This document shows positions 1 through 64,000 of a stretch of DNA of 64,000 nucleotides, in pieces. The stretch's first letter is position 1. Each line of letters opens with the position of its first letter. The stretch lies in the NCBI GenBank assembly GCA_002868945.1, contig PKTX01000028.1:1-64000 (forward strand). Direction: 5' to 3'. Source of the DNA: Desulfobulbaceae bacterium (lineage in GTDB: Bacteria > Desulfobacterota > Desulfobulbia > Desulfobulbales > SURF-16). The notes below the pieces were generated by a model. That model saw nothing but the letters and a program-made list of their open reading frames with translations. It was not told where the DNA came from and did no database searches. The translations under genes were made by a program, and so were the position numbers.

Positions 1-201
1 CAGACCGTGCCGCTCCGACATGGATCGGGGGGCCAGCGGGGCCAGGGGGCGGGTAAAGCCGTAGGGAATGAGCCAAAGCAGGGCGGCAAAAAAATTACGG
101 TAAAAGGCGCCCTGGGAGGGAGGCACACCGGCCAGGCTGACAAGAATGGCTGAGGTGGAGATACAGCACACCCCGACGATGAGAAGCAGATACCACCGCA
201 T
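1..201 (-). CDS. DMT/EamA-family permease, N-terminal part (runs off window)
   Basis: The first 67 codons of a membrane protein are visible; the rest lies beyond base 1. The start ATG is at 199-201, with an in-frame TGA two codons upstream, so it cannot start earlier. The N-terminus is a hydrophobic helix (RWYLLLIVGVCCIST) followed by a stretch like EamA drug/metabolite transporters: small hydrophobic residues, LAGVPPSQGAFYRN, then a second helix starting at FFAALLWLIP. In EamA proteins this is the first helix and the start of the second. It starts 32 nt after the hisA stop on the same strand, so the two are probably cotranscribed. The substrate cannot be inferred. The assignment rests on a short fragment. 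Confidence 0.65.
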   Translation of the reverse strand, partial: MRWYLLLIVGVCCISTSAILVSLAGVPPSQGAFYRNFFAALLWLIPYGFTRPLAPLAPRSMSERHGL

Positions 202-233
202 GGCTCAGCGCCAGGGTGCTGCCGGCGCCTGTC

Positions 234-1016
234 TCATGCACCGGCCTCATTATGGGCCCGGTGAAAGGCCACGGCCTCGGCATAGGTCATGGTGGTGCCG
301 CCGAAGATATCCAGGGCACTGCCCACCGTGGCGTCCAGCCGACCGTCACCCAGGGTCAAGATGCGCTCCATGTCCGCCAGGTTTTTGACGCCGCCGGCAT
401 AGGTGGTGGGCAGCGGTGTCCAGCGGCCGAGCCTGGCCACCAGCTCCTCCTCGATACCGGCGCATTTGCCCTCCACATCCACGGCGTGGATAAGAAATTC
501 GCAGCAGAAGGTGCTGAAATAGTCAAGGGACTCCTTGGTGACCATCACCTCGGTAAAATTCTGCCAGCGATCCGTGACAATATAGTAGGCATCCCCCTTT
601 TTACGGCAGGAAAGGTCAAGGACCAGATGCTCCTTGCCCACCTCCCGCACCAGGCGGGCCAGGCGGTCTTCATGGATCAGGCCGTCCTTGAAGACATAGG
701 AGGTGACAATAACGGCACTGGCACCCCGTTCCAGCCAGACCGCACTGTTTTGGGTGGTGATACCGCCGCCGATCTGCAGACCGCCCGGATAGGCGGCCAG
801 GGCGGCGGTTGCCGCCTCCTCGTTGCCCGGCCCCAGCATGATGACATGGCCGCCGGTGAGATGGTCTCGCCTGTACATCTCGGCATAGTAGGAGGAGGGA
901 TGAGTGGAGGCAAAATTGGTGTGCAGGCCGGCGCTGGAGGCGTCGTCGGACAGGGTGGAGCCGACAATCTGCTTGACACAGCCGTTGTGGAGATCAATAC
1001 AGGGACGAAACTTCAT
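234..1016 (-). CDS. hisA: Phosphoribosylformimino-AICAR ribotide isomerase, eukaryotic type (HisA/HIS6)
   Basis: This cytoplasmic enzyme would catalyse the Amadori isomerisation of ProFAR to PRFAR in histidine biosynthesis. The 260-residue protein has a single (beta/alpha)8 barrel. The first catalytic Asp is D8 in CIDLHNG and the second is D134 in VLDLSCRKK. Phosphate-binding loops are seen at QIGGGI (81-86) and at YAGG near residue 205. The sequence follows fungal/plant HIS6 rather than ordinary bacterial HisA, with shared blocks such as CIDLHNG, KQIVG, HPSSYYA, IVTS, DLSCRK, EFLIHA-DVEG and SLDIFGG. No other his genes are in view. It probably shares a transcript with the downstream DMT permease. 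Catalytic residues look intact, so it is likely functional. Confidence 0.93.
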   Translation of the reverse strand: MKFRPCIDLHNGCVKQIVGSTLSDDASSAGLHTNFASTHPSSYYAEMYRRDHLTGGHVIMLGPGNEEAATAALAAYPGGLQIGGGITTQNSAVWLERGASAVIVTSYVFKDGLIHEDRLARLVREVGKEHLVLDLSCRKKGDAYYIVTDRWQNFTEVMVTKESLDYFSTFCCEFLIHAVDVEGKCAGIEEELVARLGRWTPLPTTYAGGVKNLADMERILTLGDGRLDATVGSALDIFGGTTMTYAEAVAFHRAHNEAGA

Positions 1017-1021
1017 AATTC

Positions 1022-1265
1022 AATTTTCCGATTTACGACAACTATTCAACATTAAAGGGTTAGGGTATCTTGAATAATTAGATATTTTGTTTGAGTTTGA
1101 GAAGCATAGAAAATAAAAACCGGAGCATATCGGGCATATGTGAGGATTTTTATTTTCGTAGCGCCGAAAAAATCGAGCAAAATAGCAATTATTCAAGATG
1201 GCCGTTAAAAAGCCGTTCCAGACGTATGATGCTGCGAGAATTCAGGAGTCAGGATTCAGAAGAAA
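1022..1265. repeat. Type-2 intergenic repeat, split by a mobile element
   Basis: The flanks of the mobile element at 1063-1203 form one unit when joined (1022-1062 plus 1208-1265). That unit resembles the sequence at 36380-36475: both have TTTTCCGA, then AACTATTC and ATTAAA, then GCCGTT, ATGCTGCGAGAATTCAGGAGTC and tandem heptamers ending near 1259. At 36380 the unit is uninterrupted. No gene is seen in this space between hisA and the next gene. Confidence 0.6.
1063..1203 (+). mobile_element. MITE-like element, 141 bp copy (TIR + 4-bp TSD)
   Basis: The left end reads GGGTATCTTGAATAATT and the right end is the complement of GGCCATCTTGAATAATT. The element is flanked by GTTA on both sides (1059-1062 and 1204-1207). 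The body carries the AT-rich module with a TTATTTTCGTAGCG stretch shared with the other copies. It has no coding capacity. It is inserted inside the type-2 repeat. Confidence 0.85.
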
Positions 1266-1320
1266 AGACAAAACATCGACATAGCAACCAAGCCGGCAAG
1301 CAGAGCTCATACGATGCCTG

Positions 1321-1989
1321 CTAACGGCACAGGGTCATGGTCTGCGAATCAAGGCCCAAGCTGGCGCCGGCCTCGGCATACCCGGTAGCGTCCTTGACCA
1401 CCGTCAGGGTGGTGTGCCCCTGGGCAGAGGTGGTGAGCTCCAGCAGGGTATCGGCATACCTCTCGGCCATATCGGCTCCCTCCTCGCCGCAGGCCAGCCA
1501 GATGGTCATTTCCTGCTGCTCGGCATAGTTGCGCAGCCAGCTCAGCATTTTCTCATCCGCTGTAATGGCCGCCGTACGGCCGTCAATAATGACACAGTCG
1601 GGCATGGCAATCTGGTGACGGGCCAGGCCGTCGAGGCGCTCGGCCAGCCGTTGGGGCGTAAAATTCTCCGACATGAAGGTCATCAGGAGACGATGGCCCA
1701 TGATGTCGGTTTCCAGCTGCTCCGGTGCCAGGATACCGAGGCGATGGGCCAGACCGTTTAAGACCTGGCTGTACCAGAGCCTGATATGGGGCAGGTGTTC
1801 GTCAATACCGACATGGACCAGCCGTTTACCGGCCAGGAGCTTGTCCAGGGCAATCTGCACCAGGATGGCGGTCTTGCCGGTGCCGGGCGCCGCCTTGATG
1901 ACGGCCAGATGGCGACCGCGCACCAGACTGCCGTCAGCCGGGGCAATAAGACGCAAGGGATTTATTCTGATAAGTTCGTGTCGATTCAT
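1321..1989 (-). CDS. P-loop ATPase of unknown function (RecA/KaiC-like fold)
   Basis: A 222-residue soluble protein with a Walker A motif, AAPGTGKT at 33-40, and a Walker-B-like strand, DCVIIDGR, near residue 133. The motif order and the strand before the P-loop (HLAVIKA) resemble RecA/KaiC/DnaB-type ATPases rather than AAA+ or ABC proteins. There is no extra DNA-binding or protease domain. It lies 48 nt downstream of a small membrane-protein gene on the same strand, so the two may form a unit. I do not recognise a specific family. No clear Shine-Dalgarno precedes the ATG, so it may depend on coupling to the upstream gene. Confidence 0.75.
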   Translation of the reverse strand: MNRHELIRINPLRLIAPADGSLVRGRHLAVIKAAPGTGKTAILVQIALDKLLAGKRLVHVGIDEHLPHIRLWYSQVLNGLAHRLGILAPEQLETDIMGHRLLMTFMSENFTPQRLAERLDGLARHQIAMPDCVIIDGRTAAITADEKMLSWLRNYAEQQEMTIWLACGEEGADMAERYADTLLELTTSAQGHTTLTVVKDATGYAEAGASLGLDSQTMTLCR

Positions 1990-2037
1990 GGCAATGATGG
2001 CAAAGTGGCACGGTGCAAGCGCTGCGAGGGACGCAAT

Positions 2038-2331
2038 CTACCTGTCCGACTGCCGCAGGCGCTCCTCCGGGTCTCGGTAATATTTTGTGCCGGCATGCTC
2101 TTCGGAAATACCCCTGCCGTCACTGATGGCCGGCGGCTCTTGCGGTGAGGGCAGCCGATACCTGATTTTCTGAAAGACGAAATAGATCGCCGCCACCACC
2201 AGGGCAAGGACGACAAGGCGTACCACCCAGCCGCGCACCGCCTCGCTCTTCCAACATGCCAGCAGAAAAAACAGGATAAGGGCGGCAACCACCAGGGGAT
2301 ACTGTTGACCATACAAGACAACGTTCTCCAT
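2038..2331 (-). CDS. Small two-helix membrane protein, hypothetical
   Basis: About 97 residues. A first hydrophobic segment (YPLVVAALILFFLLA) and a second (VVRLVVLALVVAAIYFVF) are joined by a short basic loop (KSEAVRGW) and followed by a charged, proline-containing tail of about 40 residues ending in RLRQSDR. The ATG at 2329-2331 is chosen because AGGAG sits six bases upstream; the GTG immediately before it is an alternative. The next gene on the strand is the P-loop protein. Function is unknown. Confidence 0.65.
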   Translation of the reverse strand: MENVVLYGQQYPLVVAALILFFLLACWKSEAVRGWVVRLVVLALVVAAIYFVFQKIRYRLPSPQEPPAISDGRGISEEHAGTKYYRDPEERLRQSDR

Positions 2332-2401
2332 CACTTTCTCCTGAAATCAAGGGGCCGCACCATGGCGGACGGCTATCGGCAATCTTCCGAAACCAGACAT
2401 A

Positions 2402-2440
2402 ACAAAGCCCAACCACAGTAAACCTGAAGTCGGGCTTTGT
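2402..2440 (-). terminator. Stem-loop downstream of fusA
   Basis: The arms ACAAAGCCC (2402-2410) and GGGCTTTGT (2432-2440) are perfectly complementary around a 21-base loop. It lies 60-100 nt past the fusA stop and before the small membrane-protein gene. There is no long U tract, so termination is probable rather than certain. Confidence 0.45.
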
Positions 2441-2499
2441 ACACCAGAAAAAAAAGCAGGCATGTTCATGCCCCCCCGGAGAAAGGGGCGGAGGCGGTC

Positions 2500-4590
2500 C
2501 TACTTCTTCTCTTTTTTCTTTTTAATAGCGGCTACAACATCATCGGCAATACTCTTGGGTACGGCGCGATAGGTGGCGAACTCCATGGTGAACTCCGCCT
2601 TGCCCTGGGTCAGGGAACGCAGCACTGTGGAGTAGCCGAACATCTCGGACAGGGGAACCTCGGCCTCAACCACGGTGTAGTTGTCATCCTCGGTGGTACC
2701 CTGAATAATACCGCGACGCTGGTTGACGCTGCCCATAATGGCGCCCTGGAATTCGGTGGGGCCTTCCACGGCAACCTTCATGATCGGTTCCATGAGAACC
2801 GGGCCGGCCTTCAGATAGCCCTGGCGGAAGGCGCCGAGAGCCGCGGTCTGAAAGGCGACATCAGAGGAGTCCACGGCATGGAAGCTACCGTCGTTGATGA
2901 CGCAGCGAACACCGGTGATGGGCGCCTCGGCCAGGGCACCTTTGTCCATGGCCTTGCGGAAACCCTTATCACAGGAGGAGATGAACTCACGGGGGATGAC
3001 ACCGCCGACGATCTTGTCGACGAATTCATAGTTCTCCTCGCTCTCTTCCTCCAGGGGCTCCATATAACCGGCCACACGGCCGAACTTACCGGAACCGCCG
3101 GACTGCTTCTTGTGGGTATAATCAAACTCGGCCCGCTTGGTGATGGCCTCGCGGTAGGCAACCTGGGGTGCGCCGACCTCTACCTCGGCATTGTACTCAC
3201 GCTTCATCCGCTCAATGTAGACCTCCAGATGAAGCTCGCCCATACCCTGGACAATGGTCTCATAGGTCTCGTCGTCGACAAAGGTCTTAAAGGTGGGATC
3301 TTCCTTGGTGAAACGATTGAGGGCCTTTGACATGTTGACCTGGGCCTTGTTATCCACCGGCCGGATGGACAGGGAGATAACCGGGGCCGGGATGTGCATG
3401 GAGGTCATGGAGTAGTTTACACTGTCGGAACAGAAGGTATCACCGGAGGCACAGTCAACACCGAAGAGGGCGACAATATCACCGGCAGCGGAATCCTCGA
3501 TCTCCTCCATCTCGTTGGAGTGCATCCGCACCAGACGGCCGACCTTGACCTTCTTGCCGGTGCGGACGTTGATGATGGAATCACCCTTCTTCAGGGTCCC
3601 CTGGTAAATGCGGATATAGGTAAGCTGCCCGTAGCGGCCGTCTTCCAGTTTAAAGGCCAGGGCGACAAGGGGATCGCTGTAGTCGTTGCTGACCTTGACC
3701 TCGTTCTCCTCGTTATCCAGATCAAGGGCGTAGTTATCAACCTCCTTGGGGTTGGGGAGATAATCGATAACCCCGTCCAGCAGGGGCTGCACACCTTTGT
3801 TCTTGAAGGCGGTACCGATGAAGACCGGCACCATTTCCATGCTCAGGGTTCCCTTGCGCACGGCGCGCGCAACCATCTCTTCCGTGGGCTCTCCCTCAAG
3901 GATGGCCTCCATGAGCTCGTCGTCAAACATGGAGGCAGCGTCCAGGAGCTCCTCACGGGCGGCGTCGGCCGCCTCCTGATACTTGGCGGGGATCTCGTCT
4001 TCGCGCACCGTCTCGCCATTGGCTCCTTCAAAGAAGAGGGCCTTCATCTTCACCAGGTCGACAACACCCTCCATGTCACCCTCCAGACTCATGGGGACCT
4101 GCATGGGCACGGCATTGAGGCTCAGCTTGTCGCGAACCTGGGCGGTAACCCGGGCGGGATTGGCGCCGGTACGATCACATTTATTGATAAAGACGACGCG
4201 AGGAACATTGTACCGCGTCATCTGGCGGTTCACAGTGATGGACTGCGACTGGACACCGCCGACGGAGCAGAGGATGAGGACGGCACCGTCCAGCACGCGC
4301 AGGGCACGTTCAACCTCCACGGTAAAGTCAACGTGACCGGGTGTATCGATGATGTTGATATCATAGCCCTTCCAGTTACAAAAGGTGGCAGCGGACTGAA
4401 TGGTGATGCCGCGTTCCTTCTCAAGCTCCATGGAGTCCATGGTGGCGCCGACACCGTCTTTGCCGCGTACCTCGTGGATGGCGTGGATGCGGTCTGTATA
4501 AAACAAGACACGCTCGGTAAGAGTGGTCTTGCCCGAATCAATATGGGCCGAAATGCCGATATTTCTGATTTTGTTGATATCTGGTAGCAT
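2500..4590 (-). CDS. fusA: Translation elongation factor G (EF-G1-like, mitochondrial/spd type)
   Basis: A ribosomal translocase GTPase of about 696 residues. G1 is AHIDSGKT (15-22), G3 DTPGH, G4 NKCD. Domains II-V follow, ending in a lysine-rich tail ([10 protein letters not shown]). The sequence tracks mitochondrial EFG1 and its bacterial relatives (the spd EF-G group) rather than E. coli-type Fus[43 protein letters not shown] and [18 protein letters not shown] are typical of that group. The ATG at 4588-4590 is chosen because GAGGA lies seven bases upstream; an in-frame ATG eight codons earlier lacks a site. It is not in a str operon (no rpsL, rpsG or tuf adjacent), which fits an extra EF-G copy. 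Confidence 0.95.
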
Positions 4591-4628
4591 GATACATCCT
4601 CGTCGTAATGCCATTTATTGATGGCGTC

Positions 4629-4723
4629 GCAAAAAAATAGATTTACCGGCTGGTGCCGGATTCGCCCAGAACCGCCACTGCCAAGCCACATTCCGCTTGC
4701 TGGCCTGTAAATCTTTTTTTGGC
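4629..4723. repeat. Short inverted-repeat element upstream of fusA
   Basis: GCAAAAAAATAGATTTACCGGC-like sequence at 4629-4650 is mirrored by GCCTGTAAATCTTTTTTTGGC-like sequence at 4703-4723, about 50 bases apart. It has no coding capacity. It lies in the 341-bp space before fusA, which otherwise holds only the terminator at 4838-4866. The fusA promoter is probably here, but I cannot place it. Confidence 0.45.
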
Positions 4724-4837
4724 TCAGTCACCGAAAGCGATACAATGGACTCCACAAAGCCCATCATTATACTGTGCCGACTGCGGGTCAGCGCTTATCA
4801 AAAACAGTAAAAAACCGGGATAGCTCCCGGACCGTAT

Positions 4838-4866
4838 AAAAAACGGCCCGCAAAAGGGGCCGTTTT
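4838..4866 (-). terminator. Intrinsic terminator after the SLOG-like gene
   Basis: The stem AAAACGGCCC / GGGCCGTTTT has a six- to seven-base loop and is flanked by A and T runs on the two sides, so it can act in both directions. It lies 66 nt past the stop of the minus-strand gene at 4932-5486. Confidence 0.75.
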
Positions 4867-4931
4867 TACATATATCTGGGCATGAAAGCGCGCTAAAATA
4901 CCTTTTCCGCCGATCCCTGTCAAGAAAAAAA

Positions 4932-5486
4932 CTACGGAGTTCCAAAGGCATCGACAAAAAGTTGCCGAATGGCCCGGCGGCCCTCCTCCGTCAAATCGCG
5001 GGTACCGGAGGCGCAAAAGGTCTCATGCTCTATGGCAGGACTATCCTCCTGCCAGGTGCCGGCCTTCCAGCTGTACCACTGCCTTGTCTCCTGATCAAAG
5101 ACCGACAGCGGCCGATGAAAGAGCTTGGCAAGCTCAACGGCCCACCCTGTACCGCCCTTGACCGTCTTGTCCGGCAGAATGGTGCCCACTGCAAAGACCT
5201 GGTGACCGGAGTTGACCATGTGAAAGATGAGCTGCAGCACCTTTCTGATCTTTCTCTTCTCATAATATGTTCTATTCATCATCTTGGAGGCCAGCTCCAT
5301 GGAGATATCACCGCGGCCCAGCTCCTCGTCGGAGAGGTTGCGGATGTTCTTGTTGCGCTCCACCTTATGGCCCATGAAGGAGTAGTTGACCTCATTCACC
5401 CCCCACTCCTCCGCCATTTCACCAAAGGCGCTCTCCACCCCCCGATGACCGCCGGAAAACAATGTAAACTTTGTACTATCACGCAT
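4932..5486 (-). CDS. SLOG/TPALS-like nucleotide-binding protein, hypothetical
   Basis: A 184-residue soluble protein. The N-terminus has LFSGGHRGVESAFGE, a Gly-rich turn after a hydrophobic strand as in SLOG/DprA/LOG-type Rossmann domains. A later segment, VFAVGTI followed by GGTGWAVELA, fits a second phosphate-binding turn. The end contains YSWKAGTWQ and EHETFCASGTRDL. It is monocistronic: a terminator follows it and the divergent Hsp20 operon lies upstream. GGTGAG before the ATG can serve as ribosome binding site. The family is recognised only at the fold level. Binding of a nucleotide is inference. Confidence 0.65.
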   Translation of the reverse strand: MRDSTKFTLFSGGHRGVESAFGEMAEEWGVNEVNYSFMGHKVERNKNIRNLSDEELGRGDISMELASKMMNRTYYEKRKIRKVLQLIFHMVNSGHQVFAVGTILPDKTVKGGTGWAVELAKLFHRPLSVFDQETRQWYSWKAGTWQEDSPAIEHETFCASGTRDLTEEGRRAIRQLFVDAFGTP

Positions 5487-5666
5487 AAATACTCACCATG
5501 TATTAAAAAATAAGGAAGATAGGCAGAATAAGGCCTCGCCATAGCGACAGAGGCCAAGCAGAAAATCTTACCGGAAAAGACCAACGCCTGGCAAGATCTT
5601 AGAATCTTTTTTTCAGGGGACGAGAAACGTTCCGATCGGTCATGCCGAAAAAATCTCAGGGGTGCC

Positions 5667-5695
5667 TTGACAGCCTTTCGGGCTGAACTTATTTT
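5667..5695 (+). promoter_or_regulatory. Promoter of the Hsp20 operon
   Basis: TTGACA (5667-5672), a 17-base spacer and TATTTT (5690-5695) lie about 115 bases upstream of the first Hsp20 start. The CTTGACA hexamer could also serve a heat-shock sigma factor, but no clear CCCCAT-type -10 is seen. The rest of the 323-bp gap holds no gene. Confidence 0.6.
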
Positions 5696-5809
5696 TTCCC
5701 ACCAGAGAAGAGAATAAAAATGATATTACAACACTTTAGTTATTTTTATCACCACACCGAAAGGCGTCTTTTTCAAGAAACAACCAAACAATGAAATGGA
5801 GGTGAACGT

Positions 5810-6268
5810 ATGAACCCACGTTGGAACGACCTGAACCAGATGTTTGGCGCCATGGATCTTCTCCGCAACAGGATGAACCGTATCAACAGACTCTTTACCG
5901 ATTATGACCGGGCCTGGGGAGGCAACGAAGGCTGGCCCATGGCCAACAACTGGCCCCGCACCAACCTCTATGACGACAACGACCATCTGCAGCTGGTCGC
6001 GGCCGTGCCTGGCCTGGCCAAAGAGGATATCAACATCAAACTGCAGGGCAACTACCTGGAGATCAGCGGCACCAGGAAGGTCACGGTGCCGGACGGCTAT
6101 ACCGCCCATCGCCTGGAAAGGGGCGGTGAGACCTCTTTTTCGCGCAGCTTCACCCTACCGGTGGATATTGACATCGACAAGGTGGAGGCCACGCTCAAGG
6201 ACGGCATCCTTACCCTGCAGCTGCCCAAGGCTGAGGTGGCCAAGCCCAAGAAGATCACCATTAATTAG
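5810..6268 (+). CDS. Small heat shock protein (Hsp20/alpha-crystallin), copy 1
   Basis: A 152-residue holdase chaperone expected to bind unfolding proteins in the cytoplasm. The N-terminal arm of about 45 residues (MFGAMDLLRNRMNRIN, WPMANNW) precedes the alpha-crystallin domain. That domain begins at RTNLYDDNDHLQL, carries AAVPGLAKEDINIKL, and ends with the conserved A-x-x-x-DGIL-x-L block (ATLKDGILTLQLPK). A C-terminal KKITIN gives the I-x-I anchor. GGAGG lies seven to eight bases before the ATG. It is first in an operon with copy 2 (114-bp gap), which suggests a hetero-oligomeric pair. Confidence 0.95.
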   Translation: MNPRWNDLNQMFGAMDLLRNRMNRINRLFTDYDRAWGGNEGWPMANNWPRTNLYDDNDHLQLVAAVPGLAKEDINIKLQGNYLEISGTRKVTVPDGYTAHRLERGGETSFSRSFTLPVDIDIDKVEATLKDGILTLQLPKAEVAKPKKITIN

Positions 6269-6382
6269 GACGTCGATGGATGTGAGAATGCGTTGTGCCG
6301 GCACTTCCCACAACACTCCACGAGCAGCCGGCCTATGACGACGACCATTTGCCAATAGTTTGCCAAGAGATGGAGGTTTATC

Positions 6383-6769
6383 ATGAGTGAGAAAATGGAA
6401 CTAGTAAACCGTGAAGAGCAGAGCCCGGTGGCCGGCAGCAAGGCCCCCACTGTTGTGCCCAGCGTTGACATCTACGAAAACGACGACGAGATTCTCCTTT
6501 ACGCCGACATGCCCGGCGTCACCAAGGAGGCCATTGCCATCAATCTGGAAAACGGGCGGCTGACCATCAACGGCCACCGGAAAGTCTGCGGCAGCGGCAC
6601 GGCCCAGCTTGAGGAGTTCGGCGAGGTGGAGTATGAACGCGCCTTTTCCGTACCGCAGGGCATTGACATAAACAAGGTCAAGGCCAACATGACAAACGGC
6701 GTTCTCAGCCTGCACCTGCCCAAGTCCGATGCGGTGAAACCGCGGCAGATCGAGGTGCAGGCCGGCTAG
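6383..6769 (+). CDS. Small heat shock protein (Hsp20/alpha-crystallin), copy 2
   Basis: A 128-residue Hsp20 with a shorter N-terminal arm than copy 1 and the same domain order. It has PSVDIYENDDEILLYADMPG, LENGRLTINGHR, then VKANMTNGVLSLHLPK and a C-terminal RQIEV (I-x-V anchor). TGGAGG lies upstream of the ATG. It follows copy 1 in the same direction and ends before a strong terminator at 6800-6835, so the two make one heat-shock transcript. Copies 1 and 2 are diverged, not a recent duplication. Confidence 0.95.
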   Translation: MSEKMELVNREEQSPVAGSKAPTVVPSVDIYENDDEILLYADMPGVTKEAIAINLENGRLTINGHRKVCGSGTAQLEEFGEVEYERAFSVPQGIDINKVKANMTNGVLSLHLPKSDAVKPRQIEVQAG

Positions 6770-6799
6770 AACCGGCCCGCATATGCCGGAAACAGCAAC

Positions 6800-6835
6800 A
6801 AAAAAGGGGGCTCTCCAGGCAGAGTCCCCTTTTTT
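6800..6835 (+). terminator. Intrinsic terminator of the Hsp20 operon
   Basis: The arms AAAAAAGGGGGCTCT and AGAGTCCCCTTTTTT form a long stem with a six-base loop (one G-T/bulge position) and a T run. It lies 30 bases after the second Hsp20 and can also serve the convergent MscS gene. Confidence 0.85.
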
Positions 6836-6942
6836 GTCGGCCATGAGCAGCCCCTCCCTGCCTGTTGCAAAACTCGCCAACGCAGGAGTTTTTTCAGGCG
6901 GGCCGCCAAACGGCGACACGCTGGTGCCGACAGCACCTTGCA

Positions 6943-9267
6943 TCACTTTTCAGCTGCCTCATCCCCCCGGCCGCCCGGCGCCTCGTGCGCACCATCTTCC
7001 TGACGGCCGGAGGCGTCCATTATCTCCAGGCGCAGGGGCGAGGAGGTATCCAGGTGGACATCGCGCTGCGGAAAGGCAATGACCAGGCCGGCCTCGCGGA
7101 ACATCTCATCAATGATAAAACGCATGTCGCTTTCAATGCGTTTCTTGTCATTAATAAGCTGCACCGTAATCCAGAAATAGACGGTGAAGATCAGGGCATT
7201 ATCGCCGAAATCATTAAAAAAAACATAGGGTTTGGGGTAGTCCAGGGTCTCCTTGTGCTCGCGCACCGCCAACATCAACAGCCGCCGCACCTCGTGGGTG
7301 GGCGAGCCATACACCACTCCCACCGTGATTTCGCCGCGGATAATCTTGTCGCTGTGGGTCCAGTTGATAATATTGTTTTCCAGGAAATAGCTGTTGGGCA
7401 CCAGCACATGAATGTTAGCAAAGGTGCGCACCCGGGTGGCACGGGCGCCGATCTCCTCGACCTTGCCGATGATATCGGCCATCTGGATGAGGTCTCCCAC
7501 CTTCACAGGCTGCTCGGCCATGAGGATAAAGCCGCTGATAAAATTACTGATGATCTTCTGGCCGCCGAAACCGACACCGATGGCCAAGGCGCCACCCAGA
7601 AAGGCAAAGGCGGTGAGCGGAATGTTGACCACTCGCATGGAGAGCAGGATAACAATCAAAAGGGTCAGATAGTAGAGAAGCTTCTCGGCAATGGCGGTGG
7701 CGCTCTCACTGAGATGGCTCCGATCCAGGATATGTCTTTTCAGGGCCCGGGTGAAATAACCGGCCAGAATGATGCCGAAGATCAGAAGAAGCAGGGCAAT
7801 GGTGATCTTGCCCACGGTGATCCCCTGATCGTCAACCACCATCACTTCAAACTTCCAGGCCTTCTGGATATTCCCGGCCAGAATCTGAATTTTTTCCTTG
7901 AGAATATTGCCGGCCAGCTCCTCGTCAACCTCATCAATAAAGTGTGAGGCCATCCGGTTGGTCACCGTCAGAGTGCCCAGGTAGGCAAAGGTTGATCTCG
8001 CCAGTTTTTTATGGGCCTCCAACTGCTCCTTGAGATGTCGGGCCCTGGTCCAGCCCACGCCCTCTTCGGCCAGTTGTTTTTCCACCTGGCTTATCTGCAA
8101 ATGCAGGGAGGCTTGCAGACTCTGCTCCAGGGCCAGGGCCTGAAGGATACGATCCTGCTGGGCCTGGGCCTCCTTCTGCCAGAGACGCAACTCCTCGGCG
8201 TCGGTGTCGCCCTTGATCAGCTCATAGCGCTGTCCCCAGATCTCCTTCTGAAAAGTAAGGAGTTGCAGGGAGCCCTCGATCTGCTCCAGGCCGCGCTGAC
8301 ATGTCTGACGCCAGGCCTGCAGGGCGGCAATCTCTGCCTCCATGTTTTCGTCCCTGTCGGCGCTTTCCTCTTCTTTTTTCTGGGTGCGCAGCAGATCGGC
8401 CTCGGTCTTCTGCTGCCTGGCCAGGAACTCATCGGCGGCCTGCATCAGGGAGACCTTTTCCTCCTCAATGCGACTCAGCTGTTTTTCCAGATCCTCGGCG
8501 TCGAAATGTAGATTGGCGCGAATCTGAGCGAGCCGCCGCTCGGCCACCGTGGTCCGCAGCTCACTGACGACAAGGCTGGTCTCGGCATTTTTCAAGACCA
8601 CTGTCTCAAAACGCAGCGCGGCCCTGGCCAGCTCCACATCCGCCTGGCGCGCCGCGCTTTTCCACTGCAGGGTCGCCACCTCCGCGCTCTCTTTGGCCTG
8701 GCCGGCCGCCGCCTTGGCCTCGCGCAGCTGCTGCTCTGCATCCTTGAGGCGCTGCCGGGCGTTTTTAACCATCTTGCCGGACAGGGCCAGGGACATCTGG
8801 GCCGTCTCCCTGGCGCTTGCCGCTTTGTTGAACGCCACAATGGCCTCATCGTAGAACTTAAGTGAGTAGGGCGGCGATTCAGCCACCTCAAAGGCCTCGC
8901 CCGAGGCAATGGCCTCCTCCAGAGTCTTTTTCTCGGCGGCCAGGATCGCCGTCTTTTTGAGGGCCGCCAGCATACGGTTGTAAAAGACCTGCGTTGCCTG
9001 GGCCTTTTCAGTCCGGCCCTTGAGTTGCGCCGGCGTCACCCCCAAGGCCTTGGCAACCTTGTCGTTTTCCGCCTCCTGAAACATCTTGATGCGGTCCTGG
9101 AGGATGTTGATCTCCGCCCTGATCTCCGCCTCCGACAGGCCACGCGCCTCTTCCGGCTCCTGCTTGTCGCCGGTGAGTTGCGCCACAGGATCGCTGCCAT
9201 GGGCATGGCCGAACGTGACAAGCGCCAGGCCAAGGCACAACAAGAGAGCGATGTTCTTTTTATTCAT
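6943..9267 (-). CDS. MscS-family mechanosensitive channel with long periplasmic coiled coil
   Basis: About 774 residues. A signal peptide (KKNIALLLCLGLALVTFGHAHG) is followed by some 450 residues rich in Glu, Ala, Lys and Gln with heptad character, a periplasmic coiled-coil region as in MscK/MscM-type proteins. Three or four hydrophobic helices follow (ITIALLLLIFGIILAGYF, LLYYLTLLIVILLSM, TAFAFLGGALAIGVGFGGQKIISNF). The pore helix contains the MscS signature GGALAIGVGFGGQ. The cytoplasmic beta and alpha/beta domains then continue to an acidic tail. The channel should release solutes on hypo-osmotic shock. ATG codons 3 and 7 codons into the longest reading frame compete; the one before NKKN is preferred as signal-peptide start (9285 is the longest option). 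Confidence 0.93.
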   Translation of the reverse strand: MNKKNIALLLCLGLALVTFGHAHGSDPVAQLTGDKQEPEEARGLSEAEIRAEINILQDRIKMFQEAENDKVAKALGVTPAQLKGRTEKAQATQVFYNRMLAALKKTAILAAEKKTLEEAIASGEAFEVAESPPYSLKFYDEAIVAFNKAASARETAQMSLALSGKMVKNARQRLKDAEQQLREAKAAAGQAKESAEVATLQWKSAARQADVELARAALRFETVVLKNAETSLVVSELRTTVAERRLAQIRANLHFDAEDLEKQLSRIEEEKVSLMQAADEFLARQQKTEADLLRTQKKEEESADRDENMEAEIAALQAWRQTCQRGLEQIEGSLQLLTFQKEIWGQRYELIKGDTDAEELRLWQKEAQAQQDRILQALALEQSLQASLHLQISQVEKQLAEEGVGWTRARHLKEQLEAHKKLARSTFAYLGTLTVTNRMASHFIDEVDEELAGNILKEKIQILAGNIQKAWKFEVMVVDDQGITVGKITIALLLLIFGIILAGYFTRALKRHILDRSHLSESATAIAEKLLYYLTLLIVILLSMRVVNIPLTAFAFLGGALAIGVGFGGQKIISNFISGFILMAEQPVKVGDLIQMADIIGKVEEIGARATRVRTFANIHVLVPNSYFLENNIINWTHSDKIIRGEITVGVVYGSPTHEVRRLLMLAVREHKETLDYPKPYVFFNDFGDNALIFTVYFWITVQLINDKKRIESDMRFIIDEMFREAGLVIAFPQRDVHLDTSSPLRLEIMDASGRQEDGAHEAPGGRGDEAAEK

Positions 9268-9333
9268 GATCATATCCGCATCCATGGTTGGCTACTTTTT
9301 TAGGCCATCGTAAACAATGAGACACCCTATGAA

Positions 9334-9550
9334 GGCCATCTTGAATAATTGCCATTTTGACCGATTTCTTCGTCGCTACGAAAATAAAAATGCTCACATA
9401 TCATTAATATGCTGCACCCCAAGGGCACCCGGAGTGTCGCAGGCTCCCTTACCTCTTGCAGGGCGCGCTTTTTATTTTCTATGCTTCTTGAACTCGAACA
9501 GGTAAGCGAGCGGAGCGAGACTCCGAAATATCTAATTATTCAAGATACCC
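9334..9550 (-). mobile_element. MITE-like element, 217 bp copy (TIR + 4-bp TSD)
   Basis: The ends are GGCCATCTTGAATAATT and the complement of GGGTATCTTGAATAATT, with TGAA duplicated at 9330-9333 and 9551-9554. The body has the GGCTCCCTTACCTCTT and AAGCGAGCGGAGCGAG modules seen in other copies. Its length equals that of the copy at 22795. Short open frames cross it but are not genes. It occupies most of the space between mscS and the dehydrogenase. Confidence 0.88.
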
Positions 9551-9660
9551 TGAAGAAGAACAGCACCGGGCTGTCAAAAGGCTGCCCTCGGCCGTCGAGA
9601 AAAAGGGGGAGAGCCGCATTGAAGCAGCCGGGAAAACTTACCCGCTGGCCTGGCTTTATT

Positions 9661-9687
9661 TTGACAACAATGGAGACTCTTTACTAT
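9661..9687 (+). promoter_or_regulatory. Putative promoter of the amino-acid dehydrogenase / oxoacid operon
   Basis: TTGACA (9661-9666) is followed after 15 bases by TACTAT (9682-9687). The spacer is short. It lies 48 bases before the start codon and downstream of the mobile element. Confidence 0.4.
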
Positions 9688-9734
9688 CCTTTTTACAGAG
9701 ACAAATAAACCACTTTTCCGGTCATGACCTGCCC

Positions 9735-10844
9735 ATGGAACTCTTCCATCTCGCCGACGAGCTCGGCCCCGTAAAGATCCTCCACATCCACGAACCTGTT
9801 ATCGGCCTCAGGGCCATTGTCGTGGTGGACAATGTAGCCTGCGGCCCCTCCATCGGCGGTGTCCGCATGGCACCGGATGTCAGTGTCCAGGAGGCCTGCC
9901 GCCTGGCCCGGGCCATGACCATGAAGAACGCCGCCGCCGGCCTGGCCCACGGCGGCGGCAAGGCAGTCATCTTTGCGGACGCCAAGATGGCGGACCCGGC
10001 CAAGGAACAACTGATCCGAGCCTTTGCCTGCGCCATCAAGGACCTGCACGACTACATCCCCGGACCCGACATGGGCACGGACGAGGCATGCATGGCCTGG
10101 GTGCAGGATGAAATCGGCCGGGCTGTGGGGTTACCGCGTGCCATCGGCGGCATCCCCCTGGATGAGATCGGTGCCACCGGCTACGGCCTGGCCATCTGCG
10201 TGGATGCGGCCCTGGAGTTCTGCGATTTTGCGCTGGCCGGTGCCCGCCTGGTGGTCCAGGGCTTTGGCTCGGTGGGCAAAAACGTCGCCCGCTTTCTGGT
10301 GGAGAATGGGGCCGTGCTGGTGGGGGTGGCCGATTCCGGAGGAGCCGTCTATAACGAGCAGGGTCTTGACCTACCAACCCTGCTGGCCCTCAAGGGAAAG
10401 GGTGGCAGCGTGGCGCACTATACCGACGGCCAGGTTTTTGCCAGCCATGAAGTGATCGGTTTTGCCTGCGACATCTGGATTCCGGCCGCCCGGCCCGATG
10501 TTATTCACCATGATAATGTTGACCGACTCCAGGCCCGGCTGGTGGTGCCCGGCGCCAATATCCCCTTCAACGACGAGGTGGCCGCCCGCCTCCATGAACG
10601 CTGCGTGCTGGCCGTTCCCGACTATATCGCCAATGCCGGCGGCGTCATCTGCGCGGCCGTGGAATATCATGGCGGCAGCCAGATTGCCGCCTTTCAGGAA
10701 ATCAGCGAAAAAATCAGGTGTAACACCACGGCGGTCCTGACCGACATGCGCCAAAAGGAGATCCTGCCACGCCAAGCCGCAGCCGACATGGCTGTCCGCC
10801 GTCTGCAGAGTGCCATGGCCAGCCGGCGCTGGCATCTTTTTTAA
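9735..10844 (+). CDS. Glu/Leu/Phe/Val dehydrogenase family protein
   Basis: This 369-residue NAD(P)-dependent enzyme would deaminate an amino acid to a 2-oxoacid, or the reverse, in the cytoplasm. The N-terminal dimerisation/substrate domain has SIGGVRM, then MKNAAAGLAHGGGKAVI with the catalytic-type Lys, then GPDMGTDEACMAWV. The Rossmann domain contains VVQGFGSVGKNVA (G-x-G-x-x-G), followed by IPAA and VVPGANIPF-x-DEVA, PDYIANAGGVI. The GLAHGGGK block resembles leucine/phenylalanine/valine dehydrogenases more than classical GDH, so a branched-chain or aromatic substrate is likely but unproven. It lies 109 bp before the ferredoxin oxidoreductase genes, which would take the oxoacid onward. Confidence 0.88.
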   Translation: MELFHLADELGPVKILHIHEPVIGLRAIVVVDNVACGPSIGGVRMAPDVSVQEACRLARAMTMKNAAAGLAHGGGKAVIFADAKMADPAKEQLIRAFACAIKDLHDYIPGPDMGTDEACMAWVQDEIGRAVGLPRAIGGIPLDEIGATGYGLAICVDAALEFCDFALAGARLVVQGFGSVGKNVARFLVENGAVLVGVADSGGAVYNEQGLDLPTLLALKGKGGSVAHYTDGQVFASHEVIGFACDIWIPAARPDVIHHDNVDRLQARLVVPGANIPFNDEVAARLHERCVLAVPDYIANAGGVICAAVEYHGGSQIAAFQEISEKIRCNTTAVLTDMRQKEILPRQAAADMAVRRLQSAMASRRWHLF

Positions 10845-10953
10845 CTGCGGGGCTCCGGGCACGAAGGAGGGAGTAAGAACATAGCGGTTGCCGGAGCGTC
10901 CGGACACCTCTTTCCGCCCTGTGCGCCTTCATCCTCTTCAGCCGGAGGTTGCA

Positions 10954-11868
10954 ATGTACCGTATCCGTTTCCATGGCAGAGGTGGTCAAGGAATGAAGAC
11001 CGCCAGCCGCATCCTGGGCACCGCCCTCTTTTTAGAGGGGTTCGAGGTCCAGGATGCACCGCGCTACGGCGCGGAACGGCGCGGCGCCCCCATGTTCGCC
11101 TATGTCCGGGCCCACCACAAACCGATCAACGAGCGCGGCATCATCAGCCGACCGGCACTGGTGGTGGTCAGTGACGACAGCCTCCTTGCCATGGCCGCAG
11201 CCGGGGTGACAAACGGCCTGACGGCCGCCACCCTCCTGGCCGTCTGCACCACTCGCCCTTCTTCCTTTTATGACCATCACGACGACCTCAAGGGACAACT
11301 CATCCTCTTTAGGCCGCCGGCCTCTGTCAACGGCCACTCGCAGCTCTCCAGTTGCTGTGCCGGGGCTGCCGCCGCCCTGCTCGGCATCATCAGCCCCGCC
11401 AACCTGGCTGCGGCTGTGGCCCGTGAACTCGACGCCCTGCCGCCGGAACGTATTCGCGTCAACCAGCAAGCCGCTGCCACCGTCTTTCGCCGACTCACGG
11501 AGAACGGCGCCTTTGTCCGGGAAGGTGCGGACCAGGTGCGGGTCAAGAGGCCCCACTGGCTCACCCTGGCGCTTGACAGCGCTGCCCTGGCCGCTCCGGC
11601 CATCCATGCCGCCGCCACCACTCTGCGAATGGACACCGGCCTCTGGCGCAGCCAACGCCCGGAGATCGATTTCGACACCTGCACCTGCTGCGGCCTGTGC
11701 AACATCTACTGCCCGGATGGCGCCATCAGCCTCGGCGACAACGGCTGCCCCGCCATTGATTACCAGCACTGCAAGGGCTGCCTGATCTGCCTGAACCAGT
11801 GTCCCACCGGCGCCATCAGCGCCCGGCCCGAAGCCGCCGCACACGAGACCGACGAGGTGGAGGCATGA
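10954..11868 (+). CDS. 2-oxoacid:ferredoxin oxidoreductase, fused gamma and delta (2x[4Fe-4S]) subunits
   Basis: About 304 residues. Residues 1-185 form the gamma (CoA-binding) domain, beginning MYRIRFHGRGGQGMKTA with the diagnostic GRGGQG. After a linker the C-terminal 70 residues are a ferredoxin domain with CTCCGLCNIYCPDG and CKGCLICLNQCPTG, giving two [4Fe-4S] clusters. The ATG at 10954 is chosen for the GGAGG seven bases upstream and because GRGGQG lies at the usual place; an upstream in-frame ATG at 10888 adds 22 unconserved residues. The stop overlaps the alpha-subunit start (ATGA). Gamma-delta fusion is a known arrangement of this heterotetramer. Confidence 0.93.
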   Translation: MYRIRFHGRGGQGMKTASRILGTALFLEGFEVQDAPRYGAERRGAPMFAYVRAHHKPINERGIISRPALVVVSDDSLLAMAAAGVTNGLTAATLLAVCTTRPSSFYDHHDDLKGQLILFRPPASVNGHSQLSSCCAGAAAALLGIISPANLAAAVARELDALPPERIRVNQQAAATVFRRLTENGAFVREGADQVRVKRPHWLTLALDSAALAAPAIHAAATTLRMDTGLWRSQRPEIDFDTCTCCGLCNIYCPDGAISLGDNGCPAIDYQHCKGCLICLNQCPTGAISARPEAAAHETDEVEA

Positions 11869-13112
11869 AGCGCACCCTGCTCACCGGTAACGGCGCCGCC
11901 GCCTGGGGGGCCCGCCTGGCCTGCATCGACTATCTGCCCGCCTTCCCCATTACACCGCAGACCGAGATCATTGAGACCATCAGCAGCTGGATCGACCAGG
12001 GGCTTATGGCCTGCCGCATGGTGAGCATGGATTCCGAACACTCGATGATCACCGCGGCCGGAGCAGCAGCGGCCACCGGCGTCCGCACCTTCACCGCCAC
12101 CTCCAGCCAGGGTCTGCTCTACGGCATGGAAATGCTCTATGCCGTGGCCGGCTGGCGGGTGCCCCTGGTGCTGGTCAATGTCTCCCGGGCCCTGGCCGCC
12201 CCCGTCACCCTGGAGCCGGACCATAACGATGTGCTGGCCGCCCGCGACAGCGGCTTTATCCAGATCCACTGTGCCACCTGTCAGGAGGTGGTTGACACCA
12301 TGCTCCTGGCCTACCGCCTCAGCGAAGACAAGCGACTGCGCCTGCCGGTGATCGTCAACCTGGACGGCTACTACCTCTCCTTTACCCGCGAACCGGTGAC
12401 CCTGCCCGATCCGCAATTGGCCAGTCGCTTCGTGGGACCGCCCACCAGCCGAGCCGATCAGATCCAGGCCTCTCACCCCACCTCCCTGGGCATTGCCGTG
12501 CTGGGGGGCAGCCAATACTCCTACTTCCGTTATGAGCAGCACCTGGCCGCCCTGGCCGCCCTGGAGATATATGACGATTTGGGCCGCGACTATGGTCGGC
12601 TCACCGGCCGCTCTTACAGCGCCTTGGCATGCTACCGCTGCCATGGGGCAGACATGGTCTTTGTGATGATCGGCTCCTTTGCCACCAAGGGCAAGGATGC
12701 CGTGGATCAACTGCGCGCCATGGGGCTGGCCGTGGGCCTGGTCCGCCTTCGCCTGGTCCGGCCGTGGCCCGGCGTTGCCCTGGCCACGGCCCTGGCCGAT
12801 AAAAAAGGAGTGGCGGTGATTGACCAGAATCTTTCCATGGGCCAGGGCGGCATTCTCTATCAGGAGGTGGCGGCCGCCCTCTACCATCGGCCGGATCGCC
12901 CCCGGGTGCTGTGCAGCTATGTCGGTGGCCTGGGCGGTCGCGACATCAGCCTGGAGGATTTTCGCGGCATGGCCGAAGAGACGCTGCAGGCGGCGGCAAG
13001 CGGCCGGACACCGCCGCCCCGCCTGCTCTATACGGAAGAAGACCTTGCGCAGATGCGCGCCGCCCAGCAGGTGGCGGCGCCAGACATAGATCCGGGAGCA
13101 GAGACACCATGA
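11865..13112 (+). CDS. 2-oxoacid:ferredoxin oxidoreductase alpha subunit (PorA-like)
   Basis: About 415 residues. Domain I has GNGAAAWGARLA and AFPITPQTEIIE; the YPITP-type motif is typical of POR/VOR alpha subunits. It continues with SEHSMITAAGAAAATGVRTFTATSSQGL and with LEPDHNDVLAARDSG. Domain II (after residue about 245) has VFVMIGSFATKGKDAVDQL and then a C-terminal VIDQNLSMGQGG. Together with the beta subunit it would oxidatively decarboxylate a 2-oxoacid to acyl-CoA, CO2 and reduced ferredoxin. Starts and stops overlap by 4 nt on both sides (ATGA), so translation is coupled. The substrate cannot be read from the sequence; the neighbouring dehydrogenase points to a branched-chain or aromatic oxoacid. 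Confidence 0.93.
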   Translation: MKRTLLTGNGAAAWGARLACIDYLPAFPITPQTEIIETISSWIDQGLMACRMVSMDSEHSMITAAGAAAATGVRTFTATSSQGLLYGMEMLYAVAGWRVPLVLVNVSRALAAPVTLEPDHNDVLAARDSGFIQIHCATCQEVVDTMLLAYRLSEDKRLRLPVIVNLDGYYLSFTREPVTLPDPQLASRFVGPPTSRADQIQASHPTSLGIAVLGGSQYSYFRYEQHLAALAALEIYDDLGRDYGRLTGRSYSALACYRCHGADMVFVMIGSFATKGKDAVDQLRAMGLAVGLVRLRLVRPWPGVALATALADKKGVAVIDQNLSMGQGGILYQEVAAALYHRPDRPRVLCSYVGGLGGRDISLEDFRGMAEETLQAAASGRTPPPRLLYTEEDLAQMRAAQQVAAPDIDPGAETP

Positions 13113-14032
13113 GCAGCGCACCACAAAAGCCTTCCAGCCAGCCACTTGGCCACCAGCTGGCCGCCGGCACCTCCACCTGTGCCGGCTGCGGCGCCCTGCA
13201 GGGCATCAGGCTGGTCCATGACATCCTGGACAGCAAGGTGTTCTTCGTCAATGCGGCCGGCTGCATGACCCTGCTGTCCATCTATCCCTTTACCCCCTTT
13301 GCCGGCGCCTGGCTCTATACATCCATGGCCTCGGCCGCAGCCGGAGGCCAGGGGGTACGCGACGCCCTGGACATCATGCTGGCCGGTAAACGACTGCCAC
13401 CGCAAGAGGATATGCAGGTGGTGGTGCTCAGCGGCGACGGATCGGCCGGCGGCATGGGTCTCTCCGCCACCTCCGGAGCCATGGACCGCAACCTTGACTT
13501 CATTTACCTCTGCTACGACAACGAAGGTTACGGCAATACCGGCTACCAGCTCTCCGCCGCCACGCCGCACGGGGCCCGGACCACCACCAGCACCAGCGGC
13601 AACCCCGGGTACAAGAAGGAACTCTTTGACATCTGGACGGCCCATAAACCGGCCTATGCCGCCACCATCTGCGGCGCCGAACCCGGCGATCTGCGTAAAA
13701 AGGTGGAAACGCTCAAGGGCATCAAGGGCCCCCGCCTCCTCTTGGCCCTGAGCCCCTGCCCCACTGCCTGGCACTTTGAGCCGGCCGACACCATCACGCT
13801 GGGCAAACTGGCCGTTGCCTGCGGCCTCTGGCCCCTCAAGGAGTATAAGGAGGGACGGCTGGTCCACACCAAGGTTCCCAAGAAGACCGGCCGACGGCCG
13901 CAGGTGGAGGAGTATCTCCGACTGCAGGGCCGCTATCGCCACCTCTTTGCACCCCGCCGTAATGATCGTGTCATCAGTGAGATCCAGAACCGGGTGGACC
14001 GCTACTGGGAGAAGGTCACGGATGAAGGTTGA
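13109..14032 (+). CDS. 2-oxoacid:ferredoxin oxidoreductase beta subunit (PorB-like, TPP-binding)
   Basis: About 307 residues. An N-terminal Cys pair (TCAGCGALQG) and NAAGCM provide ligands for the proximal [4Fe-4S] cluster. The TPP/Mg site is GDGSAGGMGLSATSGAMDRN followed by YDNEGYGNTGYQLS, closely matching the PorB pattern (YDNE-x-Y-x-NTG). Conserved ATPHGARTTTS follows. The ATG at 13109 overlaps the porA stop. The reading frame is open well upstream, but that part is antisense-free shadow within porA. It overlaps the acyl-CoA synthetase start by 11 nt. All expected cofactor residues are present. Confidence 0.94.
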   Translation: MSSAPQKPSSQPLGHQLAAGTSTCAGCGALQGIRLVHDILDSKVFFVNAAGCMTLLSIYPFTPFAGAWLYTSMASAAAGGQGVRDALDIMLAGKRLPPQEDMQVVVLSGDGSAGGMGLSATSGAMDRNLDFIYLCYDNEGYGNTGYQLSAATPHGARTTTSTSGNPGYKKELFDIWTAHKPAYAATICGAEPGDLRKKVETLKGIKGPRLLLALSPCPTAWHFEPADTITLGKLAVACGLWPLKEYKEGRLVHTKVPKKTGRRPQVEEYLRLQGRYRHLFAPRRNDRVISEIQNRVDRYWEKVTDEG

Positions 14033-15755
14033 GAAGGCCGGCATACCGCCGCGACACAGCTATTTCCGCGGCGAGGATGAACCGCCGTTGCTGGACAGCA
14101 CCATTCCGGCCCACTTTCAGGCCATGGCCCGTTGCTTTGCCCAGCGTGAAGCAGTGGCGGCCGTCCCCCAGCAGCGCCGTCTGAGCTATGCCGAACTGAC
14201 CAAAGAGGTCGATGACGCGGCCCGCGGCCTCATGGCCCTGGGCTATTGCCAGGGCGACCGGATCGGCATCTGCTCCACCAACAACCTGGAGTGGGTGGTG
14301 ATTCAGATGGCCTGCGCCCGCATCGGTGCCATCCTGGTCAATATCAATCCGGCCTATCGCCTGCCGGAACTGGCCTATGCCCTGCGCCACGCCGAGCTGC
14401 AGGGCCTCTTTACCATCCCCGCCTTCCGCTCCAGCAACTATCCGGCCATGCTGGCCGAACTGCTGCCGGAACTGGCCGTCTCCCATGGGGCGGAACTGAA
14501 AAACAGTGATCTGCCCCACCTGCGCCATATCATCTGCTATGACCCAAAGGAGCGTTATGGCGGGGAGCCGCCCTTGCCCGGTCTGCTCTCCTGGGCCGCC
14601 CTGCTGGCCCGGGCCGACGAAATCAGCCAGACGCAACTGGAAAGGCGTACTGCCACCCTGCGGCCCGACGAGGTGGTCAACATTCAGTACACCTCCGGCA
14701 CCACCGGCCACCCCAAGGCGGTGATGCTCAGCCATACCAATATCCTCAACAACGCCTGGTTCAGCGCCCGTATCCTGGGTTTTAGCGAGAATGACCGCCT
14801 CTGCGTGCCGGTGCCCTTCTACCACTGCTTCGGCACGGTCCTGGCCACCCTGCTCTGTTTCTCCTGCGGGGCCTGTCTGGTGATTGCCTGCGACCACTTT
14901 GAGGCGGGCCAGGTGCTGGCGGCGATTGAGCAGGAGCGCTGCACCGCCATCCACGGCGTGCCCACCATGTTCATTGCCGAGCTTGAGCATGCCGCCGCAC
15001 AAAGGAGCGACACCAACACGTTGCGCACCGGCATCATGGCCGGCGCCCCCTGCCCGCCATCCCTGATGCGAAGGGTGATGGCCGACATGCATTGCCCGGA
15101 AATCATTATCGGTTACGGCCAGACCGAGGCCTCACCGCTCACCCACCTGACCAGACGCGACGATAACCTCAGGCGCCGCACCCTCACCGTGGGCCGCAAC
15201 CTGCCACATCAGGAGGTCAAGATCGTGGCCGTGGAGAACAACGAGATCGTTGCCATCGGCCAGGTGGGAGAAATCTGCTTCCGCGGCTATCACCTGATGC
15301 GCGGCTACTACAGGGATCCGGAGGCCACCGCCCGGGCCATCGACCAGGAGGGCTGGCTCCACTCCGGCGACCTCGGCAGCATGGATGAGCACGGCTACCT
15401 GAGCATCACCGGCCGTCTTAAGGATATGATCATCCGGGGCGGCGAGAACATCTATCCGGCCGAGATTGAAGAGGTGCTCTTTGGCCATCCGGCCGTGGCC
15501 CAGGTGGCGGTGATCGGCGTGCCGGATGACTACTGGGGCGAGGAGATCATGGCCTGGGTTGCCGTGCACGCCGGTGTCGAGCCGCCCGAGGCGCCCGAGC
15601 TGCAGGACTATTGCCGGGCCAGGTTGGCCCATTTCAAGATTCCCAAATATATCTGGCTGGTTGACGAATTTCCCCTCACTGTCACCGGTAAAATCCAGAA
15701 ATTCAAGATGCGCCGCCAGGCCATTGCCGCACTTCAAAATCAGGAGAACCAATGA
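14022..15755 (+). CDS. AMP-forming acyl-CoA synthetase (ANL superfamily)
   Basis: About 577 residues. The P-loop-like motif is YTSGTTGHPKAVMLSH, followed by VPFYHCFG, then GYGQTEASP (A5 motif), GWLHSGDLG (A7), RLKDMIIRGGENIYP (A8 hinge) and a C-terminal TGKIQKFKMR with the catalytic Lys (A10). It resembles medium/long-chain or branched acyl-CoA synthetases of the FadD/AcsM kind. The ATG at 14022 lies 11 nt inside porB; the frame is open further upstream but only as porB shadow. In this operon it may activate carboxylic acids, or run in reverse to draw ATP from the acyl-CoA made by the oxidoreductase. The second is inference. Confidence 0.93.
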   Translation: MKVEKAGIPPRHSYFRGEDEPPLLDSTIPAHFQAMARCFAQREAVAAVPQQRRLSYAELTKEVDDAARGLMALGYCQGDRIGICSTNNLEWVVIQMACARIGAILVNINPAYRLPELAYALRHAELQGLFTIPAFRSSNYPAMLAELLPELAVSHGAELKNSDLPHLRHIICYDPKERYGGEPPLPGLLSWAALLARADEISQTQLERRTATLRPDEVVNIQYTSGTTGHPKAVMLSHTNILNNAWFSARILGFSENDRLCVPVPFYHCFGTVLATLLCFSCGACLVIACDHFEAGQVLAAIEQERCTAIHGVPTMFIAELEHAAAQRSDTNTLRTGIMAGAPCPPSLMRRVMADMHCPEIIIGYGQTEASPLTHLTRRDDNLRRRTLTVGRNLPHQEVKIVAVENNEIVAIGQVGEICFRGYHLMRGYYRDPEATARAIDQEGWLHSGDLGSMDEHGYLSITGRLKDMIIRGGENIYPAEIEEVLFGHPAVAQVAVIGVPDDYWGEEIMAWVAVHAGVEPPEAPELQDYCRARLAHFKIPKYIWLVDEFPLTVTGKIQKFKMRRQAIAALQNQENQ

Positions 15756-18181
15756 CCATTCAGAAAATCAGTTCGGAAGAGGCCTACCACCGTTGCGACC
15801 CCAGCACCTTTTCCTTTGAAACCACAACCGAGGTGGAGGAACTCAACCACTTTATCGGCCAGGACCGGGCCCTTGAGGCCGTTGATTTCGGCATCGGCAT
15901 GGCGCAACAGGGCTTCAACCTCTTTGTCGCCGGCCCGGAAGGTTCAGGCCGTCACACCGTGGTACAGTCCTTTATCCACCACAAGGCCGGTCAGGAACCG
16001 ACTCCCAGTGACTGGTGCTATGTCCACAACTTTCGCCAGCAGCACAAGCCGTTGGTCCTGGAGTTGCCCTCCAGCCAGGGCATGGTCTTCAAGGGCGAGA
16101 TGTATGACCTCATCGACACCCTGAAGACCACCATTCCAGCCATCTTTGAGGGGGACGATTATCGCAACAGGCATCGAACCATCACCGATAGCCTGGCCCA
16201 GAAAATTGAGGCCCTCTACCATGAGGTGGAAGAAAAGGCGGCAGCGGAAAGCATTGCCGTGTCCCGCACCGATCAGGGCTTTCGCTTCTCCCCCACCAAC
16301 GGCAAGGGCGAACCCCTCAGCCTTGAGGAGTTTCGCAAGCTTCCTGACAATGTCAAAAAACGAATCGAGGAAACCATTGAAAAACTGCAGACCATTCTGC
16401 AGGAGGCCATCCACCAGATCAGCATCTGGAAACGGGAAAGCGAAGAGAAGACTCGCAAACTCAAAAAAGACACGGCCCGCCAGGCGGCCTCCCACTTCAT
16501 CGAACCCCTGAAGAAAAAATATGCGGAACACGAAAAAGTCCTCCTCTACCTCGATGATGTGGAAGAGGATATCACCGAACGGGTGGATGACTTCCTCGGC
16601 AGCGAGGCCGGCGGCCAAAATCCCTTTATCATGGCCATCGGCGGCAACCAGGCGCCCTCCTTTGAGCAGTACGAGGTCAATGTCCTGATCAGCCATGAAA
16701 ACAACCATGGCTCACCGGTTATCTACGAGGACCTGCCCACCTATCAGAACCTGCATGGCCGCATTGAGCATCAGGCCCGCATGGGTGTTCTGACCACCAA
16801 CTTCACCCTGATCAAACCGGGTTCCCTGCATCTGGCCAATAATGGCTACCTTATCCTTGACGCCCGCAAGCTGCTCATGCAGCCCTTTGCCTATGAGGGC
16901 CTCAAACGAACGCTGCGCTCGAAAAAGGTGCATATTGAACCGGTGGAGCGACTGCTGGGCCTGGTGAGCACCGTTTCCCTGGAGCCTGAGCCCATGGACC
17001 TCAACATCAAGGTGGTGCTCATCGGCGAGCCCTTGATCTACTATCTTCTCAACGCCTATGATCCGGAGTTTATCGCCCTGTTCAAGGTGCAGGCCGACTT
17101 TGAAAGCGACATGAAACGGGACCGGGAAAGCCAGGAGCTCTACGCCACCCTCATTGCCGGCCTGGCCAAGGACAAGGGACTGCTGCCCCTGCATAACAGT
17201 GCCGTGGCCCGTCTCATCGAACAGGCTACCCGCAAGGCCGGTGACCGCGACAAGCTGTCGTTGCGCATCCGCGACTTTGCCGACCTCATGCAGGAGGCCG
17301 ACTACCTGGCCAAGAAAGAGAAGAAGGCAACCATTGACAACAGCGATGTGGAGCGGGCCATTGCCGCGGCCAAGAGACGGGGGAGCCGTATCAGGGACCG
17401 CCTCTTTGAGGCCATGGAGCAGAATATCCGTCATATTGAGACCGGCGGCAGCCAGGTGGGCCAGATCAACGGCCTGTCGGTGATCATGCTGGGCAACGAC
17501 ACCTTTGGCTGCCCGACCCGTATCACCGCCCTGACCAGGCCGGGCAAGGGCAAGATCGTCGACATTGAGCGGGAGGTGGAACTGGGTGGCCCCATCCACT
17601 CCAAGGGCGTCATGATCCTCTCCTCTTTTTTGAGCAGTCGCTACGCCCGCAACATCCCCCTCAGCCTGCAGGCCAGCCTGGTCTTTGAGCAGTCCTACGG
17701 CGGCGTGGATGGCGACAGCGCCTCCTGTGCCGAGCTCTGCAGCCTGCTCTCCTCCCTGGCCGATGTTCCCATCAAACAGTCCCTGGCCATCACCGGCGCC
17801 GTCAGCCAGAAGGGCGAGGTGCAGGCCATCGGCGGCGTCAACGAGAAGATTGAAGGCTTTTTTGACCTCTGTGAGAGTCGCGGCCTCACCGGTGAGCAGG
17901 GGGTCATCATCCCGGCCAGCAATGTTCGCCACCTGATGCTCAAAAAGGAGGTACTGGCGGCCATGGCGCAGGACACCTTCAGCGTCACGGCGGTGCACAG
18001 CGTCGATGAGGCGGTGGAATTGCTCACCGGCCTGGCTGCCGGAGAACGGGACCAGGCCGGCAACTACCCGGCAGAGTCGATCAACGGCCGCGTTGAGACC
18101 ACCCTGCTGGCCTTTGCCAAAAACCTGCAGGACTTTGACAAGGACGAGAAGAAGGACCCGGAGGATGAGGGGGCCAGTTAG
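15752..18181 (+). CDS. Lon-like AAA+ serine protease (LonB/LonC-like, AAA_32 type)
   Basis: 809 residues, soluble, no membrane segment. An N-terminal part with GPEGSGRHT at 61-69 stands where Walker A should be, with Arg in place of Lys. A helical, charged insertion covers roughly 150-290, followed by an AAA+-like core (PGSLHLANNGYLILDARKLL as Walker B region). The C-terminal Lon protease domain has the dyad S656 in GVDGDSASC and K699 in IGGVNEKIEGF. It lacks the Lon N-terminal substrate domain. The start overlaps the synthetase stop (ATGA), so it is translationally coupled to a metabolic operon. It may be a quality-control protease with weak or no ATPase activity, as reported for LonC-type proteins. 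Confidence 0.92.
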   Translation: MTIQKISSEEAYHRCDPSTFSFETTTEVEELNHFIGQDRALEAVDFGIGMAQQGFNLFVAGPEGSGRHTVVQSFIHHKAGQEPTPSDWCYVHNFRQQHKPLVLELPSSQGMVFKGEMYDLIDTLKTTIPAIFEGDDYRNRHRTITDSLAQKIEALYHEVEEKAAAESIAVSRTDQGFRFSPTNGKGEPLSLEEFRKLPDNVKKRIEETIEKLQTILQEAIHQISIWKRESEEKTRKLKKDTARQAASHFIEPLKKKYAEHEKVLLYLDDVEEDITERVDDFLGSEAGGQNPFIMAIGGNQAPSFEQYEVNVLISHENNHGSPVIYEDLPTYQNLHGRIEHQARMGVLTTNFTLIKPGSLHLANNGYLILDARKLLMQPFAYEGLKRTLRSKKVHIEPVERLLGLVSTVSLEPEPMDLNIKVVLIGEPLIYYLLNAYDPEFIALFKVQADFESDMKRDRESQELYATLIAGLAKDKGLLPLHNSAVARLIEQATRKAGDRDKLSLRIRDFADLMQEADYLAKKEKKATIDNSDVERAIAAAKRRGSRIRDRLFEAMEQNIRHIETGGSQVGQINGLSVIMLGNDTFGCPTRITALTRPGKGKIVDIEREVELGGPIHSKGVMILSSFLSSRYARNIPLSLQASLVFEQSYGGVDGDSASCAELCSLLSSLADVPIKQSLAITGAVSQKGEVQAIGGVNEKIEGFFDLCESRGLTGEQGVIIPASNVRHLMLKKEVLAAMAQDTFSVTAVHSVDEAVELLTGLAAGERDQAGNYPAESINGRVETTLLAFAKNLQDFDKDEKKDPEDEGAS

Positions 18182-18183
18182 TG

Positions 18184-18419
18184 CCTATCCAGAAATGGCC
18201 CTCTCGGAGTCTCGTAAACTCGCTTGCCGGCCCGATCTCGGCATCAGGCTTAAAAAATAATGCTCGGAGGTAAGCGAAACGAAGTGGAGACGCCGATATG
18301 GCATATATGCCTGCACTCCAAGGGTACCCGGAGTGTCGCAGGCTCCCTTACCTCTTTCAGGGCGTGCTTATTTTCTCGCACTCCTTGATCTCGAACGAAA
18401 TGACCTAGTTCCTGGACAA
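18184..18419. repeat. Mosaic MITE-like repeat with type-II ends
   Basis: The left end is CCTATCCAGAAATGGCC and the right end is roughly the complement of TTTGTCCAGGAACTAGG. The body shares long blocks with the element at 31440 (in inverse orientation): CTCTCGGAGTCTCGTAAACT, CCGATCTCGGC, GGAGACGCCGATAT, AGGCTCCCTTACCTCTT. It starts right after the stop of the Lon-like gene and fills the gap to the Mut7-C gene. The right boundary is approximate. Confidence 0.6.
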
Positions 18420-18448
18420 ACACCAGTTAAGATGAGACCACGTTACCT

Positions 18449-19209
18449 ATGAGCCTTTGCCTCCACTTCCACGGCGATCTTGTCGGCCTGCTGCGCCGCC
18501 GCTGGCGAGGCCGGCCAGCGGTTGAGATCCCCGGGGCGGCCGTAACGCCTCCATCAAGGATGTGGTGGAATCCTTTGGCCTGCCCCACACCGAGGTGGGC
18601 ACCCTGCTGGTGGATGGCACGGCCGTGGATTTTACCTACCTCGTCCAGGGAGGCGACCGCATCGACATCCGCCCCATAGAGCCGCCCTGGCAAGTGCGGA
18701 TTGCCTCGCTGCTGCGGCCCCGTCCCCTGGCCGAGCTGCGCTTTCTGGTTGATGCCAATGTCGCTAAACTGGGGCGCCTGCTGCGCATGGCCGGTTTTGA
18801 CACGGCCTCTTATCCAAATTGGTCCGACGCCCGGCTGGCTGCCTGCGCCGCCGGCGAGCAGCGCCTGCTGCTCAGCAAGGATCGCGGCCTGCTCATGCGC
18901 AAGGAGGTGGAATTCGGCCGCTACGTCAGGGCCACCATGCCGGCGGAGCAGCTCAGGGAGATCATCAATCTCCTGGGAATTGCCGAAGAGATGGATCCCC
19001 TGAGCCGCTGCCTGGAGTGCAACAGTCCCCTGCAAAGGGTTGCCAAGGAGGAGATCAACCACCTGCTGGAGCCCTTGACCCGCACCTACTATGAGGAATT
19101 CAGCCGCTGTCCGGCCTGCCACAAGATATACTGGCCCGGCAGCCATGTCGACAAAATGCGTGTCCTGCTGGCTGACCTGTTGCCCGAGCGAGAGGTCAGG
19201 CGCCGCTGA
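18449..19209 (+). pseudogene. Mut7-C RNase-domain protein with N-terminal ubiquitin-like domain, frameshifted
   Basis: The frame from the ATG at 18449 encodes the start of the Mut7-C-associated ubiquitin-like domain (LCLHFHGDLVGLLRR, AVEIPG). The next frame continues the same domain (NASIKDVVESFGLPHTEVG, VDFTYLVQGGDRIDI) and then the Mut7-C PIN-like RNase domain (RFLVDANVAKLGRLLRMAGFD, LLSKDRGLL). It ends with a zinc ribbon (CLECNSPL and CPACHKIYWPGSH). One base missing near CCCCGGGG at 18527-18534 explains the break; adding one G restores a single frame. From 18562 onward the frame is clean (215 codons). Its end overlaps the convergent TPR-methyltransferase by 14 nt. It may be a real mutation or a read error. 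Confidence 0.75.
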
Positions 19210-20752
19210 CGCGCCGCACCATATAGATTTCACCCGGAATCCATTCTCCACGCTCCTTACGGATACCGGTGGCCTGTCTGTGCTGCACGGCAAGGCCATG
19301 ACCGGCGAGCAGGTCGGCAATATAGTCAGGGGCATGGGCATAGCGCCCTGATTGGCGCAGACAATAGCCCCGGCTGCAGCTCTCCACCGAAAAGAGGAGA
19401 GAGCCGCCCGGCGCAAGGAGCGTCTCCACTTGCCTGAAAAAATCATGCAGAGCACCCAGATAAACAAAGACGTCCGTGGCCAAAATCAGATCGTAGAGGG
19501 CGGCATTTCCCTGCATAAAAGCAATGATATCTGCACAATGCACCTCGTCATACACTCCTCTGGCCGCGGCCTGCAGCAGCATCCTCTCTGAAAGATCCAC
19601 CCCAACAAAACGACGCACCATGCCCTGGAAGGCGCGACCGGCCAGGCCGGTTCCACATCCCAGATCAAGGCCGGCCGCCGCCGGTCCCGCCTCACCGCGC
19701 CGCTGACGAAAGCACTCGGCCAGTTGCTCCGGCACCCTGTAGTGCAAATCATCCACTAGGCTGGCATCAAAGGTGTCGGCATAGTTGTCAAAGAGATGGC
19801 GGACATGCTCAAGCGGTGCCGCGCCAGTGGTCTCACCCCGGAGGGCGGCCAGCATATGGCGGGCCGAATCGGGCTGATAGCCGCACTCCAAGGCACGCTC
19901 ATACATGGCGACGGCCTCCTCCAGACGATCTTCGGCATGATAGAGGATGGCCAGATCAGTGAGACAGATCCCGTTACGCGCATCAAGATCCAGGGCCTGC
20001 AGAAAGGCCTGCTCCGCGGCAGCCACATTGCCCTGCTCCCTATGGAGCACACCGATGTTGTAAAGGATATCAGCGTCCCGGCAATCGAGCCGAGCCGCCT
20101 CGTTCAGGGCCGTCAGGGCCTGAGCCGGTTGCCGCAAGGCCTTATAGCAGAGGGCCAGATTAAAACAGGCATCCACATAATCGGGCTGAACGGCCAGCAC
20201 CTGGTCAAAGGCGGCCCGAGCCGCCTCATACTCCTGCTCTTCAAAGAGGAGCAGGCCCAGCTGATAGCGCGCCTCACTATCGGTCGGCTGCCGCTGGACA
20301 ATCTCCTCCAGAGAGGTGCGGGCCCTGGCCCGTTGGCCGGCCTCAATCCGGGCCAGGGCCAGGGCCAACTGAATCGACTTGTCGGCTGCGCCATGGGCCA
20401 AGGCCCCTTCATAGGCGACAATGGCCTGCTGAGGTCGGCCCAGCTGCCGCAGGCCATTGCCCAGATGATAGTAGAGATGGTGCAACCGGGGAGAGGCCTG
20501 CACGGCCTGCTCATAAAGGGCCACGGCCCGGTCAACCCTGCCCTGACTGTGATGCAGCAGAGCAAAATTCCCCAAGGCCTCGCCATGGCGGGGGTGACGT
20601 GCCAGAAAGGACTCATAGACCTCGGCCGCCTCTGCTATTCTGCCCTGCCGATGAAGGGTATAGGCCTGCTCCAGCAGGGCCTCCTCCTTCTGGCGCCACC
20701 GCTTTTTTTTATGCGGCGCTGCCTTCCGGCGCGCCTTCCTGCTTAACCTCAT
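19196..20752 (-). CDS. TPR-repeat protein fused to SAM-dependent methyltransferase (copy 1)
   Basis: About 518 residues. A basic N-terminus (RLSRKARRKAAPHKKKRWRQ) is followed by about nine TPR repeats to residue about 315, each with the pattern G-x-x-x-xA-x-x-x-YE-x-xL-x-x-x-P. A class I methyltransferase domain follows: LDLGCGTGLAGRAF (motif I), GVDLSERML (motif II acidic residue) and LILATDVFVYLG. It resembles the protein at 56092-57459 in order and motifs; both end with a phrase on the pattern SGRYAH. Such proteins methylate unknown small or protein substrates. The ATG at 20752 is used because upstream codons offer only TTG. It converges with the Mut7-C gene. Confidence 0.85.
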   Translation of the reverse strand: MRLSRKARRKAAPHKKKRWRQKEEALLEQAYTLHRQGRIAEAAEVYESFLARHPRHGEALGNFALLHHSQGRVDRAVALYEQAVQASPRLHHLYYHLGNGLRQLGRPQQAIVAYEGALAHGAADKSIQLALALARIEAGQRARARTSLEEIVQRQPTDSEARYQLGLLLFEEQEYEAARAAFDQVLAVQPDYVDACFNLALCYKALRQPAQALTALNEAARLDCRDADILYNIGVLHREQGNVAAAEQAFLQALDLDARNGICLTDLAILYHAEDRLEEAVAMYERALECGYQPDSARHMLAALRGETTGAAPLEHVRHLFDNYADTFDASLVDDLHYRVPEQLAECFRQRRGEAGPAAAGLDLGCGTGLAGRAFQGMVRRFVGVDLSERMLLQAAARGVYDEVHCADIIAFMQGNAALYDLILATDVFVYLGALHDFFRQVETLLAPGGSLLFSVESCSRGYCLRQSGRYAHAPDYIADLLAGHGLAVQHRQATGIRKERGEWIPGEIYMVRRVSGA

Positions 20753-21090
20753 GACAAAATAACGGCTGCACAACAAGGATCGAGCCCCTTGTTGTTGTTA
20801 CATATTGATGGCGTTGTAAAAAGTTCATCGTACCGCCTGTCGGGCCCTGAAAAAACACGGGCCACCACCGAAGCCGTACGGCCTGGCCTCCTTTCTCACT
20901 TATTGCGGCGGCCGCCTTTTGTCAAGCGGCCACCACCTTTCGTGGAGGGCAGCGGCAGTGCGGCGCCCGGCAGAACAAGGTTCGACAGGCGGCCTCGTAT
21001 TATCCCTGCGCAGCCATTAATCAGGGCTAGACTTTTACCCGCCATCTATGCCAGAATTTATAGAGCGCCCCCACACACCTGGAGAAAGGC
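20753..21090. other. Divergent intergenic region, no gene seen
   Basis: 338 bp between the divergent TPR-methyltransferase and sixA. It contains a TATTGATGGCGT block like the one near 4616, several GC-rich small palindromes, and AGAAAGG before the sixA start. I cannot place promoters with confidence. Confidence 0.4.
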
Positions 21091-21552
21091 ATGTCACTCT
21101 ATCTTGTCCAGCACGGTCTCAGTCTCGGCAAGGATGAAGACCCCGAAAAGGGCCTCTCCGAGACGGGCATCGCCACCACCAAGAGGATAGCCGAGGTGGC
21201 GGCCGGTTACAATGTCCGGGTGCAGGCCATCCACCACAGTGCCAAGAAAAGGGCCCGCCAGACCGCGGAACTGCTGGCTGCCGCCCTGCATCCTCCAGCC
21301 GGCACGGCTGAACAGAGCGGCCTGCTGCCCCTGGACGATGTCAGCCGCCTGGCACCGCAGTTGGCCAGTGCCGACCAGCTCATGCTGGTGGGCCATCTTC
21401 CCTTTATGGAGCGCCTCACCGGTCTGCTGGTCAGCGGCGACCCGCAGCAACTCATCTGTAAATTCCAAAACAGCGGCATCATCTGCCTGGATCAGGAGCC
21501 GGACAGGGCAACCTGGTTTATCAAGTGGACGCTGATGCCGAACATAGGTTGA
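21091..21552 (+). CDS. sixA: Phosphohistidine phosphatase SixA
   Basis: 153 residues, a single histidine-phosphatase domain of the short SixA kind. It would remove phosphate from His-phosphorylated HPt domains or proteins. Motif LVQHGLSLGKDEDPEKGLSETG carries the nucleophilic His of the RHG motif, with the Arg replaced by Gln; this is common in anaerobe SixA proteins. The later VGHLPFMERL supplies the second catalytic His. A third region, FQNSGIICL, matches the family end. GGAG/AAAGG lies just before the ATG. It is followed after 2 nt by the flavoredoxin gene, so they are probably cotranscribed. Confidence 0.9.
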   Translation: MSLYLVQHGLSLGKDEDPEKGLSETGIATTKRIAEVAAGYNVRVQAIHHSAKKRARQTAELLAAALHPPAGTAEQSGLLPLDDVSRLAPQLASADQLMLVGHLPFMERLTGLLVSGDPQQLICKFQNSGIICLDQEPDRATWFIKWTLMPNIG

Positions 21553-21554
21553 CC

Positions 21555-22106
21555 ATGATCTTTGACGAACTTGCCCCGAGCCGGGCCAACCGGCTCATCA
21601 ACCACGGTCCCGTGGTCCTGATAAGCTGCCGCGACGGCGACCGGACCAATATCATGACCGCAGCCTGGGCCATGCCGGCCAGCCACACCCCTCCCATGCT
21701 GGCGGTGGCCATCGGCCCCAGCCGCTTCACCCACGACCTGATCATCAACAGCAACGAATTTGTGGTCAATGTGCCGGGCGCCGACCTGCTGGACGCCGTC
21801 TGGTACTGCGGCACCAAACATGGTCATGAGCTGGACAAATTCGCAGAATGCAATCTTTCGGCCCAAAATGGCAAAGAGGTGGCGGCGCCGCTCATCGGCG
21901 AGGCCATCGGCGCCATTGAATGCCGCCTGAGCAGTCACCCAACGGCCGGCGATCACACCATTATGGTGGGCGAGGTGGTGGCCGCCTGGGCCAAGGCAGA
22001 GCTCTTTGAGACGCGCCTACTGGTGGAAAAGAGTGCGGCCCAGACCCTGCACCACCTGGGTGGCCCTCACTTCTGCCGGCCCGGTGCCGTGCTCGCCAAA
22101 AAATAA
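21555..22106 (+). CDS. Flavoredoxin / flavin-reductase-like FMN-binding protein
   Basis: About 183 residues with the split-barrel FMN-binding fold. The pattern is PVVLISCRDGDRTNIMTAAW, then PPMLAVAIGPSRFTHDLI and NEFVVNVPGADLL, then the flavoredoxin-type CGTKHGHELDKFAECNL, and HTIMVGEVVAA. These FMN proteins take part in electron transfer in sulfate reducers (for example thiosulfate reduction in Desulfovibrio). The ATG at 21555, two bases after the sixA stop, is preferred over an in-frame ATG at 21525 that would overlap sixA by 28 nt. Partner unknown. Confidence 0.9.
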   Translation: MIFDELAPSRANRLINHGPVVLISCRDGDRTNIMTAAWAMPASHTPPMLAVAIGPSRFTHDLIINSNEFVVNVPGADLLDAVWYCGTKHGHELDKFAECNLSAQNGKEVAAPLIGEAIGAIECRLSSHPTAGDHTIMVGEVVAAWAKAELFETRLLVEKSAAQTLHHLGGPHFCRPGAVLAKK

Positions 22107-22152
22107 TAGTAACGGTACTATCCGACCAACTCCATAGAAGAGGAGAAACATC

Positions 22153-22515
22153 ATGAGTAGACAGCTGTCGTTTACCAAAATTGAAAAGGAATTGCTGCCC
22201 GACTTCCGGCAGAAGATCAACCAGGCCGAATCATCCGAGGATGTGAAGACCTTTTACGCCCGCACCGCCCTGGAACTTTTCGACAAGGTATTTGAGGGAA
22301 GCCTCTCCCTTGATTTTGATGACATCTCTCTCCAACCCGGTCATGACAACAAGTACAGCTTGAGTAATCGACTCCTGGAAGCAAGCGAATTTAACGAGAT
22401 CTGGGACAATTCGGACCTGCCCAATGTTTTACAGCGCTTCACGGAAACCGCCTTAAACAGATATGCCCACCTGGAAAAGCACCCGGAAAAGACGGAGGCG
22501 AAAATAAGAATGTAG
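22153..22515 (+). CDS. Hypothetical protein, 120 aa
   Basis: I do not recognise this protein. It is soluble, mostly helical by composition, with N-terminal KIEKELLPDFRQKINQAES and a run of acidic residues near the middle (SLDFDDISLQ). No Cys, signal or membrane segment is seen. A clear site AGAGGAGAAA precedes the ATG at good spacing. The stop TAG overlaps by one base the GTG of the next gene, an HTH/zinc-ribbon protein, so the two are translationally coupled. A partner role with that regulator is inference. Confidence 0.75.
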   Translation: MSRQLSFTKIEKELLPDFRQKINQAESSEDVKTFYARTALELFDKVFEGSLSLDFDDISLQPGHDNKYSLSNRLLEASEFNEIWDNSDLPNVLQRFTETALNRYAHLEKHPEKTEAKIRM

Positions 22516-22805
22516 TGATGCGCCAGGGATCCCTTCGTCAACAGATCATGGACCTTCTCGGCCAAGAGGAGATGAACAGCCTGCAGATATCCCAGGCTGT
22601 GGGTGTTGCTGAAAAGGATGTGGCCTCTCACCTGGAACATATCAGCCGCACCCTGGCCCGCACGGCGCGCACCTTGTCCATCGAGCCGCCGGCCTGTCTA
22701 GGATGCGGCTATATCTTCAAAGAGCGCAAACGGCTGCAGCGGCCGGGACGCTGCCCGCGCTGCAAGGGCAGTCACATCAGAATGGCAACCTACAGGATAT
22801 CTTGA
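22515..22805 (+). CDS. Predicted transcriptional regulator: HTH plus zinc ribbon
   Basis: 96 residues. The first 55 form a winged-helix-like domain (LRQQIMDLLGQEEMNSLQIS, VGVAEKDVASHLEHI). The rest is a zinc ribbon, CLGCGYIF and CPRCKGSHI, like the HTH-Zn-ribbon proteins of COG3357 that are common in archaea and some Deltaproteobacteria. GTG (22515) or ATG (22518) could start; it is coupled to the preceding gene. The last residues (IS) and the TGA stop come from the left terminal repeat of a mobile element inserted at 22795. Without that insert the gene would end in TYTIGER, with a TAG five codons after the Tyr-Thr. Confidence 0.8.
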   Translation: MMRQGSLRQQIMDLLGQEEMNSLQISQAVGVAEKDVASHLEHISRTLARTARTLSIEPPACLGCGYIFKERKRLQRPGRCPRCKGSHIRMATYRIS

Positions 22806-23011
22806 TATTATTAGATTTTTTGTTCGAGCTTGAGAAGCATAGAAAATAAAAAGCGCGCCCTGAAAGAGGTAAGGGAGCATGCGACACTCCGGGTGCCCTT
22901 GGGGTGCAGCATATCGGGCATATGTGAGGACTTTTATTTTCGTAGCGACAAAAAAATCGGACAGGTAAGCGAGCCTGCGAGACTCCGAAAAAGCAATTAT
23001 TCAAGATGGCC
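22795..23011 (+). mobile_element. MITE-like element, 217 bp copy (TIR + 4-bp TSD)
   Basis: The left end is GGATATCTTGATATT and the right end ATTATTCAAGATGGCC. TACA is duplicated at 22791-22794 and 23012-23015. The body has the AAGCGCGCCCTGAAAGAGGT, CGACACTCCGGGTGCCCTTG and TTATTTTCGTAGCG modules. Its length equals that of the copy at 9334 (opposite orientation). It interrupts the 3' end of the HTH/zinc-ribbon gene. The 172 bp from its right end to the next gene holds GC-rich sequence and no gene. Confidence 0.9.
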
Positions 23012-23183
23012 TACACCATTGGTGAACGATAGTTGCGCGCCGCAGGCAGGGGCCGCCCCCCATGCCGGGGCGGCCACGCCACTCCTGTTTCGCCGCGATT
23101 GGCACACAGGGCCAAGGCCGGCCCACGACAACATCCAGCCGGCCCGGCAAGAAAAAAACATCCATCCACATCATTGATCAGCC

Positions 23184-24638
23184 ATGGCCCCTGTCTTTCG
23201 CCGCTTTGCCGGCAGACCCCTTATTGTCTTTATCTGGCTGGCCCTGCTGGCACTCCTCTTTGCTCGCGACTTTTTCATCCGCGATATTGATCCGCGCGAA
23301 CAGCAAATCCTGGCCCGGGGCCGCCAGGAAACATACATGGGCGTCTACTTCAACAAAGAGCGCATCGGCTACCTCCGCACCCGTCTTATACCGGAGACGG
23401 ACACCATCCAGGTGGAACAGGAGGGTATTTTGCGCCTGCAGATTCTCGGCAAGGAACATCCGCTGCGCCTGAGCGGCACGGCCCGCCTTTCTCCCTCCTT
23501 TACCCTCCAGGACTTTGATTTTTCCCTGTCATCGCCCTTTTACTCCATGCAAAGCACGGGCCGGGTCCAGGGCAACACCATTTATTTCTCCATGGATTCC
23601 GGCAAAGGGCTGATAAACGACAGTATCAAACTGGCACGACCTCCTTTTTTTATGACAAACCAGCGCAGCCACCTTCTCCAACCAGGCCTGGAAAAAGGAG
23701 ACAAGGTACGCCAGGCCGGCTTTGATCCCCTCACCCTGGCCACCCAGGAGATGGTCATCACCTATCAGGGGCGCGACAAGGTCCTGATCAAGGGTCGAGT
23801 CCACAATCTCCACCATTTTCAGGAGCTGGTGAGCGGCATTCGCATAAACTTCTGGCTTGATGAGAGCGGTAAGGTGATCAAGGAGGAGTCGCCGGCCGGC
23901 TTTGTCTTTTTGGCTGAACCAAAATTCCAGGCCCTGGACATCAGCGGTGCCGAGGATGACCTGCTGGCAAGCGTGGCTGTTGATTATCAGGGTCGACTTC
24001 CCGACCTGGCCCGCACAAGCCGAATCCGCTATCGTCTGGCGCTGCCGACCGGGGCGGACTTTGATCTGGCCGGCGGTCGCCAGGAATTTGACGGCTCTGT
24101 TGTTACCCTCCATAATGAAGGTCTGACCGGCCGGGGCGGCTGCACCGACCCGCAGCAGTACCTGGCCGCCACCTCCACCATCCAGAGCACGGCGGCGCCC
24201 ATCCGCAAGCTGGCAGACGAAATCATCGGCAGCAGAAGCGAGACAGTGGCCAAGGTCAAGGCCCTGGCCGCCTGGGTTTACAACAACCTGGAAAAAAGGC
24301 CGGTGATCGGTCTGCCCGATGCCCTTACCGCCCTGCAAAGCGGCCGGGGCGACTGCAATGAACACGCCGTCCTCTTTGCCGCCCTGGCCCGGGCCGTCAA
24401 TATTCCCTGCCGCATTGCCGCCGGGGTCATGCTCCATGAGGGCCGTTTTTTTTACCACGCCTGGAACGAGGTGTGTACGACGCAGGGCTGGCTGTCGGTG
24501 GACAGCAGTCGCAACCAGCTGCCGGCTGATCTCTCCCACATCCGCTTTGTGGTGGGGGAAGGCAGCGAGCAGGTGCGCATGGGCAGTCTGCTCGGCAACC
24601 TGGGGATTATTGTCCTGAGCAGTGAGGAGGAGAGATGA
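23184..24638 (+). CDS. Membrane-anchored transglutaminase-like protein
   Basis: 484 residues. An N-terminal signal-anchor helix (LIVFIWLALLALLFA) puts the rest outside the cytoplasmic membrane. A beta-rich region of about 300 residues follows, then a transglutaminase core. In the core, Cys lies in GRGDCNEHAVLFAALAR, His in YHAWNEV and Asp in WLSVDSS, so the triad is complete. These domains act as cysteine peptidases or amide cross-linkers; the substrate is unknown. The stop overlaps the ABC ATPase start (ATGA), and a permease follows, so it belongs to an export-type operon. No good Shine-Dalgarno precedes the ATG. Confidence 0.9.
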   Translation: MAPVFRRFAGRPLIVFIWLALLALLFARDFFIRDIDPREQQILARGRQETYMGVYFNKERIGYLRTRLIPETDTIQVEQEGILRLQILGKEHPLRLSGTARLSPSFTLQDFDFSLSSPFYSMQSTGRVQGNTIYFSMDSGKGLINDSIKLARPPFFMTNQRSHLLQPGLEKGDKVRQAGFDPLTLATQEMVITYQGRDKVLIKGRVHNLHHFQELVSGIRINFWLDESGKVIKEESPAGFVFLAEPKFQALDISGAEDDLLASVAVDYQGRLPDLARTSRIRYRLALPTGADFDLAGGRQEFDGSVVTLHNEGLTGRGGCTDPQQYLAATSTIQSTAAPIRKLADEIIGSRSETVAKVKALAAWVYNNLEKRPVIGLPDALTALQSGRGDCNEHAVLFAALARAVNIPCRIAAGVMLHEGRFFYHAWNEVCTTQGWLSVDSSRNQLPADLSHIRFVVGEGSEQVRMGSLLGNLGIIVLSSEEER

Positions 24639-25417
24639 GCAGTGATGATGCCATCCTGGCCGTTAATGGCCTGGGCAAGAAATTCGGCGATTTTGCGGCC
24701 GTGCATGACGTCAGCTTCACCATGCGAGCCGGCGCCATCTTCGGCTTCCTCGGTCCAAACGGTGCCGGCAAAACCACCACCATTAAAATGCTGGCCGGTC
24801 TCCTGAAACCGGACAGCGGCACCATCACCATCGGCGGCCACACCATGGCCGCGGCCCCCCTGACCTGCAAGGGTATGACCGGCTACATCCCAGATCGTCC
24901 CTATCTCTACGATAAACTCACCGGCCACGAATTCCTGCAGTTCATGGCCAGTCTGTATGAGCTGCCTGCCGAAAAATTTGCCAGGAGTCAACGCTTCCTG
25001 GAGCTCTTTGATCTGACCCCCTGGCAGCACCATCTGGTGGAGAGTTACTCGCACGGCATGCGGCAAAAGCTGATCATGACCTCCGCCTTTATGCTGGACG
25101 CGCCGCTGCTGGTGGTGGACGAGCCCATGGTCGGCCTGGATCCGAAAAGCGCCCGACTGGTCAAGGAACTCTTCAAGGAACAGGCGGGCCGCGGCCGCGC
25201 CATCTTTCTCTCCACCCACTCCCTGGAGATAGCCGAGGAGCTCTGCGATACCATCGCCATCATTGTCAACGGCCGCCTGCGCTGCCTGGGCACCCTGGAG
25301 GAGCTGCGCCGCCAGGCCAGCCGCAGCGACTCGGACCTGGAGGAGATCTTTCTGGAACTCACCGGCACCTATGAGCTGCAAGAGGTGATTCGGGCCCTGC
25401 GCCGGGAGGAGCCATGA
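24635..25417 (+). CDS. ABC transporter ATP-binding protein
   Basis: 260 residues. Walker A is GPNGAGKTT (about 43-51); the signature is YSHGMRQKL (LSGGQ variant), Walker B LLVVDEPMVGLD, and the H-loop STHS. The short C-terminal extension with an LGTLEEL block is typical of ABC-2-type exporters. It overlaps the transglutaminase gene upstream and the permease downstream by 4 nt each, which indicates a three-gene operon. It should energise the permease encoded next; that permease carries a nonsense codon. Confidence 0.95.
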   Translation: MSSDDAILAVNGLGKKFGDFAAVHDVSFTMRAGAIFGFLGPNGAGKTTTIKMLAGLLKPDSGTITIGGHTMAAAPLTCKGMTGYIPDRPYLYDKLTGHEFLQFMASLYELPAEKFARSQRFLELFDLTPWQHHLVESYSHGMRQKLIMTSAFMLDAPLLVVDEPMVGLDPKSARLVKELFKEQAGRGRAIFLSTHSLEIAEELCDTIAIIVNGRLRCLGTLEELRRQASRSDSDLEEIFLELTGTYELQEVIRALRREEP

Positions 25418-27072
25418 AAGGCGCCCTGCTTCTCCCCTTTCGGCTCGGGACCCGCAACCGTTTCTTTCCCGGCGGCAGCCTGCCGCTCAGGAGTATCGGT
25501 CTGCTCCTGGTGGGCCTGCTCATCTGTCTGGCCCTCTATCTGATCAGCGTCCGGACCATCGGCTATTTTCACGCCCAAAATGAACTGGGCATTATCCTCA
25601 GCCTCAAGCTCCTGCAGATGGCTTGGCTCATGCTCTTTGCCATGCTCATTTTCTCCTGCATGGTCTCCGCCGTATCCGCCCTCTATCTCTCGCAGGACAA
25701 CGAGATCGTCTTTGCGGCACCGGTGGCGCCGACTGACCTCTACTTCATGCGCTATGTGACCACCACCGTCTACACATCGTGGATGATGATGGCCTTTTCC
25801 ATCCCGGTTTTCGGGGCCTATGGTCGGGTCTTTGCGGCCGGACCCTGGTTCTGGCCCCTGCTGCTCTTCTGCGCCGTGGCCATCCCCCTTAGCGCCACCG
25901 GCATCGGCATGCTCCTGACCGTGGCGCTGGTCAACCTCTTTCCGGCCCGTCGCACCAAGGACATTGTTGTCTATCTGTCGCTTTGTTTCGGCATATTCAT
26001 CTATCTGATCTTTCGCATGCTGCAACCGTAACTGCTGGTTGACCCGGAACGCTTCAGCCAATTTATTGACTATCTCGCCGCCATCTCCCGGCCCACCTCC
26101 TCCACCATGCCGCCGGCCTGGGCCGCCACTCTCCTGACCGGTTATCTTATGGACCGCCAGATTGATTGGCTCCTCGTGGCCCTGGTGCTGACAACACCGG
26201 CGGCCCTCTACATTTTCGGCGAATGGGCCATGGAGCGTTGGTTCTTCAGCGGTTTTTCCAAGAGCCAGGAATCCTTCGGCGGCCATCGCCGTTTTTCCAG
26301 GACGGATGCCTATCGGCCCGGGGTCTGGCGCTGGCTCTGTATCAAGGAGAGCAAAACCTTTCTGCGTGACTCCACGGAGTGGTCGCAACTCTTCATGATC
26401 GGTGCCCTGATTGTTGTCTATCTCTACAACTTCACGGTGCTGCCGGTGGATCGGGCCCCGGTGCCCAGCGAGTACATTACCAACATCATCGCCTTTCTCA
26501 ATATCGGCCTGGTCGCCTTCATGGTGAGCTCCCTGGCCGCCCGCTTCATCTATCCCTCCATTGCCGGAGAAGGGGCGGCCTTTTATATTATCGCGGCAGC
26601 CCCCCTGGCGGCACGCTCCTTCTTGCGGGCCAAATTTTTTATCTATATCGTGCCCTTCAGTCTCTTTGCCCTGCTGCTTGTGGTGATTTCCGACCACCTT
26701 CTGCAGGTGCGGGGACCCATGTGGTGGTTTTCGCTGTTCTGCTCACAGCTGCTGACCTGGTGGATTGTCGCCCTGGCCGTCGGCTTCGGCGCCCTGTACG
26801 GCGACTTTAACGCCGAAAACCGGGCTGCGGCCGTGGGAGGAGTGGGGGCCATCCTTTTTTTATTTACGGCCATGGCCATTGTGGTGATAATAATCGGAGC
26901 AGGCAGCTGGCCCATGTACCACCTGACCCGATCATGGCTGCATAGCGGCGTTATCGGCCTCAGGCCCCTTGCCGGCCTGATCGCCTGGGCAGCAACCAGC
27001 CTGCTGGCCGCCTGGCTTTCCGCGCTCTGGCTCTGCAACAGGGGGGCCGGCAAACTATCAGACTACAGCTGA
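25414..27072 (+). pseudogene. ABC-2-type exporter permease interrupted by an in-frame TAA
   Basis: The frame from 25414 runs 205 codons to TAA at 26029-26031 and stays open in the same frame to 27072. Both halves are strongly hydrophobic, about ten helices in all (for example LGLLLVGLLICLALYLI, AGPWFWPLLLFCAVAIPL, YLYNFTVL, AAAVGGVGAILFLFTAMAIVV). The flanks IFRMLQP and LLVDPERF join naturally if TAA is read as Glu (GAA). The second half alone could start at ATG 26107 but has no ribosome site. TAA cannot be Sec or Pyl. It is the membrane partner of the preceding ATPase. The change is either a real loss or a single-base error. Confidence 0.8.
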
Positions 27073-27151
27073 AACGCACCAAGGGCCTGTAGTGCCTGTA
27101 CCGTTTTCCGACAAACCGCCTCTCTTTTTTCCATTAAAAAATTGGATAGTT

Positions 27152-27613
27152 ATGAAGAAAATCATCGTGACACTCTGCTTGGCCATCCTGGCAACAGGCT
27201 GTTCCGGCAAGCAACCGAAACTTGGCATTGTCAAGGGGCAATTACAGCCCTGTCCGCCCACGCCAAACTGTATCAGCTCCCTGAGCGCTGAAGAAAAACA
27301 CGCAACCCAGGCCTTTTATTTTGCCGGTACCAGCACCAACGCCTGGCAGGTTCTGGCCGCCATTATCAAGGATATGCCACGTACCGAGATCATCAGCCAG
27401 ACCGGCACCTATATGCATGTGGAGTTCACCTCGGCCATCTTTCGCTTTGTTGACGATGTCGAGTTTCTTCTCAAACCGCAAGAGGGGAAGATCGAGGTTC
27501 GTTCCGCTTCACGACTGGGCCGTTCCGATTTTGGCGTCAACCGCAAACGTATCCGGAAAATCCGCAAACTCTTTTCCGAACAATGCGCCGTGGCGGTGCG
27601 AGAAATAAAATAG
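27152..27613 (+). CDS. DUF1499-family lipoprotein
   Basis: About 153 residues. A lipoprotein signal (MKKIIVTLCLAILATGC) ends in the lipobox LATGC. The mature part has the DUF1499 pattern: LQPCPPTPNCISS, then VEFTSAIFRFVDDVEF, then VRSASRLGRSDFGVNRKRI. The start at 27152 is set by the signal peptide; an in-frame ATG at 27092 would put 20 polar residues before it. The protein should sit on the periplasmic face of a membrane. Its role is unknown. It follows the exporter operon at 79 bp and precedes a sensor kinase. Confidence 0.9.
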   Translation: MKKIIVTLCLAILATGCSGKQPKLGIVKGQLQPCPPTPNCISSLSAEEKHATQAFYFAGTSTNAWQVLAAIIKDMPRTEIISQTGTYMHVEFTSAIFRFVDDVEFLLKPQEGKIEVRSASRLGRSDFGVNRKRIRKIRKLFSEQCAVAVREIK

Positions 27614-27654
27614 AGGCCCGGAATCAAATCTTTTGACGGCGCAAGGTGTCTCCC

Positions 27655-29943
27655 ATGAAGATAGAGCTCAAACTACTGGCAGCCTTTACGACCATCATCG
27701 CCCTCCTGGTTGCCGGCAGCCTCCTCTCCATTGAAATGAGCAAGAGATCGTTACGGACGGCCATCGGCGAGGATCACGCCTTGCAGGCCGAACAGCTTCT
27801 CAGCAATATTGACAGGGAAATCTACTACAGACTCGAAACCATTATCAGCTACGGCAGGGACGTGCTGCTTCGCGACACCGTGAACCGATCCAATCAGGTT
27901 CTGGCGGAAATGACCCCGGCCGAACGCCGGGCCTGGCTCAAACGCCGGCAGCAGGCCTGGCGGGCCGCACCGGCTGAATCAACCTCCCCCCTGATAGACG
28001 ATGTCCTGCAGTCGCCGCTTGCCGAAGAGCTTCGCGAAAAAAAGGAATTCTACCAGCATGACTGGTTGCGCCAGCCCCTCTATCCTGAACTGCTTGTCAC
28101 CAACAGCTATGGCGCCCTGGTCGCCGCCACCAAGAGAACCGACGACTATCTGCTCACCGACACGGCATGGTATCAAAAGGCCATGCCGGGCCAGGACTTT
28201 TGGCTCGGCAACATGGTCTACGACGAGCAGCGCCGGATCTACATCTGTGACATAGTCGTCAAGATCTATGACGAAGATCAACAGGTTGCCGGTCTCTTCA
28301 AGGCGGTGCTCAATCTGGAAACCATAGAACCCCTGCTGCATGAGGTTGTCGAGCAACACGCCGACCCAAAGGGCGGCAGACATTGCGATCAGCTTCATGT
28401 AACGCTGTTGACCTCTGATCACCGGGTCATTTATGCCTGCAGGCCAGACTACAACAGCAATGACGATCTCTCCTCCCATGCCCTGCTACGTGACATGAAG
28501 CCGGAGATAAGGGCCGCGTTCTTCACGGCGGAGGCCGACACAAAGATGGACCAGAAAAATCTGGTGGCCTATGCCAACTCTTCAGGGTACCAAAGCTATA
28601 AAGGCCTGGGCTGGCTGCTTATCATGGAGGTCGACACCAAGACCTCTTTTGCGCCCATCACCACCTTTGCCAGACGGATGTGGTTCTTTGCCGGCTTCAT
28701 GACGGTGGTCGCCCTGCTGCTCACCTGGTTCTTCTCCCGTTTCTTTGCCGGCACGGTACAGCAACTGGCGGCGACAACCACGAATCTCAAACAACGGATC
28801 AACGAGCTCCATTGCCTCTATGGCATCTCCAAACTCGTGGAGAAAAACAAGGATGATATCGACAAAATCGCCCAAGGCACGGCAGACCTGATCCCGGCAG
28901 CCTGGCACTATCCGGAGATCACCTGCGCCCGCATCAAAATCAACGGCTCGACATATCAGAGCACCCCCTTTGCCGAAACAGCCTGGCTCCTGAGCCGGGA
29001 GATAACCAGCAGTGAAACCAGGCTCGGCTCGGTGGAGGTCTATCTCCTGGAGGAAAAACCATCCCTTGACGAAGGCCCCTTTCTCAAGGAGGAACGTGAA
29101 CTGCTCAATGCCATTGCCGAGCGCCTGGGCCACCTGATTAAATGGCACAGGGCAAGGCAGGAAAAAGAGCAAATGCGCGCCTTTGTCTTTCAGCAGGAAA
29201 AACTGGCCTCAGTGGGCCAGCTGGCCGCCGGTGTGGCCCATGAGATAAACAACCCGGTTGGTTTCATTTCAAGCAACCTATCGACCCTGCACAAATATAT
29301 AGGCAAAATCACAACGTACCTTGCCGCCGCAGATTCAGGCCAATCAAGCGAAGAACTGCGGCAACTGCGCAAGAAACTGAAAATCGATTTTATTTTTACG
29401 GACATCCGCGATCTGATCAACGAATCCCTGGAGGGCACGGAAAGGGTTCGGGAAATCGTCCAGAACCTGAAAAGCTTCTCCCGGGCCGAAGAACAGACCT
29501 TTGTGCGGGCCGACATTAACGAATGTCTGGAAAAGACCCTCAAGGTCATCTGGAACGAGCTCAAGTACAAGGCGACGATCATCAAGGAGTATGGCCGGCT
29601 GCCATCGGTAAAGTGTTATCCGCAGCAGCTCAACCAGGTCTTCATGAACCTGTTGATCAATGCCGTCCAGGCCATTGACACAAAGGGTGAAATCACCATT
29701 CAAACCTGGCAGGAGGATAAGGAAATCCACGTGGCTATTTCCGACACCGGTCAAGGCATTGCCCCGCAGAATCTGAGCCAGCTCTTTGAACCCTTTTACA
29801 CCACCAAAGAGGCGGGCAAGGGCACCGGTCTCGGCCTCAGTATCGCCCACGATATTATCCGACAACACAAGGGCCGCATCGATGTGATCAGCCGACCGGG
29901 CAAAGGCTCCACCTTTACCGTGATCATCCCCGACGCCGAGTGA
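27655..29943 (+). CDS. Sensor histidine kinase with extracellular Cache-type domain
   Basis: About 762 residues. TM1 (LLAAFTTIIALLVAGSLLSI) and TM2 (WFFAGFMTVVALLLTWFF, about 345-365) enclose a periplasmic domain of about 310 residues with dCache features (YWQK-like AWYQKAMPGQDFWLGN). A cytoplasmic linker of about 160 residues precedes the kinase core. The phosphoacceptor is H529 in VAHEINNPVGF; the N box is NQVFMNLLINAVQA, then DTGQGI, FYTTK and GTGLGLSIAH. No response regulator is adjacent, so it is an orphan. The ATG at 27655 with AAGGTG upstream is preferred over a GTG three codons before. Confidence 0.92.
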   Translation: MKIELKLLAAFTTIIALLVAGSLLSIEMSKRSLRTAIGEDHALQAEQLLSNIDREIYYRLETIISYGRDVLLRDTVNRSNQVLAEMTPAERRAWLKRRQQAWRAAPAESTSPLIDDVLQSPLAEELREKKEFYQHDWLRQPLYPELLVTNSYGALVAATKRTDDYLLTDTAWYQKAMPGQDFWLGNMVYDEQRRIYICDIVVKIYDEDQQVAGLFKAVLNLETIEPLLHEVVEQHADPKGGRHCDQLHVTLLTSDHRVIYACRPDYNSNDDLSSHALLRDMKPEIRAAFFTAEADTKMDQKNLVAYANSSGYQSYKGLGWLLIMEVDTKTSFAPITTFARRMWFFAGFMTVVALLLTWFFSRFFAGTVQQLAATTTNLKQRINELHCLYGISKLVEKNKDDIDKIAQGTADLIPAAWHYPEITCARIKINGSTYQSTPFAETAWLLSREITSSETRLGSVEVYLLEEKPSLDEGPFLKEERELLNAIAERLGHLIKWHRARQEKEQMRAFVFQQEKLASVGQLAAGVAHEINNPVGFISSNLSTLHKYIGKITTYLAAADSGQSSEELRQLRKKLKIDFIFTDIRDLINESLEGTERVREIVQNLKSFSRAEEQTFVRADINECLEKTLKVIWNELKYKATIIKEYGRLPSVKCYPQQLNQVFMNLLINAVQAIDTKGEITIQTWQEDKEIHVAISDTGQGIAPQNLSQLFEPFYTTKEAGKGTGLGLSIAHDIIRQHKGRIDVISRPGKGSTFTVIIPDAE

Positions 29944-29963
29944 TCGACGACAAGGGGCAGGCC

Positions 29964-30746
29964 TCAGGGCGCCTCATAGCGGATCATCTCCGCCGTGAAG
30001 CTGCCGACAATAACCTTGCTCTGGACCTTGACGGGGATGCGGCGCCGGTCAGCGCTCATCCAGATGAAGAGATTGGCGTCCCTGCTCTTTTTAAAGACAC
30101 CGCTTAAGTCTTTAATGTCGGGCTCCAGCAGAAAGGTGTCATACTCTTTATCGTAAATGAGCAGCGTCTCTCTGCCCCTGTTTGTCACCCGGCCCATCTT
30201 CCATTTCTTGCCGTCCGATACCGGCCGTTCCAAAAACTCGTAAGCGGCCGGATCAAACAGACGGCAAAAATAGATCACGGAAAAGGGGTCAAAACAGCCC
30301 GGCGGCACGGCAAGGGGGGCCCGCGGTCTCTTTTTTTGATTATGGTACTGACTCGTCTGTTGTTCGGGATCAAAATGGACCACAATATGTCGCCTGGAAG
30401 AGCCCTCCCTTTGTTTTTTACGATACCGGAGGGAATGATTCAGTCTGAGATCCGTAAACCCGTCAAAGGAGCTGCGCACCTTATAAACGGTGTCAATGAA
30501 ACCATTACTACGGATGGTCATGCGAAAGTGACGGGCCGGCAGACCATTGATACTGGTAAGGGGCAGCACCTCGAGCACCACCCGGCCGGCTGGAATCACC
30601 CCCCATTTCAGCTGATAGGTGATTTTTTCACCCACCTGAAAGGGTAGCGCTTCCAGGGCGTGACAGCGATCTGCAGCACCAGAGCTGAACAGGGCAACCA
30701 GCAGGAGAGCCAGGAGCGCTGCCGGTCTGCGCAACGCCACGGCCAT
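29964..30746 (-). CDS. DUF3108-family exported protein
   Basis: 260 residues. A signal peptide (ALLALLLVALFSSGAADRCHA) is followed by a DUF3108 beta-rich domain: FQVGEKITYQLKWGVIPAG, then FRMTIRSNGFIDTVYKV, DPFSVIYFCR and WMSADRRRIPVKV. Such proteins are periplasmic or outer-membrane-associated; function unknown. It is convergent with the histidine kinase (20-bp gap) and starts immediately next to the end of the frameshifted lipoprotein gene upstream (stop at 30747), so the two belong to one transcript. Confidence 0.88.
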   Translation of the reverse strand: MAVALRRPAALLALLLVALFSSGAADRCHALEALPFQVGEKITYQLKWGVIPAGRVVLEVLPLTSINGLPARHFRMTIRSNGFIDTVYKVRSSFDGFTDLRLNHSLRYRKKQREGSSRRHIVVHFDPEQQTSQYHNQKKRPRAPLAVPPGCFDPFSVIYFCRLFDPAAYEFLERPVSDGKKWKMGRVTNRGRETLLIYDKEYDTFLLEPDIKDLSGVFKKSRDANLFIWMSADRRRIPVKVQSKVIVGSFTAEMIRYEAP

Positions 30747-31339
30747 CTAAAACACAGCCTTGGCCGCGCCCACCACGGCTGGTCCGGCGTCCTGCAGGGG
30801 CCCCAGGGGTTTCTTCTGAAGCGAGGTCTCATTGACATTGGGCTTGCCGCCCCACAGCTTATAGACCACACAACCATCATTGACCACAAAGAGAGATTGG
30901 AAATACCAACCGCTCCGGTAGGTCTTACGCTTAAAACCGAAAAGGTCGAGAAAGACATTGCCGCGCCGTTCCGAGTTAAAGACCTCCACCCTCATCTCAT
31001 AGGCATGGCAATCATGGCGGGCCTCGATACACCTGCGAATACTCGGGTCAAGCTCCTCCTTTTTTATGGCGGGATTGGGCATGAAGCGCCCCATAATGTC
31101 GAGATAGGTGAGGATCTCCATGTTGGCGGTGCGAAAAAGGGATCAAACCCCAGATCCTGCAATTTCCGCATATCCGCCTCCTCCACAACGACCCTGTCAA
31201 AGGCGCTCTTGGCCTCTGCAAAGGAATTCCAGGGCGAACGCACCTCATCCTTGGTGGTGGGCAGCAGGGAGACGCCACAACCACTGAGCATCATAAGCAG
31301 CAAGCCAACCAGCAGGGGGGATATCATTCTACTCATCAA
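30747..31339 (-). pseudogene. Lipoprotein gene split by a one-base frameshift
   Basis: The first part (31339 downward) encodes a lipoprotein signal (LLVGLLLMMLSGC) and KSAFDRVVVEEADMRKLQDLGFDPFF. The second frame continues with NMEILTYLDIMGRFMPNP, CIEARHDCHAYEMRV and FKRKTYRSGWYFQ. Adding one T to the T5 run (A5 at 31134-31138 on the plus strand) yields an unbroken phrase, GFDPFFRTANMEILTY. The intact product would be about 197 residues, a lipoprotein that I know only as a conserved proteobacterial family of unknown role. The break in a homopolymer could be a sequencing error. Confidence 0.7.
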
Positions 31340-31439
31340 GCAACACCCGTGATTTCAAAAATAATTTGTTGATACGTCTCGGCAAGACGCAAAAATAATG
31401 TTCCTCCTCGCCATCTGTTCTCAGTATATACCAACTTAT

Positions 31440-31731
31440 GGATATCTTGAATAATTAGATATTGCGGAGTCTCGCTGGCTCGCTTACCTGTTCGAAATCA
31501 AGGATCTGCGAGAAAAATAAGCGCGCCCTGCAAGAGGTAAGGGAGCCTGCGACACTCCGGGTACCTTTGGGGTGCAGGCATATATGCGATATCGGCGTCT
31601 CCCCTTCGTTTCGCTTACTCCGAGCATTATTTTTTGAGCATGACGCCGAGATCGGGCCGGCAAACGAGTTTACGAGACTCCGAGAGGGCCATTTCCGGAC
31701 AGGCACGAAATAGCAATTATTGAGGATAACG
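31440..31731. mobile_element. Composite MITE-like element, about 292 bp
   Basis: The left end GGATATCTTGAATAATTAG is canonical; the right end (TAGCAATTATTGAGGATAAC) is degenerate. Inside, a type-II end (complement of CCTGTCCGGAAATGGCC) lies at 31687-31703, the same end seen at 18184, and the body between is shared with that element. No clear target duplication. Small open frames on both strands are not genes. The rest of the 619-bp gap holds the Fur/PerR-type box at 31837. Confidence 0.65.
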
Positions 31732-31836
31732 TATCATCATCTCCTGAAATGTATCCCTCCCGGTTGGCCGCACCAGCAGGTGAGCCGCCATTTTCACAGA
31801 AAACGGCTTGACTCTCAACCATTCGACACTAGCTTA

Positions 31837-31851
31837 TAAGAATAATTACTA
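31837..31851 (+). promoter_or_regulatory. Fur/PerR-type box upstream of the MoxR-VWA operon
   Basis: TAAGAATAATTACTA differs in one central base from the box upstream of katG (TAAGAATTATTACTA at 44121). It lies 108 bases before the start of the MoxR gene and near a TTGACT at 31808-31813 that could be a -35 element. Confidence 0.6.
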
Positions 31852-31958
31852 ATTTGTCGACCAAAAATCGTCTGCTGCGGAATAAAGCGCTTGAGAAAAA
31901 AGACTCGATTCGTAGAGAGACGGTCTGAAAAACCACCAGACACTCAGGGTCAGGAACC

Positions 31959-32765
31959 ATGTCCAGCCAGAAAATCGAAGAGCATTTTATTACCACGGAG
32001 CCCTATTACCGGGAGCAGGGCAACGAGCTGACCATTGCCCTGGCCGCCTTTCAGCACAAGATCCCGTTGCTGCTCAAAGGACCCACCGGCAGCGGCAAGA
32101 GCAGGTTCATGCAGTACCTGGCCTGGAAACTGGGGCGGCCGCTGGTGACGGTCTCCTGCCACGACGACCTTTCCACCAGCGACCTGGTGGGCCGCTACCT
32201 GATTCGCGGCGGCGAGACAGTGTGGCTGGACGGCCCCCTGACCCTGGCCGTACGGCACGGCGGTATCTGCTATCTGGACGAGATTGTCGAGGCCAGGAAG
32301 GACACCACCGTGGTCATCCATCCCCTGGCAGACGACCGCCGCGAGCTGCCCATTGAAAAGAAGGGCGAGATATTAAGCGCCCCGGACGAATTCATGCTGG
32401 CCCTGTCTTACAACCCCGGCTACCAGTCGGTGATCAAGGATCTCAAGCCCTCCACCCGCCAGCGTTTTATCGCCCTGGAGCTTGGCTATCCGGCCCCTGA
32501 TATCGAGGCGGAGATCGTCAGTCACGAGGCCGGGGTAAGCGCTGAGGAGGCCGAGCGGTTGGTGCGGCTGGCTGAGATGACCCGCGGCCTGGAGGATGCC
32601 GGCCTGCCCGAAGGCGCCAGCACCAGGCTGCTCATCCATGCCGGCACCCTGATGGCAAGCGGCATCCCGCCCCGCCAGGCCTGCAAGGTGACGATCAGCG
32701 AGACCTTAAGCGACGACCATGAGCTGGTGGCAGCCGTTGATGAGATGATCAGTTCCCTCTACTAA
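31959..32765 (+). CDS. MoxR-type AAA+ ATPase, CbbQ/NirQ/NorQ family
   Basis: 268 residues. Walker A is LLKGPTGSGKSRFM (about 38-51), Walker B GGICYLDEI, sensor 1 LSYNPGYQS; the C-terminus has the CbbQ_C region (GASTRLLIHAGTLMASGIPPRQAC). CbbQ/NorQ proteins work with a VWA partner to activate metalloenzymes (Rubisco, NO reductase). The partner is encoded 24 bp downstream. Neither Rubisco nor nor genes are in view. AGGA precedes the ATG. A Fur/PerR-type box lies upstream, which suggests control with the peroxide-defence genes. Confidence 0.93.
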   Translation: MSSQKIEEHFITTEPYYREQGNELTIALAAFQHKIPLLLKGPTGSGKSRFMQYLAWKLGRPLVTVSCHDDLSTSDLVGRYLIRGGETVWLDGPLTLAVRHGGICYLDEIVEARKDTTVVIHPLADDRRELPIEKKGEILSAPDEFMLALSYNPGYQSVIKDLKPSTRQRFIALELGYPAPDIEAEIVSHEAGVSAEEAERLVRLAEMTRGLEDAGLPEGASTRLLIHAGTLMASGIPPRQACKVTISETLSDDHELVAAVDEMISSLY

Positions 32766-32789
32766 CCAACATGGCAGAAGCAGGCTGCC

Positions 32790-35141
32790 ATGTATGGGGT
32801 ACAACAACCTACCATGACCAGTACCACGCAGGAGCATATGGCCGGGCAATTAGCCGCCATCATCCCGGAGGCTGAGCTCAACAGTTGGGAGCTGGAGGAG
32901 CTGCTTGACTGTCTGAACGAACTTGACAGCCGCCATCAGGAGTTGGTCCTCCACCAGATCTCGGTGATCTGGCCGGTGAGCCACTCCCTCTGCCTGGCCT
33001 TTCTCGAGGCGGTGCAGCCGGCCCTGGAGTGTTTGGCGGCCGACCAGCTGGCCGCCTGGGTGCGCGGCATCCTTGATCGGTACGAATCCCAGGGCCTCAA
33101 GGAGGCCAGGCGTTTCATGGCCGACCTCGACAGCCATTTCGTCTGCAAACTAAGGGGCGAGACCGGCCTGCTGCTTTCCGCCATCAAGGGCCGTCTTGGC
33201 CTCTACCTGCGCGGCGTGGCGGGCCGGCCCTTTGACCTGGAGCGGGCCACGCAGCCCGGCACCGATACGGTAACGATCTTCCTGCCCCGCAGCCTTGCCG
33301 TCTTCAGTAATGACCAGGACAATTTTCTCATCTATAAACTGCTTGCCTCGTTGCAGTGGGCCTTTGTCCGCGGCAATCTCTACTGCCATGAGGTGAAGGA
33401 CGAAAGGGGACTGTTTGCCAAACTGGGCCCGGCCTGGCAGGCAGACACGGACTCGGAGGTGTTCCTGGACAGATTCTTCCAGCCCTTTGCTCGGCCGGAG
33501 CTGGCCATGGCCATCTACCACTTTCTCCATACCGTGCGTGCCCTCGCCTTTCTGCAACAACGGCTTCCCGGCCTGATGAGCGACAGCCGCCCCTATTTTC
33601 AGCTTATGGCCCGCAACTCCCCGCCTGCGGGCACTGCCTTTCTGGCGGCCGAGTACGCGGAACTGCTGGAGCAGCTCGGAGCCGGTCAGCCCCTCCACCT
33701 TCCGGCAGGCAGTATTAGCCGCCACTGCCAACCGCAGCGTAGGCAGGATGATGACCAGGGGATCTTTCTTGATACGGCCGCCATCTACCAGGCCGCCGCC
33801 AAGACCAGCCCCCTGGCCCCGGCTCCGGATTTCCAGGGCAGCCTTACTGTTGAGCGGGCCCACAAACGGCGCCAGGCGCGGCGCCAGGAGGTGGAGCAGC
33901 AGTTCATTGAGGCCCTGTCCATCCGTATCCTGCCGGCCGTTGCCACCAGCAGGGAGGACGATGCCGGTCCGGAGACGGGTCCGGACCAGCCCCAGCAGCC
34001 TGACAGCGGCGCCAACCTCAGCCTGCGCCTGCCCGGCGACCAGGAGGAAAGCCGCGACCGGGACCAAAGCGCGGAGCACCCGGTGCGCCACGTACGCCTT
34101 GACGATGAGTCCATTGAGCTCGACAGCCGGCTGCAGGAGCTGGGCCGGGAGATCATGGATGACCTGGGTCACCTGCCCCAGCTCTACCTGGACAGCGCCG
34201 CCAAGATGGCGGCTGGTCGCAGCTACGAACCAGGGCTCTCCACCAGCCCGCAGGAAGGGACGCCGCTTACCGGCACCAATCTTTACGATGAGTGGGATTT
34301 CCGGCGCCAGGGCTTTCGCCACAACTGGTGCCACCTCCTGGAAAAGGATATCCAGCCCAGCGGCGGCACCTTTATCAGCACGACACTGACCGAGCATCGC
34401 GGCGTTATCAAGCAGCTCAAAAGGCAGTTTGAGCAGATGCGCAGCCACCACCGCTTCATCGGCCGCCAGCGCGACGGCGACGACATTGACCTTGATGCCC
34501 TCACCGAGGCGGTGGCCGACCAGCGGGCCGGCCTGCCCGCCTCGGAACGCCTCTTTATTCGCCAGCTTCGCGATGAACGCGATATCGCCGCCCTCTTTCT
34601 GGTGGACATGTCCTCCTCCACCGAGGGCTGGGTGGGCAAGACCATCAAGGAATCGCTGCTGGTGATGGCCGAGGCCATGGAGAGTCTGGGCGACCGCTAC
34701 GCCATCTACGGTTTTTCCGGCATGCGGCGCACCCGCAGCGAGGTCTTTCGGGTCAAGGAGATGAGTGAACCTTATGGCACCACGGTGCAGGGCCGCATCG
34801 CCGCGCTCAGCCCCAAGGACTATACCCGCATGGGCCCGCCCATTCGCCACTTCAGCAAACTGCTGGCAGGGGTGGAGGCCAGGGTGCGGCTGCTCATCAT
34901 CCTCACCGACGGCAAACCCGAGGATTACGACGACTACAAGGGGGAATACGCCATCGAGGACAGTCGCCACGCCCTGATTGAGGCCAAACTCCTGGGCATT
35001 CACCCCTTCTGCATCACCGTTGACCATACGGCCCACGACTACATCTCCCACCTCTTCGGGGAGGTCAACTACCTCTTTCTCGACGATGTCAAGAAGCTGC
35101 CGCGCCGTCTGCCCGACATCTACCGTATCCTCACCACCTGA
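32790..35141 (+). CDS. VWA-domain protein, CbbO/NorD family
   Basis: 783 residues. A helical N-terminal region of about 590 residues contains a low-complexity acidic/Gln stretch (about 390-440). The C-terminal von Willebrand A domain has the MIDAS motif DMSSSTEG at D606 and the later TDGKPEDYDDY. The DYDDYKGEYAIEDSR and HDYISHLFG phrases match NorD/CbbO. It should act as the adaptor that brings the MoxR ATPase to its metalloenzyme client. An ATG eight codons further in is an alternative start. GC-rich hairpin sequence follows at about 35173-35211. Confidence 0.93.
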   Translation: MYGVQQPTMTSTTQEHMAGQLAAIIPEAELNSWELEELLDCLNELDSRHQELVLHQISVIWPVSHSLCLAFLEAVQPALECLAADQLAAWVRGILDRYESQGLKEARRFMADLDSHFVCKLRGETGLLLSAIKGRLGLYLRGVAGRPFDLERATQPGTDTVTIFLPRSLAVFSNDQDNFLIYKLLASLQWAFVRGNLYCHEVKDERGLFAKLGPAWQADTDSEVFLDRFFQPFARPELAMAIYHFLHTVRALAFLQQRLPGLMSDSRPYFQLMARNSPPAGTAFLAAEYAELLEQLGAGQPLHLPAGSISRHCQPQRRQDDDQGIFLDTAAIYQAAAKTSPLAPAPDFQGSLTVERAHKRRQARRQEVEQQFIEALSIRILPAVATSREDDAGPETGPDQPQQPDSGANLSLRLPGDQEESRDRDQSAEHPVRHVRLDDESIELDSRLQELGREIMDDLGHLPQLYLDSAAKMAAGRSYEPGLSTSPQEGTPLTGTNLYDEWDFRRQGFRHNWCHLLEKDIQPSGGTFISTTLTEHRGVIKQLKRQFEQMRSHHRFIGRQRDGDDIDLDALTEAVADQRAGLPASERLFIRQLRDERDIAALFLVDMSSSTEGWVGKTIKESLLVMAEAMESLGDRYAIYGFSGMRRTRSEVFRVKEMSEPYGTTVQGRIAALSPKDYTRMGPPIRHFSKLLAGVEARVRLLIILTDGKPEDYDDYKGEYAIEDSRHALIEAKLLGIHPFCITVDHTAHDYISHLFGEVNYLFLDDVKKLPRRLPDIYRILTT

Positions 35142-35269
35142 CCCCTGCCAGCCGCCACACCGCAAAATAAGAACCGGCGCACGTCCCGGAAATCATTTGT
35201 GCCGGTGCGCCCCTTTGCGATAAACTTTTTGGCAGAGATCCGTAAACACCGGCAGAGGGGGAGATCGGA

Positions 35270-36379
35270 ATGATTATCGGCGTACCCAGAGAGATCAAGG
35301 ACCAGGAATTCCGAGTGGCAATCGTCCCCGCCGGGGTCAAGGCCCTCAGCCAGGCAGGCCATCGGGTCCTTATCGAACAGGGGGCGGGGCTCGGCAGTGG
35401 TATTGCCGACAGCGCCTATGTGGAAGCCGGCGCCCGCCTGGTGTCGGAGCCGCAAACCCTTTACGGTGAGGCGCAACTGGTCATGAAGGTCAAGGAACCG
35501 CTGGCCGCCGAGTTACCACTCCTGCGGGCCGGTCAGATTCTCTTTGCCTATCTTCACCTGGCACCAGCCACCGCCTTGACCAGCAGCCTGCTTGCGAGCA
35601 AGGTGAGGGCGGTGGCCTATGAAACCGTGCAGCTCGAAAACGGCTTTCTGCCGCTACTGACCCCCATGAGTCAGGTGGCCGGGCGCATGGCCATTCAGGC
35701 CGGCGCCCGCTTTCTTGAAAGGGAGGCGGGCGGCCGGGGTGTGCTGCTGGCCGGGGTCCCCGGCGTAACGGCCGGCCATGTCACCATCCTGGGCAGCGGC
35801 ACCGTGGCGGAAAACGCCGCCCGCATGGCCATGGGACTTGGCGCCCAAACCACCATCGTGGCCCGCAACCTGCGGCGCCTGGCCGAGCTTGACCGCCACT
35901 ACCAGGGCCGCCTCATGACCCTCCCCCTGAACCAGCACAATATAGAGGAAGAACTGACTAGGACAGACCTGCTGGTCACCGCCATCTATGCGCCAGGCAG
36001 CCGCGCCCCGCAACTGGTGAGTCGAAAGATGCTCGGCCTGATGCAGAAAGGTTCGGTGATCGTTGATGTGGCCATTGACCAGGGCGGCTGCCTGGAAACC
36101 TCGCAGCCCACCTATCACGCCAACCCCGTCTTTGAGGTGGACGGCATCATTCACTACTGTGTGGCCAATATGCCGGGCGCCGTGCCCCGGACCTCCACCT
36201 TTGCCCTGACCAATGCCACCCTGCCCTACTGTCTGGCCATGGCCGAAAAGGGTCTGTCGACAGCGGCCCGGCAGGATAGCGCCCTACAACGCGGCATCAA
36301 CGTCTATGACGGCAGGCTGGTCAACAAAGAGGTGGCTGCCTCGCAAGACAGGCAGTGGCAGGCCCTCTCCTTGCAATGA
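35270..36379 (+). CDS. ald: Alanine dehydrogenase
   Basis: 369 residues, the usual family length. It catalyses NAD-dependent, reversible deamination of L-alanine to pyruvate and ammonia. The N-terminal motif is MIIGVPREIKDQEFRVAIVPAGV with the substrate-binding Arg (EFRV). VMKVKEP carries the catalytic Lys, then LHLA and the Rossmann turn VTILGSGTVAENAARMA. VIVDVAIDQGGCLETSQPT and CVANMPGAVPRTST are further signatures. GGGGGAG lies upstream of the ATG. It stands alone, between the VWA gene and a repeat. It probably links alanine to the ferredoxin/pyruvate pool. Confidence 0.97.
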   Translation: MIIGVPREIKDQEFRVAIVPAGVKALSQAGHRVLIEQGAGLGSGIADSAYVEAGARLVSEPQTLYGEAQLVMKVKEPLAAELPLLRAGQILFAYLHLAPATALTSSLLASKVRAVAYETVQLENGFLPLLTPMSQVAGRMAIQAGARFLEREAGGRGVLLAGVPGVTAGHVTILGSGTVAENAARMAMGLGAQTTIVARNLRRLAELDRHYQGRLMTLPLNQHNIEEELTRTDLLVTAIYAPGSRAPQLVSRKMLGLMQKGSVIVDVAIDQGGCLETSQPTYHANPVFEVDGIIHYCVANMPGAVPRTSTFALTNATLPYCLAMAEKGLSTAARQDSALQRGINVYDGRLVNKEVAASQDRQWQALSLQ

Positions 36380-36475
36380 AATTTTCCGAGTTGAAATAAC
36401 TATTCGATATTAAAAGAATTAAGAGCCGTTTCAGGCATATGCTGCTGCGAGAATTCAGGAGTCGGGAGTCAGAAA
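36380..36475. repeat. Type-2 intergenic repeat, uninterrupted copy
   Basis: This copy contains TTTTCCGAGTTG, AACTATTCGATATTAAA, GAGCCGTTTCAGGC, ATGCTGCTGCGAGAATTCAG and heptamers to 36472. It is the empty-site counterpart of the unit at 1022-1265. The region from 36476 to the peroxiredoxin holds no other gene apart from a possible leader peptide frame. Confidence 0.55.
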
Positions 36476-36819
36476 ACAGAAGGAAAGCTTAAGATGGAAG
36501 GTTCAAGGCGGGGCTGTGGTCCCTGCCGTGCCGCCTGATCTTTTCGTAATAGCCTGCTCTACACCTGTCACAGGGCGGTCTCCACATCACCCGGCACCGG
36601 CGGGGAAGCCTTGGCTGTCCCAGCACAAGATATCCTACGTACTATTTTTTAAAACGAACTGTAAAAAAATTGCAAGGAGCACACCCTTTACCGGAGGAGA
36701 ACTTTATGACCACAGAAGGCAACGCGGGCTGCGCCCGCCCGACAGGCGGGCTTGTCGGAGAAGAGACAGAGGGATCGCCAGAGCAAAAAGATTCACAAGA
36801 ACCACGGGAGACACGAAAA

Positions 36820-37428
36820 ATGTTAATGGTCGGTCAAAAGGTGCCAGACTTCACGGCACCAGCATATCACAACAATGAATTCACCACTGTAAAACTCTCC
36901 GACTACCTGGGCAAATGGGTGGTGCTCTGCTTTTATCCGGGCGATTTTACCTTTGTCTGAGCCACGGAAATTTCAGCGGTCGCTGAAAAATATGCCGAGT
37001 TTCAGAAACTGGACGCCCAGGTACTTTCCATGAGCATTGACAGCATGTTTGTCCACAAAATGTGGAATGATGACGAACTTGCCAAGATGGTGGAGGGCGG
37101 CGTGCCTTTTCCCATGCTCTCTGACGCGGGCGGCAAGGTGGGCACGGCCTACGGCGTCTACGACCCGGAAGCCGGCGTCGAGACGAGGGGCCGCTTCATT
37201 ATTGACCCGGACGGCGTCCTGCAGGGCTACGAGGTTCTGACGCCGCCGGTGGGCCGTAACGTCAATGAAAGCCTGCGCCAGCTTCAGGCCTTCCAACTGG
37301 TGCGCGCCAGCAAGGGCGCCGAAGCCACGCCGTCCGGCTGGCTGCCCGGTAAGGCCACCCTCACCCCCGGCATCAACCTGGTGGGCAAAGTCTGGCAGGA
37401 GTGGAAGACCGAGCAGGCATTTAAGTAG
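36820..37428 (+). CDS. Selenocysteine-containing peroxiredoxin (AhpC/Prx1 group)
   Basis: 202 residues when the in-frame TGA at 36958-36960 is read as selenocysteine. The TGA takes the place of the peroxidatic Cys: [14 protein letters not shown] (U47), and the same frame continues with typical Prx sequence ([33 protein letters not shown]). A SECIS hairpin follows the TGA. The usual C-terminal resolving Cys (VCPA) is absent (EATPSGW); the only other thiol is C37. It would reduce H2O2 or organic peroxides. The start at 36820 matches Prx N-termini; an in-frame ATG at 36706 has a better ribosome site (GGAGG) and would add 38 polar residues. A naive gene finder would split this gene in two. Confidence 0.93.
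36958..36988 (+). promoter_or_regulatory. UGA(Sec) codon and bacterial SECIS hairpin
   Basis: After the TGA and 10 bases comes TTTCAGC (36971-36977), loop GGTC (36978-36981) and GCTGAAA (36982-36988), a perfect 7-bp stem. The GGUC apical loop is the one SelB reads in E. coli fdhF. It begins 17 bases after the TGA, within the known 16-37 window. Confidence 0.92.
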
Positions 37429-37429
37429 T

Positions 37430-37545
37430 TGATATCTTGAACTAGTAGATACTTCTGAGTCTCGCCGGCTCACGTACCTGTTCGAATTTGAAAAAGATCG
37501 AAAAGAAAAAACCTCACATATCGGGCAGATGTGAGGTTTTTTCTT
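37430..37545. repeat. Partial MITE-like repeat after the peroxiredoxin
   Basis: The left end GATATCTTGAACTAGTAGATA and the GAGTCTCGCCGGCTCACGTACC block are present. The right end is missing and its place is taken by the terminator at 37506-37542. It starts two bases after the peroxiredoxin stop. The following 275 bp to the DsrE-like gene show no gene. Confidence 0.6.
37506..37542 (+). terminator. Intrinsic terminator of the peroxiredoxin gene
   Basis: AAAAAACCTCACAT (37506-37519) pairs with ATGTGAGGTTTTTT (37529-37542), with a 9-base loop and a T run. The ATATCGGGCA-type loop is shared with the element bodies at 1130 and 22912, so it appears built from repeat sequence. Confidence 0.75.
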
Positions 37546-37821
37546 GCCGGCGAAGGGTAAGGGGAGAGGAGTAAAAAAGTCTCGCTCAGGGAGATTTTCT
37601 GAGTCTCCTGCGCCTTACACCTCAGCCAGTCCACCGTGCAAGCAAAGGAGAAAGGTCGCAAAAAAGACGAAATTTCGGAATATTAACAAAGTCGAAACAT
37701 TGAGATAAAATTCTCAAAAAGCAGGCCCACAACAGGACGCCGCCCGGCACAGCACCTGCCGACAAGGGCGGCTTAACCACCCGCACTCCTTTCCAACCGA
37801 AAGGCACCTTGGAGATCAGTC

Positions 37822-38181
37822 ATGCCGGAGAACCGCAGAAAAACCGTACTCTTTGCCTTTCGGGGCAATGCCATGTGCTTCATCCATGTCCTCTTGAACG
37901 CCCTTGACCTGCATAGCCGCGGCAGAGAAGGCAAGATCGTCATAGAGGGCGAGGCCGTCACCCTGATCGCCACCATGGCCAAAGAGGGTCACATCCTCAA
38001 TCCCCTTTACCGCAAGGCCAGGGAGCTTGACCTTATTGCCGCGGTCTGCCTGGCCTGCGCCAGCAAACTGGGCGCCGCAGACACGGCCAAGGCCGAAGGT
38101 CTGCCCCTGCTGGGCGACATGAGCAACCATCCCAGCATGGGGCACTATCTGGATCAGGGCTATGAGGTGATCACCTTTTAG
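37822..38181 (+). CDS. DsrE-like sulfur-related protein
   Basis: 119 residues. The DsrE/F-like fold is suggested by VLFAFRGNAMCFIHVLLNALDL (strand, then helix), IVIEGEAVTLIATM and then LIAAVCLACASKLGA, which places Cys residues where DsrE-like proteins carry them. It ends with MGHYLDQGYEVITF. Family members trap or pass sulfur in sulfur-oxidising and sulfate-reducing bacteria. TTGGAG precedes the ATG. It is monocistronic and convergent with the alcohol dehydrogenase. The Cys positions suggest a sulfur or redox role; the substrate is unknown. Confidence 0.8.
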   Translation: MPENRRKTVLFAFRGNAMCFIHVLLNALDLHSRGREGKIVIEGEAVTLIATMAKEGHILNPLYRKARELDLIAAVCLACASKLGAADTAKAEGLPLLGDMSNHPSMGHYLDQGYEVITF

Positions 38182-38247
38182 CGGCTGTCACCCGTGTCGT
38201 CTTGGCGATGAAATCGCCTGATATTACGCCAGGTCTAAGTTGCCCCA

Positions 38248-39393
38248 CTAGACGGCAAGCTGCAATATTTCGGCAATGGCCGCCTGGTCATAGAGGTCAT
38301 CAATACCCCAGAGCTTGGCGAGCTGGGCTGCATTGGCGGCTATCTCGTCGATATCGGCGGCCGGGATCTCGGCGTCCTGCAGGCGGATGGGGGCGCCGAT
38401 GTCGCGGAACCACGTCTCCAGGGCGACAATACCGGCCTCGGCCCCCTCCACCCCGAAAATCTTTCTGGCAAAGCGCTCGAACTGGGCCGGGTTCCGGTCG
38501 CTGTACCAGCGCATCCAGGCCGGCATGACAATGGCCAGGCCGGCGCCATGGGCAATATTATAGATGGCGCTGAGGGAGTGTTCGATCATGTGGTTGGGGA
38601 AGGATGATTGGCCCACACCGCTGGGGGTCAGGCCGTTTAACCCCAGGGTGGCGGTCCACATAAACTCGGCCCGGGCCTGGTAATTATCCGGCTCCTGCCT
38701 GATGATGTTGTGGCTGTCGATCACCGTCTTGACAATCGCCTCCACCAGCCGATCCTGCAGGCGAGTCCCCGGTTTTTTGGTGAAGTAGGCCTCAATGACA
38801 TGGGCAATGACATCCACCGCCCCATAGGTGGAATAATCGGCCGGCACACTGCAGGTCAGCTGCGGATTGAGGATGGAGACGCGGGGATAGACATGGGGTG
38901 AGGTGATATTATACTTCTGCTTGGTCTCTTCGTTGGTCACGACGCTATTGCCGTTCATCTCGCTGGCCGTGGCCGCCAGGGTGAGAATGGTATAGACGGG
39001 CAGGGCCCTGCTCACCTCCTTGCCCACAAAAAAGTCCCAGACATCAACATCGGCCAGGGCGCCCACGGCAATGGCCTTGCCCTCATCAAGCACCGACCCG
39101 CCGCCCACAGCGAGGATGGCCTCCACCGCCTCGCTCTTGGCCAGAGCAACACCTTGCCTGGTATGGGAAAGGACCGGATTGGAGACCACCCCGCCGAATT
39201 CGATAAAGCCGACGCCGGCCCGGCTCAGAACATCCTTGACGCGGTCCAGCAGGCCGGACCTCTTGACCGATTGGCTGCCATAGAGCAGCAGCACCTTGGT
39301 GATGGCGTCGCCCTTGAGAACATCACCCATGAGCAGTTCCTTATCGCGCCCGAAAATAATCTTGGTGGGATTATGAAATTCGAAATCGTACAT
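38248..39393 (-). CDS. Iron-containing alcohol dehydrogenase (BDH/YqhD-like)
   Basis: 381 residues, group III metal-dependent ADH. The N-terminus is FEFHNPTKIIFG. The cofactor site includes AVGGGSVLDEGKAIA. Metal ligands are the Asp and His in GAVDVIAHVIEAYF and the two His of FPNHMIEHSLSA and NIAHGAG. The phrase FVGKEVSRALPVYTILTLAATASEMN is typical of butanol dehydrogenase/YqhD-type NADPH enzymes. It interconverts aldehydes and alcohols. It may share a transcript with the upstream beta-hydroxyacid dehydrogenase (40 bp between them). Alternative group III enzymes such as lactaldehyde reductase are less likely. Confidence 0.94.
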   Translation of the reverse strand: MYDFEFHNPTKIIFGRDKELLMGDVLKGDAITKVLLLYGSQSVKRSGLLDRVKDVLSRAGVGFIEFGGVVSNPVLSHTRQGVALAKSEAVEAILAVGGGSVLDEGKAIAVGALADVDVWDFFVGKEVSRALPVYTILTLAATASEMNGNSVVTNEETKQKYNITSPHVYPRVSILNPQLTCSVPADYSTYGAVDVIAHVIEAYFTKKPGTRLQDRLVEAIVKTVIDSHNIIRQEPDNYQARAEFMWTATLGLNGLTPSGVGQSSFPNHMIEHSLSAIYNIAHGAGLAIVMPAWMRWYSDRNPAQFERFARKIFGVEGAEAGIVALETWFRDIGAPIRLQDAEIPAADIDEIAANAAQLAKLWGIDDLYDQAAIAEILQLAV

Positions 39394-39433
39394 CCCGTCC
39401 CTCCTGAAAAAAGGTTATCCATCTATCAGAAAA

Positions 39434-40300
39434 TCACTGGTGAAAAATCTTTTTAACCGCAGCAAAATCAAGCTCTGACAGACCCTCTGCCATGGCCTCT
39501 TCATAGAGCGTCGCAACCGCCTGCGCCAACGGCAGGCGAGCCTCAACCTCGTCGCCTGTCTGCCTGAGAAAGCCCAGGTCTTTACACATATGCTTGATCG
39601 GAAAGCCGGCCGGGAAGGCATCTTCCCTGAGCATGGCAGCCTTGGCTTCGAAAAATCCCCAATCAATGGGCCCGGCAAAAATGGTATCAACCACCTCGGC
39701 GGCACTGAAACCACATTTTTCGCCAAGGGTGACGGCCTCGCCCAACGCTCCGGTAAAGATGGCCAGCAGCAGGTTGATGACCATCTTCATGCTGCTGGCC
39801 CGGCCCAGCCCGCCGCAGATCATAATCTTGCTGCCCATGCTCGCCAGGGCCGGTTTCACCTGCTGCAACGCCTCCTCGTCGCCGCCGGCCAGGAGAACCA
39901 GGGAGCCGGCTGCCGCCGCTTCGGTGGAGCCGGACACCAGCGCTTCCACCAGGATAATGCCTCTCTCCTTGAGTTTTTCGGCCAGCTGCCGGTTATAGGC
40001 GGGCGGCACCGTACTCATATTAACGACAATTCGACACCGGCAATGGCCGGCCAGCAGGCCCTGCTCTCCCCAGAGCACCGCGTCAATGGCGGCCGGGCCG
40101 GTGAGCATCAAAAAGACATGGTCCGTGCGTTCGCCAACCTCGGCCGGGGTCTCGGCAACCGCGGCGTTGCCGGCAGCCAGCAGCTCGGCCCGGGCCCTGG
40201 TGCGGTTATAGAGTAACAGCGCCCGGCCGCTGCCAATCATATTGGCGGCCATCCGGGCACCCATGAGACCAAGACCGATGAATCCAGTGTACGCAGACAT
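39434..40300 (-). CDS. Beta-hydroxyacid dehydrogenase (3-hydroxyisobutyrate dehydrogenase family)
   Basis: About 288 residues. The Rossmann motif is GFIGLGLMGARMAANM; the substrate loop is EALVSGSTEAAAAGSL (SGG replaced by SGS). The catalytic Lys lies in SSMKMVINLLLA, and a C-terminal domain ends in LDFAAVKKIFH. Substrates of the family include 3-hydroxyisobutyrate, tartronate semialdehyde, succinic semialdehyde and glyoxylate; with an alcohol dehydrogenase next to it, an aldehyde-reductase role (GLYR-like) is plausible. The ATG at 40300 is preferred to a GTG at 40321, which overlaps the GGAGGG that should serve as ribosome site. Confidence 0.9.
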   Translation of the reverse strand: MSAYTGFIGLGLMGARMAANMIGSGRALLLYNRTRARAELLAAGNAAVAETPAEVGERTDHVFLMLTGPAAIDAVLWGEQGLLAGHCRCRIVVNMSTVPPAYNRQLAEKLKERGIILVEALVSGSTEAAAAGSLVLLAGGDEEALQQVKPALASMGSKIMICGGLGRASSMKMVINLLLAIFTGALGEAVTLGEKCGFSAAEVVDTIFAGPIDWGFFEAKAAMLREDAFPAGFPIKHMCKDLGFLRQTGDEVEARLPLAQAVATLYEEAMAEGLSELDFAAVKKIFHQ

Positions 40301-40388
40301 AAAGAGTGTATATCCCTCCACTGTGACACTGCCCGTAAAGAAGAGCCCTTAGCAACACGTCGCTGTCCGGCACAGTGCAAACACTAAT

Positions 40389-40491
40389 GGGTATCTTGAA
40401 TAATTAGATATTTTATTTTGGTAGCGCCGAAAAAATCGAGCAGGTACGCCAGCGAAGCGAGACTCCGAAAGAGCAATTATTCAAGATGGCC
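40389..40491 (+). mobile_element. MITE-like element, short (103 bp) copy
   Basis: The ends are GGGTATCTTGAATAATTAG and the complement of GGCCATCTTGAATAATT. The body is TATTTTATTTTGGTAGCG and CGAGACTCCGAAA only. The flanks TAAT and TCAT differ by one base. Same short class as 51391-51492. The rest of the 619-bp gap to the HDOD gene holds a T14 run (40650-40663) and no gene. Confidence 0.75.
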
Positions 40492-40919
40492 TCATCATAC
40501 CAGAGAAAAGGCAAAAGGGTCAGCATGGTTTTGCCGCTCTGTTTCGTAGCGGCGGCCACCTGTCACCTCTTGTCCGGCCTCCCCGGCGGCCAATTATTGC
40601 GCCATCTCATTGCAGAACAGCGCAAATATTTGTATTGATAGTAAAGCTGTTTTTTTTTTTTTTGCCAATGGGCTGCTCCACTCCAGATCTTTCCCGACAA
40701 CGCCTCCTGGCTATTACGAAAATTGACAGTAACAAAGTGCCCCTTTTCCCATCATTACGTAATTCAGGGGCTGAAAGTCGGACCAACTGATTGTACGCTT
40801 TTCTGCCGTTCTGAATCCTGATTTCTCGCTGTATCAGATGTCCGCCAGGGGCTTTTAACTTGTTTAATATCAAATAATTTTCTTAACTTAAAAAGTTGCA
40901 TTAAAAAGTGTAGGTATCC

Positions 40920-41786
40920 ATGAGTCAGAAACATATTGCGACACTGATCACCACCATTGACACCATCCCGCCCCTGCCGGAAATCAGCGCAGCAGTGATG
41001 AAGGCCCTGAATGCCGAGGAGGTGGCCATTGTTGAGGTGGGAGATCTGATTGAAAAGGATATCGCCCTCACCAGTCAGATTCTCAAGGTTGCCAACTCGC
41101 CGGCCTTTGGGGCCTCGAATACAATCGGCAATATCCACCATGCCATCATGATGCTGGGCCTTGACGAGGTGCGCGCCCTGCTGCTCGCCTTTGCCGTGGA
41201 GAAATTTTTCAGCACCGAGGCCAGGGAAACGGCGCTGCGCAAAAGGTATTGGCGCCACGCCCGGGTCTGCAGTTACACAGCCCTGCTTCTGGCCCACCAT
41301 TTTCAACAGGGTGACAGCGGCACCTTTTTTCTCTCCGGTCTCATCCACGACATCGGCAAAGTGATCATTGATCAGTTCCTACATGATGAATTTGAAGAGA
41401 TTGTCGCCTATGTGATGCAGCACAACTCTTCCTTCAGCGAGGCGGAAGAGGAGATTCTCGGCCTGGGCCATGCGCAGATCGGCGGCAGGCTTCTCCAGCA
41501 TTGGAATTTCCCCGACCAGGTGACCAGACAGGTCTTGTGCCACCATCAACCCTGGCATGAGAAAAAGTTTACCGCCGGCGCCTCCATCATCTTCCTGGCC
41601 AACACCTTGACCAAAATAGCCGGCCACAGCTGCCTGGTTGAGGAAAAGGTGCCCAGTCTGGCGCAATTCAGCTCCTCAAAGGCGATGAACCGTCTCAGGG
41701 AGCAAGGCCTGGGCCTTGATCCCGACACACTTGCCGGGCTGATTGAGCAGATTAAGGAATTTGTCACGGCAGACAAGGCCGCCTGA
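40920..41786 (+). CDS. HDOD-domain signalling protein
   Basis: 288 residues, a single HDOD domain. It starts IPPLPEISAAVMKALNAEE, followed by DLIEKDIALTSQILKVANSPAFG and IGNIHHAIMMLGLDEVRAL, then FLSGLIHDIGKVIID and a LGHAQIGGRLLQHWNFP block, the usual HDOD order. HDOD proteins are HD-superfamily members that mostly act as non-enzymatic adaptors in signalling, motility or chemotaxis. Here the HD pair (HDIG) is kept. It stands alone. AGGT just before the ATG is a weak ribosome site. Confidence 0.9.
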   Translation: MSQKHIATLITTIDTIPPLPEISAAVMKALNAEEVAIVEVGDLIEKDIALTSQILKVANSPAFGASNTIGNIHHAIMMLGLDEVRALLLAFAVEKFFSTEARETALRKRYWRHARVCSYTALLLAHHFQQGDSGTFFLSGLIHDIGKVIIDQFLHDEFEEIVAYVMQHNSSFSEAEEEILGLGHAQIGGRLLQHWNFPDQVTRQVLCHHQPWHEKKFTAGASIIFLANTLTKIAGHSCLVEEKVPSLAQFSSSKAMNRLREQGLGLDPDTLAGLIEQIKEFVTADKAA

Positions 41787-41879
41787 CTAGAAGCCGCCAC
41801 GACATCCAGCGGTTTTTGGGCTCCCAGGCAACCGCGCCCCTGCCTCAGAGGGACAAGCCGTCCGGCTCAAGCTTCTCCC

Positions 41880-41936
41880 GGCCATTTTGAATAATTGCTC
41901 TTTCGGAGTCTCGCTTCGCTCGCGTTCCTGCCCGTT
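41880..41936. repeat. One-ended MITE-like remnant
   Basis: GGCCATTTTGAATAATTGC followed by TCTTTCGGAGTCTCGCTTCG is the standard outer end and first module of the family. No partner end is found before the MFS gene. The remaining 278-bp gap is C/T-rich and has no gene. Confidence 0.55.
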
Positions 41937-42064
41937 TTTTTCCGATTTCCCTGACGCCTCTCTCCTCGCCCTGCACCACCTGAACCTTGTCCCTTGGGCC
42001 CGCCATCTTCTCTCTTGCATCTCTCTCGTCCCTGAACTACTTGATCCTGCCCTGCCGACCGAGG

Positions 42065-43321
42065 TCATGCCCCTTTGTCGGCCGGCAGAAAGAGGGAAAA
42101 GATGGCCGCCACCATGGCCAGGGCAAAAGCCAGCAGGTAGCTGCTGGTAAAACCGGTCGTCTTTTCCGCCAGAATACCGGCCACAAAGGGCCCCAACACC
42201 TGCCCCAGCCCGAAGATAAAGGTGATAAAGGCAAAGACATGGACGGCCCGTTGCGGTCCGGCATAATCGCCCACCAGGGCGGCCATTATCGAAGGAATAC
42301 TCCAGGCGACAATACCGTAACAAAAGATGGAGAGATAGAGAAAGATCGGGCCGGTTTGCACGGTAATAAAAAGATAGGCGAGAGCCTGAATAATAAAAAC
42401 GGTGACCAGGGCGGCCTTGCGACCCAGCCGGTCGGAGATGGTGCCGAAGACCGGGCCGGAAAAGAGACTCAGGAAACCGACCCAGGCCCAAAAAGTACCG
42501 GCAACCGCCTCGCTCATCCCCCTCTCCTGCACCAGGGTGGTGACAATAAAGGTGGCGTAGATCACATAGGTAAAGCCAAAGAGAAAATAGATGGCGCCAC
42601 AGTGGTAGATAACACCAGGCCGTACCCGGGAGGTCTGCGTCAGGGCGGCCTGGTACTCGGCAACATCATCGGCAACACTGCCCACCGGCTGCAGGCCCAT
42701 ATCCTGGGGACGATTACGCAACACACCATAACAGAGCAAGGCAACAGCCAATACCAGGCCACCCAATACGCACCAGCTCAGACGCCAGCCATTGCTGCCC
42801 AGCCCGTTGAGATAGGGCACCAACTTGCCGGAAAGAATTATGGCAAAACCGCTGCCGATAACGACAAAGCCGGCGGCCTTGCCGCGTTTCCTGCTGGCAA
42901 ACCAGACCGAGATGAGGCCCATCATCGCCACATTGGCAAGGGCGCTGCCCATGCCGGTGACAATATAGAGGGCGCTGATCAGGTAAAAATCGGCCGTCAG
43001 ACTGACCAGCAGCATGGACCCGCCCACCATGAGCAGGGCCGTACCAATGAGCCGCCGAGCCCCGAAACGTTTTGACAGCCGCCCGCAAACAAGCACTGCC
43101 ACCAGGTAGCCGCTGAAATTAGCCGTGCCGATAAAACCCATCTGGCCATAGGTGAGATGCAGGGCCTCCCCCATGGCCGGCAACAGCATACCCAGGGCAA
43201 AACGGCCCAGTCCCAGACAGGCAAAAACACAGCAGGTGCCTGCCGCCACCACATACCAGCCGTAATGGGTCGTCCTTCTCTCTTTTCTCGCCATGCGATT
43301 CATGCAGGCATCATAAAACAT
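42065..43321 (-). CDS. MFS transporter
   Basis: About 418 residues and 12 predicted helices. Helix 1 is YGWYVVAAGTCCVFACLGLGRFALGMLLPAM; the loop 2-3 motif is GRLSKRFGARRLIG and the loop 8-9 motif is GTISDRLGRKAALV, both the MFS G-x-x-x-DR-x-GR type. GLGRFALGMLLPAM resembles YbfB/YjiJ and oxalate/formate-type carriers. The substrate is unknown. The ATG at 43321 is chosen because upstream in-frame codons are Arg/Trp-rich and not membrane-like; 43303 is also possible. It is divergent from the Fur-family regulator. Confidence 0.88.
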   Translation of the reverse strand: MFYDACMNRMARKERRTTHYGWYVVAAGTCCVFACLGLGRFALGMLLPAMGEALHLTYGQMGFIGTANFSGYLVAVLVCGRLSKRFGARRLIGTALLMVGGSMLLVSLTADFYLISALYIVTGMGSALANVAMMGLISVWFASRKRGKAAGFVVIGSGFAIILSGKLVPYLNGLGSNGWRLSWCVLGGLVLAVALLCYGVLRNRPQDMGLQPVGSVADDVAEYQAALTQTSRVRPGVIYHCGAIYFLFGFTYVIYATFIVTTLVQERGMSEAVAGTFWAWVGFLSLFSGPVFGTISDRLGRKAALVTVFIIQALAYLFITVQTGPIFLYLSIFCYGIVAWSIPSIMAALVGDYAGPQRAVHVFAFITFIFGLGQVLGPFVAGILAEKTTGFTSSYLLAFALAMVAAIFSLFLPADKGA

Positions 43322-43434
43322 GGCCGGCAAAACACCAGGGAAAAGCAAGCCCAGGTCCACCCTTTCCACTCGCGGCAAAACCTTCCAGCGCCACCATGTC
43401 CACCTGCCGGTGCCGGCCCGCACCTCTCAGCGAT

Positions 43435-43466
43435 GGCAGGTGCAACCGCCAGTTGCTGCACCTGCC
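43435..43466. other. Perfect inverted repeat in the MFS/fur divergent region
   Basis: GGCAGGTGCA (43435-43444) pairs with TGCACCTGCC (43457-43466) and is followed by CTTTTCTC on the plus strand. It could be a terminator or an operator. No other signal decides. Confidence 0.35.
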
Positions 43467-43572
43467 CTTTTCTCGTCCCTCTCTCTGGAAAAAGGAATCT
43501 CGCCCCTTTTCCCTTACCGCCATCTCTTGAGCTTTACCATCGCCGGACAAAATTGATATCGTAAAAATGTAT

Positions 43573-43602
43573 TTGACAGGGACACCGGCAATCCCGTATC
43601 AT
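43573..43602 (+). promoter_or_regulatory. Promoter of the Fur-family regulator
   Basis: TTGACA (43573-43578), 18 bases, TATCAT (43597-43602). The operator at 43609 begins seven bases after the -10, where RNA polymerase would start, so binding should block transcription (autoregulation). Confidence 0.65.
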
Positions 43603-43608
43603 GCTAAA

Positions 43609-43621
43609 GATAATTATTATC
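43609..43621 (+). promoter_or_regulatory. Fur/PerR box, perfect 6-1-6 dyad
   Basis: GATAATTATTATC is a perfect palindrome (GATAAT-T-ATTATC), the classical half-site of Fur-family operators, next to the promoter of the regulator itself. Confidence 0.75.
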
Positions 43622-43643
43622 ATATCAAGCTTGATGCCATGAG

Positions 43644-44090
43644 ATGAATAACTGCTCCCAACATAACCTCACCGGAATGATGACAAAATTTACCTCTGCC
43701 TGCCGCAAGGCGGACCTTAAGGTGACCCACCAACGCCTGGAGATATACAGGGAACTGGCCCAGGCTGAGGATCACCCGGCAGCGGAGATGCTCTATAAAC
43801 GAATCAGCAAACGGCTGCCCACCATCTCTCTGGATACGGTGTATCGAACCCTGGCCACCTTTGAAAAACATGGCCTGATCAGCCGGGTGCCCACCCTTGA
43901 AAGCCAGGCCCGTTTTGAAGCGAAGATGGCCAGACATCACCATGTCGTGTGCAGCAAATGCGGCAGTATCAGCGACTTTATCTGGAGTGGCTTTGACGAG
44001 ACGCATCTACCGGCACAGGTGGCGGACTGGGGCAAGGTGACCCGGAAAAACATCGTACTGGTAGGTATCTGTGCCGCCTGTGCCCGGTAA
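43644..44090 (+). CDS. Fur-family transcriptional regulator, probably PerR-like
   Basis: 148 residues. A winged-helix DNA-binding domain (ADLKVTHQRLEIYRELAQAEDHPAAEMLYKRI, ISLDTVYRTLATFEKHGLI) is followed by a metal-binding dimerisation domain with RHHHVVCSKCG and a C-terminal CAACAR, i.e. both CxxC pairs for structural zinc. The neighbours (katG and rubrerythrin, each with a Fur-type box) argue for peroxide sensing (PerR) rather than iron control (Fur); the exact member cannot be decided from motifs alone. It has its own promoter and operator. The stop is inside a small terminator-like hairpin. Confidence 0.9.
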   Translation: MNNCSQHNLTGMMTKFTSACRKADLKVTHQRLEIYRELAQAEDHPAAEMLYKRISKRLPTISLDTVYRTLATFEKHGLISRVPTLESQARFEAKMARHHHVVCSKCGSISDFIWSGFDETHLPAQVADWGKVTRKNIVLVGICAACAR

Positions 44091-44110
44091 CCGGGCCAGC
44101 GCTTTTTTTT
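44082..44110 (+). terminator. Possible terminator of the regulator gene
   Basis: GCCCGG-TAA-CCGGGC (44082-44096) includes the stop codon and is followed by T8 at 44103-44110. The stem is short, with a six-base gap to the T run. Confidence 0.45.
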
Positions 44111-44120
44111 ACAAAACCAA

Positions 44121-46457
<2,337 letters not shown>

Positions 46458-46469
46458 TTGGCAAGCCCT

Positions 46470-46512
46470 GCCGTTGCCGGCTTCTGAGCAAGCGCCAGAA
46501 GCCGGCAACGGC
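46470..46512 (+). terminator. Hairpin after katG
   Basis: GCCGTTGCCGGCTTCTG (46470-46486) is perfectly complementary to CAGAAGCCGGCAACGGC (46496-46512), a 17-bp stem with a 9-base loop. No U tract follows; it probably stabilises the 3' end or stops transcription. Confidence 0.65.
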
Positions 46513-46609
46513 TGTACGCCTCAGCCAGCCCCGGCAGATCCATCACCGCCGGCAGGTTTTTTTCAAGAGGCGAGCGGCCAACCATTTTTAGTTTGTCAGA
46601 CATGACGTA

Positions 46610-46622
46610 AATAATTATTATT
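46610..46622 (+). promoter_or_regulatory. Fur/PerR box upstream of rubrerythrin, perfect 6-1-6 dyad
   Basis: AATAATTATTATT is a perfect palindrome (AATAAT-T-ATTATT), 114 bases before the rubrerythrin start. The rest of the gap has no gene. Confidence 0.65.
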
Positions 46623-46735
46623 AATCGATAAAATTACAACCTCATCAGGAAGCAACAAATAACTTGGTCCATTTTTTTGGCATATTGCTTTTACAACACA
46701 TTTCTTGTCAATTTTAACCAGAAAGGAAAAGAGAC

Positions 46736-47311
46736 ATGGCATCACTGAAAGGAACCCAGACCGAAAAGAACATCCTCACCGCCTTTGCCGGCGAGTCCCA
46801 GGCCCGCAACCGCTACACCTACTTCGCCTCCAAGGCCAAGAAGGAAGGCTACGTGCAGATCTCCGACATCTTCACCGAGACCGCCGACCAGGAGAAGGAG
46901 CATGCCAAACGCCTCTTCAAGCTCCTTGAAGGCGGCGAGGTGGAGATCAGCGGCGCCTTTCCTGCCGGCGTCATCGGCACCACCGTGGAGAACCTGGCCG
47001 AGGCGGCCGGTGGTGAGAATCACGAGCACACCGTCATGTATCCCGAGTTTGCCAAGACGGCTCGCGCCGAGGGCTTTGACGACATCGCCGACATCTTCAT
47101 GGCCATTGCCGTGGCCGAAAAACAGCATGAAAAGCGCTATCTGGCCCTCAAGGAAAACATCGAGGCCGGCCGTGTCTTTAAACGCGACGACAAACAGACC
47201 TGGCGCTGCCGTAACTGCGGTTATCTCCATCACGGCCAGGGTGCCCCGGAGACTTGCCCGGCCTGCGACCATCCCCGCGACCATTTCGAGCTGCTGGCCG
47301 AAAACTGGTAA
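46736..47311 (+). CDS. rbr: Rubrerythrin
   Basis: 191 residues. A ferritin-like four-helix diiron domain has the E-x-x-H ligands ([57 protein letters not shown]). A C-terminal rubredoxin domain has [10 protein letters not shown] and [12 protein letters not shown]. It reduces H2O2 with electrons from rubredoxin or NADH systems in the cytoplasm of anaerobes. It has its own Fur-type box and terminator. The length and both metal sites are standard. Confidence 0.97.
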
Positions 47312-47331
47312 CAAAAAGCCAACTGGTTCGC

Positions 47332-47367
47332 AAAAGCCCGGGAGTGCCCACACTCCCGGGCTTTTTT
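47332..47367 (+). terminator. Intrinsic terminator of rubrerythrin
   Basis: AAAAGCCCGGGAGTG pairs perfectly with CACTCCCGGGCTTTT around a 4-base loop and is followed by T residues. Confidence 0.92.
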
Positions 47368-47444
47368 ATGCCCCAGCAGCATAGCCTGACCGGCAGTGCC
47401 GCTCCATGCCCAAGCGCCCCAACAATTTAACCTTTCCCTTAACC

Positions 47445-47473
47445 TTGACAGGCGCTCCCCAAGCCCCTACACT
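47445..47473 (+). promoter_or_regulatory. Promoter of the trxC-cyclase-HD-GYP operon
   Basis: TTGACA (47445-47450), 17 bases, TACACT (47468-47473), 48 bases before the trxC start. Confidence 0.7.
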
Positions 47474-47521
47474 TTTCCTTGTGACTCGTGTCAAAAAAAC
47501 ATTGCAAAGGAGTATGTTGCC

Positions 47522-47962
47522 ATGAGCGATGCCATCCACCTTGTCTGCCCCTCCTGTGCCACCATTAACCGAATTCCGGCCGGTCGCCTGGCCGACAGCC
47601 CCAAGTGCGGCAAATGCAGTCAACCCCTGTTTCAGGCCGCCCCCCTGGAACTGGACGGCCACCTCTGCCAACGCCACATCAGCAAAAACGATATCCCCCT
47701 GCTCGTGGATTTCTGGGCCCCCTGGTGCGGTCCCTGTAAGATGATGGCGCCCGCCTTCCAGCAGGCCGCATCTCAGCTCGAGCCCCACTTCCGGCTTGCC
47801 AAGGTCAACACCGAGCAGCAGCAGGCCCTGGCCGGCCAGTTCGGCATCCAGTCCATCCCCACCCTGGTTCTCTTCCACAAGGGCCGCGAGGTGAGCCGCC
47901 AGCCCGGCGCCATGGGCGCCGACCAGATCGTCCAGTGGGCCCGTCAGCATATGCCGCGCTAA
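47522..47962 (+). CDS. trxC: Thioredoxin 2 with N-terminal zinc ribbon (TrxC)
   Basis: About 146 residues. A zinc finger of about 35 residues with CPSC and CGKC precedes a thioredoxin fold with active site FWAPWCGPCKMM and cis-Pro motif SIPTLVLF. It reduces disulfides and helps in oxidative stress, next to the katG/rubrerythrin cluster. AGGAG lies upstream of the ATG at 47522; the frame is open upstream but has no start with a ribosome site. It heads an operon with a diguanylate cyclase (7-bp gap) and an HD-GYP protein. Confidence 0.95.
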   Translation: MSDAIHLVCPSCATINRIPAGRLADSPKCGKCSQPLFQAAPLELDGHLCQRHISKNDIPLLVDFWAPWCGPCKMMAPAFQQAASQLEPHFRLAKVNTEQQQALAGQFGIQSIPTLVLFHKGREVSRQPGAMGADQIVQWARQHMPR

Positions 47963-47969
47963 CCAACCA

Positions 47970-48935
47970 ATGGCCGACTTCACCTCCCATAAAAAAGACG
48001 TTCAGGCAACCATGGCCGCCCTGCAGTCCATGATCGACAGGCTCAAGGAGCTGGAAGAATCCTTCCTCAAGCAGGAGGAATGGCTCTACGTCATCTCGGA
48101 ATTCGCCAATGACTGGGAGTACTGGCAGGCCCCGGACGGCAGCTATAAATACGTATCGCCATCCTGCCGAGGTATCACCGGCTATAGCCCGACCGACTTT
48201 TACCAGGACAAGGATCTCCTCAAAAAAATCATCGTCCCCGGCGACTGGCAGAAGTGGCAGGACCACAGCCACTCCCTGGGCCGGGAAAACAGGGTTGAAC
48301 CGCTGGAGTTCGAAATCCGCACCAGGGACGGCCAGACCAAGTGGATCCACCATATCTGCCGTACCGTCACCACCAGCAGGGGAGCCAACCTGGGCATCCG
48401 CGGCAGCAACCGTGACATATCAGAAATCAAGGCCCTCCAGGACAAACTCCGGCACGTGGCCGGTCATGATGCCCTCACCGGGCTTGCCAACCGCACCCTT
48501 TTTCTCGAACACCTCCAGCAACGCCTCAAGGACGCCGGTCGCCAGAGCGGCATGTTCGTGGTGGCCTTTATTGATCTTGACGGCTTCAAGTCCATTAACG
48601 ACACATACGGCCACGAGGCGGGCGATCACGTTCTCAAGAGGGTGGCGGCCGAACTGCAGAGCAGCCTGCGCAAGGATGATATTATTGCCCGCTTTGGCGG
48701 CGACGAGTTTGTCGGCATCTTCAAGGTTAGCTCCAAGGAGGATGCAGCCACCATAAGGGAAAAAATTATCGGCAACATAAGCACCGAGATCCAATGCTAT
48801 CGCTTTGCCATCACCATCCGGCTCAGCATCGGCATGAGCGTCTATCCCGTGGACGGCATCTCCATGGACCAGCTCCTCAACAGGGCGGATGACGAAATGT
48901 ACGCCATGAAAGCGCGTCACAAGGGCACGCATTAA
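47970..48935 (+). CDS. PAS-GGDEF diguanylate cyclase
   Basis: 321 residues. A PAS domain (residues about 35-150; YWQAPDGSYKYVSPSCRGITGYSP, LEFEIRTRDGQTKWIHHICR) is joined to a GGDEF domain with HDALTGLANRTLFLEHL, IDLDGFKSINDTYGHEAGD and an intact FGGDEFVG. It should make cyclic di-GMP. The RxxD inhibitory site is not evident in the usual position. It is the second gene after trxC and is followed after 15 bp by an HD-GYP phosphodiesterase, so opposing enzymes share a transcript. No membrane segment, so it is cytosolic. Confidence 0.93.
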   Translation: MADFTSHKKDVQATMAALQSMIDRLKELEESFLKQEEWLYVISEFANDWEYWQAPDGSYKYVSPSCRGITGYSPTDFYQDKDLLKKIIVPGDWQKWQDHSHSLGRENRVEPLEFEIRTRDGQTKWIHHICRTVTTSRGANLGIRGSNRDISEIKALQDKLRHVAGHDALTGLANRTLFLEHLQQRLKDAGRQSGMFVVAFIDLDGFKSINDTYGHEAGDHVLKRVAAELQSSLRKDDIIARFGGDEFVGIFKVSSKEDAATIREKIIGNISTEIQCYRFAITIRLSIGMSVYPVDGISMDQLLNRADDEMYAMKARHKGTH

Positions 48936-48950
48936 CCAAAGGGGAGCAAT

Positions 48951-50096
48951 GTGGAAGAGAGGCTGAGTTACGACAAGAATATGCTGATTAAGGATCTCTT
49001 TGAGATCATGAGCGAGGTCCTGGCCAACCGCGACTACCCCACCTACGAACACACCACCCGGGTGGCCAGTATCGCCAGCAAGATCGGCCGTCTCATGGGG
49101 CTTGCGGCCAGGGACCTGGAGATCCTGGAGCTGGCCGGCCTGGTCCACGATATCGGCAAAAGCGCCATTCCCGACGATGTCCTGCTCAAGCCCGGCCTGT
49201 TCAACGACCAGGACCGGCGGATCATGGAGTACCACCCGCTCATCGGCGCCAAATTCTTTGCCAAACGGCTGCATGATGACTGCATCACCAACATCATCCT
49301 GCGCCACCATGAACGCCTGGACGGCAGCGGCTACCCCAACGCTCTCCAGGGCGACGAAATCGACCTGCTCAGCCGCATCACCTCGGTGGCCGATGTCTTT
49401 GAGGCCCTGACCGCCTCACGGCCTTACAAAAAAGGCCTCAACCAGAAAAATGCCCTGCGGGTGGTGGAGCATGAGGTGGCGCAGGGCCGCCTCGACCGCA
49501 AGGCCACCGAGGCCCTGGCCCACCTGGTCCACAGCGGCACCCTGGACCTCAAAAAGGTCTACCTCTACCCGGCTGCCGGCTTCATGGAGGAGATCGAAAA
49601 CTTCCGGCGCGACAGCTTTTTCCGCGACACCTTGAGTGAACTCTACAACTATCGCTACCTGCTGGTCTTAGACGACCTCAAACTGCTGGGCGAAACGGGC
49701 ACAAAGGGCTATGAGCTGCAGTTGGTCAACTTCAGCAATATCACCCAAATGCAGAAGAAATACGGCTTCATCGTCACCAGCCAGGTCCATGACGAGATCG
49801 GCCAACGTCTCAAAGAGACCGTGATCAGGTTCCGGGAAAAACGCCAGAACTACCAGGGCTCGATCATCCTCTTTCGCAAGCACTGTGACTTCATGATCTA
49901 TTCCGAGGCCGACAGCGAAGAGGCCCTGGCCCCCTTCCTGGCCCGCATCCGAGCCGACCTGGAACAGACCTATGCAGAGTGGGGGTTGGAGAGCAACTGC
50001 TTCCGCCTCTGGTTCGACCGCACCACCACCATCGAAGAGGCCATGGGGGCCGTCTTCACCATGGAGGTGGAGGCCATTGAAAGCTGTAAGCGGTGA
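48951..50096 (+). CDS. HD-GYP cyclic-di-GMP phosphodiesterase with degenerate GGDEF-like C-terminus
   Basis: 381 residues. The HD-GYP domain (about 15-190) has LAGLVHDIGKSAIP, ILRHHERLDGSGYP and ITSVADVFEALT, with all ligands present. It should hydrolyse cyclic di-GMP. The remaining 190 residues look like a GGDEF fold without its motif: LQLVNFSNITQMQKKYGFIV, then VHDEIGQRLKETV. GTG (48951) is the start, with GGGGAG upstream. It is cotranscribed with the cyclase and trxC. The C-terminal part may sense rather than catalyse; this is inference. Confidence 0.9.
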   Translation: MEERLSYDKNMLIKDLFEIMSEVLANRDYPTYEHTTRVASIASKIGRLMGLAARDLEILELAGLVHDIGKSAIPDDVLLKPGLFNDQDRRIMEYHPLIGAKFFAKRLHDDCITNIILRHHERLDGSGYPNALQGDEIDLLSRITSVADVFEALTASRPYKKGLNQKNALRVVEHEVAQGRLDRKATEALAHLVHSGTLDLKKVYLYPAAGFMEEIENFRRDSFFRDTLSELYNYRYLLVLDDLKLLGETGTKGYELQLVNFSNITQMQKKYGFIVTSQVHDEIGQRLKETVIRFREKRQNYQGSIILFRKHCDFMIYSEADSEEALAPFLARIRADLEQTYAEWGLESNCFRLWFDRTTTIEEAMGAVFTMEVEAIESCKR

Positions 50097-50126
50097 GGGC
50101 AGCCACCCTGCCCCGGCACCAAGGCC

Positions 50127-51356
50127 CTACTTGCCGTGGTGCGAGTCCTTATTGGCCACAAAGGTGACCTCCACCGTTCTCTCACCATCGTCACCGGCCA
50201 CAACCAGGTTGGCCGTGTCGCCTTCCCGCTTATTCTTGACGGCATAGATAATATCAAAATTTTCCAGGACCACCTCGCCGTCAAAACCGATAATCCGCTC
50301 GCCCTTCCGCAGTCCGGCCGTATGCGCCACTGAACCGGGCATCACCCCGGCCAGCCGCACGCCGGGCTCATCATCCGCATCGTCCAGCAGCACCCCAAGG
50401 CGCATGCCCTTTGCCACCGGCGGCTCATACTCCAGGGAGACCAGGTAGTCCGCCTCAGGCATGGGAAAGCCGGGCAGGGTGACATCCATCAGCCGGGGCT
50501 CCCTGCCCTCGGCCACCTTGACCACCTGGCTGCCGATAATGGCATAGGGCAGGGGCAGACGCCGGAAAACACGACGCGGGATACCAAAGCCATACTCCAC
50601 ATGCCAGCTGCCGGCCATGACCATCATGTGCATGTCCGGCCGGTCCTGCAGATAATCGGCCACGGACTGAGCCATGGTCTCATCCCAGAGGGTCTGGCGA
50701 CGGTGGAAACTCTCCAGCATGGGGGTGCCGGCATCATGCCCGGCCACCATGGCCTCTACCATGGCCCGTTGATAGGGATCGTCAAAATCCATCTCCGGCA
50801 GCAGGGCACGCTGTTCCGCGGTCATCTCGCTGAGCTCCGTCATGCTCACCTGGCGGGCCAGCTCCTTGTCGACATTAAGGGCCACCACCGGGATAGCGTT
50901 ATCGCGGCAATACTCAAGGATGTCGCGATAGTAATCAAAGGCAAAGCTCCAGCCCTCGGTGAACCAGCGGCTCTCCTTGAGAAACTCCTTTTCGCTCAGC
51001 TCACCCGCCACCCAGCGGTCCAGAATATTCTGCTGGCTGCGGGTGAACATCTCCATCCCCAGGGCCACCTTGCCGGGATGGCGCCTGTGCATGGCTGTCA
51101 ACACGGTGAGCTCCAGACGATGAGAGGCCGGATTATCATGCATCTCCCCGACATAGACCAGGGACTGGCCACTGACATTGGCCAGCATGCGATCCTCATC
51201 AACGTAGTAGCCGGTGGGCAGATGGAGGATATCGCCCACCCCGGGGGACGCCTCGGGCGGATAGGGCAGTTCGGCATTCCACTGCGGACCGCCGCCGCAA
51301 GCACCAAGAACAAGGGCCAGGACAAACAACAGTGCATTACGCAAAATCATGGACAC
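50127..51356 (-). CDS. ChaN-like haem-binding lipoprotein with PDZ domain
   Basis: 409 residues. A lipoprotein signal (LLFVLALVLGAC) is followed by a ChaN (DUF399-like) domain: LVYVGEMHDNPASHRLEL, GMEMFTRSQQNILDRW, DPYQRAMVEAMVAGHDAG. A PDZ domain follows from about residue 320 (GVLLDDADDEPGVRLAGVMPGS, GLRKGERIIGFDGEVV). ChaN proteins bind haem in pairs and are linked to iron/haem uptake. GTG is preferred as start because GAGGAG lies six bases upstream. It is on its own transcript, convergent with the HD-GYP gene. The fusion to PDZ occurs in other Proteobacteria. Confidence 0.9.
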   Translation of the reverse strand: MSMILRNALLFVLALVLGACGGGPQWNAELPYPPEASPGVGDILHLPTGYYVDEDRMLANVSGQSLVYVGEMHDNPASHRLELTVLTAMHRRHPGKVALGMEMFTRSQQNILDRWVAGELSEKEFLKESRWFTEGWSFAFDYYRDILEYCRDNAIPVVALNVDKELARQVSMTELSEMTAEQRALLPEMDFDDPYQRAMVEAMVAGHDAGTPMLESFHRRQTLWDETMAQSVADYLQDRPDMHMMVMAGSWHVEYGFGIPRRVFRRLPLPYAIIGSQVVKVAEGREPRLMDVTLPGFPMPEADYLVSLEYEPPVAKGMRLGVLLDDADDEPGVRLAGVMPGSVAHTAGLRKGERIIGFDGEVVLENFDIIYAVKNKREGDTANLVVAGDDGERTVEVTFVANKDSHHGK

Positions 51357-51390
51357 GGTTCACTCCTCTTAACGGATAACGATTTAGGAA

Positions 51391-51492
51391 GGGTATCTTG
51401 AATAAGTAGATATTTTATTTTCGTAGCGACGAAAAAATCGAGCCGGTAAGCGAGCCTGCGAGACTCCGAAATAGCAATTATTCAAGATGGCC
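51391..51492 (+). mobile_element. MITE-like element, short (102 bp) copy (TIR + 4-bp TSD)
   Basis: The ends are GGGTATCTTGAATAAGTAG and the complement of GGCCATCTTGAATAATT; GGAA is duplicated at 51387-51390 and 51493-51496. The body has only the TTATTTTCGTAGCG and GAGCCTGCGAGACTCC modules. Confidence 0.88.
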
Positions 51493-51528
51493 GGAACATC
51501 TTTTCGTGAGCAGGGCATGGCACACGCC

Positions 51529-52671
51529 CTACCCCACCAGGATCAGGGGCACATAGAGTTCCTCGTCAGAGAGGCCGCCATGCACTCCCACCTGCTGGAA
51601 GCTCTTGCCGTTTATGAGGCGATCTTTGATGATATAGTTCCCCTTCATAAGCAGAATATAGTCACCAAGGCGCTCAAGCAGATGGGGCGACACCCTGCCC
51701 CGCCCCAGATAGCCCTGCTCCACCAGGGTTCGGCTGCGATACAAAACAGCGGCGTGGCCCAGCCGTCGCGCCACATACTCCTCAAAATCGCGGCCCCGGT
51801 CAACATGCACGTAACAATAGGCACAGCGCGGCTCGCCGCACAGGGGCAGGGTGAGCATGGCGGCCAGCTCCGGATGATCCTCCAGGCGGATGAGACTCTC
51901 GGCCCCGGTGTTGATCAGGCCATGGTCGGCTGTAACCGCCACCGTGGCACCGCCTGCCGCCAGACGTGGCAAAGAGGCGGCACAGGCCGCATCAAGGGCC
52001 GCGAAATGATCGGCCACCTCCACACTCTCGGTGCCGTGGCCGTGGGCCAGGCTGTCAAGTTCCGACCAATAGCAGATAACCAGGGCGGCACTCTGCCGGG
52101 CCACCAGGCTCTCCAGCCGCGCAAACATATCCGGCAGGCTGGTGAAGGCATGGCGTCGGGCCCTGCCGGCCAGGGCCCGGCTGTAGGCCGAATCAGCCAG
52201 CGCAGCCGGCATCAGGATGTGGCAGGCCTCTTTTTCGTGCAGCACCGAGCCATGATCGATAAGCTGAGTCGGCGAAACCCCCATCTCGCTAAAGGTGCTG
52301 CCGCCACACCGAGGCATAAAGGGCAGTACCGTGGCCACTGTACCCAGCTCCCTGAAATAGGTATGCCAGCCGGTGATGGCATGCTGCTGGGGGGCGACGC
52401 CGGTAAAAAAGCTGGTAATGGCCGCGGCGGTGGTGGGCGGAAAAACCGAGGTCAGTCGCCCCAGGCGATGGCGGGCCAGAAAGCTTGGCCGCCGTTCCTG
52501 GAGAAAGAGATCACCCAGCCCGTCAATAATAAGCAGCACCAGTGGCCCTTTATTGGCAAGCCTGCCCTGCAGGGCCGCCAGGGGCGCATAATCGCTCGGT
52601 TCGCCGCCCACGGCCTGCACCAGGGAGCTTACCAGGTTGACGATACTCTGTTCATAATCGGGTCGTGCCAT
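51529..52671 (-). CDS. Alkaline-phosphatase-superfamily phosphodiesterase / nucleotide pyrophosphatase
   Basis: 380 residues, no obvious signal peptide. The start of the fold is VLLIIDGLGDLFL (metal Asp), followed by FPPTTAAAITSFFTGV with the nucleophilic Thr. ICYWSELDSLAHGHGTES carries Asp/His ligands, TADHGLINTG the second Asp-His pair and VGVHGGLSDEELYVPL the last His. All these are typical of type I phosphodiesterase/NPP proteins. It would cleave a phosphodiester or pyrophosphate in the cytoplasm. The substrate is unknown. It lies just beyond a mobile element. Confidence 0.88.
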   Translation of the reverse strand: MARPDYEQSIVNLVSSLVQAVGGEPSDYAPLAALQGRLANKGPLVLLIIDGLGDLFLQERRPSFLARHRLGRLTSVFPPTTAAAITSFFTGVAPQQHAITGWHTYFRELGTVATVLPFMPRCGGSTFSEMGVSPTQLIDHGSVLHEKEACHILMPAALADSAYSRALAGRARRHAFTSLPDMFARLESLVARQSAALVICYWSELDSLAHGHGTESVEVADHFAALDAACAASLPRLAAGGATVAVTADHGLINTGAESLIRLEDHPELAAMLTLPLCGEPRCAYCYVHVDRGRDFEEYVARRLGHAAVLYRSRTLVEQGYLGRGRVSPHLLERLGDYILLMKGNYIIKDRLINGKSFQQVGVHGGLSDEELYVPLILVG

Positions 52672-52821
52672 CTGTCGGATAATCCCTTAAAAGAGTCCAC
52701 GTTCGCGGCCGGGCCGTTTTTTTTTTGCAGCAAACCACGGAAGAGCAAGCAATCGCAGCCGTGGAAATGGTACAAATAGGGATGGAGTCGTCAGGTAAAA
52801 GGAGTGCTTTTCTGCTGACTG

Positions 52822-52844
52822 CTGAATTCTGAATTCTGAATTCT
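52822..52844. repeat. Heptamer tandem repeat (3 x CTGAATT)
   Basis: Three perfect CTGAATT units, in the gap before the YbaN gene. They match arrays at 1238, 36451, 57499 and 59500. Confidence 0.7.
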
Positions 52845-52859
52845 TATTACATCACCCGT

Positions 52860-53324
52860 ATGCAAGATGGGTCTCAAACCGAACCGGCCATGTCGCAACA
52901 AAGCCCGCATGCCATAAAGCGCTTCATCCTTGTTATCCTCGGCCTGCTCTGTCTGGTCCTGGCCGGCCTGGGCTTCCTCCTGCCCGGTCTGCCCGGCACG
53001 CCCTTTGTCCTGCTGGCTGCCGCCTGTTTTGCCAAATCATCACCGCGCCTGCACGACTGGCTGCTGGCCAATAGATTCTTCGGCCCCATCATCAGCAACT
53101 GGCGGCAAAGCAGATCAATCCCGCGCCGCACCAAGCAGCTTGCCATCGGCATGGTGGTTGGTGCGGCCGCCATTTCCCTTTACAGCCTCAACAGCCTCGC
53201 CCTGCGCCTGGTCCTGCTGGCCGTGCTCACCATCCCCCTCTGCATCCTCCTCCGCCTCAAGGAGACTGAATCCCTGCTGGTGGAAGTGGAAGAGGCGGAG
53301 AGCAGCGACGATCACCTGCCCTGA
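52860..53324 (+). CDS. YbaN/DUF454-family inner-membrane protein
   Basis: 154 residues. Hydrophobic segments include FILVILGLLCLVLAGLGFLLP and ALRLVLLAVLTIPLCILL, with a third around TPFVLLAAACF. The DUF454 signature G-x-x-LPGLPGTPF is followed by SSPRLHDWLLANRFFGPII. Function unknown; the E. coli homologue is YbaN. An alternative start lies ten codons in (52890). No ribosome site is strong for either. The acidic C-terminus (EEAESSDD) is unusual but plausible. Confidence 0.88.
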   Translation: MQDGSQTEPAMSQQSPHAIKRFILVILGLLCLVLAGLGFLLPGLPGTPFVLLAAACFAKSSPRLHDWLLANRFFGPIISNWRQSRSIPRRTKQLAIGMVVGAAAISLYSLNSLALRLVLLAVLTIPLCILLRLKETESLLVEVEEAESSDDHLP

Positions 53325-53341
53325 CCACATATCCGTCTTAT

Positions 53342-53583
53342 CAGCCCGTTGAAAAACTACTGCGCTCGAAGGTCTCTCTTCGTTCACTATCTACTGATGC
53401 GTCGTCAAAATTCGGCTTGAGCTAAGCGAGCCTGCGAGACTCCGAAATGCTCCTAAACCCCATGTAAACTGCACCCCAAGGGTACTCGGAGTGTCGCAGG
53501 CTCCCTTACCTCCTGCGGGCGCGCATTTTTTTGCCTCATTTTTCCTAGCCTCAGCTGCGCTCGCTGCCTTTTTCAACGGGCTG
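53342..53583. mobile_element. MITE-like element with type-III ends, 242 bp
   Basis: The ends are CAGCCCGTTGAAAAA and TTTTTCAACGGGCTG. The body shares GAGCCTGCGAGACTCCGAAA and AGTGTCGCAGGCTCCC modules with the type-I elements. No matching target duplication. The right end lies four bases from the pyruvate kinase stop. Confidence 0.65.
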
Positions 53584-53586
53584 TTG

Positions 53587-55020
53587 TTATGCCGGATGCA
53601 ACTCCAGGAGCTGCATGGAGTTATAGACCTCGGGCGAGCAGGGCGACGGCCCCTGGGCCAGGAGGGCCAGATCCGCGGCCAGACCGTGCCTGGTCAACCA
53701 GCATTCGGCATAGCTGTTCCAATCCTCCGGACATTCCTCATCAAACTCGGCATGTACGCCATAGGAAAAGTGCAGACAGCGCACGGTCCGGCGATAGGGA
53801 CTGACGCCGACAACCCAGACCGGCATACGAAAGCGGGCGATATTGCGGGCCGTGGCACCGCTGATGGTGGGGACAAACACGGCAGCCGCATCGGTATGTT
53901 CCATGGTGGAAAAGACGCTGAGGGCAATGAGATCCTTGGCGCTGTTCTTGCGGGTGTCGCCGACCCGGCTGTGGATGAAATCACGCTGCCGCGGCCGCGA
54001 GCGTATGGGCTCGGTGACAGCGGCGATCTTCACCAGCATCTCCACCGCCTCCACCGGATAGCGGCCCATGGCCGACTCGCCGGAGAGCATCACACAGTCC
54101 GTGCCGTCCAGAATGGCATTGGCCACATCCGTGGCCTCGGCCCTGGTGGGTCGTTTCTGCAGGGTCATGGATTCCAGCATCTGGGTGGCGGTGATAATGG
54201 GCTTGCCCTGCACCACCGCCTTGCGCATGAGCTCCTTCTGAACCACGGCCATACGCTCAATGGCGATCTCCACCCCCAGGTCGCCGCGGGCAATCATGAT
54301 GCCGTCACAGGCCGCCAGGATCTCTTCGATATTGTCCAGGGCGCCGGCCCGCTCGATCTTGGCGATAATAAAGGGTTGGTGTCCCAGGGCGGCAGCGGCA
54401 TGGCGAACAGCCTCCAGGTCGGCGGCCGAGTTGACAAAGGATTGACTCACCGCATCCACGCCATGCTCCAGGGCAAAGGCCAGACAGACCTGATCGTGAT
54501 CGGTGAAGGCGCTGATGCCAAGCTCGATGCCCGGCAGATTGAGACCCTTGCGGGAACGGAGCTCGCCCCCCACCAGTACCCGGCAGGAGACCTCCCGGCC
54601 GGCCACCCGGCGCACCTCCAGCTGAACAATACCGTCGTTTAGAAACAGGACATTGCCGGGCCTGACCACCGCCGGCAGCTGGGCAAAGCTCACCGACAGG
54701 CGCGCCCTGCTGCCGACAATCTCCTCGGTGGTCAGGGTGATGTCGTCACCGCTCTGGAGCTCCACCGGTTCGTCGGCCAGCTCACCCACCCGCATCTTGG
54801 GACCGGGCAGGTCGGCCATGATGGCCACATCCTTGCCCAGCCGGGCAGCAGCGGCGCGGATGGCGCTTATGAGTCGGGCGTGCTCGCTGAACTCGCCGTG
54901 GGAAAAGTTGAGGCGCGCCACGTTCATGCCGGCCGCCATAAGCTGTTCCAGCACCTCGGGTCGGCGCGAGGCCGGACCAATGGTGCAGACAATCTTGGTA
55001 AACTGCTTGGCAAGACCCAT
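53587..55020 (-). CDS. pyk: Pyruvate kinase
   Basis: About 477 residues. It makes pyruvate and ATP from PEP and ADP. The N-terminus is FTKIVCTIGPASRRPEVLEQL; then come MNVARLNFSHG, IMADLPGPKMR, IIAKIERAGALDN, MIARGDLGVEI (metal site) and KPIITATQMLESM with the catalytic-loop Lys/Thr. A C-terminal domain of about 120 residues follows. The ATG at 55020 has GAGG seven bases upstream; a TTG four codons earlier is excluded. It stands alone between two repeats. Confidence 0.97.
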   Translation of the reverse strand: MGLAKQFTKIVCTIGPASRRPEVLEQLMAAGMNVARLNFSHGEFSEHARLISAIRAAAARLGKDVAIMADLPGPKMRVGELADEPVELQSGDDITLTTEEIVGSRARLSVSFAQLPAVVRPGNVLFLNDGIVQLEVRRVAGREVSCRVLVGGELRSRKGLNLPGIELGISAFTDHDQVCLAFALEHGVDAVSQSFVNSAADLEAVRHAAAALGHQPFIIAKIERAGALDNIEEILAACDGIMIARGDLGVEIAIERMAVVQKELMRKAVVQGKPIITATQMLESMTLQKRPTRAEATDVANAILDGTDCVMLSGESAMGRYPVEAVEMLVKIAAVTEPIRSRPRQRDFIHSRVGDTRKNSAKDLIALSVFSTMEHTDAAAVFVPTISGATARNIARFRMPVWVVGVSPYRRTVRCLHFSYGVHAEFDEECPEDWNSYAECWLTRHGLAADLALLAQGPSPCSPEVYNSMQLLELHPA

Positions 55021-55032
55021 AATGCACCTCAA

Positions 55033-55059
55033 GGGTATCTTTGATAATTCAAGATGGTC
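55033..55059. repeat. MITE relic reduced to its two ends
   Basis: GGGTATCTTTGA followed directly by TAATTCAAGATGGTC, 27 bp in all: both outer ends with the body lost. The rest of the 273-bp gap contains no gene. Confidence 0.6.
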
Positions 55060-55293
55060 TGTAGAAAAAGCCTTAAAAAAGCATACTCATTTCAGACAGA
55101 AAAGGGAAACAGAGTCGAGGCGCCACAGCCAAAGCAGCGGCCGGGCCGGACTTCAGGTTCAAGGGGGAGTTGCGGCTCACAGCGGGGCTGTGGCAGCTGC
55201 CGTGCCGCCCCATCTTTTTTTGCAGATATCTTACCTCTGAAAACCGCACCCAGGTGAGTGCAGTGCCAAACTGAAAAGGTGCCGAATACGGGG

Positions 55294-55971
55294 CTAGGGG
55301 ATGCGGGCAATATAGACGACGTGGCGCCGACCGCCGCGGCCGGGCCGCTGACGTGTAAAGCTGAAACCGGCCTGGCGCAGGCGTCCCTCAAAGGCCTGGT
55401 CCGGATCCTCGGACCAGACGGCAAAGACACCACCCGGCCGCAGCGCCGCCCGACTGCGCTTGAGGGCGCTCTTGCCGTAGAGATACTCGCCGCGCTCCTT
55501 GCCCGACTCGCACGGCCCCTCGTAGAGATCAAGGATAATGGCGTCAAAACGCGCCTCGCCGCCCTGTTCGGCAGCCCGCCGAATCAAGGTAGCCACATCG
55601 GCAATCTCCACGCTGACACGTGGATCATCAACGGCCTGGCCGGTAAGGGGTGCCAGGGGGCCCCGGCACCAATCCGCCACCACCGGATTAAGCTCGGCAA
55701 CCACCACCCTGCTTTCGGCCGGCAGGTTGTCCAAGGCCGCCTTCAGGGTAAAGGCCATGCCCAGCCCACCGATGAGAACGCGCGGCTGCCTATTGCCGGC
55801 CAGGGCCTGGCAGGCCAGCTCCGACAGGACGATCTCCGACCGATTGGCGTAGGAATTCATCAAGACCCGATCGGCAATAAGGATGAGAAAATCGTCCGCC
55901 CCCCTCTGCCGCAGCTCCAACAGGCCCTCGGGCGTCTCCGCCGAATCAATAACCTGCCATGGTTGCGCCAT
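55294..55971 (-). CDS. Spermidine-synthase-like methyltransferase-fold protein
   Basis: About 225 residues. GGLGMAFTLKAALDNL (nucleotide-binding turn), VVVAELNPVVADWCRG and FDAIILDLYEGP match the spermidine-synthase-like group. The N-terminal beta region is GLLELRQRGADDFLILIADRVLM. The full decarboxy-SAM/putrescine set is not clear, so a polyamine-synthase function is possible but not shown. GGAGG before the ATG at 55971 decides the start. It is alone between pyruvate kinase and a TPR-methyltransferase. Confidence 0.8.
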   Translation of the reverse strand: MAQPWQVIDSAETPEGLLELRQRGADDFLILIADRVLMNSYANRSEIVLSELACQALAGNRQPRVLIGGLGMAFTLKAALDNLPAESRVVVAELNPVVADWCRGPLAPLTGQAVDDPRVSVEIADVATLIRRAAEQGGEARFDAIILDLYEGPCESGKERGEYLYGKSALKRSRAALRPGGVFAVWSEDPDQAFEGRLRQAGFSFTRQRPGRGGRRHVVYIARIP

Positions 55972-56053
55972 ACCCCCTCCTTGCTGAATGCACAACCCTC
56001 ATGGCCGCGCCAGTCCCCCATCTACCCTGTTTGCCGCGATTAGCAAAGGAAAA

Positions 56054-56094
56054 TAGCTGCTGTCGCAGCCATGACGCCCTGGCGACAGCAGCTA
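56054..56094 (-). terminator. Hairpin at the end of the TPR-methyltransferase gene
   Basis: TAGCTGCTGTCGC (56054-56066) pairs with GCGACAGCAGCTA (56082-56094), a perfect 13-bp stem with a 15-base loop that includes the stop codon. On the minus strand ATTTTCCTTT follows. Confidence 0.6.
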
Positions 56095-57459
56095 CCAGGC
56101 CCGCAGCACAAAAAGATGACCGGTCAGCCAGCTGCCCTGCTCCTTACGAATCGTGCAGGGTTTACGATCCACCACGCCAAAGCCGCCCTGCTCGGCCAGG
56201 CGCTCGACATAGGCCACGGAGTGGGCATAGCGGCCGGACGAACGCAGGAGATGATCTGCGGCGCCCTCTCTGTCCTCATCAATGGTCTCAATGGAAAAGG
56301 CGAAACAGGCCTTTGCGGCGGCCCGACCCCGCAGCGCCGCAAAGAGAGGCCGCAGGTCGCCGATATAGATAAAGACATCCGTGGCCACAAAGAGATCAAA
56401 AGTGCTCTCTCCCCTCTCCAGAAAGGTGACCACATCCTCCTGATGCAGCGTGTCATAAATTGCCTTGGCCCTGGCCTGGGCCAGCATGCGGGGCGACAGG
56501 TCAACACCGCTCATTTGCACGGCAAGATCCTTAAAGGCGAGGCCGGAGAGACCGGTACCGCAGCCCAGATCAAGACAGTGGCGGAAGGGTGCATCCCCCA
56601 TGGTCTGCGCCACGGCCCGGCCGAGTAATTCCGGCACCCGGTAGCCCAGCTGCTCGGTGAGCTGATTGTCAAAATGACCGGCATAGCGATCAAAGGTGTC
56701 CACCACATAGGCGGCCGGTGCCTTGGCCGTGGCCATGCCGCTGAGGGCGGCCAGCATGTGTCGGGCCGCGGCATGCCGGGGCTCAATATCAAGGAGCTTC
56801 TCATAGCAGGTCCGCGCCTCGTCGTTGCCGCCCACAAGGCTCAAGGCCCCGGCTAGATTGTAGAGGATATCGCAGTTTTGCTCATCATGGGCCAGGGCCT
56901 TTCTGAAACAGGCAATGGCCTCCTCTAGGCGGCCCAGGCTGTTGAGCAGCACGCCAAGATTGTTGTGGGCCATGGCGTAGTCGGGGGCCAGGGCCACGGC
57001 CCGGTTCAGATAGTCAAGGGCGCCAGGGCGATCACCCTGCTGATAGAGGGCCTTGCCCAGATTGTTCATCACCCGTGGATCATGGGGGGCCAACTCCTGG
57101 GCCGTGCGGTAGGCGATAACCGCCTGGTCCAGCTCACCCTGCTCCTCGAACAGGGCGCCGATGTTGAGGTTAACGGCAAAGTTGTCCGGCGCCAGGGCAC
57201 GGGCCTCCTGCAACCGGGCCAGGGCCTGGGAGGGCCGGCCCATATCGCGGTAGAGCAGACCCAGGTTACACAACAGGTTGACATTGTCGGGCCGCAGCGC
57301 CCGTACCCGACCATAGAGCTGTTCAGCCTCGTCATAGCGGCCGGCCTGGTGGGCACTGACAGCGGCAACGAACAGGCCCTGCAGATCGGCGGGAGATGGG
57401 GTGTTATGGCTGGGGCTGGGGCTGGGGAAATTACTCTGGGATGACTTGTCGTTCTGCAT
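56092..57459 (-). CDS. TPR-repeat protein fused to SAM-dependent methyltransferase (copy 2)
   Basis: 455 residues. A low-complexity head (SPSPSHNTPSPAD) precedes six or so TPR units to residue about 240, then a class I methyltransferase domain. In that domain LDLGCGTGLSGLAFKDL is motif I and GVDLSPRMLAQA motif II, followed by LFVATDVFIYIG and SSGRYAHSVAYV. It is a paralogue of the protein at 19196-20752, with the same order, the same YVVDTFDRYAGHFD-like linker and the same end. The substrate is unknown. It is divergent from no gene; a 271-bp gap with a heptamer array lies upstream. Confidence 0.85.
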   Translation of the reverse strand: MQNDKSSQSNFPSPSPSHNTPSPADLQGLFVAAVSAHQAGRYDEAEQLYGRVRALRPDNVNLLCNLGLLYRDMGRPSQALARLQEARALAPDNFAVNLNIGALFEEQGELDQAVIAYRTAQELAPHDPRVMNNLGKALYQQGDRPGALDYLNRAVALAPDYAMAHNNLGVLLNSLGRLEEAIACFRKALAHDEQNCDILYNLAGALSLVGGNDEARTCYEKLLDIEPRHAAARHMLAALSGMATAKAPAAYVVDTFDRYAGHFDNQLTEQLGYRVPELLGRAVAQTMGDAPFRHCLDLGCGTGLSGLAFKDLAVQMSGVDLSPRMLAQARAKAIYDTLHQEDVVTFLERGESTFDLFVATDVFIYIGDLRPLFAALRGRAAAKACFAFSIETIDEDREGAADHLLRSSGRYAHSVAYVERLAEQGGFGVVDRKPCTIRKEQGSWLTGHLFVLRAW

Positions 57460-57498
57460 GCCTCACGCGGGTGCCTGGCAAATGATTTACAACATTCC

Positions 57499-57516
57499 TC
57501 AATTCTGAATTCAGGA
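57499..57516. repeat. Heptamer repeat fragment
   Basis: CTCAATTCTGAATTCAGG, related on the complementary strand to the CTGAATT arrays elsewhere. The rest of the 271-bp gap shows no gene. Confidence 0.45.
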
Positions 57517-57730
57517 GAAAAGCTTGAGAAGCATTGGAAACACGCCTGGCGCGTCTCACCATCAACCCACATAATATCAACAGGTTAACACAACAACGCA
57601 AGTCGATAGACGATATACCTTCCTGCTCCTCTTTCCGGAGCAGACAAGGCTACCATAGCAGTCCGAAAAATTCATCCGGCCCGGCAAAAATTCCGTCTCT
57701 GCCCGGCGGATCAGGTGCGGCCCGGACCTG

Positions 57731-59308
57731 TCAATAGCCCATGCCGCCGGTGGTCGGCAGGGCATGGTCCGGATTGCGACTCTCACCGGCGCTGGTGACG
57801 ATCACCGCCGATCTGCCGGCCAGGGGACATTTTGTTTCGCAGATGCCGCAGCCCACGCAGAGCTCATCCACCAGATAAGGCTGCTTGACCCGAACCTGCT
57901 CACCGCGGCTGTTTTGTACCACGGCCTCGCGAAACTTGATGGCCTTGTCCGGGGTGGGGCAATGCTCCTCGCAAACCATGCAGGCAATGCCCTTGGCATA
58001 GGGCAGACAGCGATCCGTATCAAAGAGGGCGTTGCCGATTTTCTCCTTCTTCTTGGCCGCCGGGCTCAGCTTGCGGATGGCGCCGGTGGGACAGACCTGG
58101 CCGCAGAGGGTGCAGTTGTATTCGCAATAGCCGGTGCGGGCCTGTAAGACCGGCGAGAACATGGCCTCCAGACCACCCTGCAGAAAGGCGGGTTGCAGGC
58201 CATTGCCGATGCAGACCTTCATGCACTCGCCACAGCGCACGCAGCGGCCGACAAACTCCTCCTCGGCCAGGGCGCCGGGCGGCCGGATCAAGCGCGGATC
58301 GGCCTGGCGGGCCAGCGTCCTGGTTTTCAGGAAAAAGGGAAGCAGGGCGCCCAGGGCCAGGGAGCCGGCAAAGGTGCGCCGCGACAAATCAAAGGCGGGT
58401 CGCGGTGCCCTCCACCAGCCGAACCGAAAGGAGATCTTGTGGCCGGGGCAGTGATGCAGACAATCCAGGCAGAGAGTACACTCCTGGGGCGAGATCTGAT
58501 GCTGCTCGTCAATGGCCCCCATCCGGCAGACATCCTGACAGGTGCGGCAGCTGCCGCATTTGACGCCGGCCTTGCCGCGCAGCAGGGCGAAGCGGGCCGT
58601 TACCGCCAGCAAGGCGCCCAGGGGACAGATATTACGGCAGAAAAAGCGGCGTTCCAGCCTCTCCAGGCCAAAGACCAGCAGCAGGATAGCCAGGGAGAGC
58701 AGGGCCAGTTCATAATAGTTCTGGTGAAAGGGCAGAATGGTGGCCTTCAGAAAGGCGTAGAGCGGCTCGGTGAGGCTGTTGACCCAGGCCGGCGCCTCCT
58801 GATAGGTGAAGGTGAAAAAGGTGGTGGATAAGGCGTTCAGGGCCGGGTCCACGGCCAGGGCCAGACCCCGCACCAGGATGGAGAAGGGATCGACCAACCC
58901 CACCAGGGGTAACCCCAGCCAGGCCCCCACCAGCAGAAAGCCGAGGAGGTGGAACTTCAGCGGCCGATAGCGCCTGGTGGCCGCCGCCACCTTACTCTTC
59001 ATCAGAACGCGACTGCCATCCAACAGGGTACCCATGGGGCAGACCCAGCCGCAGAAGAAACGGCCGAAGATCAAGGTGAAGAGGAGGGTGAGCAGGGCCG
59101 GCAACATGAGGAGAATAAAAAAACCGGCCGCCACTGAGGCGGTAAGGGCCAGGAGGGGATCGATGCGAAAGAGGATATTCACCGCATAACGAATCTCATC
59201 GCGGCCCGCGTAATCGGTGTTGATAAAGAGAAAGAAGAAGAGGGCCAGGCAGGCCAGCTGGCTCAGGCGGCGCCAGTAATAGAGCGGTATTGCTTTTGGC
59301 TTTTGCAT
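57731..59308 (-). CDS. Membrane polyferredoxin, NapH-NapG-like fusion
   Basis: 525 residues. N-terminal membrane part with about five helices (LACLALFFFLFINT, FFILLMLPALLTLLFTLIF) and two NapH/NosR-type CP motifs (CGWVCPMG and CRNICPLG). It is followed by ferredoxin motifs CGSCRTCQDVC and CTLCLDCLHHCPG. At about residue 307 a twin-arginine-like DLSRRTFAGSLALGALLPFF starts a NapG-like half with CVRCGECMKVCIGN, CTLCGQVCPTG, CMVCEEHCP and CVGCGICETKCPL. It should move electrons between the quinone pool and the periplasm. It forms a pair with the DUF362 protein upstream (227-bp gap). Confidence 0.9.
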   Translation of the reverse strand: MQKPKAIPLYYWRRLSQLACLALFFFLFINTDYAGRDEIRYAVNILFRIDPLLALTASVAAGFFILLMLPALLTLLFTLIFGRFFCGWVCPMGTLLDGSRVLMKSKVAAATRRYRPLKFHLLGFLLVGAWLGLPLVGLVDPFSILVRGLALAVDPALNALSTTFFTFTYQEAPAWVNSLTEPLYAFLKATILPFHQNYYELALLSLAILLLVFGLERLERRFFCRNICPLGALLAVTARFALLRGKAGVKCGSCRTCQDVCRMGAIDEQHQISPQECTLCLDCLHHCPGHKISFRFGWWRAPRPAFDLSRRTFAGSLALGALLPFFLKTRTLARQADPRLIRPPGALAEEEFVGRCVRCGECMKVCIGNGLQPAFLQGGLEAMFSPVLQARTGYCEYNCTLCGQVCPTGAIRKLSPAAKKKEKIGNALFDTDRCLPYAKGIACMVCEEHCPTPDKAIKFREAVVQNSRGEQVRVKQPYLVDELCVGCGICETKCPLAGRSAVIVTSAGESRNPDHALPTTGGMGY

Positions 59309-59499
59309 GGTACCTCCTGGCGGCTGGCCCGCCCGTCGGCGCGACTGACCTGGGTTGCCAAAAAGATCAGCACACCCTGCCGGGCTCCACTATCTCGTTA
59401 TCTCGTTGCGATTATGTTGCTTGCCGGCGACAATGGCGACGTTTTTCCCCACCATGCCGCAAGGCGGAAGCCGTTCTGCCTGATTCTCAAGATTTTTTA

Positions 59500-59534
59500 C
59501 TGATTCCTGAATTCTGAATCCTGAATTCTGAATC
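59500..59534. repeat. Heptamer tandem repeat (5 units of CTGAWTY)
   Basis: Five consecutive heptamers: CTGATTC, CTGAATT, CTGAATC, CTGAATT, CTGAATC. They end two bases before the stop of the DUF362 gene, i.e. in its 3' region. Confidence 0.75.
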
Positions 59535-59535
59535 A

Positions 59536-60447
59536 TCAAGCCGTGACGATCTTCATCCTGGCCAGGTCCATCTCACCCAGGCCCAGGGCGTGGGCCGCCA
59601 CCGTGGAGTCAATATCAGCCGGCTGCAGCCCAAACAGGGTGGTGGCATAGGCATCGGCCGCCACCGGGTCGCTACTGGCCACCAGGGTGTCAAGTATCTT
59701 GACATCGGCCAGATCGCCACCCTGGGGGCCATTGGCCAGCAGGATACGGGTGGCGTCGATGATTGTCAGCTTCGGCTGCACCACCGTGGCCAGATCCGCC
59801 AACTTCTGGCCCAGATTATGGTGCATGGCGCCCCGCCGACCGCCCAGCACTCCCATGCTGTTCTTGAGCCCCAGGGTCAGGCGGCTGAGGCCGTGATGCT
59901 TGGCCACCGGCACATTGATATAGCTGTCCGCCTCCAGGGCGTCGCGGTAGATGTCGAGGCGGTTCACCGCTCGGCCCCGGCTGATATCCACCGGCACATA
60001 TTTACGGTTATCGGGGTAAAAGATCTTCAGGCGCCTGTCCTTGACAGCGGCCAGGGCGTCCTGGATGCCGCTGTTGACATAGCAGCGCCGCTCCTCGTTA
60101 CAGGTCCGATCAAAGACCAGAATCTGGCCGGCGCCGGCGGCCAGGGCCTGTTCCACCAGGGCCTTGACCACCAGAGGATGGGTATTGGCGGCCTGGGCCG
60201 GGGTCCGGTCCCAGCCGATATTGGGCTTGATCACCACCTTGTCGCTGGGCCGAACAAAGGCGGCCATCCCGCCCAGGGGAGACAAGACCCGCTCCACCAG
60301 GGCCGGATAATCAGGGCCGGTGGCATGGGCCAGCAGGGGGGCCTTTGCCGTGGCGGCCAGGGCCTCGCAGATCTTGAAATGGGGTACAGTCAAGGTCAGT
60401 CCCGCCGACCAGAGGGCCACCTGCCTGAGAAACGCTCGTCGTTGCAT
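59536..60447 (-). CDS. DUF362-family exported protein (Tat signal)
   Basis: About 303 residues. A Tat signal, MQRRAFLRQVALWSAGLTLTVP, sets the start at 60447; AAGGTG precedes it. DUF362 features are VVIKPNIGWDRTP, THPLVVKALVEQALAAGA, FDRTCN-x-E, INVPVAKHHGLSRLTLGLKNSMG and a C-terminal VASSDPVAADAYA. No Cys clusters are present, so it is the soluble part only. DUF362 proteins often occur with ferredoxin or NapH-like partners, as here, and are of unknown biochemical role; their motif has a metal-site look. Export to the periplasm is inferred. Confidence 0.9.
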   Translation of the reverse strand: MQRRAFLRQVALWSAGLTLTVPHFKICEALAATAKAPLLAHATGPDYPALVERVLSPLGGMAAFVRPSDKVVIKPNIGWDRTPAQAANTHPLVVKALVEQALAAGAGQILVFDRTCNEERRCYVNSGIQDALAAVKDRRLKIFYPDNRKYVPVDISRGRAVNRLDIYRDALEADSYINVPVAKHHGLSRLTLGLKNSMGVLGGRRGAMHHNLGQKLADLATVVQPKLTIIDATRILLANGPQGGDLADVKILDTLVASSDPVAADAYATTLFGLQPADIDSTVAAHALGLGEMDLARMKIVTA

Positions 60448-60485
60448 AGCCGCACCTTCGTTGCTGTTTATCTCATCAAACGCAA

Positions 60486-60698
60486 GGGTCTCTTGAATAA
60501 GAGAGTGCTCGAACTTCCGAAGCATGGAAAATAAAAAGCGCGCCCTGAAAGAGGTAAGGGAGCCTGCGACACTCCGGGTGCCCCTGGGGCCGGCATGCCA
60601 AGCATATGTGAGGACTTTTATTTTCGTAGTGCCGAAAAAAAATCGGGCCGGTAAGCGAACGAAGCGAGACTCCGAAAGAGCAATTATTCAAGATGGCC
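60486..60698 (+). mobile_element. MITE-like element, 213 bp copy
   Basis: The ends are GGGTCTCTTGAATAAG and the complement of GGCCATCTTGAATAATT. The body is nearly the same as that of the 22795 copy. Flanks GCAA and TTAA do not match, so the target duplication is lost. It stands 38 bases before the DUF362 start. The rest of the gap to the aminotransferase end has no gene. Confidence 0.75.
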
Positions 60699-60879
60699 TT
60701 AAAAAAATACCCTGCAGACAATTATGGGCCAGGCTCGTGCTGTTGTCAAAACAAAGAGGGCAGGCGCGCCGGCGATTATTCCCTTGCAAGGCCCTGTGAC
60801 GCCCACGCCACCGATACTCTTGCCAAGAGCCGCCCTCGCCGGCGCTTTATCCCGGTGCGCAGCCCACCGGCGGGAGTGC

Positions 60880-62043
60880 TCAGAAGGAGGCGGCCACCAG
60901 CCGCCGGCAGGCGTCCTCGATGATATCCATCTCCATGGCAAAGCAGAAGCGGCTCAGGCCCTCGCCCTGCCTGCCCCGGAAAAAGGCGGAACCAGGCACC
61001 GAGGCAACACCGCTTTTGTGCAGGATGGTCATGGCCCGCTCCCAGCTGTCCCTGCCCGGCAGGCGCGAAATGTCGGCCAACACATAGTAGGCGCCCTGGG
61101 GGACATGGGGCGGGAAACCGGCCCGGCGCAGGGCATCACACAACATATCGCGTTTGATCTCACTCTCCCGGCGCATGGTGCTGTAAAAATCAGCCGGCAT
61201 CTTGCTTAAGGCCTCGGCTGCCGCATACTGCAGCGGCGCCGGTGGGCAGACATAGATCTGGTCATTGAGCTGGCCCATGGCCGCGGCCCAGTCGGCCCGG
61301 CAGCTCAGGTAGCCGAGGCGCCAGCCCGTGACATGGAAGGTCTTGGACAGGCCGCTGATGGTCACGGTGCGCTCCGCCATGCCCTCCACGGTGGCCGGGG
61401 CCAGATGCCGGAGATCGTCGTAGATAAAATATTCATAAATCTCGTCGGTGAAGATAATCAGATCATGCGCCACTGCCAGATCGCGAATCTGCTCGATCTC
61501 GTGGCGGCTGAACACCTTGCCGCACGGATTGGCCGGTGTGTTGATCATAATGGCCCTGGTACGCGGCGTTATGGCGGCGGCAAGCTCCTCCACCTTGAAG
61601 GACCAGTTATCCGCCGGATCCAGGCCCACAAAGGCCGGCGCTGCCTGCACCAGATGCAGGGTGCTGAGATGGTAGCCGTAGTAGGGTTCAAAGAGGATCA
61701 CCTCGTCACCCGGATCAAGCAGGGCCAGGCAGGCCACGTAAAAGGCGCCGGTGGCACCGCAACTCACCACCAGCTCATTTTCAGGATCCATCTCCAGGCC
61801 ATGGTCGCGGCCCTGGCGCCGGGCAATGGCGGCCCGCAGTTCCGGGATGCCGTCGTAGCGGGTATAGAGATTATGGCCGGCCGCAATAGCGGCAGCGGCC
61901 GCCTCGCCCAACAGCGGCGGCAACGGCAGATCACAGATGCCCTGGGCCAGGTTGATGCCGCCCAGTCGGCGGCACTCATGGCTCATGGCCCGGATAGGTG
62001 ATTGACTCAACCGGCCATGGCGGTTACTGAGTTGCAGGGTCAT
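60880..62043 (-). CDS. Class I/II PLP-dependent aminotransferase
   Basis: About 387 residues. The fold begins with LSQSPIRAMSHECRRLGGINLAQGICDLP, then TRYDGIPELRAAIARR, SCGATGAFYVACLALLDPGDEV and EPYYGYHLS. INTPANPCGKVFSRHEI follows, and the PLP Lys is in TISGLSKTFHVTGWRLGY. It resembles kynurenine/methionine/aspartate-type transaminases (subgroup I-gamma). The exact substrate is unknown. AGGAG just before ATG 62043 decides the start; an upstream ATG at 62100 adds an Arg-rich non-conserved stretch. It is divergent from the YcbK gene over a 514-bp region. Confidence 0.92.
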   Translation of the reverse strand: MTLQLSNRHGRLSQSPIRAMSHECRRLGGINLAQGICDLPLPPLLGEAAAAAIAAGHNLYTRYDGIPELRAAIARRQGRDHGLEMDPENELVVSCGATGAFYVACLALLDPGDEVILFEPYYGYHLSTLHLVQAAPAFVGLDPADNWSFKVEELAAAITPRTRAIMINTPANPCGKVFSRHEIEQIRDLAVAHDLIIFTDEIYEYFIYDDLRHLAPATVEGMAERTVTISGLSKTFHVTGWRLGYLSCRADWAAAMGQLNDQIYVCPPAPLQYAAAEALSKMPADFYSTMRRESEIKRDMLCDALRRAGFPPHVPQGAYYVLADISRLPGRDSWERAMTILHKSGVASVPGSAFFRGRQGEGLSRFCFAMEMDIIEDACRRLVAASF

Positions 62044-62250
62044 TTCTTCTCCTTGGATGGTGTGGCAAAAAACTCCTTTTCTCCGGCGTCGTGGCGGCAT
62101 ATCGGGTCCTGGAGCGTATCACATATAGGCTGCCGCGGCCTCGGCACTCCCCCGCCTTGCCGGCCTCGCCCTTGTTCGCGCACCTGGACGCGCAACGTTT
62201 TCACAGAACCATGGCAAGCGCTGCCATGGACTTTTTCCGAGTCCATCAGC

Positions 62251-62417
62251 CTAAGAGTCTGTCGGGCTTAGACATAAATCTACTGCAAATTCAAGAAATC
62301 GGTCCATATTCCCATGGCTTTTCGTTAAATAGCTCTGCTATTCGCCTCAAATCCATGGAAATCTGGACCGATTTCTTGAATTTTCGCTACGATTCTCTAA
62401 GTCCGACAGACTCCTGG
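62251..62417. repeat. Long imperfect palindrome
   Basis: The left arm (AGAGTCTGTCGGGCTTAG and on to TTCAAGAAATCGGTCCA, CCATGG) is mirrored by the right arm (CCATGG, TGGACCGATTTCTTGAA, CTAAGTCCGACAGACTC). The arms are about 65 bp each around a 30-bp centre with its own small hairpin (AATAGC-TCT-GCTATT). It sits in the divergent aminotransferase/YcbK region, which holds no gene. Confidence 0.85.
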
Positions 62418-62557
62418 GCACAACAGATTGCAACAATATCACCTCCTTAGGCTCATAACAACAAATTTACAAGGAGTTACGGCATTGACATTCTCCAGTT
62501 ACGCAGTAAATTATAAATGTTTTCCCAGACAAGAATAGTTCAGGTGGTGATATCCGC

Positions 62558-63157
62558 ATGTTTTTTGAGCACAGAGACGCCGGCGCGCCGGCGGCAGATA
62601 CCCGGCCCAGTCAGCTGGTTGAGCGGCGCCGCCTGCTCAAACTGGGCGCCCTGGCCACGGTGGGCACTCTGCTGCATCATCCCCTGGCCGTGCAGGCCGG
62701 TCGGCTCCTCGTGCCCAGCCGGCAGCTCACCCTCTTTAATACCCACACCGGTGAAAACCTGGCGACAGAGTACTACAGTGACGGCCGCTACTCAAGGGAG
62801 GCCCTGCAGGCGATCAACCATATCCTGCGGGATTTTCGCACCGGCGAGGTCAAGGATATTGATATCCAGCTGCTCGATTTGGTGCATGCCATCACCACCA
62901 GGATAAAGAGCGGCGCGCCGGTCCACATCATCTCCGGCTATCGTTCGCCGCAGACCAACCGCTCCCTGGCCCGGACAGGTAACGGCGTTGCCGGCCGCAG
63001 CCTGCACATGGACGGCATGGCCATGGACCTGCGCATTCCGGGCTGCGATCTGACCGCCCTGCACAAGGTGGCCCGGGCAATGGCTGCCGGTGGTGTGGGC
63101 TATTACGAAGAGTCAAACTTCATCCATGTCGACACCGGCCGCGTCCGCTTCTGGTAA
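62558..63157 (+). CDS. YcbK-like peptidase M15 / DUF882 protein (Tat-exported)
   Basis: 199 residues. Tat motif ERRRLLKLGALATVG is followed by a short hydrophobic stretch. The mature domain has QLLDLVHAI, VHIISGYRSPQTNRSL, GRSLHMDGMAMDLRIPG and NFIHVDTGRVRFW. The His/Asp/His zinc ligands of the M15A fold (SYRS, H-x-x-G-x-A-x-D, H-x-D) are complete. It should act on peptidoglycan in the periplasm. It is convergent with an L,D-transpeptidase, as in the ycbB-ycbK neighbourhood of E. coli though there both run one way. Confidence 0.9.
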   Translation: MFFEHRDAGAPAADTRPSQLVERRRLLKLGALATVGTLLHHPLAVQAGRLLVPSRQLTLFNTHTGENLATEYYSDGRYSREALQAINHILRDFRTGEVKDIDIQLLDLVHAITTRIKSGAPVHIISGYRSPQTNRSLARTGNGVAGRSLHMDGMAMDLRIPGCDLTALHKVARAMAAGGVGYYEESNFIHVDTGRVRFW

Positions 63158-63229
63158 TTCCTTGCCGGGGCCACTCTCCTCACCATTCGACCATATAGAC
63201 AAACGTGAAAAGGGGCAGCAGTCGTTTTT

Positions 63230-64000
63230 TCAACGGGCCGGCAAGGCTGCCCGGCCATCCAAGGCAGCGGCCAGCCTTTCATCCCTGCCGTAGATATCAC
63301 CCCGAAAATGCAAGGTACCGTCCTCGTCCATCCAGGCGGTTTGGTAGAGGATGTGGATGGGCACCTGCGCCGGCAGGGCCACATACTGCCGCCTGCCCTC
63401 CTCCATGGCGGCCATAACCCGCTGCCGGTTCCAACGGGGATCATCCTGCAGGAGGTAGGAGACCAGACCGACAACATCCTCCACCCGGATACAGCCCGAG
63501 CTGAAACCCCGGGCGTTTTTCTGAAAGAGCTCCTGGCGCGGTGTGTCGTGCAGGTAGACGGAAAACTTATTGGGAAAGAGGACCTTGACCCGGCCCAGGG
63601 CATTGCCCGGCCCCGGCTCCTGGCGCAGCCTGTACGGCACATTACCCGGTCTGAGCGCCTGCCACTCTATGGCAGCCGGGCTTACTTGCAGTTCGCCGGC
63701 GCTGCCCTTGGCAAAGACCTTTATGCCCTGCCGGGCCAGATAATCGGGATCAGCGACAACCTTGGGCGCCACATCCTCGACAATAATGCTTTCCGGCAGA
63801 TGCCAGTAGGGGTTAAAAACCAGATATTCGACCTGATCGCTGAACACAGGTGTACTGCGGTGCGGTGTTCCCACCACCACGCGCGACTGTAGGACCTGCC
63901 GGCCATCCTCAACAATCCTGAGGGTAAAATCAGCGATATTGACCAGGATATGACGTCTGCCAAAATCACGGGGCGCCCAACGCCAACGCTCCAGATTCGC
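63230..64000 (-). CDS. L,D-transpeptidase, YkuD-domain YcbB/LdtD type (partial at window edge)
   Basis: 257 codons of the C-terminal part are visible, in frame to base 64000 and continuing beyond. The YkuD domain begins near FGRRHILVNIADF, then VVVGTPHRSTPVF, FNPYWHLPESI, a YcbB-type inserted capping region, PNKFSVYLHDTP and SSGCIRVEDVVG with the catalytic Cys. The C-terminal tail includes IHILYQTAWMDEDGTLHFR. It forms 3-3 cross-links in peptidoglycan. The N-terminal peptidoglycan-binding part is off the window. It is convergent with the YcbK-like gene (72-bp gap). Confidence 0.92.
   Translation of the reverse strand, partial: ANLERWRWAPRDFGRRHILVNIADFTLRIVEDGRQVLQSRVVVGTPHRSTPVFSDQVEYLVFNPYWHLPESIIVEDVAPKVVADPDYLARQGIKVFAKGSAGELQVSPAAIEWQALRPGNVPYRLRQEPGPGNALGRVKVLFPNKFSVYLHDTPRQELFQKNARGFSSGCIRVEDVVGLVSYLLQDDPRWNRQRVMAAMEEGRRQYVALPAQVPIHILYQTAWMDEDGTLHFRGDIYGRDERLAAALDGRAALPAR

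Follow-up and report, generated by a model that had tools for sequence, protein, structure and literature searches.

Why a run of genes for the breakdown of amino acids should end in a protease is the question raised by one locus in a Desulfobulbia genome. Within the window (the whole 64,000-nt stretch of Desulfobulbaceae DNA that we analysed), genes for an ELFV dehydrogenase, the gamma-delta, alpha and beta subunits of a POR-type oxidoreductase, an acyl-CoA synthetase and a LonC protease follow one another in a single run on the + strand.

Layout of the six-gene block

The families of all six genes were confirmed with Pfam and NCBIfam. The features on which the analysis draws are as follows.

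9661..9690, + strand: promoter-like site (TTGACA, 18 nt, TATCCT) 5´ of the dehydrogenase; consensus scan
9735..10844, + strand: ELFV amino-acid dehydrogenase (Leu/Phe/Val type), 369 aa; Pfam PF00208/PF02812, alignment with glutamate dehydrogenases, family alignment
10954..11868, + strand: POR gamma-delta fusion, ATG start, 304 aa; PF01558, TIGR02175, TIGR02179
11865..13112, + strand: POR alpha, 415 aa; PF01855, PF17147
13109..14032, + strand: POR beta, TPP-binding, 307 aa; PF02775, nearest models VOR/POR beta
14022..15755, + strand: AMP-forming acyl-CoA synthetase, 577 aa; PF00501, PF13193
15752..18181, + strand: LonC-type protease, 809 aa; PF13654, PF20436, PF20437 (LonC helical), PF05362
15932..15958, + strand: Walker A-like segment of LonC, GPEGSGRHT, arginine replacing lysine; translation

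The gene identities given in an earlier, sequence-only reading of this DNA held, with its "Lon-like" protease now refined to LonC. That reading had also claimed that each start overlaps the previous stop from the gamma-delta gene onward, and this was borne out: the overlaps are 4 nt (ATGA) at both gamma-delta/alpha and alpha/beta, 11 nt at beta/synthetase, and 4 nt (ATGA) at synthetase/LonC. No overlap was claimed for the first junction, where 109 nt separate the dehydrogenase stop from the gamma-delta ATG and the genes thus do not overlap. Where the dehydrogenase gene ends (10818-10833), a hairpin resembling a terminator showed no excess over shuffled sequences.

The six-gene order is repeated in genome G001 and, split over two contig fragments, in G003, and this recurrence argues against a chance join. 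The site in G001 is the same as in the window, with MscS-like and Hsp20 genes adjoining (Hsp20 at 5810-6268 of the window). Repeats at 9334-9555 and 18173-18400 frame the genes, but we rejected a mobile block on two grounds: 164 copies of the repeat occur over the genome, and the block holds the same place in G001.

The probable route from amino acid to acyl-CoA

The dehydrogenase has the ELFV domains, the short form (~370 aa), and the hydrophobic residues at the gamma-carboxylate site that mark Leu/Phe/Val dehydrogenases. When aligned with glutamate dehydrogenases (GDH), its residues 37-42 read GPSIGG, with Ile where GDH has the gamma-carboxyl lysine (GPYKGG), and its GGVICAAVE segment carries Ala at the GDH serine position. 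On these replacements of the gamma-carboxylate-binding Lys and Ser we rejected a glutamate dehydrogenase and, since both residues are missing, the substrate is likely to be a hydrophobic amino acid.

The POR/VOR-type subunit set is complete, comprising gamma, delta (two 4Fe-4S), alpha, and beta (TPP), with both 4Fe-4S motifs lying C-terminally in the gamma-delta fusion. The nearest solved relative of the alpha subunit is pyruvate:ferredoxin oxidoreductase alpha (9bt4). VOR and POR models gave similar scores, those for phenylglyoxylate and oxalate were lower, not by far, and none was above its equivalog cut-off. The synthetase scored 829 bits against PRK12583, just under the cut-off of 832. It is possible that this AMP-forming enzyme runs backwards, yielding acid and ATP, for which Acs1 of Syntrophus is a precedent (PMC4992975). 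An H+-pyrophosphatase was not found in the window's genome, which encodes a 724-aa protein of the ADP-forming acyl-CoA synthetase type that could carry out the step to acid and ATP.

Of 80 named loci compared in other genomes, 25 show the exact dehydrogenase-POR-synthetase order; these are spread over Desulfobulbia and Gamma-, Beta- and other Proteobacteria, and the five-enzyme module is, judging from this spread, old and widespread. In about a dozen loci the dehydrogenase is accompanied not by POR but by a branched-chain oxoacid dehydrogenase complex (E1a-E1b-E2), and 7 of these loci also carry the synthetase; loci with this complex include the relatives L042, L088, L089, L105, and L154. The change from POR to E1a-E1b-E2 is a non-homologous swap for the same reaction and, because the complex is normally oxidative only, it supports the direction from amino acid through oxoacid to acyl-CoA. 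In G036 (L041), a PALP/ACT enzyme of the threonine-dehydratase type, another source of 2-oxoacid, lies directly 3´ of the module. Conservation of the order in relatives, which the sequence-only reading had named as a check on its proposed route, extends well beyond the genus. The route as far as acyl-CoA is well supported, by the conserved order, by the E1a-E1b-E2 swap, and by a dehydrogenase that lacks the glutamate-binding residues.

LonC and its link to the module

Several features place the protease in the LonC family. It aligns with the LonC structure 4fwd at E 4e-91, and the Ser-Lys dyad of the Lon protease domain is present as Ser656 (17717-17719) and Lys699 (17846-17848), both invariant in orthologues together with GDSA and N.K.EGF. 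The CX3GLX(G/E) insertion that follows the catalytic lysine reads C-ESR-GL-T-G, compared with the consensus in PMC3391209, and the phi-X2-A-phi insertion (helix alpha5) as VLAAM near residues 734-738 in a gapless alignment to 4fwd. The AAA+ motifs are degenerate: Walker A is altered to GPEGSGRHT, and GYLILDA lacks the Walker B glutamate. Desulfobulbia LonC sequences belonging to the same clade also have the Walker A arginine in every case where the motif is readable. With these published sequence features, the predicted protease is LonC; a LonA or an archaeal LonB was rejected on the same features, the LonB model scoring far under its cut-off. Unfolded protein is degraded by relatives of LonC that show no ATPase activity, and the physiological role proposed for LonC is to help clear damaged protein during stress (PMC3391209).

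G002, the genome of a sister species in the window genus, bears on the promoter of LonC. There the five enzymes are gone, and the dehydrogenase promoter region, a short synthetase tail, and LonC remain. The 45 nt around the promoter-like site, which G001 and G003 keep 5´ of the dehydrogenase, have their match in G002 directly 5´ of LonC (84% over 45 bp, E 4e-9), and the synthetase tail with its ribosome site is retained at 83% over 54 bp, with LonC directly after. The promoter and tail upstream of its LonC rule out G002 as an empty site predating insertion. The remnant is instead a deletion scar, and thus the ancestral LonC would have used the module's promoter and been retained when the enzymes were lost. 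LonC and the module are accordingly predicted to stand under a common promoter in the window genus. The sequence-only reading had the protease translationally coupled to the enzymes, and of this the 4-nt synthetase/LonC overlap stands in the window and G001, but G003 has a 19-nt gap instead. A Shine-Dalgarno-like AGGAG precedes LonC in the window genome, G001, and G003; with this site of its own in all three, and with the overlap not conserved in G003, LonC does not fit strict coupling to the synthetase in the sense of a conserved overlap and no own ribosome site. Co-transcription of LonC with the module is better supported.

The same reading called the protease unexplained, which is now partly resolved, as LonC recurs as a neighbor of the module and is not an accident of one genome. 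It lies head to head with the dehydrogenase, about 200-280 nt apart, in G130, G131, G141, and Arenicellales L066, and 1.4-3 kb away in Chromatiales L065, gamma L073, Marinobacter L106 and L112, and Kiloniellaceae L125. In a set not centered on Desulfobulbia, LonC was within 16 kb of the dehydrogenase, a limit chosen after seeing the data, in 8 of the 40 genomes with both genes (5 within 3 kb), compared with 0 of 39 for the LonA control. On the LonC tree, no fewer than 8 changes are needed to account for the linked label, and each of two surveys gave a co-occurrence higher than expected (Fisher 1e-6 and 3e-8, tests that ignore relatedness). A chance join of LonC is weakened by both the G002 scar and the LonA control. 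By these comparisons the link is not a one-off, and is present in several other lineages and in differing orientations. Most LonC genes lie away from the module (32 of the 40 genomes), and in G008 the two are on different contigs. A literature search, with subscription journals mostly outside its reach, found no paper tying LonC to the module. Most of the system is ordinary; the recurrent LonC link appears to be new.

Possible function and known counterparts

The reading we favor, by a little over an even chance, is an operon for the oxidation of amino acids to which an ATP-independent protease for unfolded protein is attached, plausibly as a means of recycling protein when energy is short. 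The whole block would be one operon read from the promoter just 5´ of the dehydrogenase. By deamination of hydrophobic amino acids, either branched-chain or aromatic, the dehydrogenase would yield 2-oxoacids, POR would decarboxylate these to acyl-CoA with reduction of ferredoxin, and the synthetase would interconvert acyl-CoA and free acid. A hexameric LonC, cutting unfolded polypeptide without ATP as its studied relatives do, would turn damaged protein into peptides from which, after the action of peptidases, amino acids could enter the route. Comparison between genomes establishes the module with its order, the promoter that LonC has in common with it in the genus, the LonC identity and the recurrent linkage, while we infer the substrates, the direction of flux and this last step. 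The last step is opposed by the fact that LonC yields peptides, not amino acids, and that the operon contains no peptidase gene. A tentative extension, which we doubt somewhat, is that LonC is dedicated to feeding amino-acid oxidation without ATP and is co-regulated with the module. Unfolded protein would then be disposed of at no ATP cost and the resulting amino acids burned as fuel, an arrangement that would have arisen several times in Proteobacteria.

The neighbors of LonC in other lineages suggest another account. Its commonest partner there is a universal stress protein (Usp) gene, which in many loci follows directly downstream, often overlapping, and Hsp20 (6 loci), slipin (6), and NfeD (5) lie near it; since these recur, the link may reflect a shared stress neighborhood and not a metabolic feed, the module being co-located through expression in starvation or anoxia without direct hand-over. 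The Hsp20 gene of the window fits such a setting. The stress protease AsrA of Pseudomonas is presumably LonC-like. AsrA belongs to the RpoH regulon (PMC9866376). Yet several lineages have the dehydrogenase itself 200 nt to 3 kb from LonC, and the LonC gene of the window genus sits within the enzyme operon under a common promoter. We regard a purely stress-based association as possible but improbable. It is also conceivable, if fairly unlikely, that the block runs in the assimilatory direction, with free branched or aromatic acids activated, reductively carboxylated by POR, and aminated, or with acyl-CoA priming branched fatty acids. Both POR-type enzymes and ELFV dehydrogenases can work in either direction. 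The usual reaction of AMP-forming synthetases is the activation of acids, as with MbcS of S. aureus (PMC10026030), and a genome without an H+-pyrophosphatase has the ADP-forming enzyme available for acid formation. Against this, the E1-E2 complex in POR's place beside the same genes fits the oxidative direction only, and both a protease and a threonine-dehydratase-type gene adjoining the module fit breakdown. Finally, the synthetase-LonC junction could be neutral, an old LonC gene that once stood alone having been joined to the module and kept there by descent. LonC is solo in G006, G008, G013, and genus g55 (the g55 sequence nesting with the LonC of the window genus), G002 does without the module at the site, and G003 has lost the overlap. 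The linkage found independently in other lineages and in other orientations, with none for LonA, makes such a join quite unlikely. Returning to the oxidation operon with its protease, we suggest that the recurrent tie of LonC to amino-acid oxidation gives LonC a concrete role, the recycling of protein as fuel under energy limitation. POR and the branched-chain dehydrogenase complex emerge as interchangeable parts of one conserved module, which helps annotation of uncultured Desulfobulbia and Gammaproteobacteria.

Known systems resemble the block in part. The bkd operon consists of leucine dehydrogenase, E1-E2-E3, phosphotransbutyrylase, and butyrate kinase. In Bacillus and Listeria it likewise unites an amino-acid dehydrogenase, conversion of oxoacid to acyl-CoA, and interconversion of acyl-CoA and acid in one cluster, in which the position of Buk/Ptb has been described (PMC10026030). 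The window differs in having POR rather than E1-E2-E3 (a complex found in relatives), an AMP-forming synthetase rather than Ptb-Buk, and a protease. Hyperthermophilic archaea use transaminases or GDH and ADP-forming synthetases in peptide fermentation, and the genes are not known to form one operon with a protease. They too convert branched oxoacids to acyl-CoA with ferredoxin, through 2-ketoisovalerate ferredoxin oxidoreductase, the enzyme in the title of reference 41 in PMC7238569. Acs1 of Syntrophus aciditrophicus is also AMP-forming and makes ATP from acyl-CoA (PMC4992975); its substrate is acetyl-CoA, whereas direction and substrate are only putative here. MtaLonC of Meiothermus and TTC1975 of Thermus share with our protease the domain set, CX3GLX(G/E), phi-X2-A-phi, GYLILDA in place of Walker B, and the Ser-Lys dyad, and differ from it in that here the Walker A lysine is arginine and the gene lies within a metabolic operon.

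The six-gene block and its enzyme module

The sequence-only reading had placed six genes in a row. The re-read starts bear out this arrangement, with all six on the plus strand, and Pfam and NCBIfam confirm the proposed family of every member.

Genes of the block (families by Pfam and NCBIfam)
9735-10844, plus strand, ELFV dehydrogenase
10954-11868, plus strand, gamma-delta gene of 2-oxoacid:ferredoxin oxidoreductase (POR), ATG start
11865-13112, plus strand, POR alpha
13109-14032, plus strand, POR beta
14022-15755, plus strand, AMP-forming acyl-CoA synthetase
15752-18181, plus strand, Lon-like protease (LonC)

The start/stop overlaps claimed from gamma-delta on are also present (gamma-delta/alpha 4, alpha/beta 4, beta/synthetase 11, synthetase/protease 4 nt), and 109 nt separate the dehydrogenase from gamma-delta.

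The dehydrogenase, three POR genes and synthetase are an old unit. A dehydrogenase scan of 84,980 species genomes left 80 loci, and the check on gene order in relatives found the exact order and strand in 25 of them. POR begins just 3´ of the dehydrogenase in 16 further loci, where it is truncated or incomplete, and has a different order in eight. A branched-chain oxoacid dehydrogenase complex lies near the dehydrogenase in 12 of the 80 (seven with the synthetase), and seven hold the dehydrogenase-synthetase pair without other parts. One genome (G011) carries E1a-E1b-E2-E3 and lipoate genes, then the dehydrogenase-synthetase pair. Inside POR, adjacent genes commonly overlap by 1 to 16 nt (start/stop) in different lineages; the flanking junctions are more variable. 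The module occurs without LonC in three genomes of the same class (G005, G008 and G036); in G036 a PALP+ACT (threonine-dehydratase-like) gene begins directly 3´ of it (L041, 13777-14994). Six archaeal loci (Methanosarcinales, Methanosaeta, ANME-1; L068, L084, L087, L102, L104, L116) have a dehydrogenase of this type, near POR genes that differ in order and orientation.

In the ELFV family, a lysine and a serine mark gamma-carboxylate binding in glutamate dehydrogenases. The window's enzyme is probably not for glutamate, because in our alignment Ile replaces that lysine (GPSIGG vs GPYKGG or GPTKGG) and Ala stands at the serine position. A hydrophobic amino acid is its likely substrate. POR family models favored no one substrate, and the synthetase scored 829 bits against PRK12583, just below the cut-off of 832. 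The route from amino acid through oxoacid to acyl-CoA to acid, as first proposed, is well supported as far as acyl-CoA, and the best evidence for it and for its oxidative direction is the swap of POR for the branched-chain complex, two unrelated enzymes for one reaction. For the last step, we treat the synthetase as exchanging acyl-CoA and acid either way. Syntrophus Acs1 is an AMP-forming synthetase run in reverse with a gain of ATP (PMC4992975). In the window's genome no H+-pyrophosphatase was found, and a 724-aa protein of the ADP-forming acyl-CoA synthetase type is encoded; ATP could thus come from another step. Alternatively, the synthetase product may prime branched fatty acids, as with MbcS, a synthetase with such a role (PMC10026030).

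LonC near the dehydrogenase in other lineages

The protease, left unexplained in the sequence-only reading, is no mere quirk of a single genome. Among 258 genomes of the class Desulfobulbia, 35 have the dehydrogenase, 58 LonC and 20 both (7.9 expected). Outside the genus, the two genes stand head to head in G130, G131 and G141, with about 200-230 nt between them; in G142 they share a strand and lie 7 kb apart. Lineages beyond the class gave six further loci. These loci were chosen by their dehydrogenase alone, with LonC not a criterion.

LonC-dehydrogenase distances in other lineages
Arenicellales (L066), 276 nt, head to head
Chromatiales (L065), 1.4 kb
Gamma (L073), 2.4 kb
Marinobacter (L106 and L112), 2 kb, same strand
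Kiloniellaceae (L125), 2.9 kb, same strand, LonC behind synthetase-E1a-E1b-E2-dehydrogenase

LonC was found in 40 of the 50 genomes behind the dehydrogenase loci, and in 8 of these 40 it lies within 16 kb of the dehydrogenase on one contig (within 3 kb in 5), a limit picked after the data were seen, on contigs of which many are short. The control protease LonA, found in 39 of the same 40, lies within 16 kb in none (Fisher test, p = 0.003 when counted by genome and 6e-4 when counted by gene, with Marinobacter and Kiloniellales each counted twice and related genomes not independent). Among 350 evenly sampled Gammaproteobacteria, LonC occurs in 19 of the 22 that have the dehydrogenase vs 88 of the 328 that lack it. 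On a LonC tree of 59 rows, the label 'linked' requires nine changes, at least eight of them on well-supported branches, which points to many gains or losses of the link.

History of the block in the genus

Within the genus, G001 has an identical block and G003 has it split over two contig ends. The synthetase/LonC ATGA overlap is not fixed, being a 19-nt gap in G003. In G002, LonC is present and no close dehydrogenase was found. Upstream of its LonC lies the dehydrogenase promoter region (84% over 45 bp vs the window, E 4e-9), followed by a match to the end of the G001 synthetase gene and ribosome site (83% over 54 bp, ~42 nt of it before the LonC ATG). The simplest reading of these matches is that the enzyme genes were lost by internal deletion, which would imply that ancestral LonC was read from the promoter of the dehydrogenase and that LonC is worth keeping without the enzymes.

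LonC of genus g55 (family f12; L130, L132, L134-L138) shares 75-82% identity with that of the window. Despite the other family, it nests inside LonC of the window's genus in the tree, which suggests horizontal transfer without the module. A Ub-Mut7C/Mut7-C gene lies 3´ of LonC (18442-19209), as in G002; its first ~30 codons are in another frame (tblastn, residues 30-240 at 64%), reflecting either a frameshift or an assembly error. A palindromic, MITE-like intergenic repeat of ~200 bp, with ends CATCTTGAATAATT, has copies at 9334-9555 and 18173-18400, and at about 1062-1227, 22807-23011, 31435-31714, 40388-40491, 41878-41942, 51390-51494, 53420-53519 and 60492-60698; one copy starts right where the LonC gene ends. 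A genome-wide count of the repeat core, CGGAGTGTCGCAGGCTCCCTTACCTC, gave 164 copies, against 0 in a reversed control.

Possible roles of LonC

The chief alternative to a metabolic hand-over is that LonC belongs to a stress neighborhood. Its commonest neighbor is a universal stress protein (Usp) gene directly 3´, often overlapping (L161, L166, L168-L171, L180 and L181, as well as L073, L106, L112 and L125), and Hsp20 and slipin/NfeD pairs turn up near it repeatedly; in the window itself, Hsp20 is encoded at 5810-6268. These neighbors indicate that LonC is also part of a stress neighborhood. For the pathway itself, we infer a plausible role in protein recycling: ATP-free LonC would cut unfolded protein and the adjoining route would burn the amino acids in energy-poor cells, with peptidases required in between. 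A literature search, with subscription journals mostly outside its reach, found no paper naming a link between LonC and the module.

The window's protease carries the LonC helical domain (Pfam), its nearest solved structures are LonC of Meiothermus/Thermus, and it has all three published LonC marks (C-X3-G-L-X-G, phi-X2-A-phi and GYLILDA; PMC3391209). Two more Lon genes found in its genome are both LonA-like. MtaLonC keeps its Walker A motif (GPPSLGKHE) and has no ATPase activity; the window's LonC, like the surrounding Desulfobulbia LonC clade, has arginine in place of the Walker A lysine (GPEGSGRHT), and is therefore less like an active ATPase than MtaLonC is.
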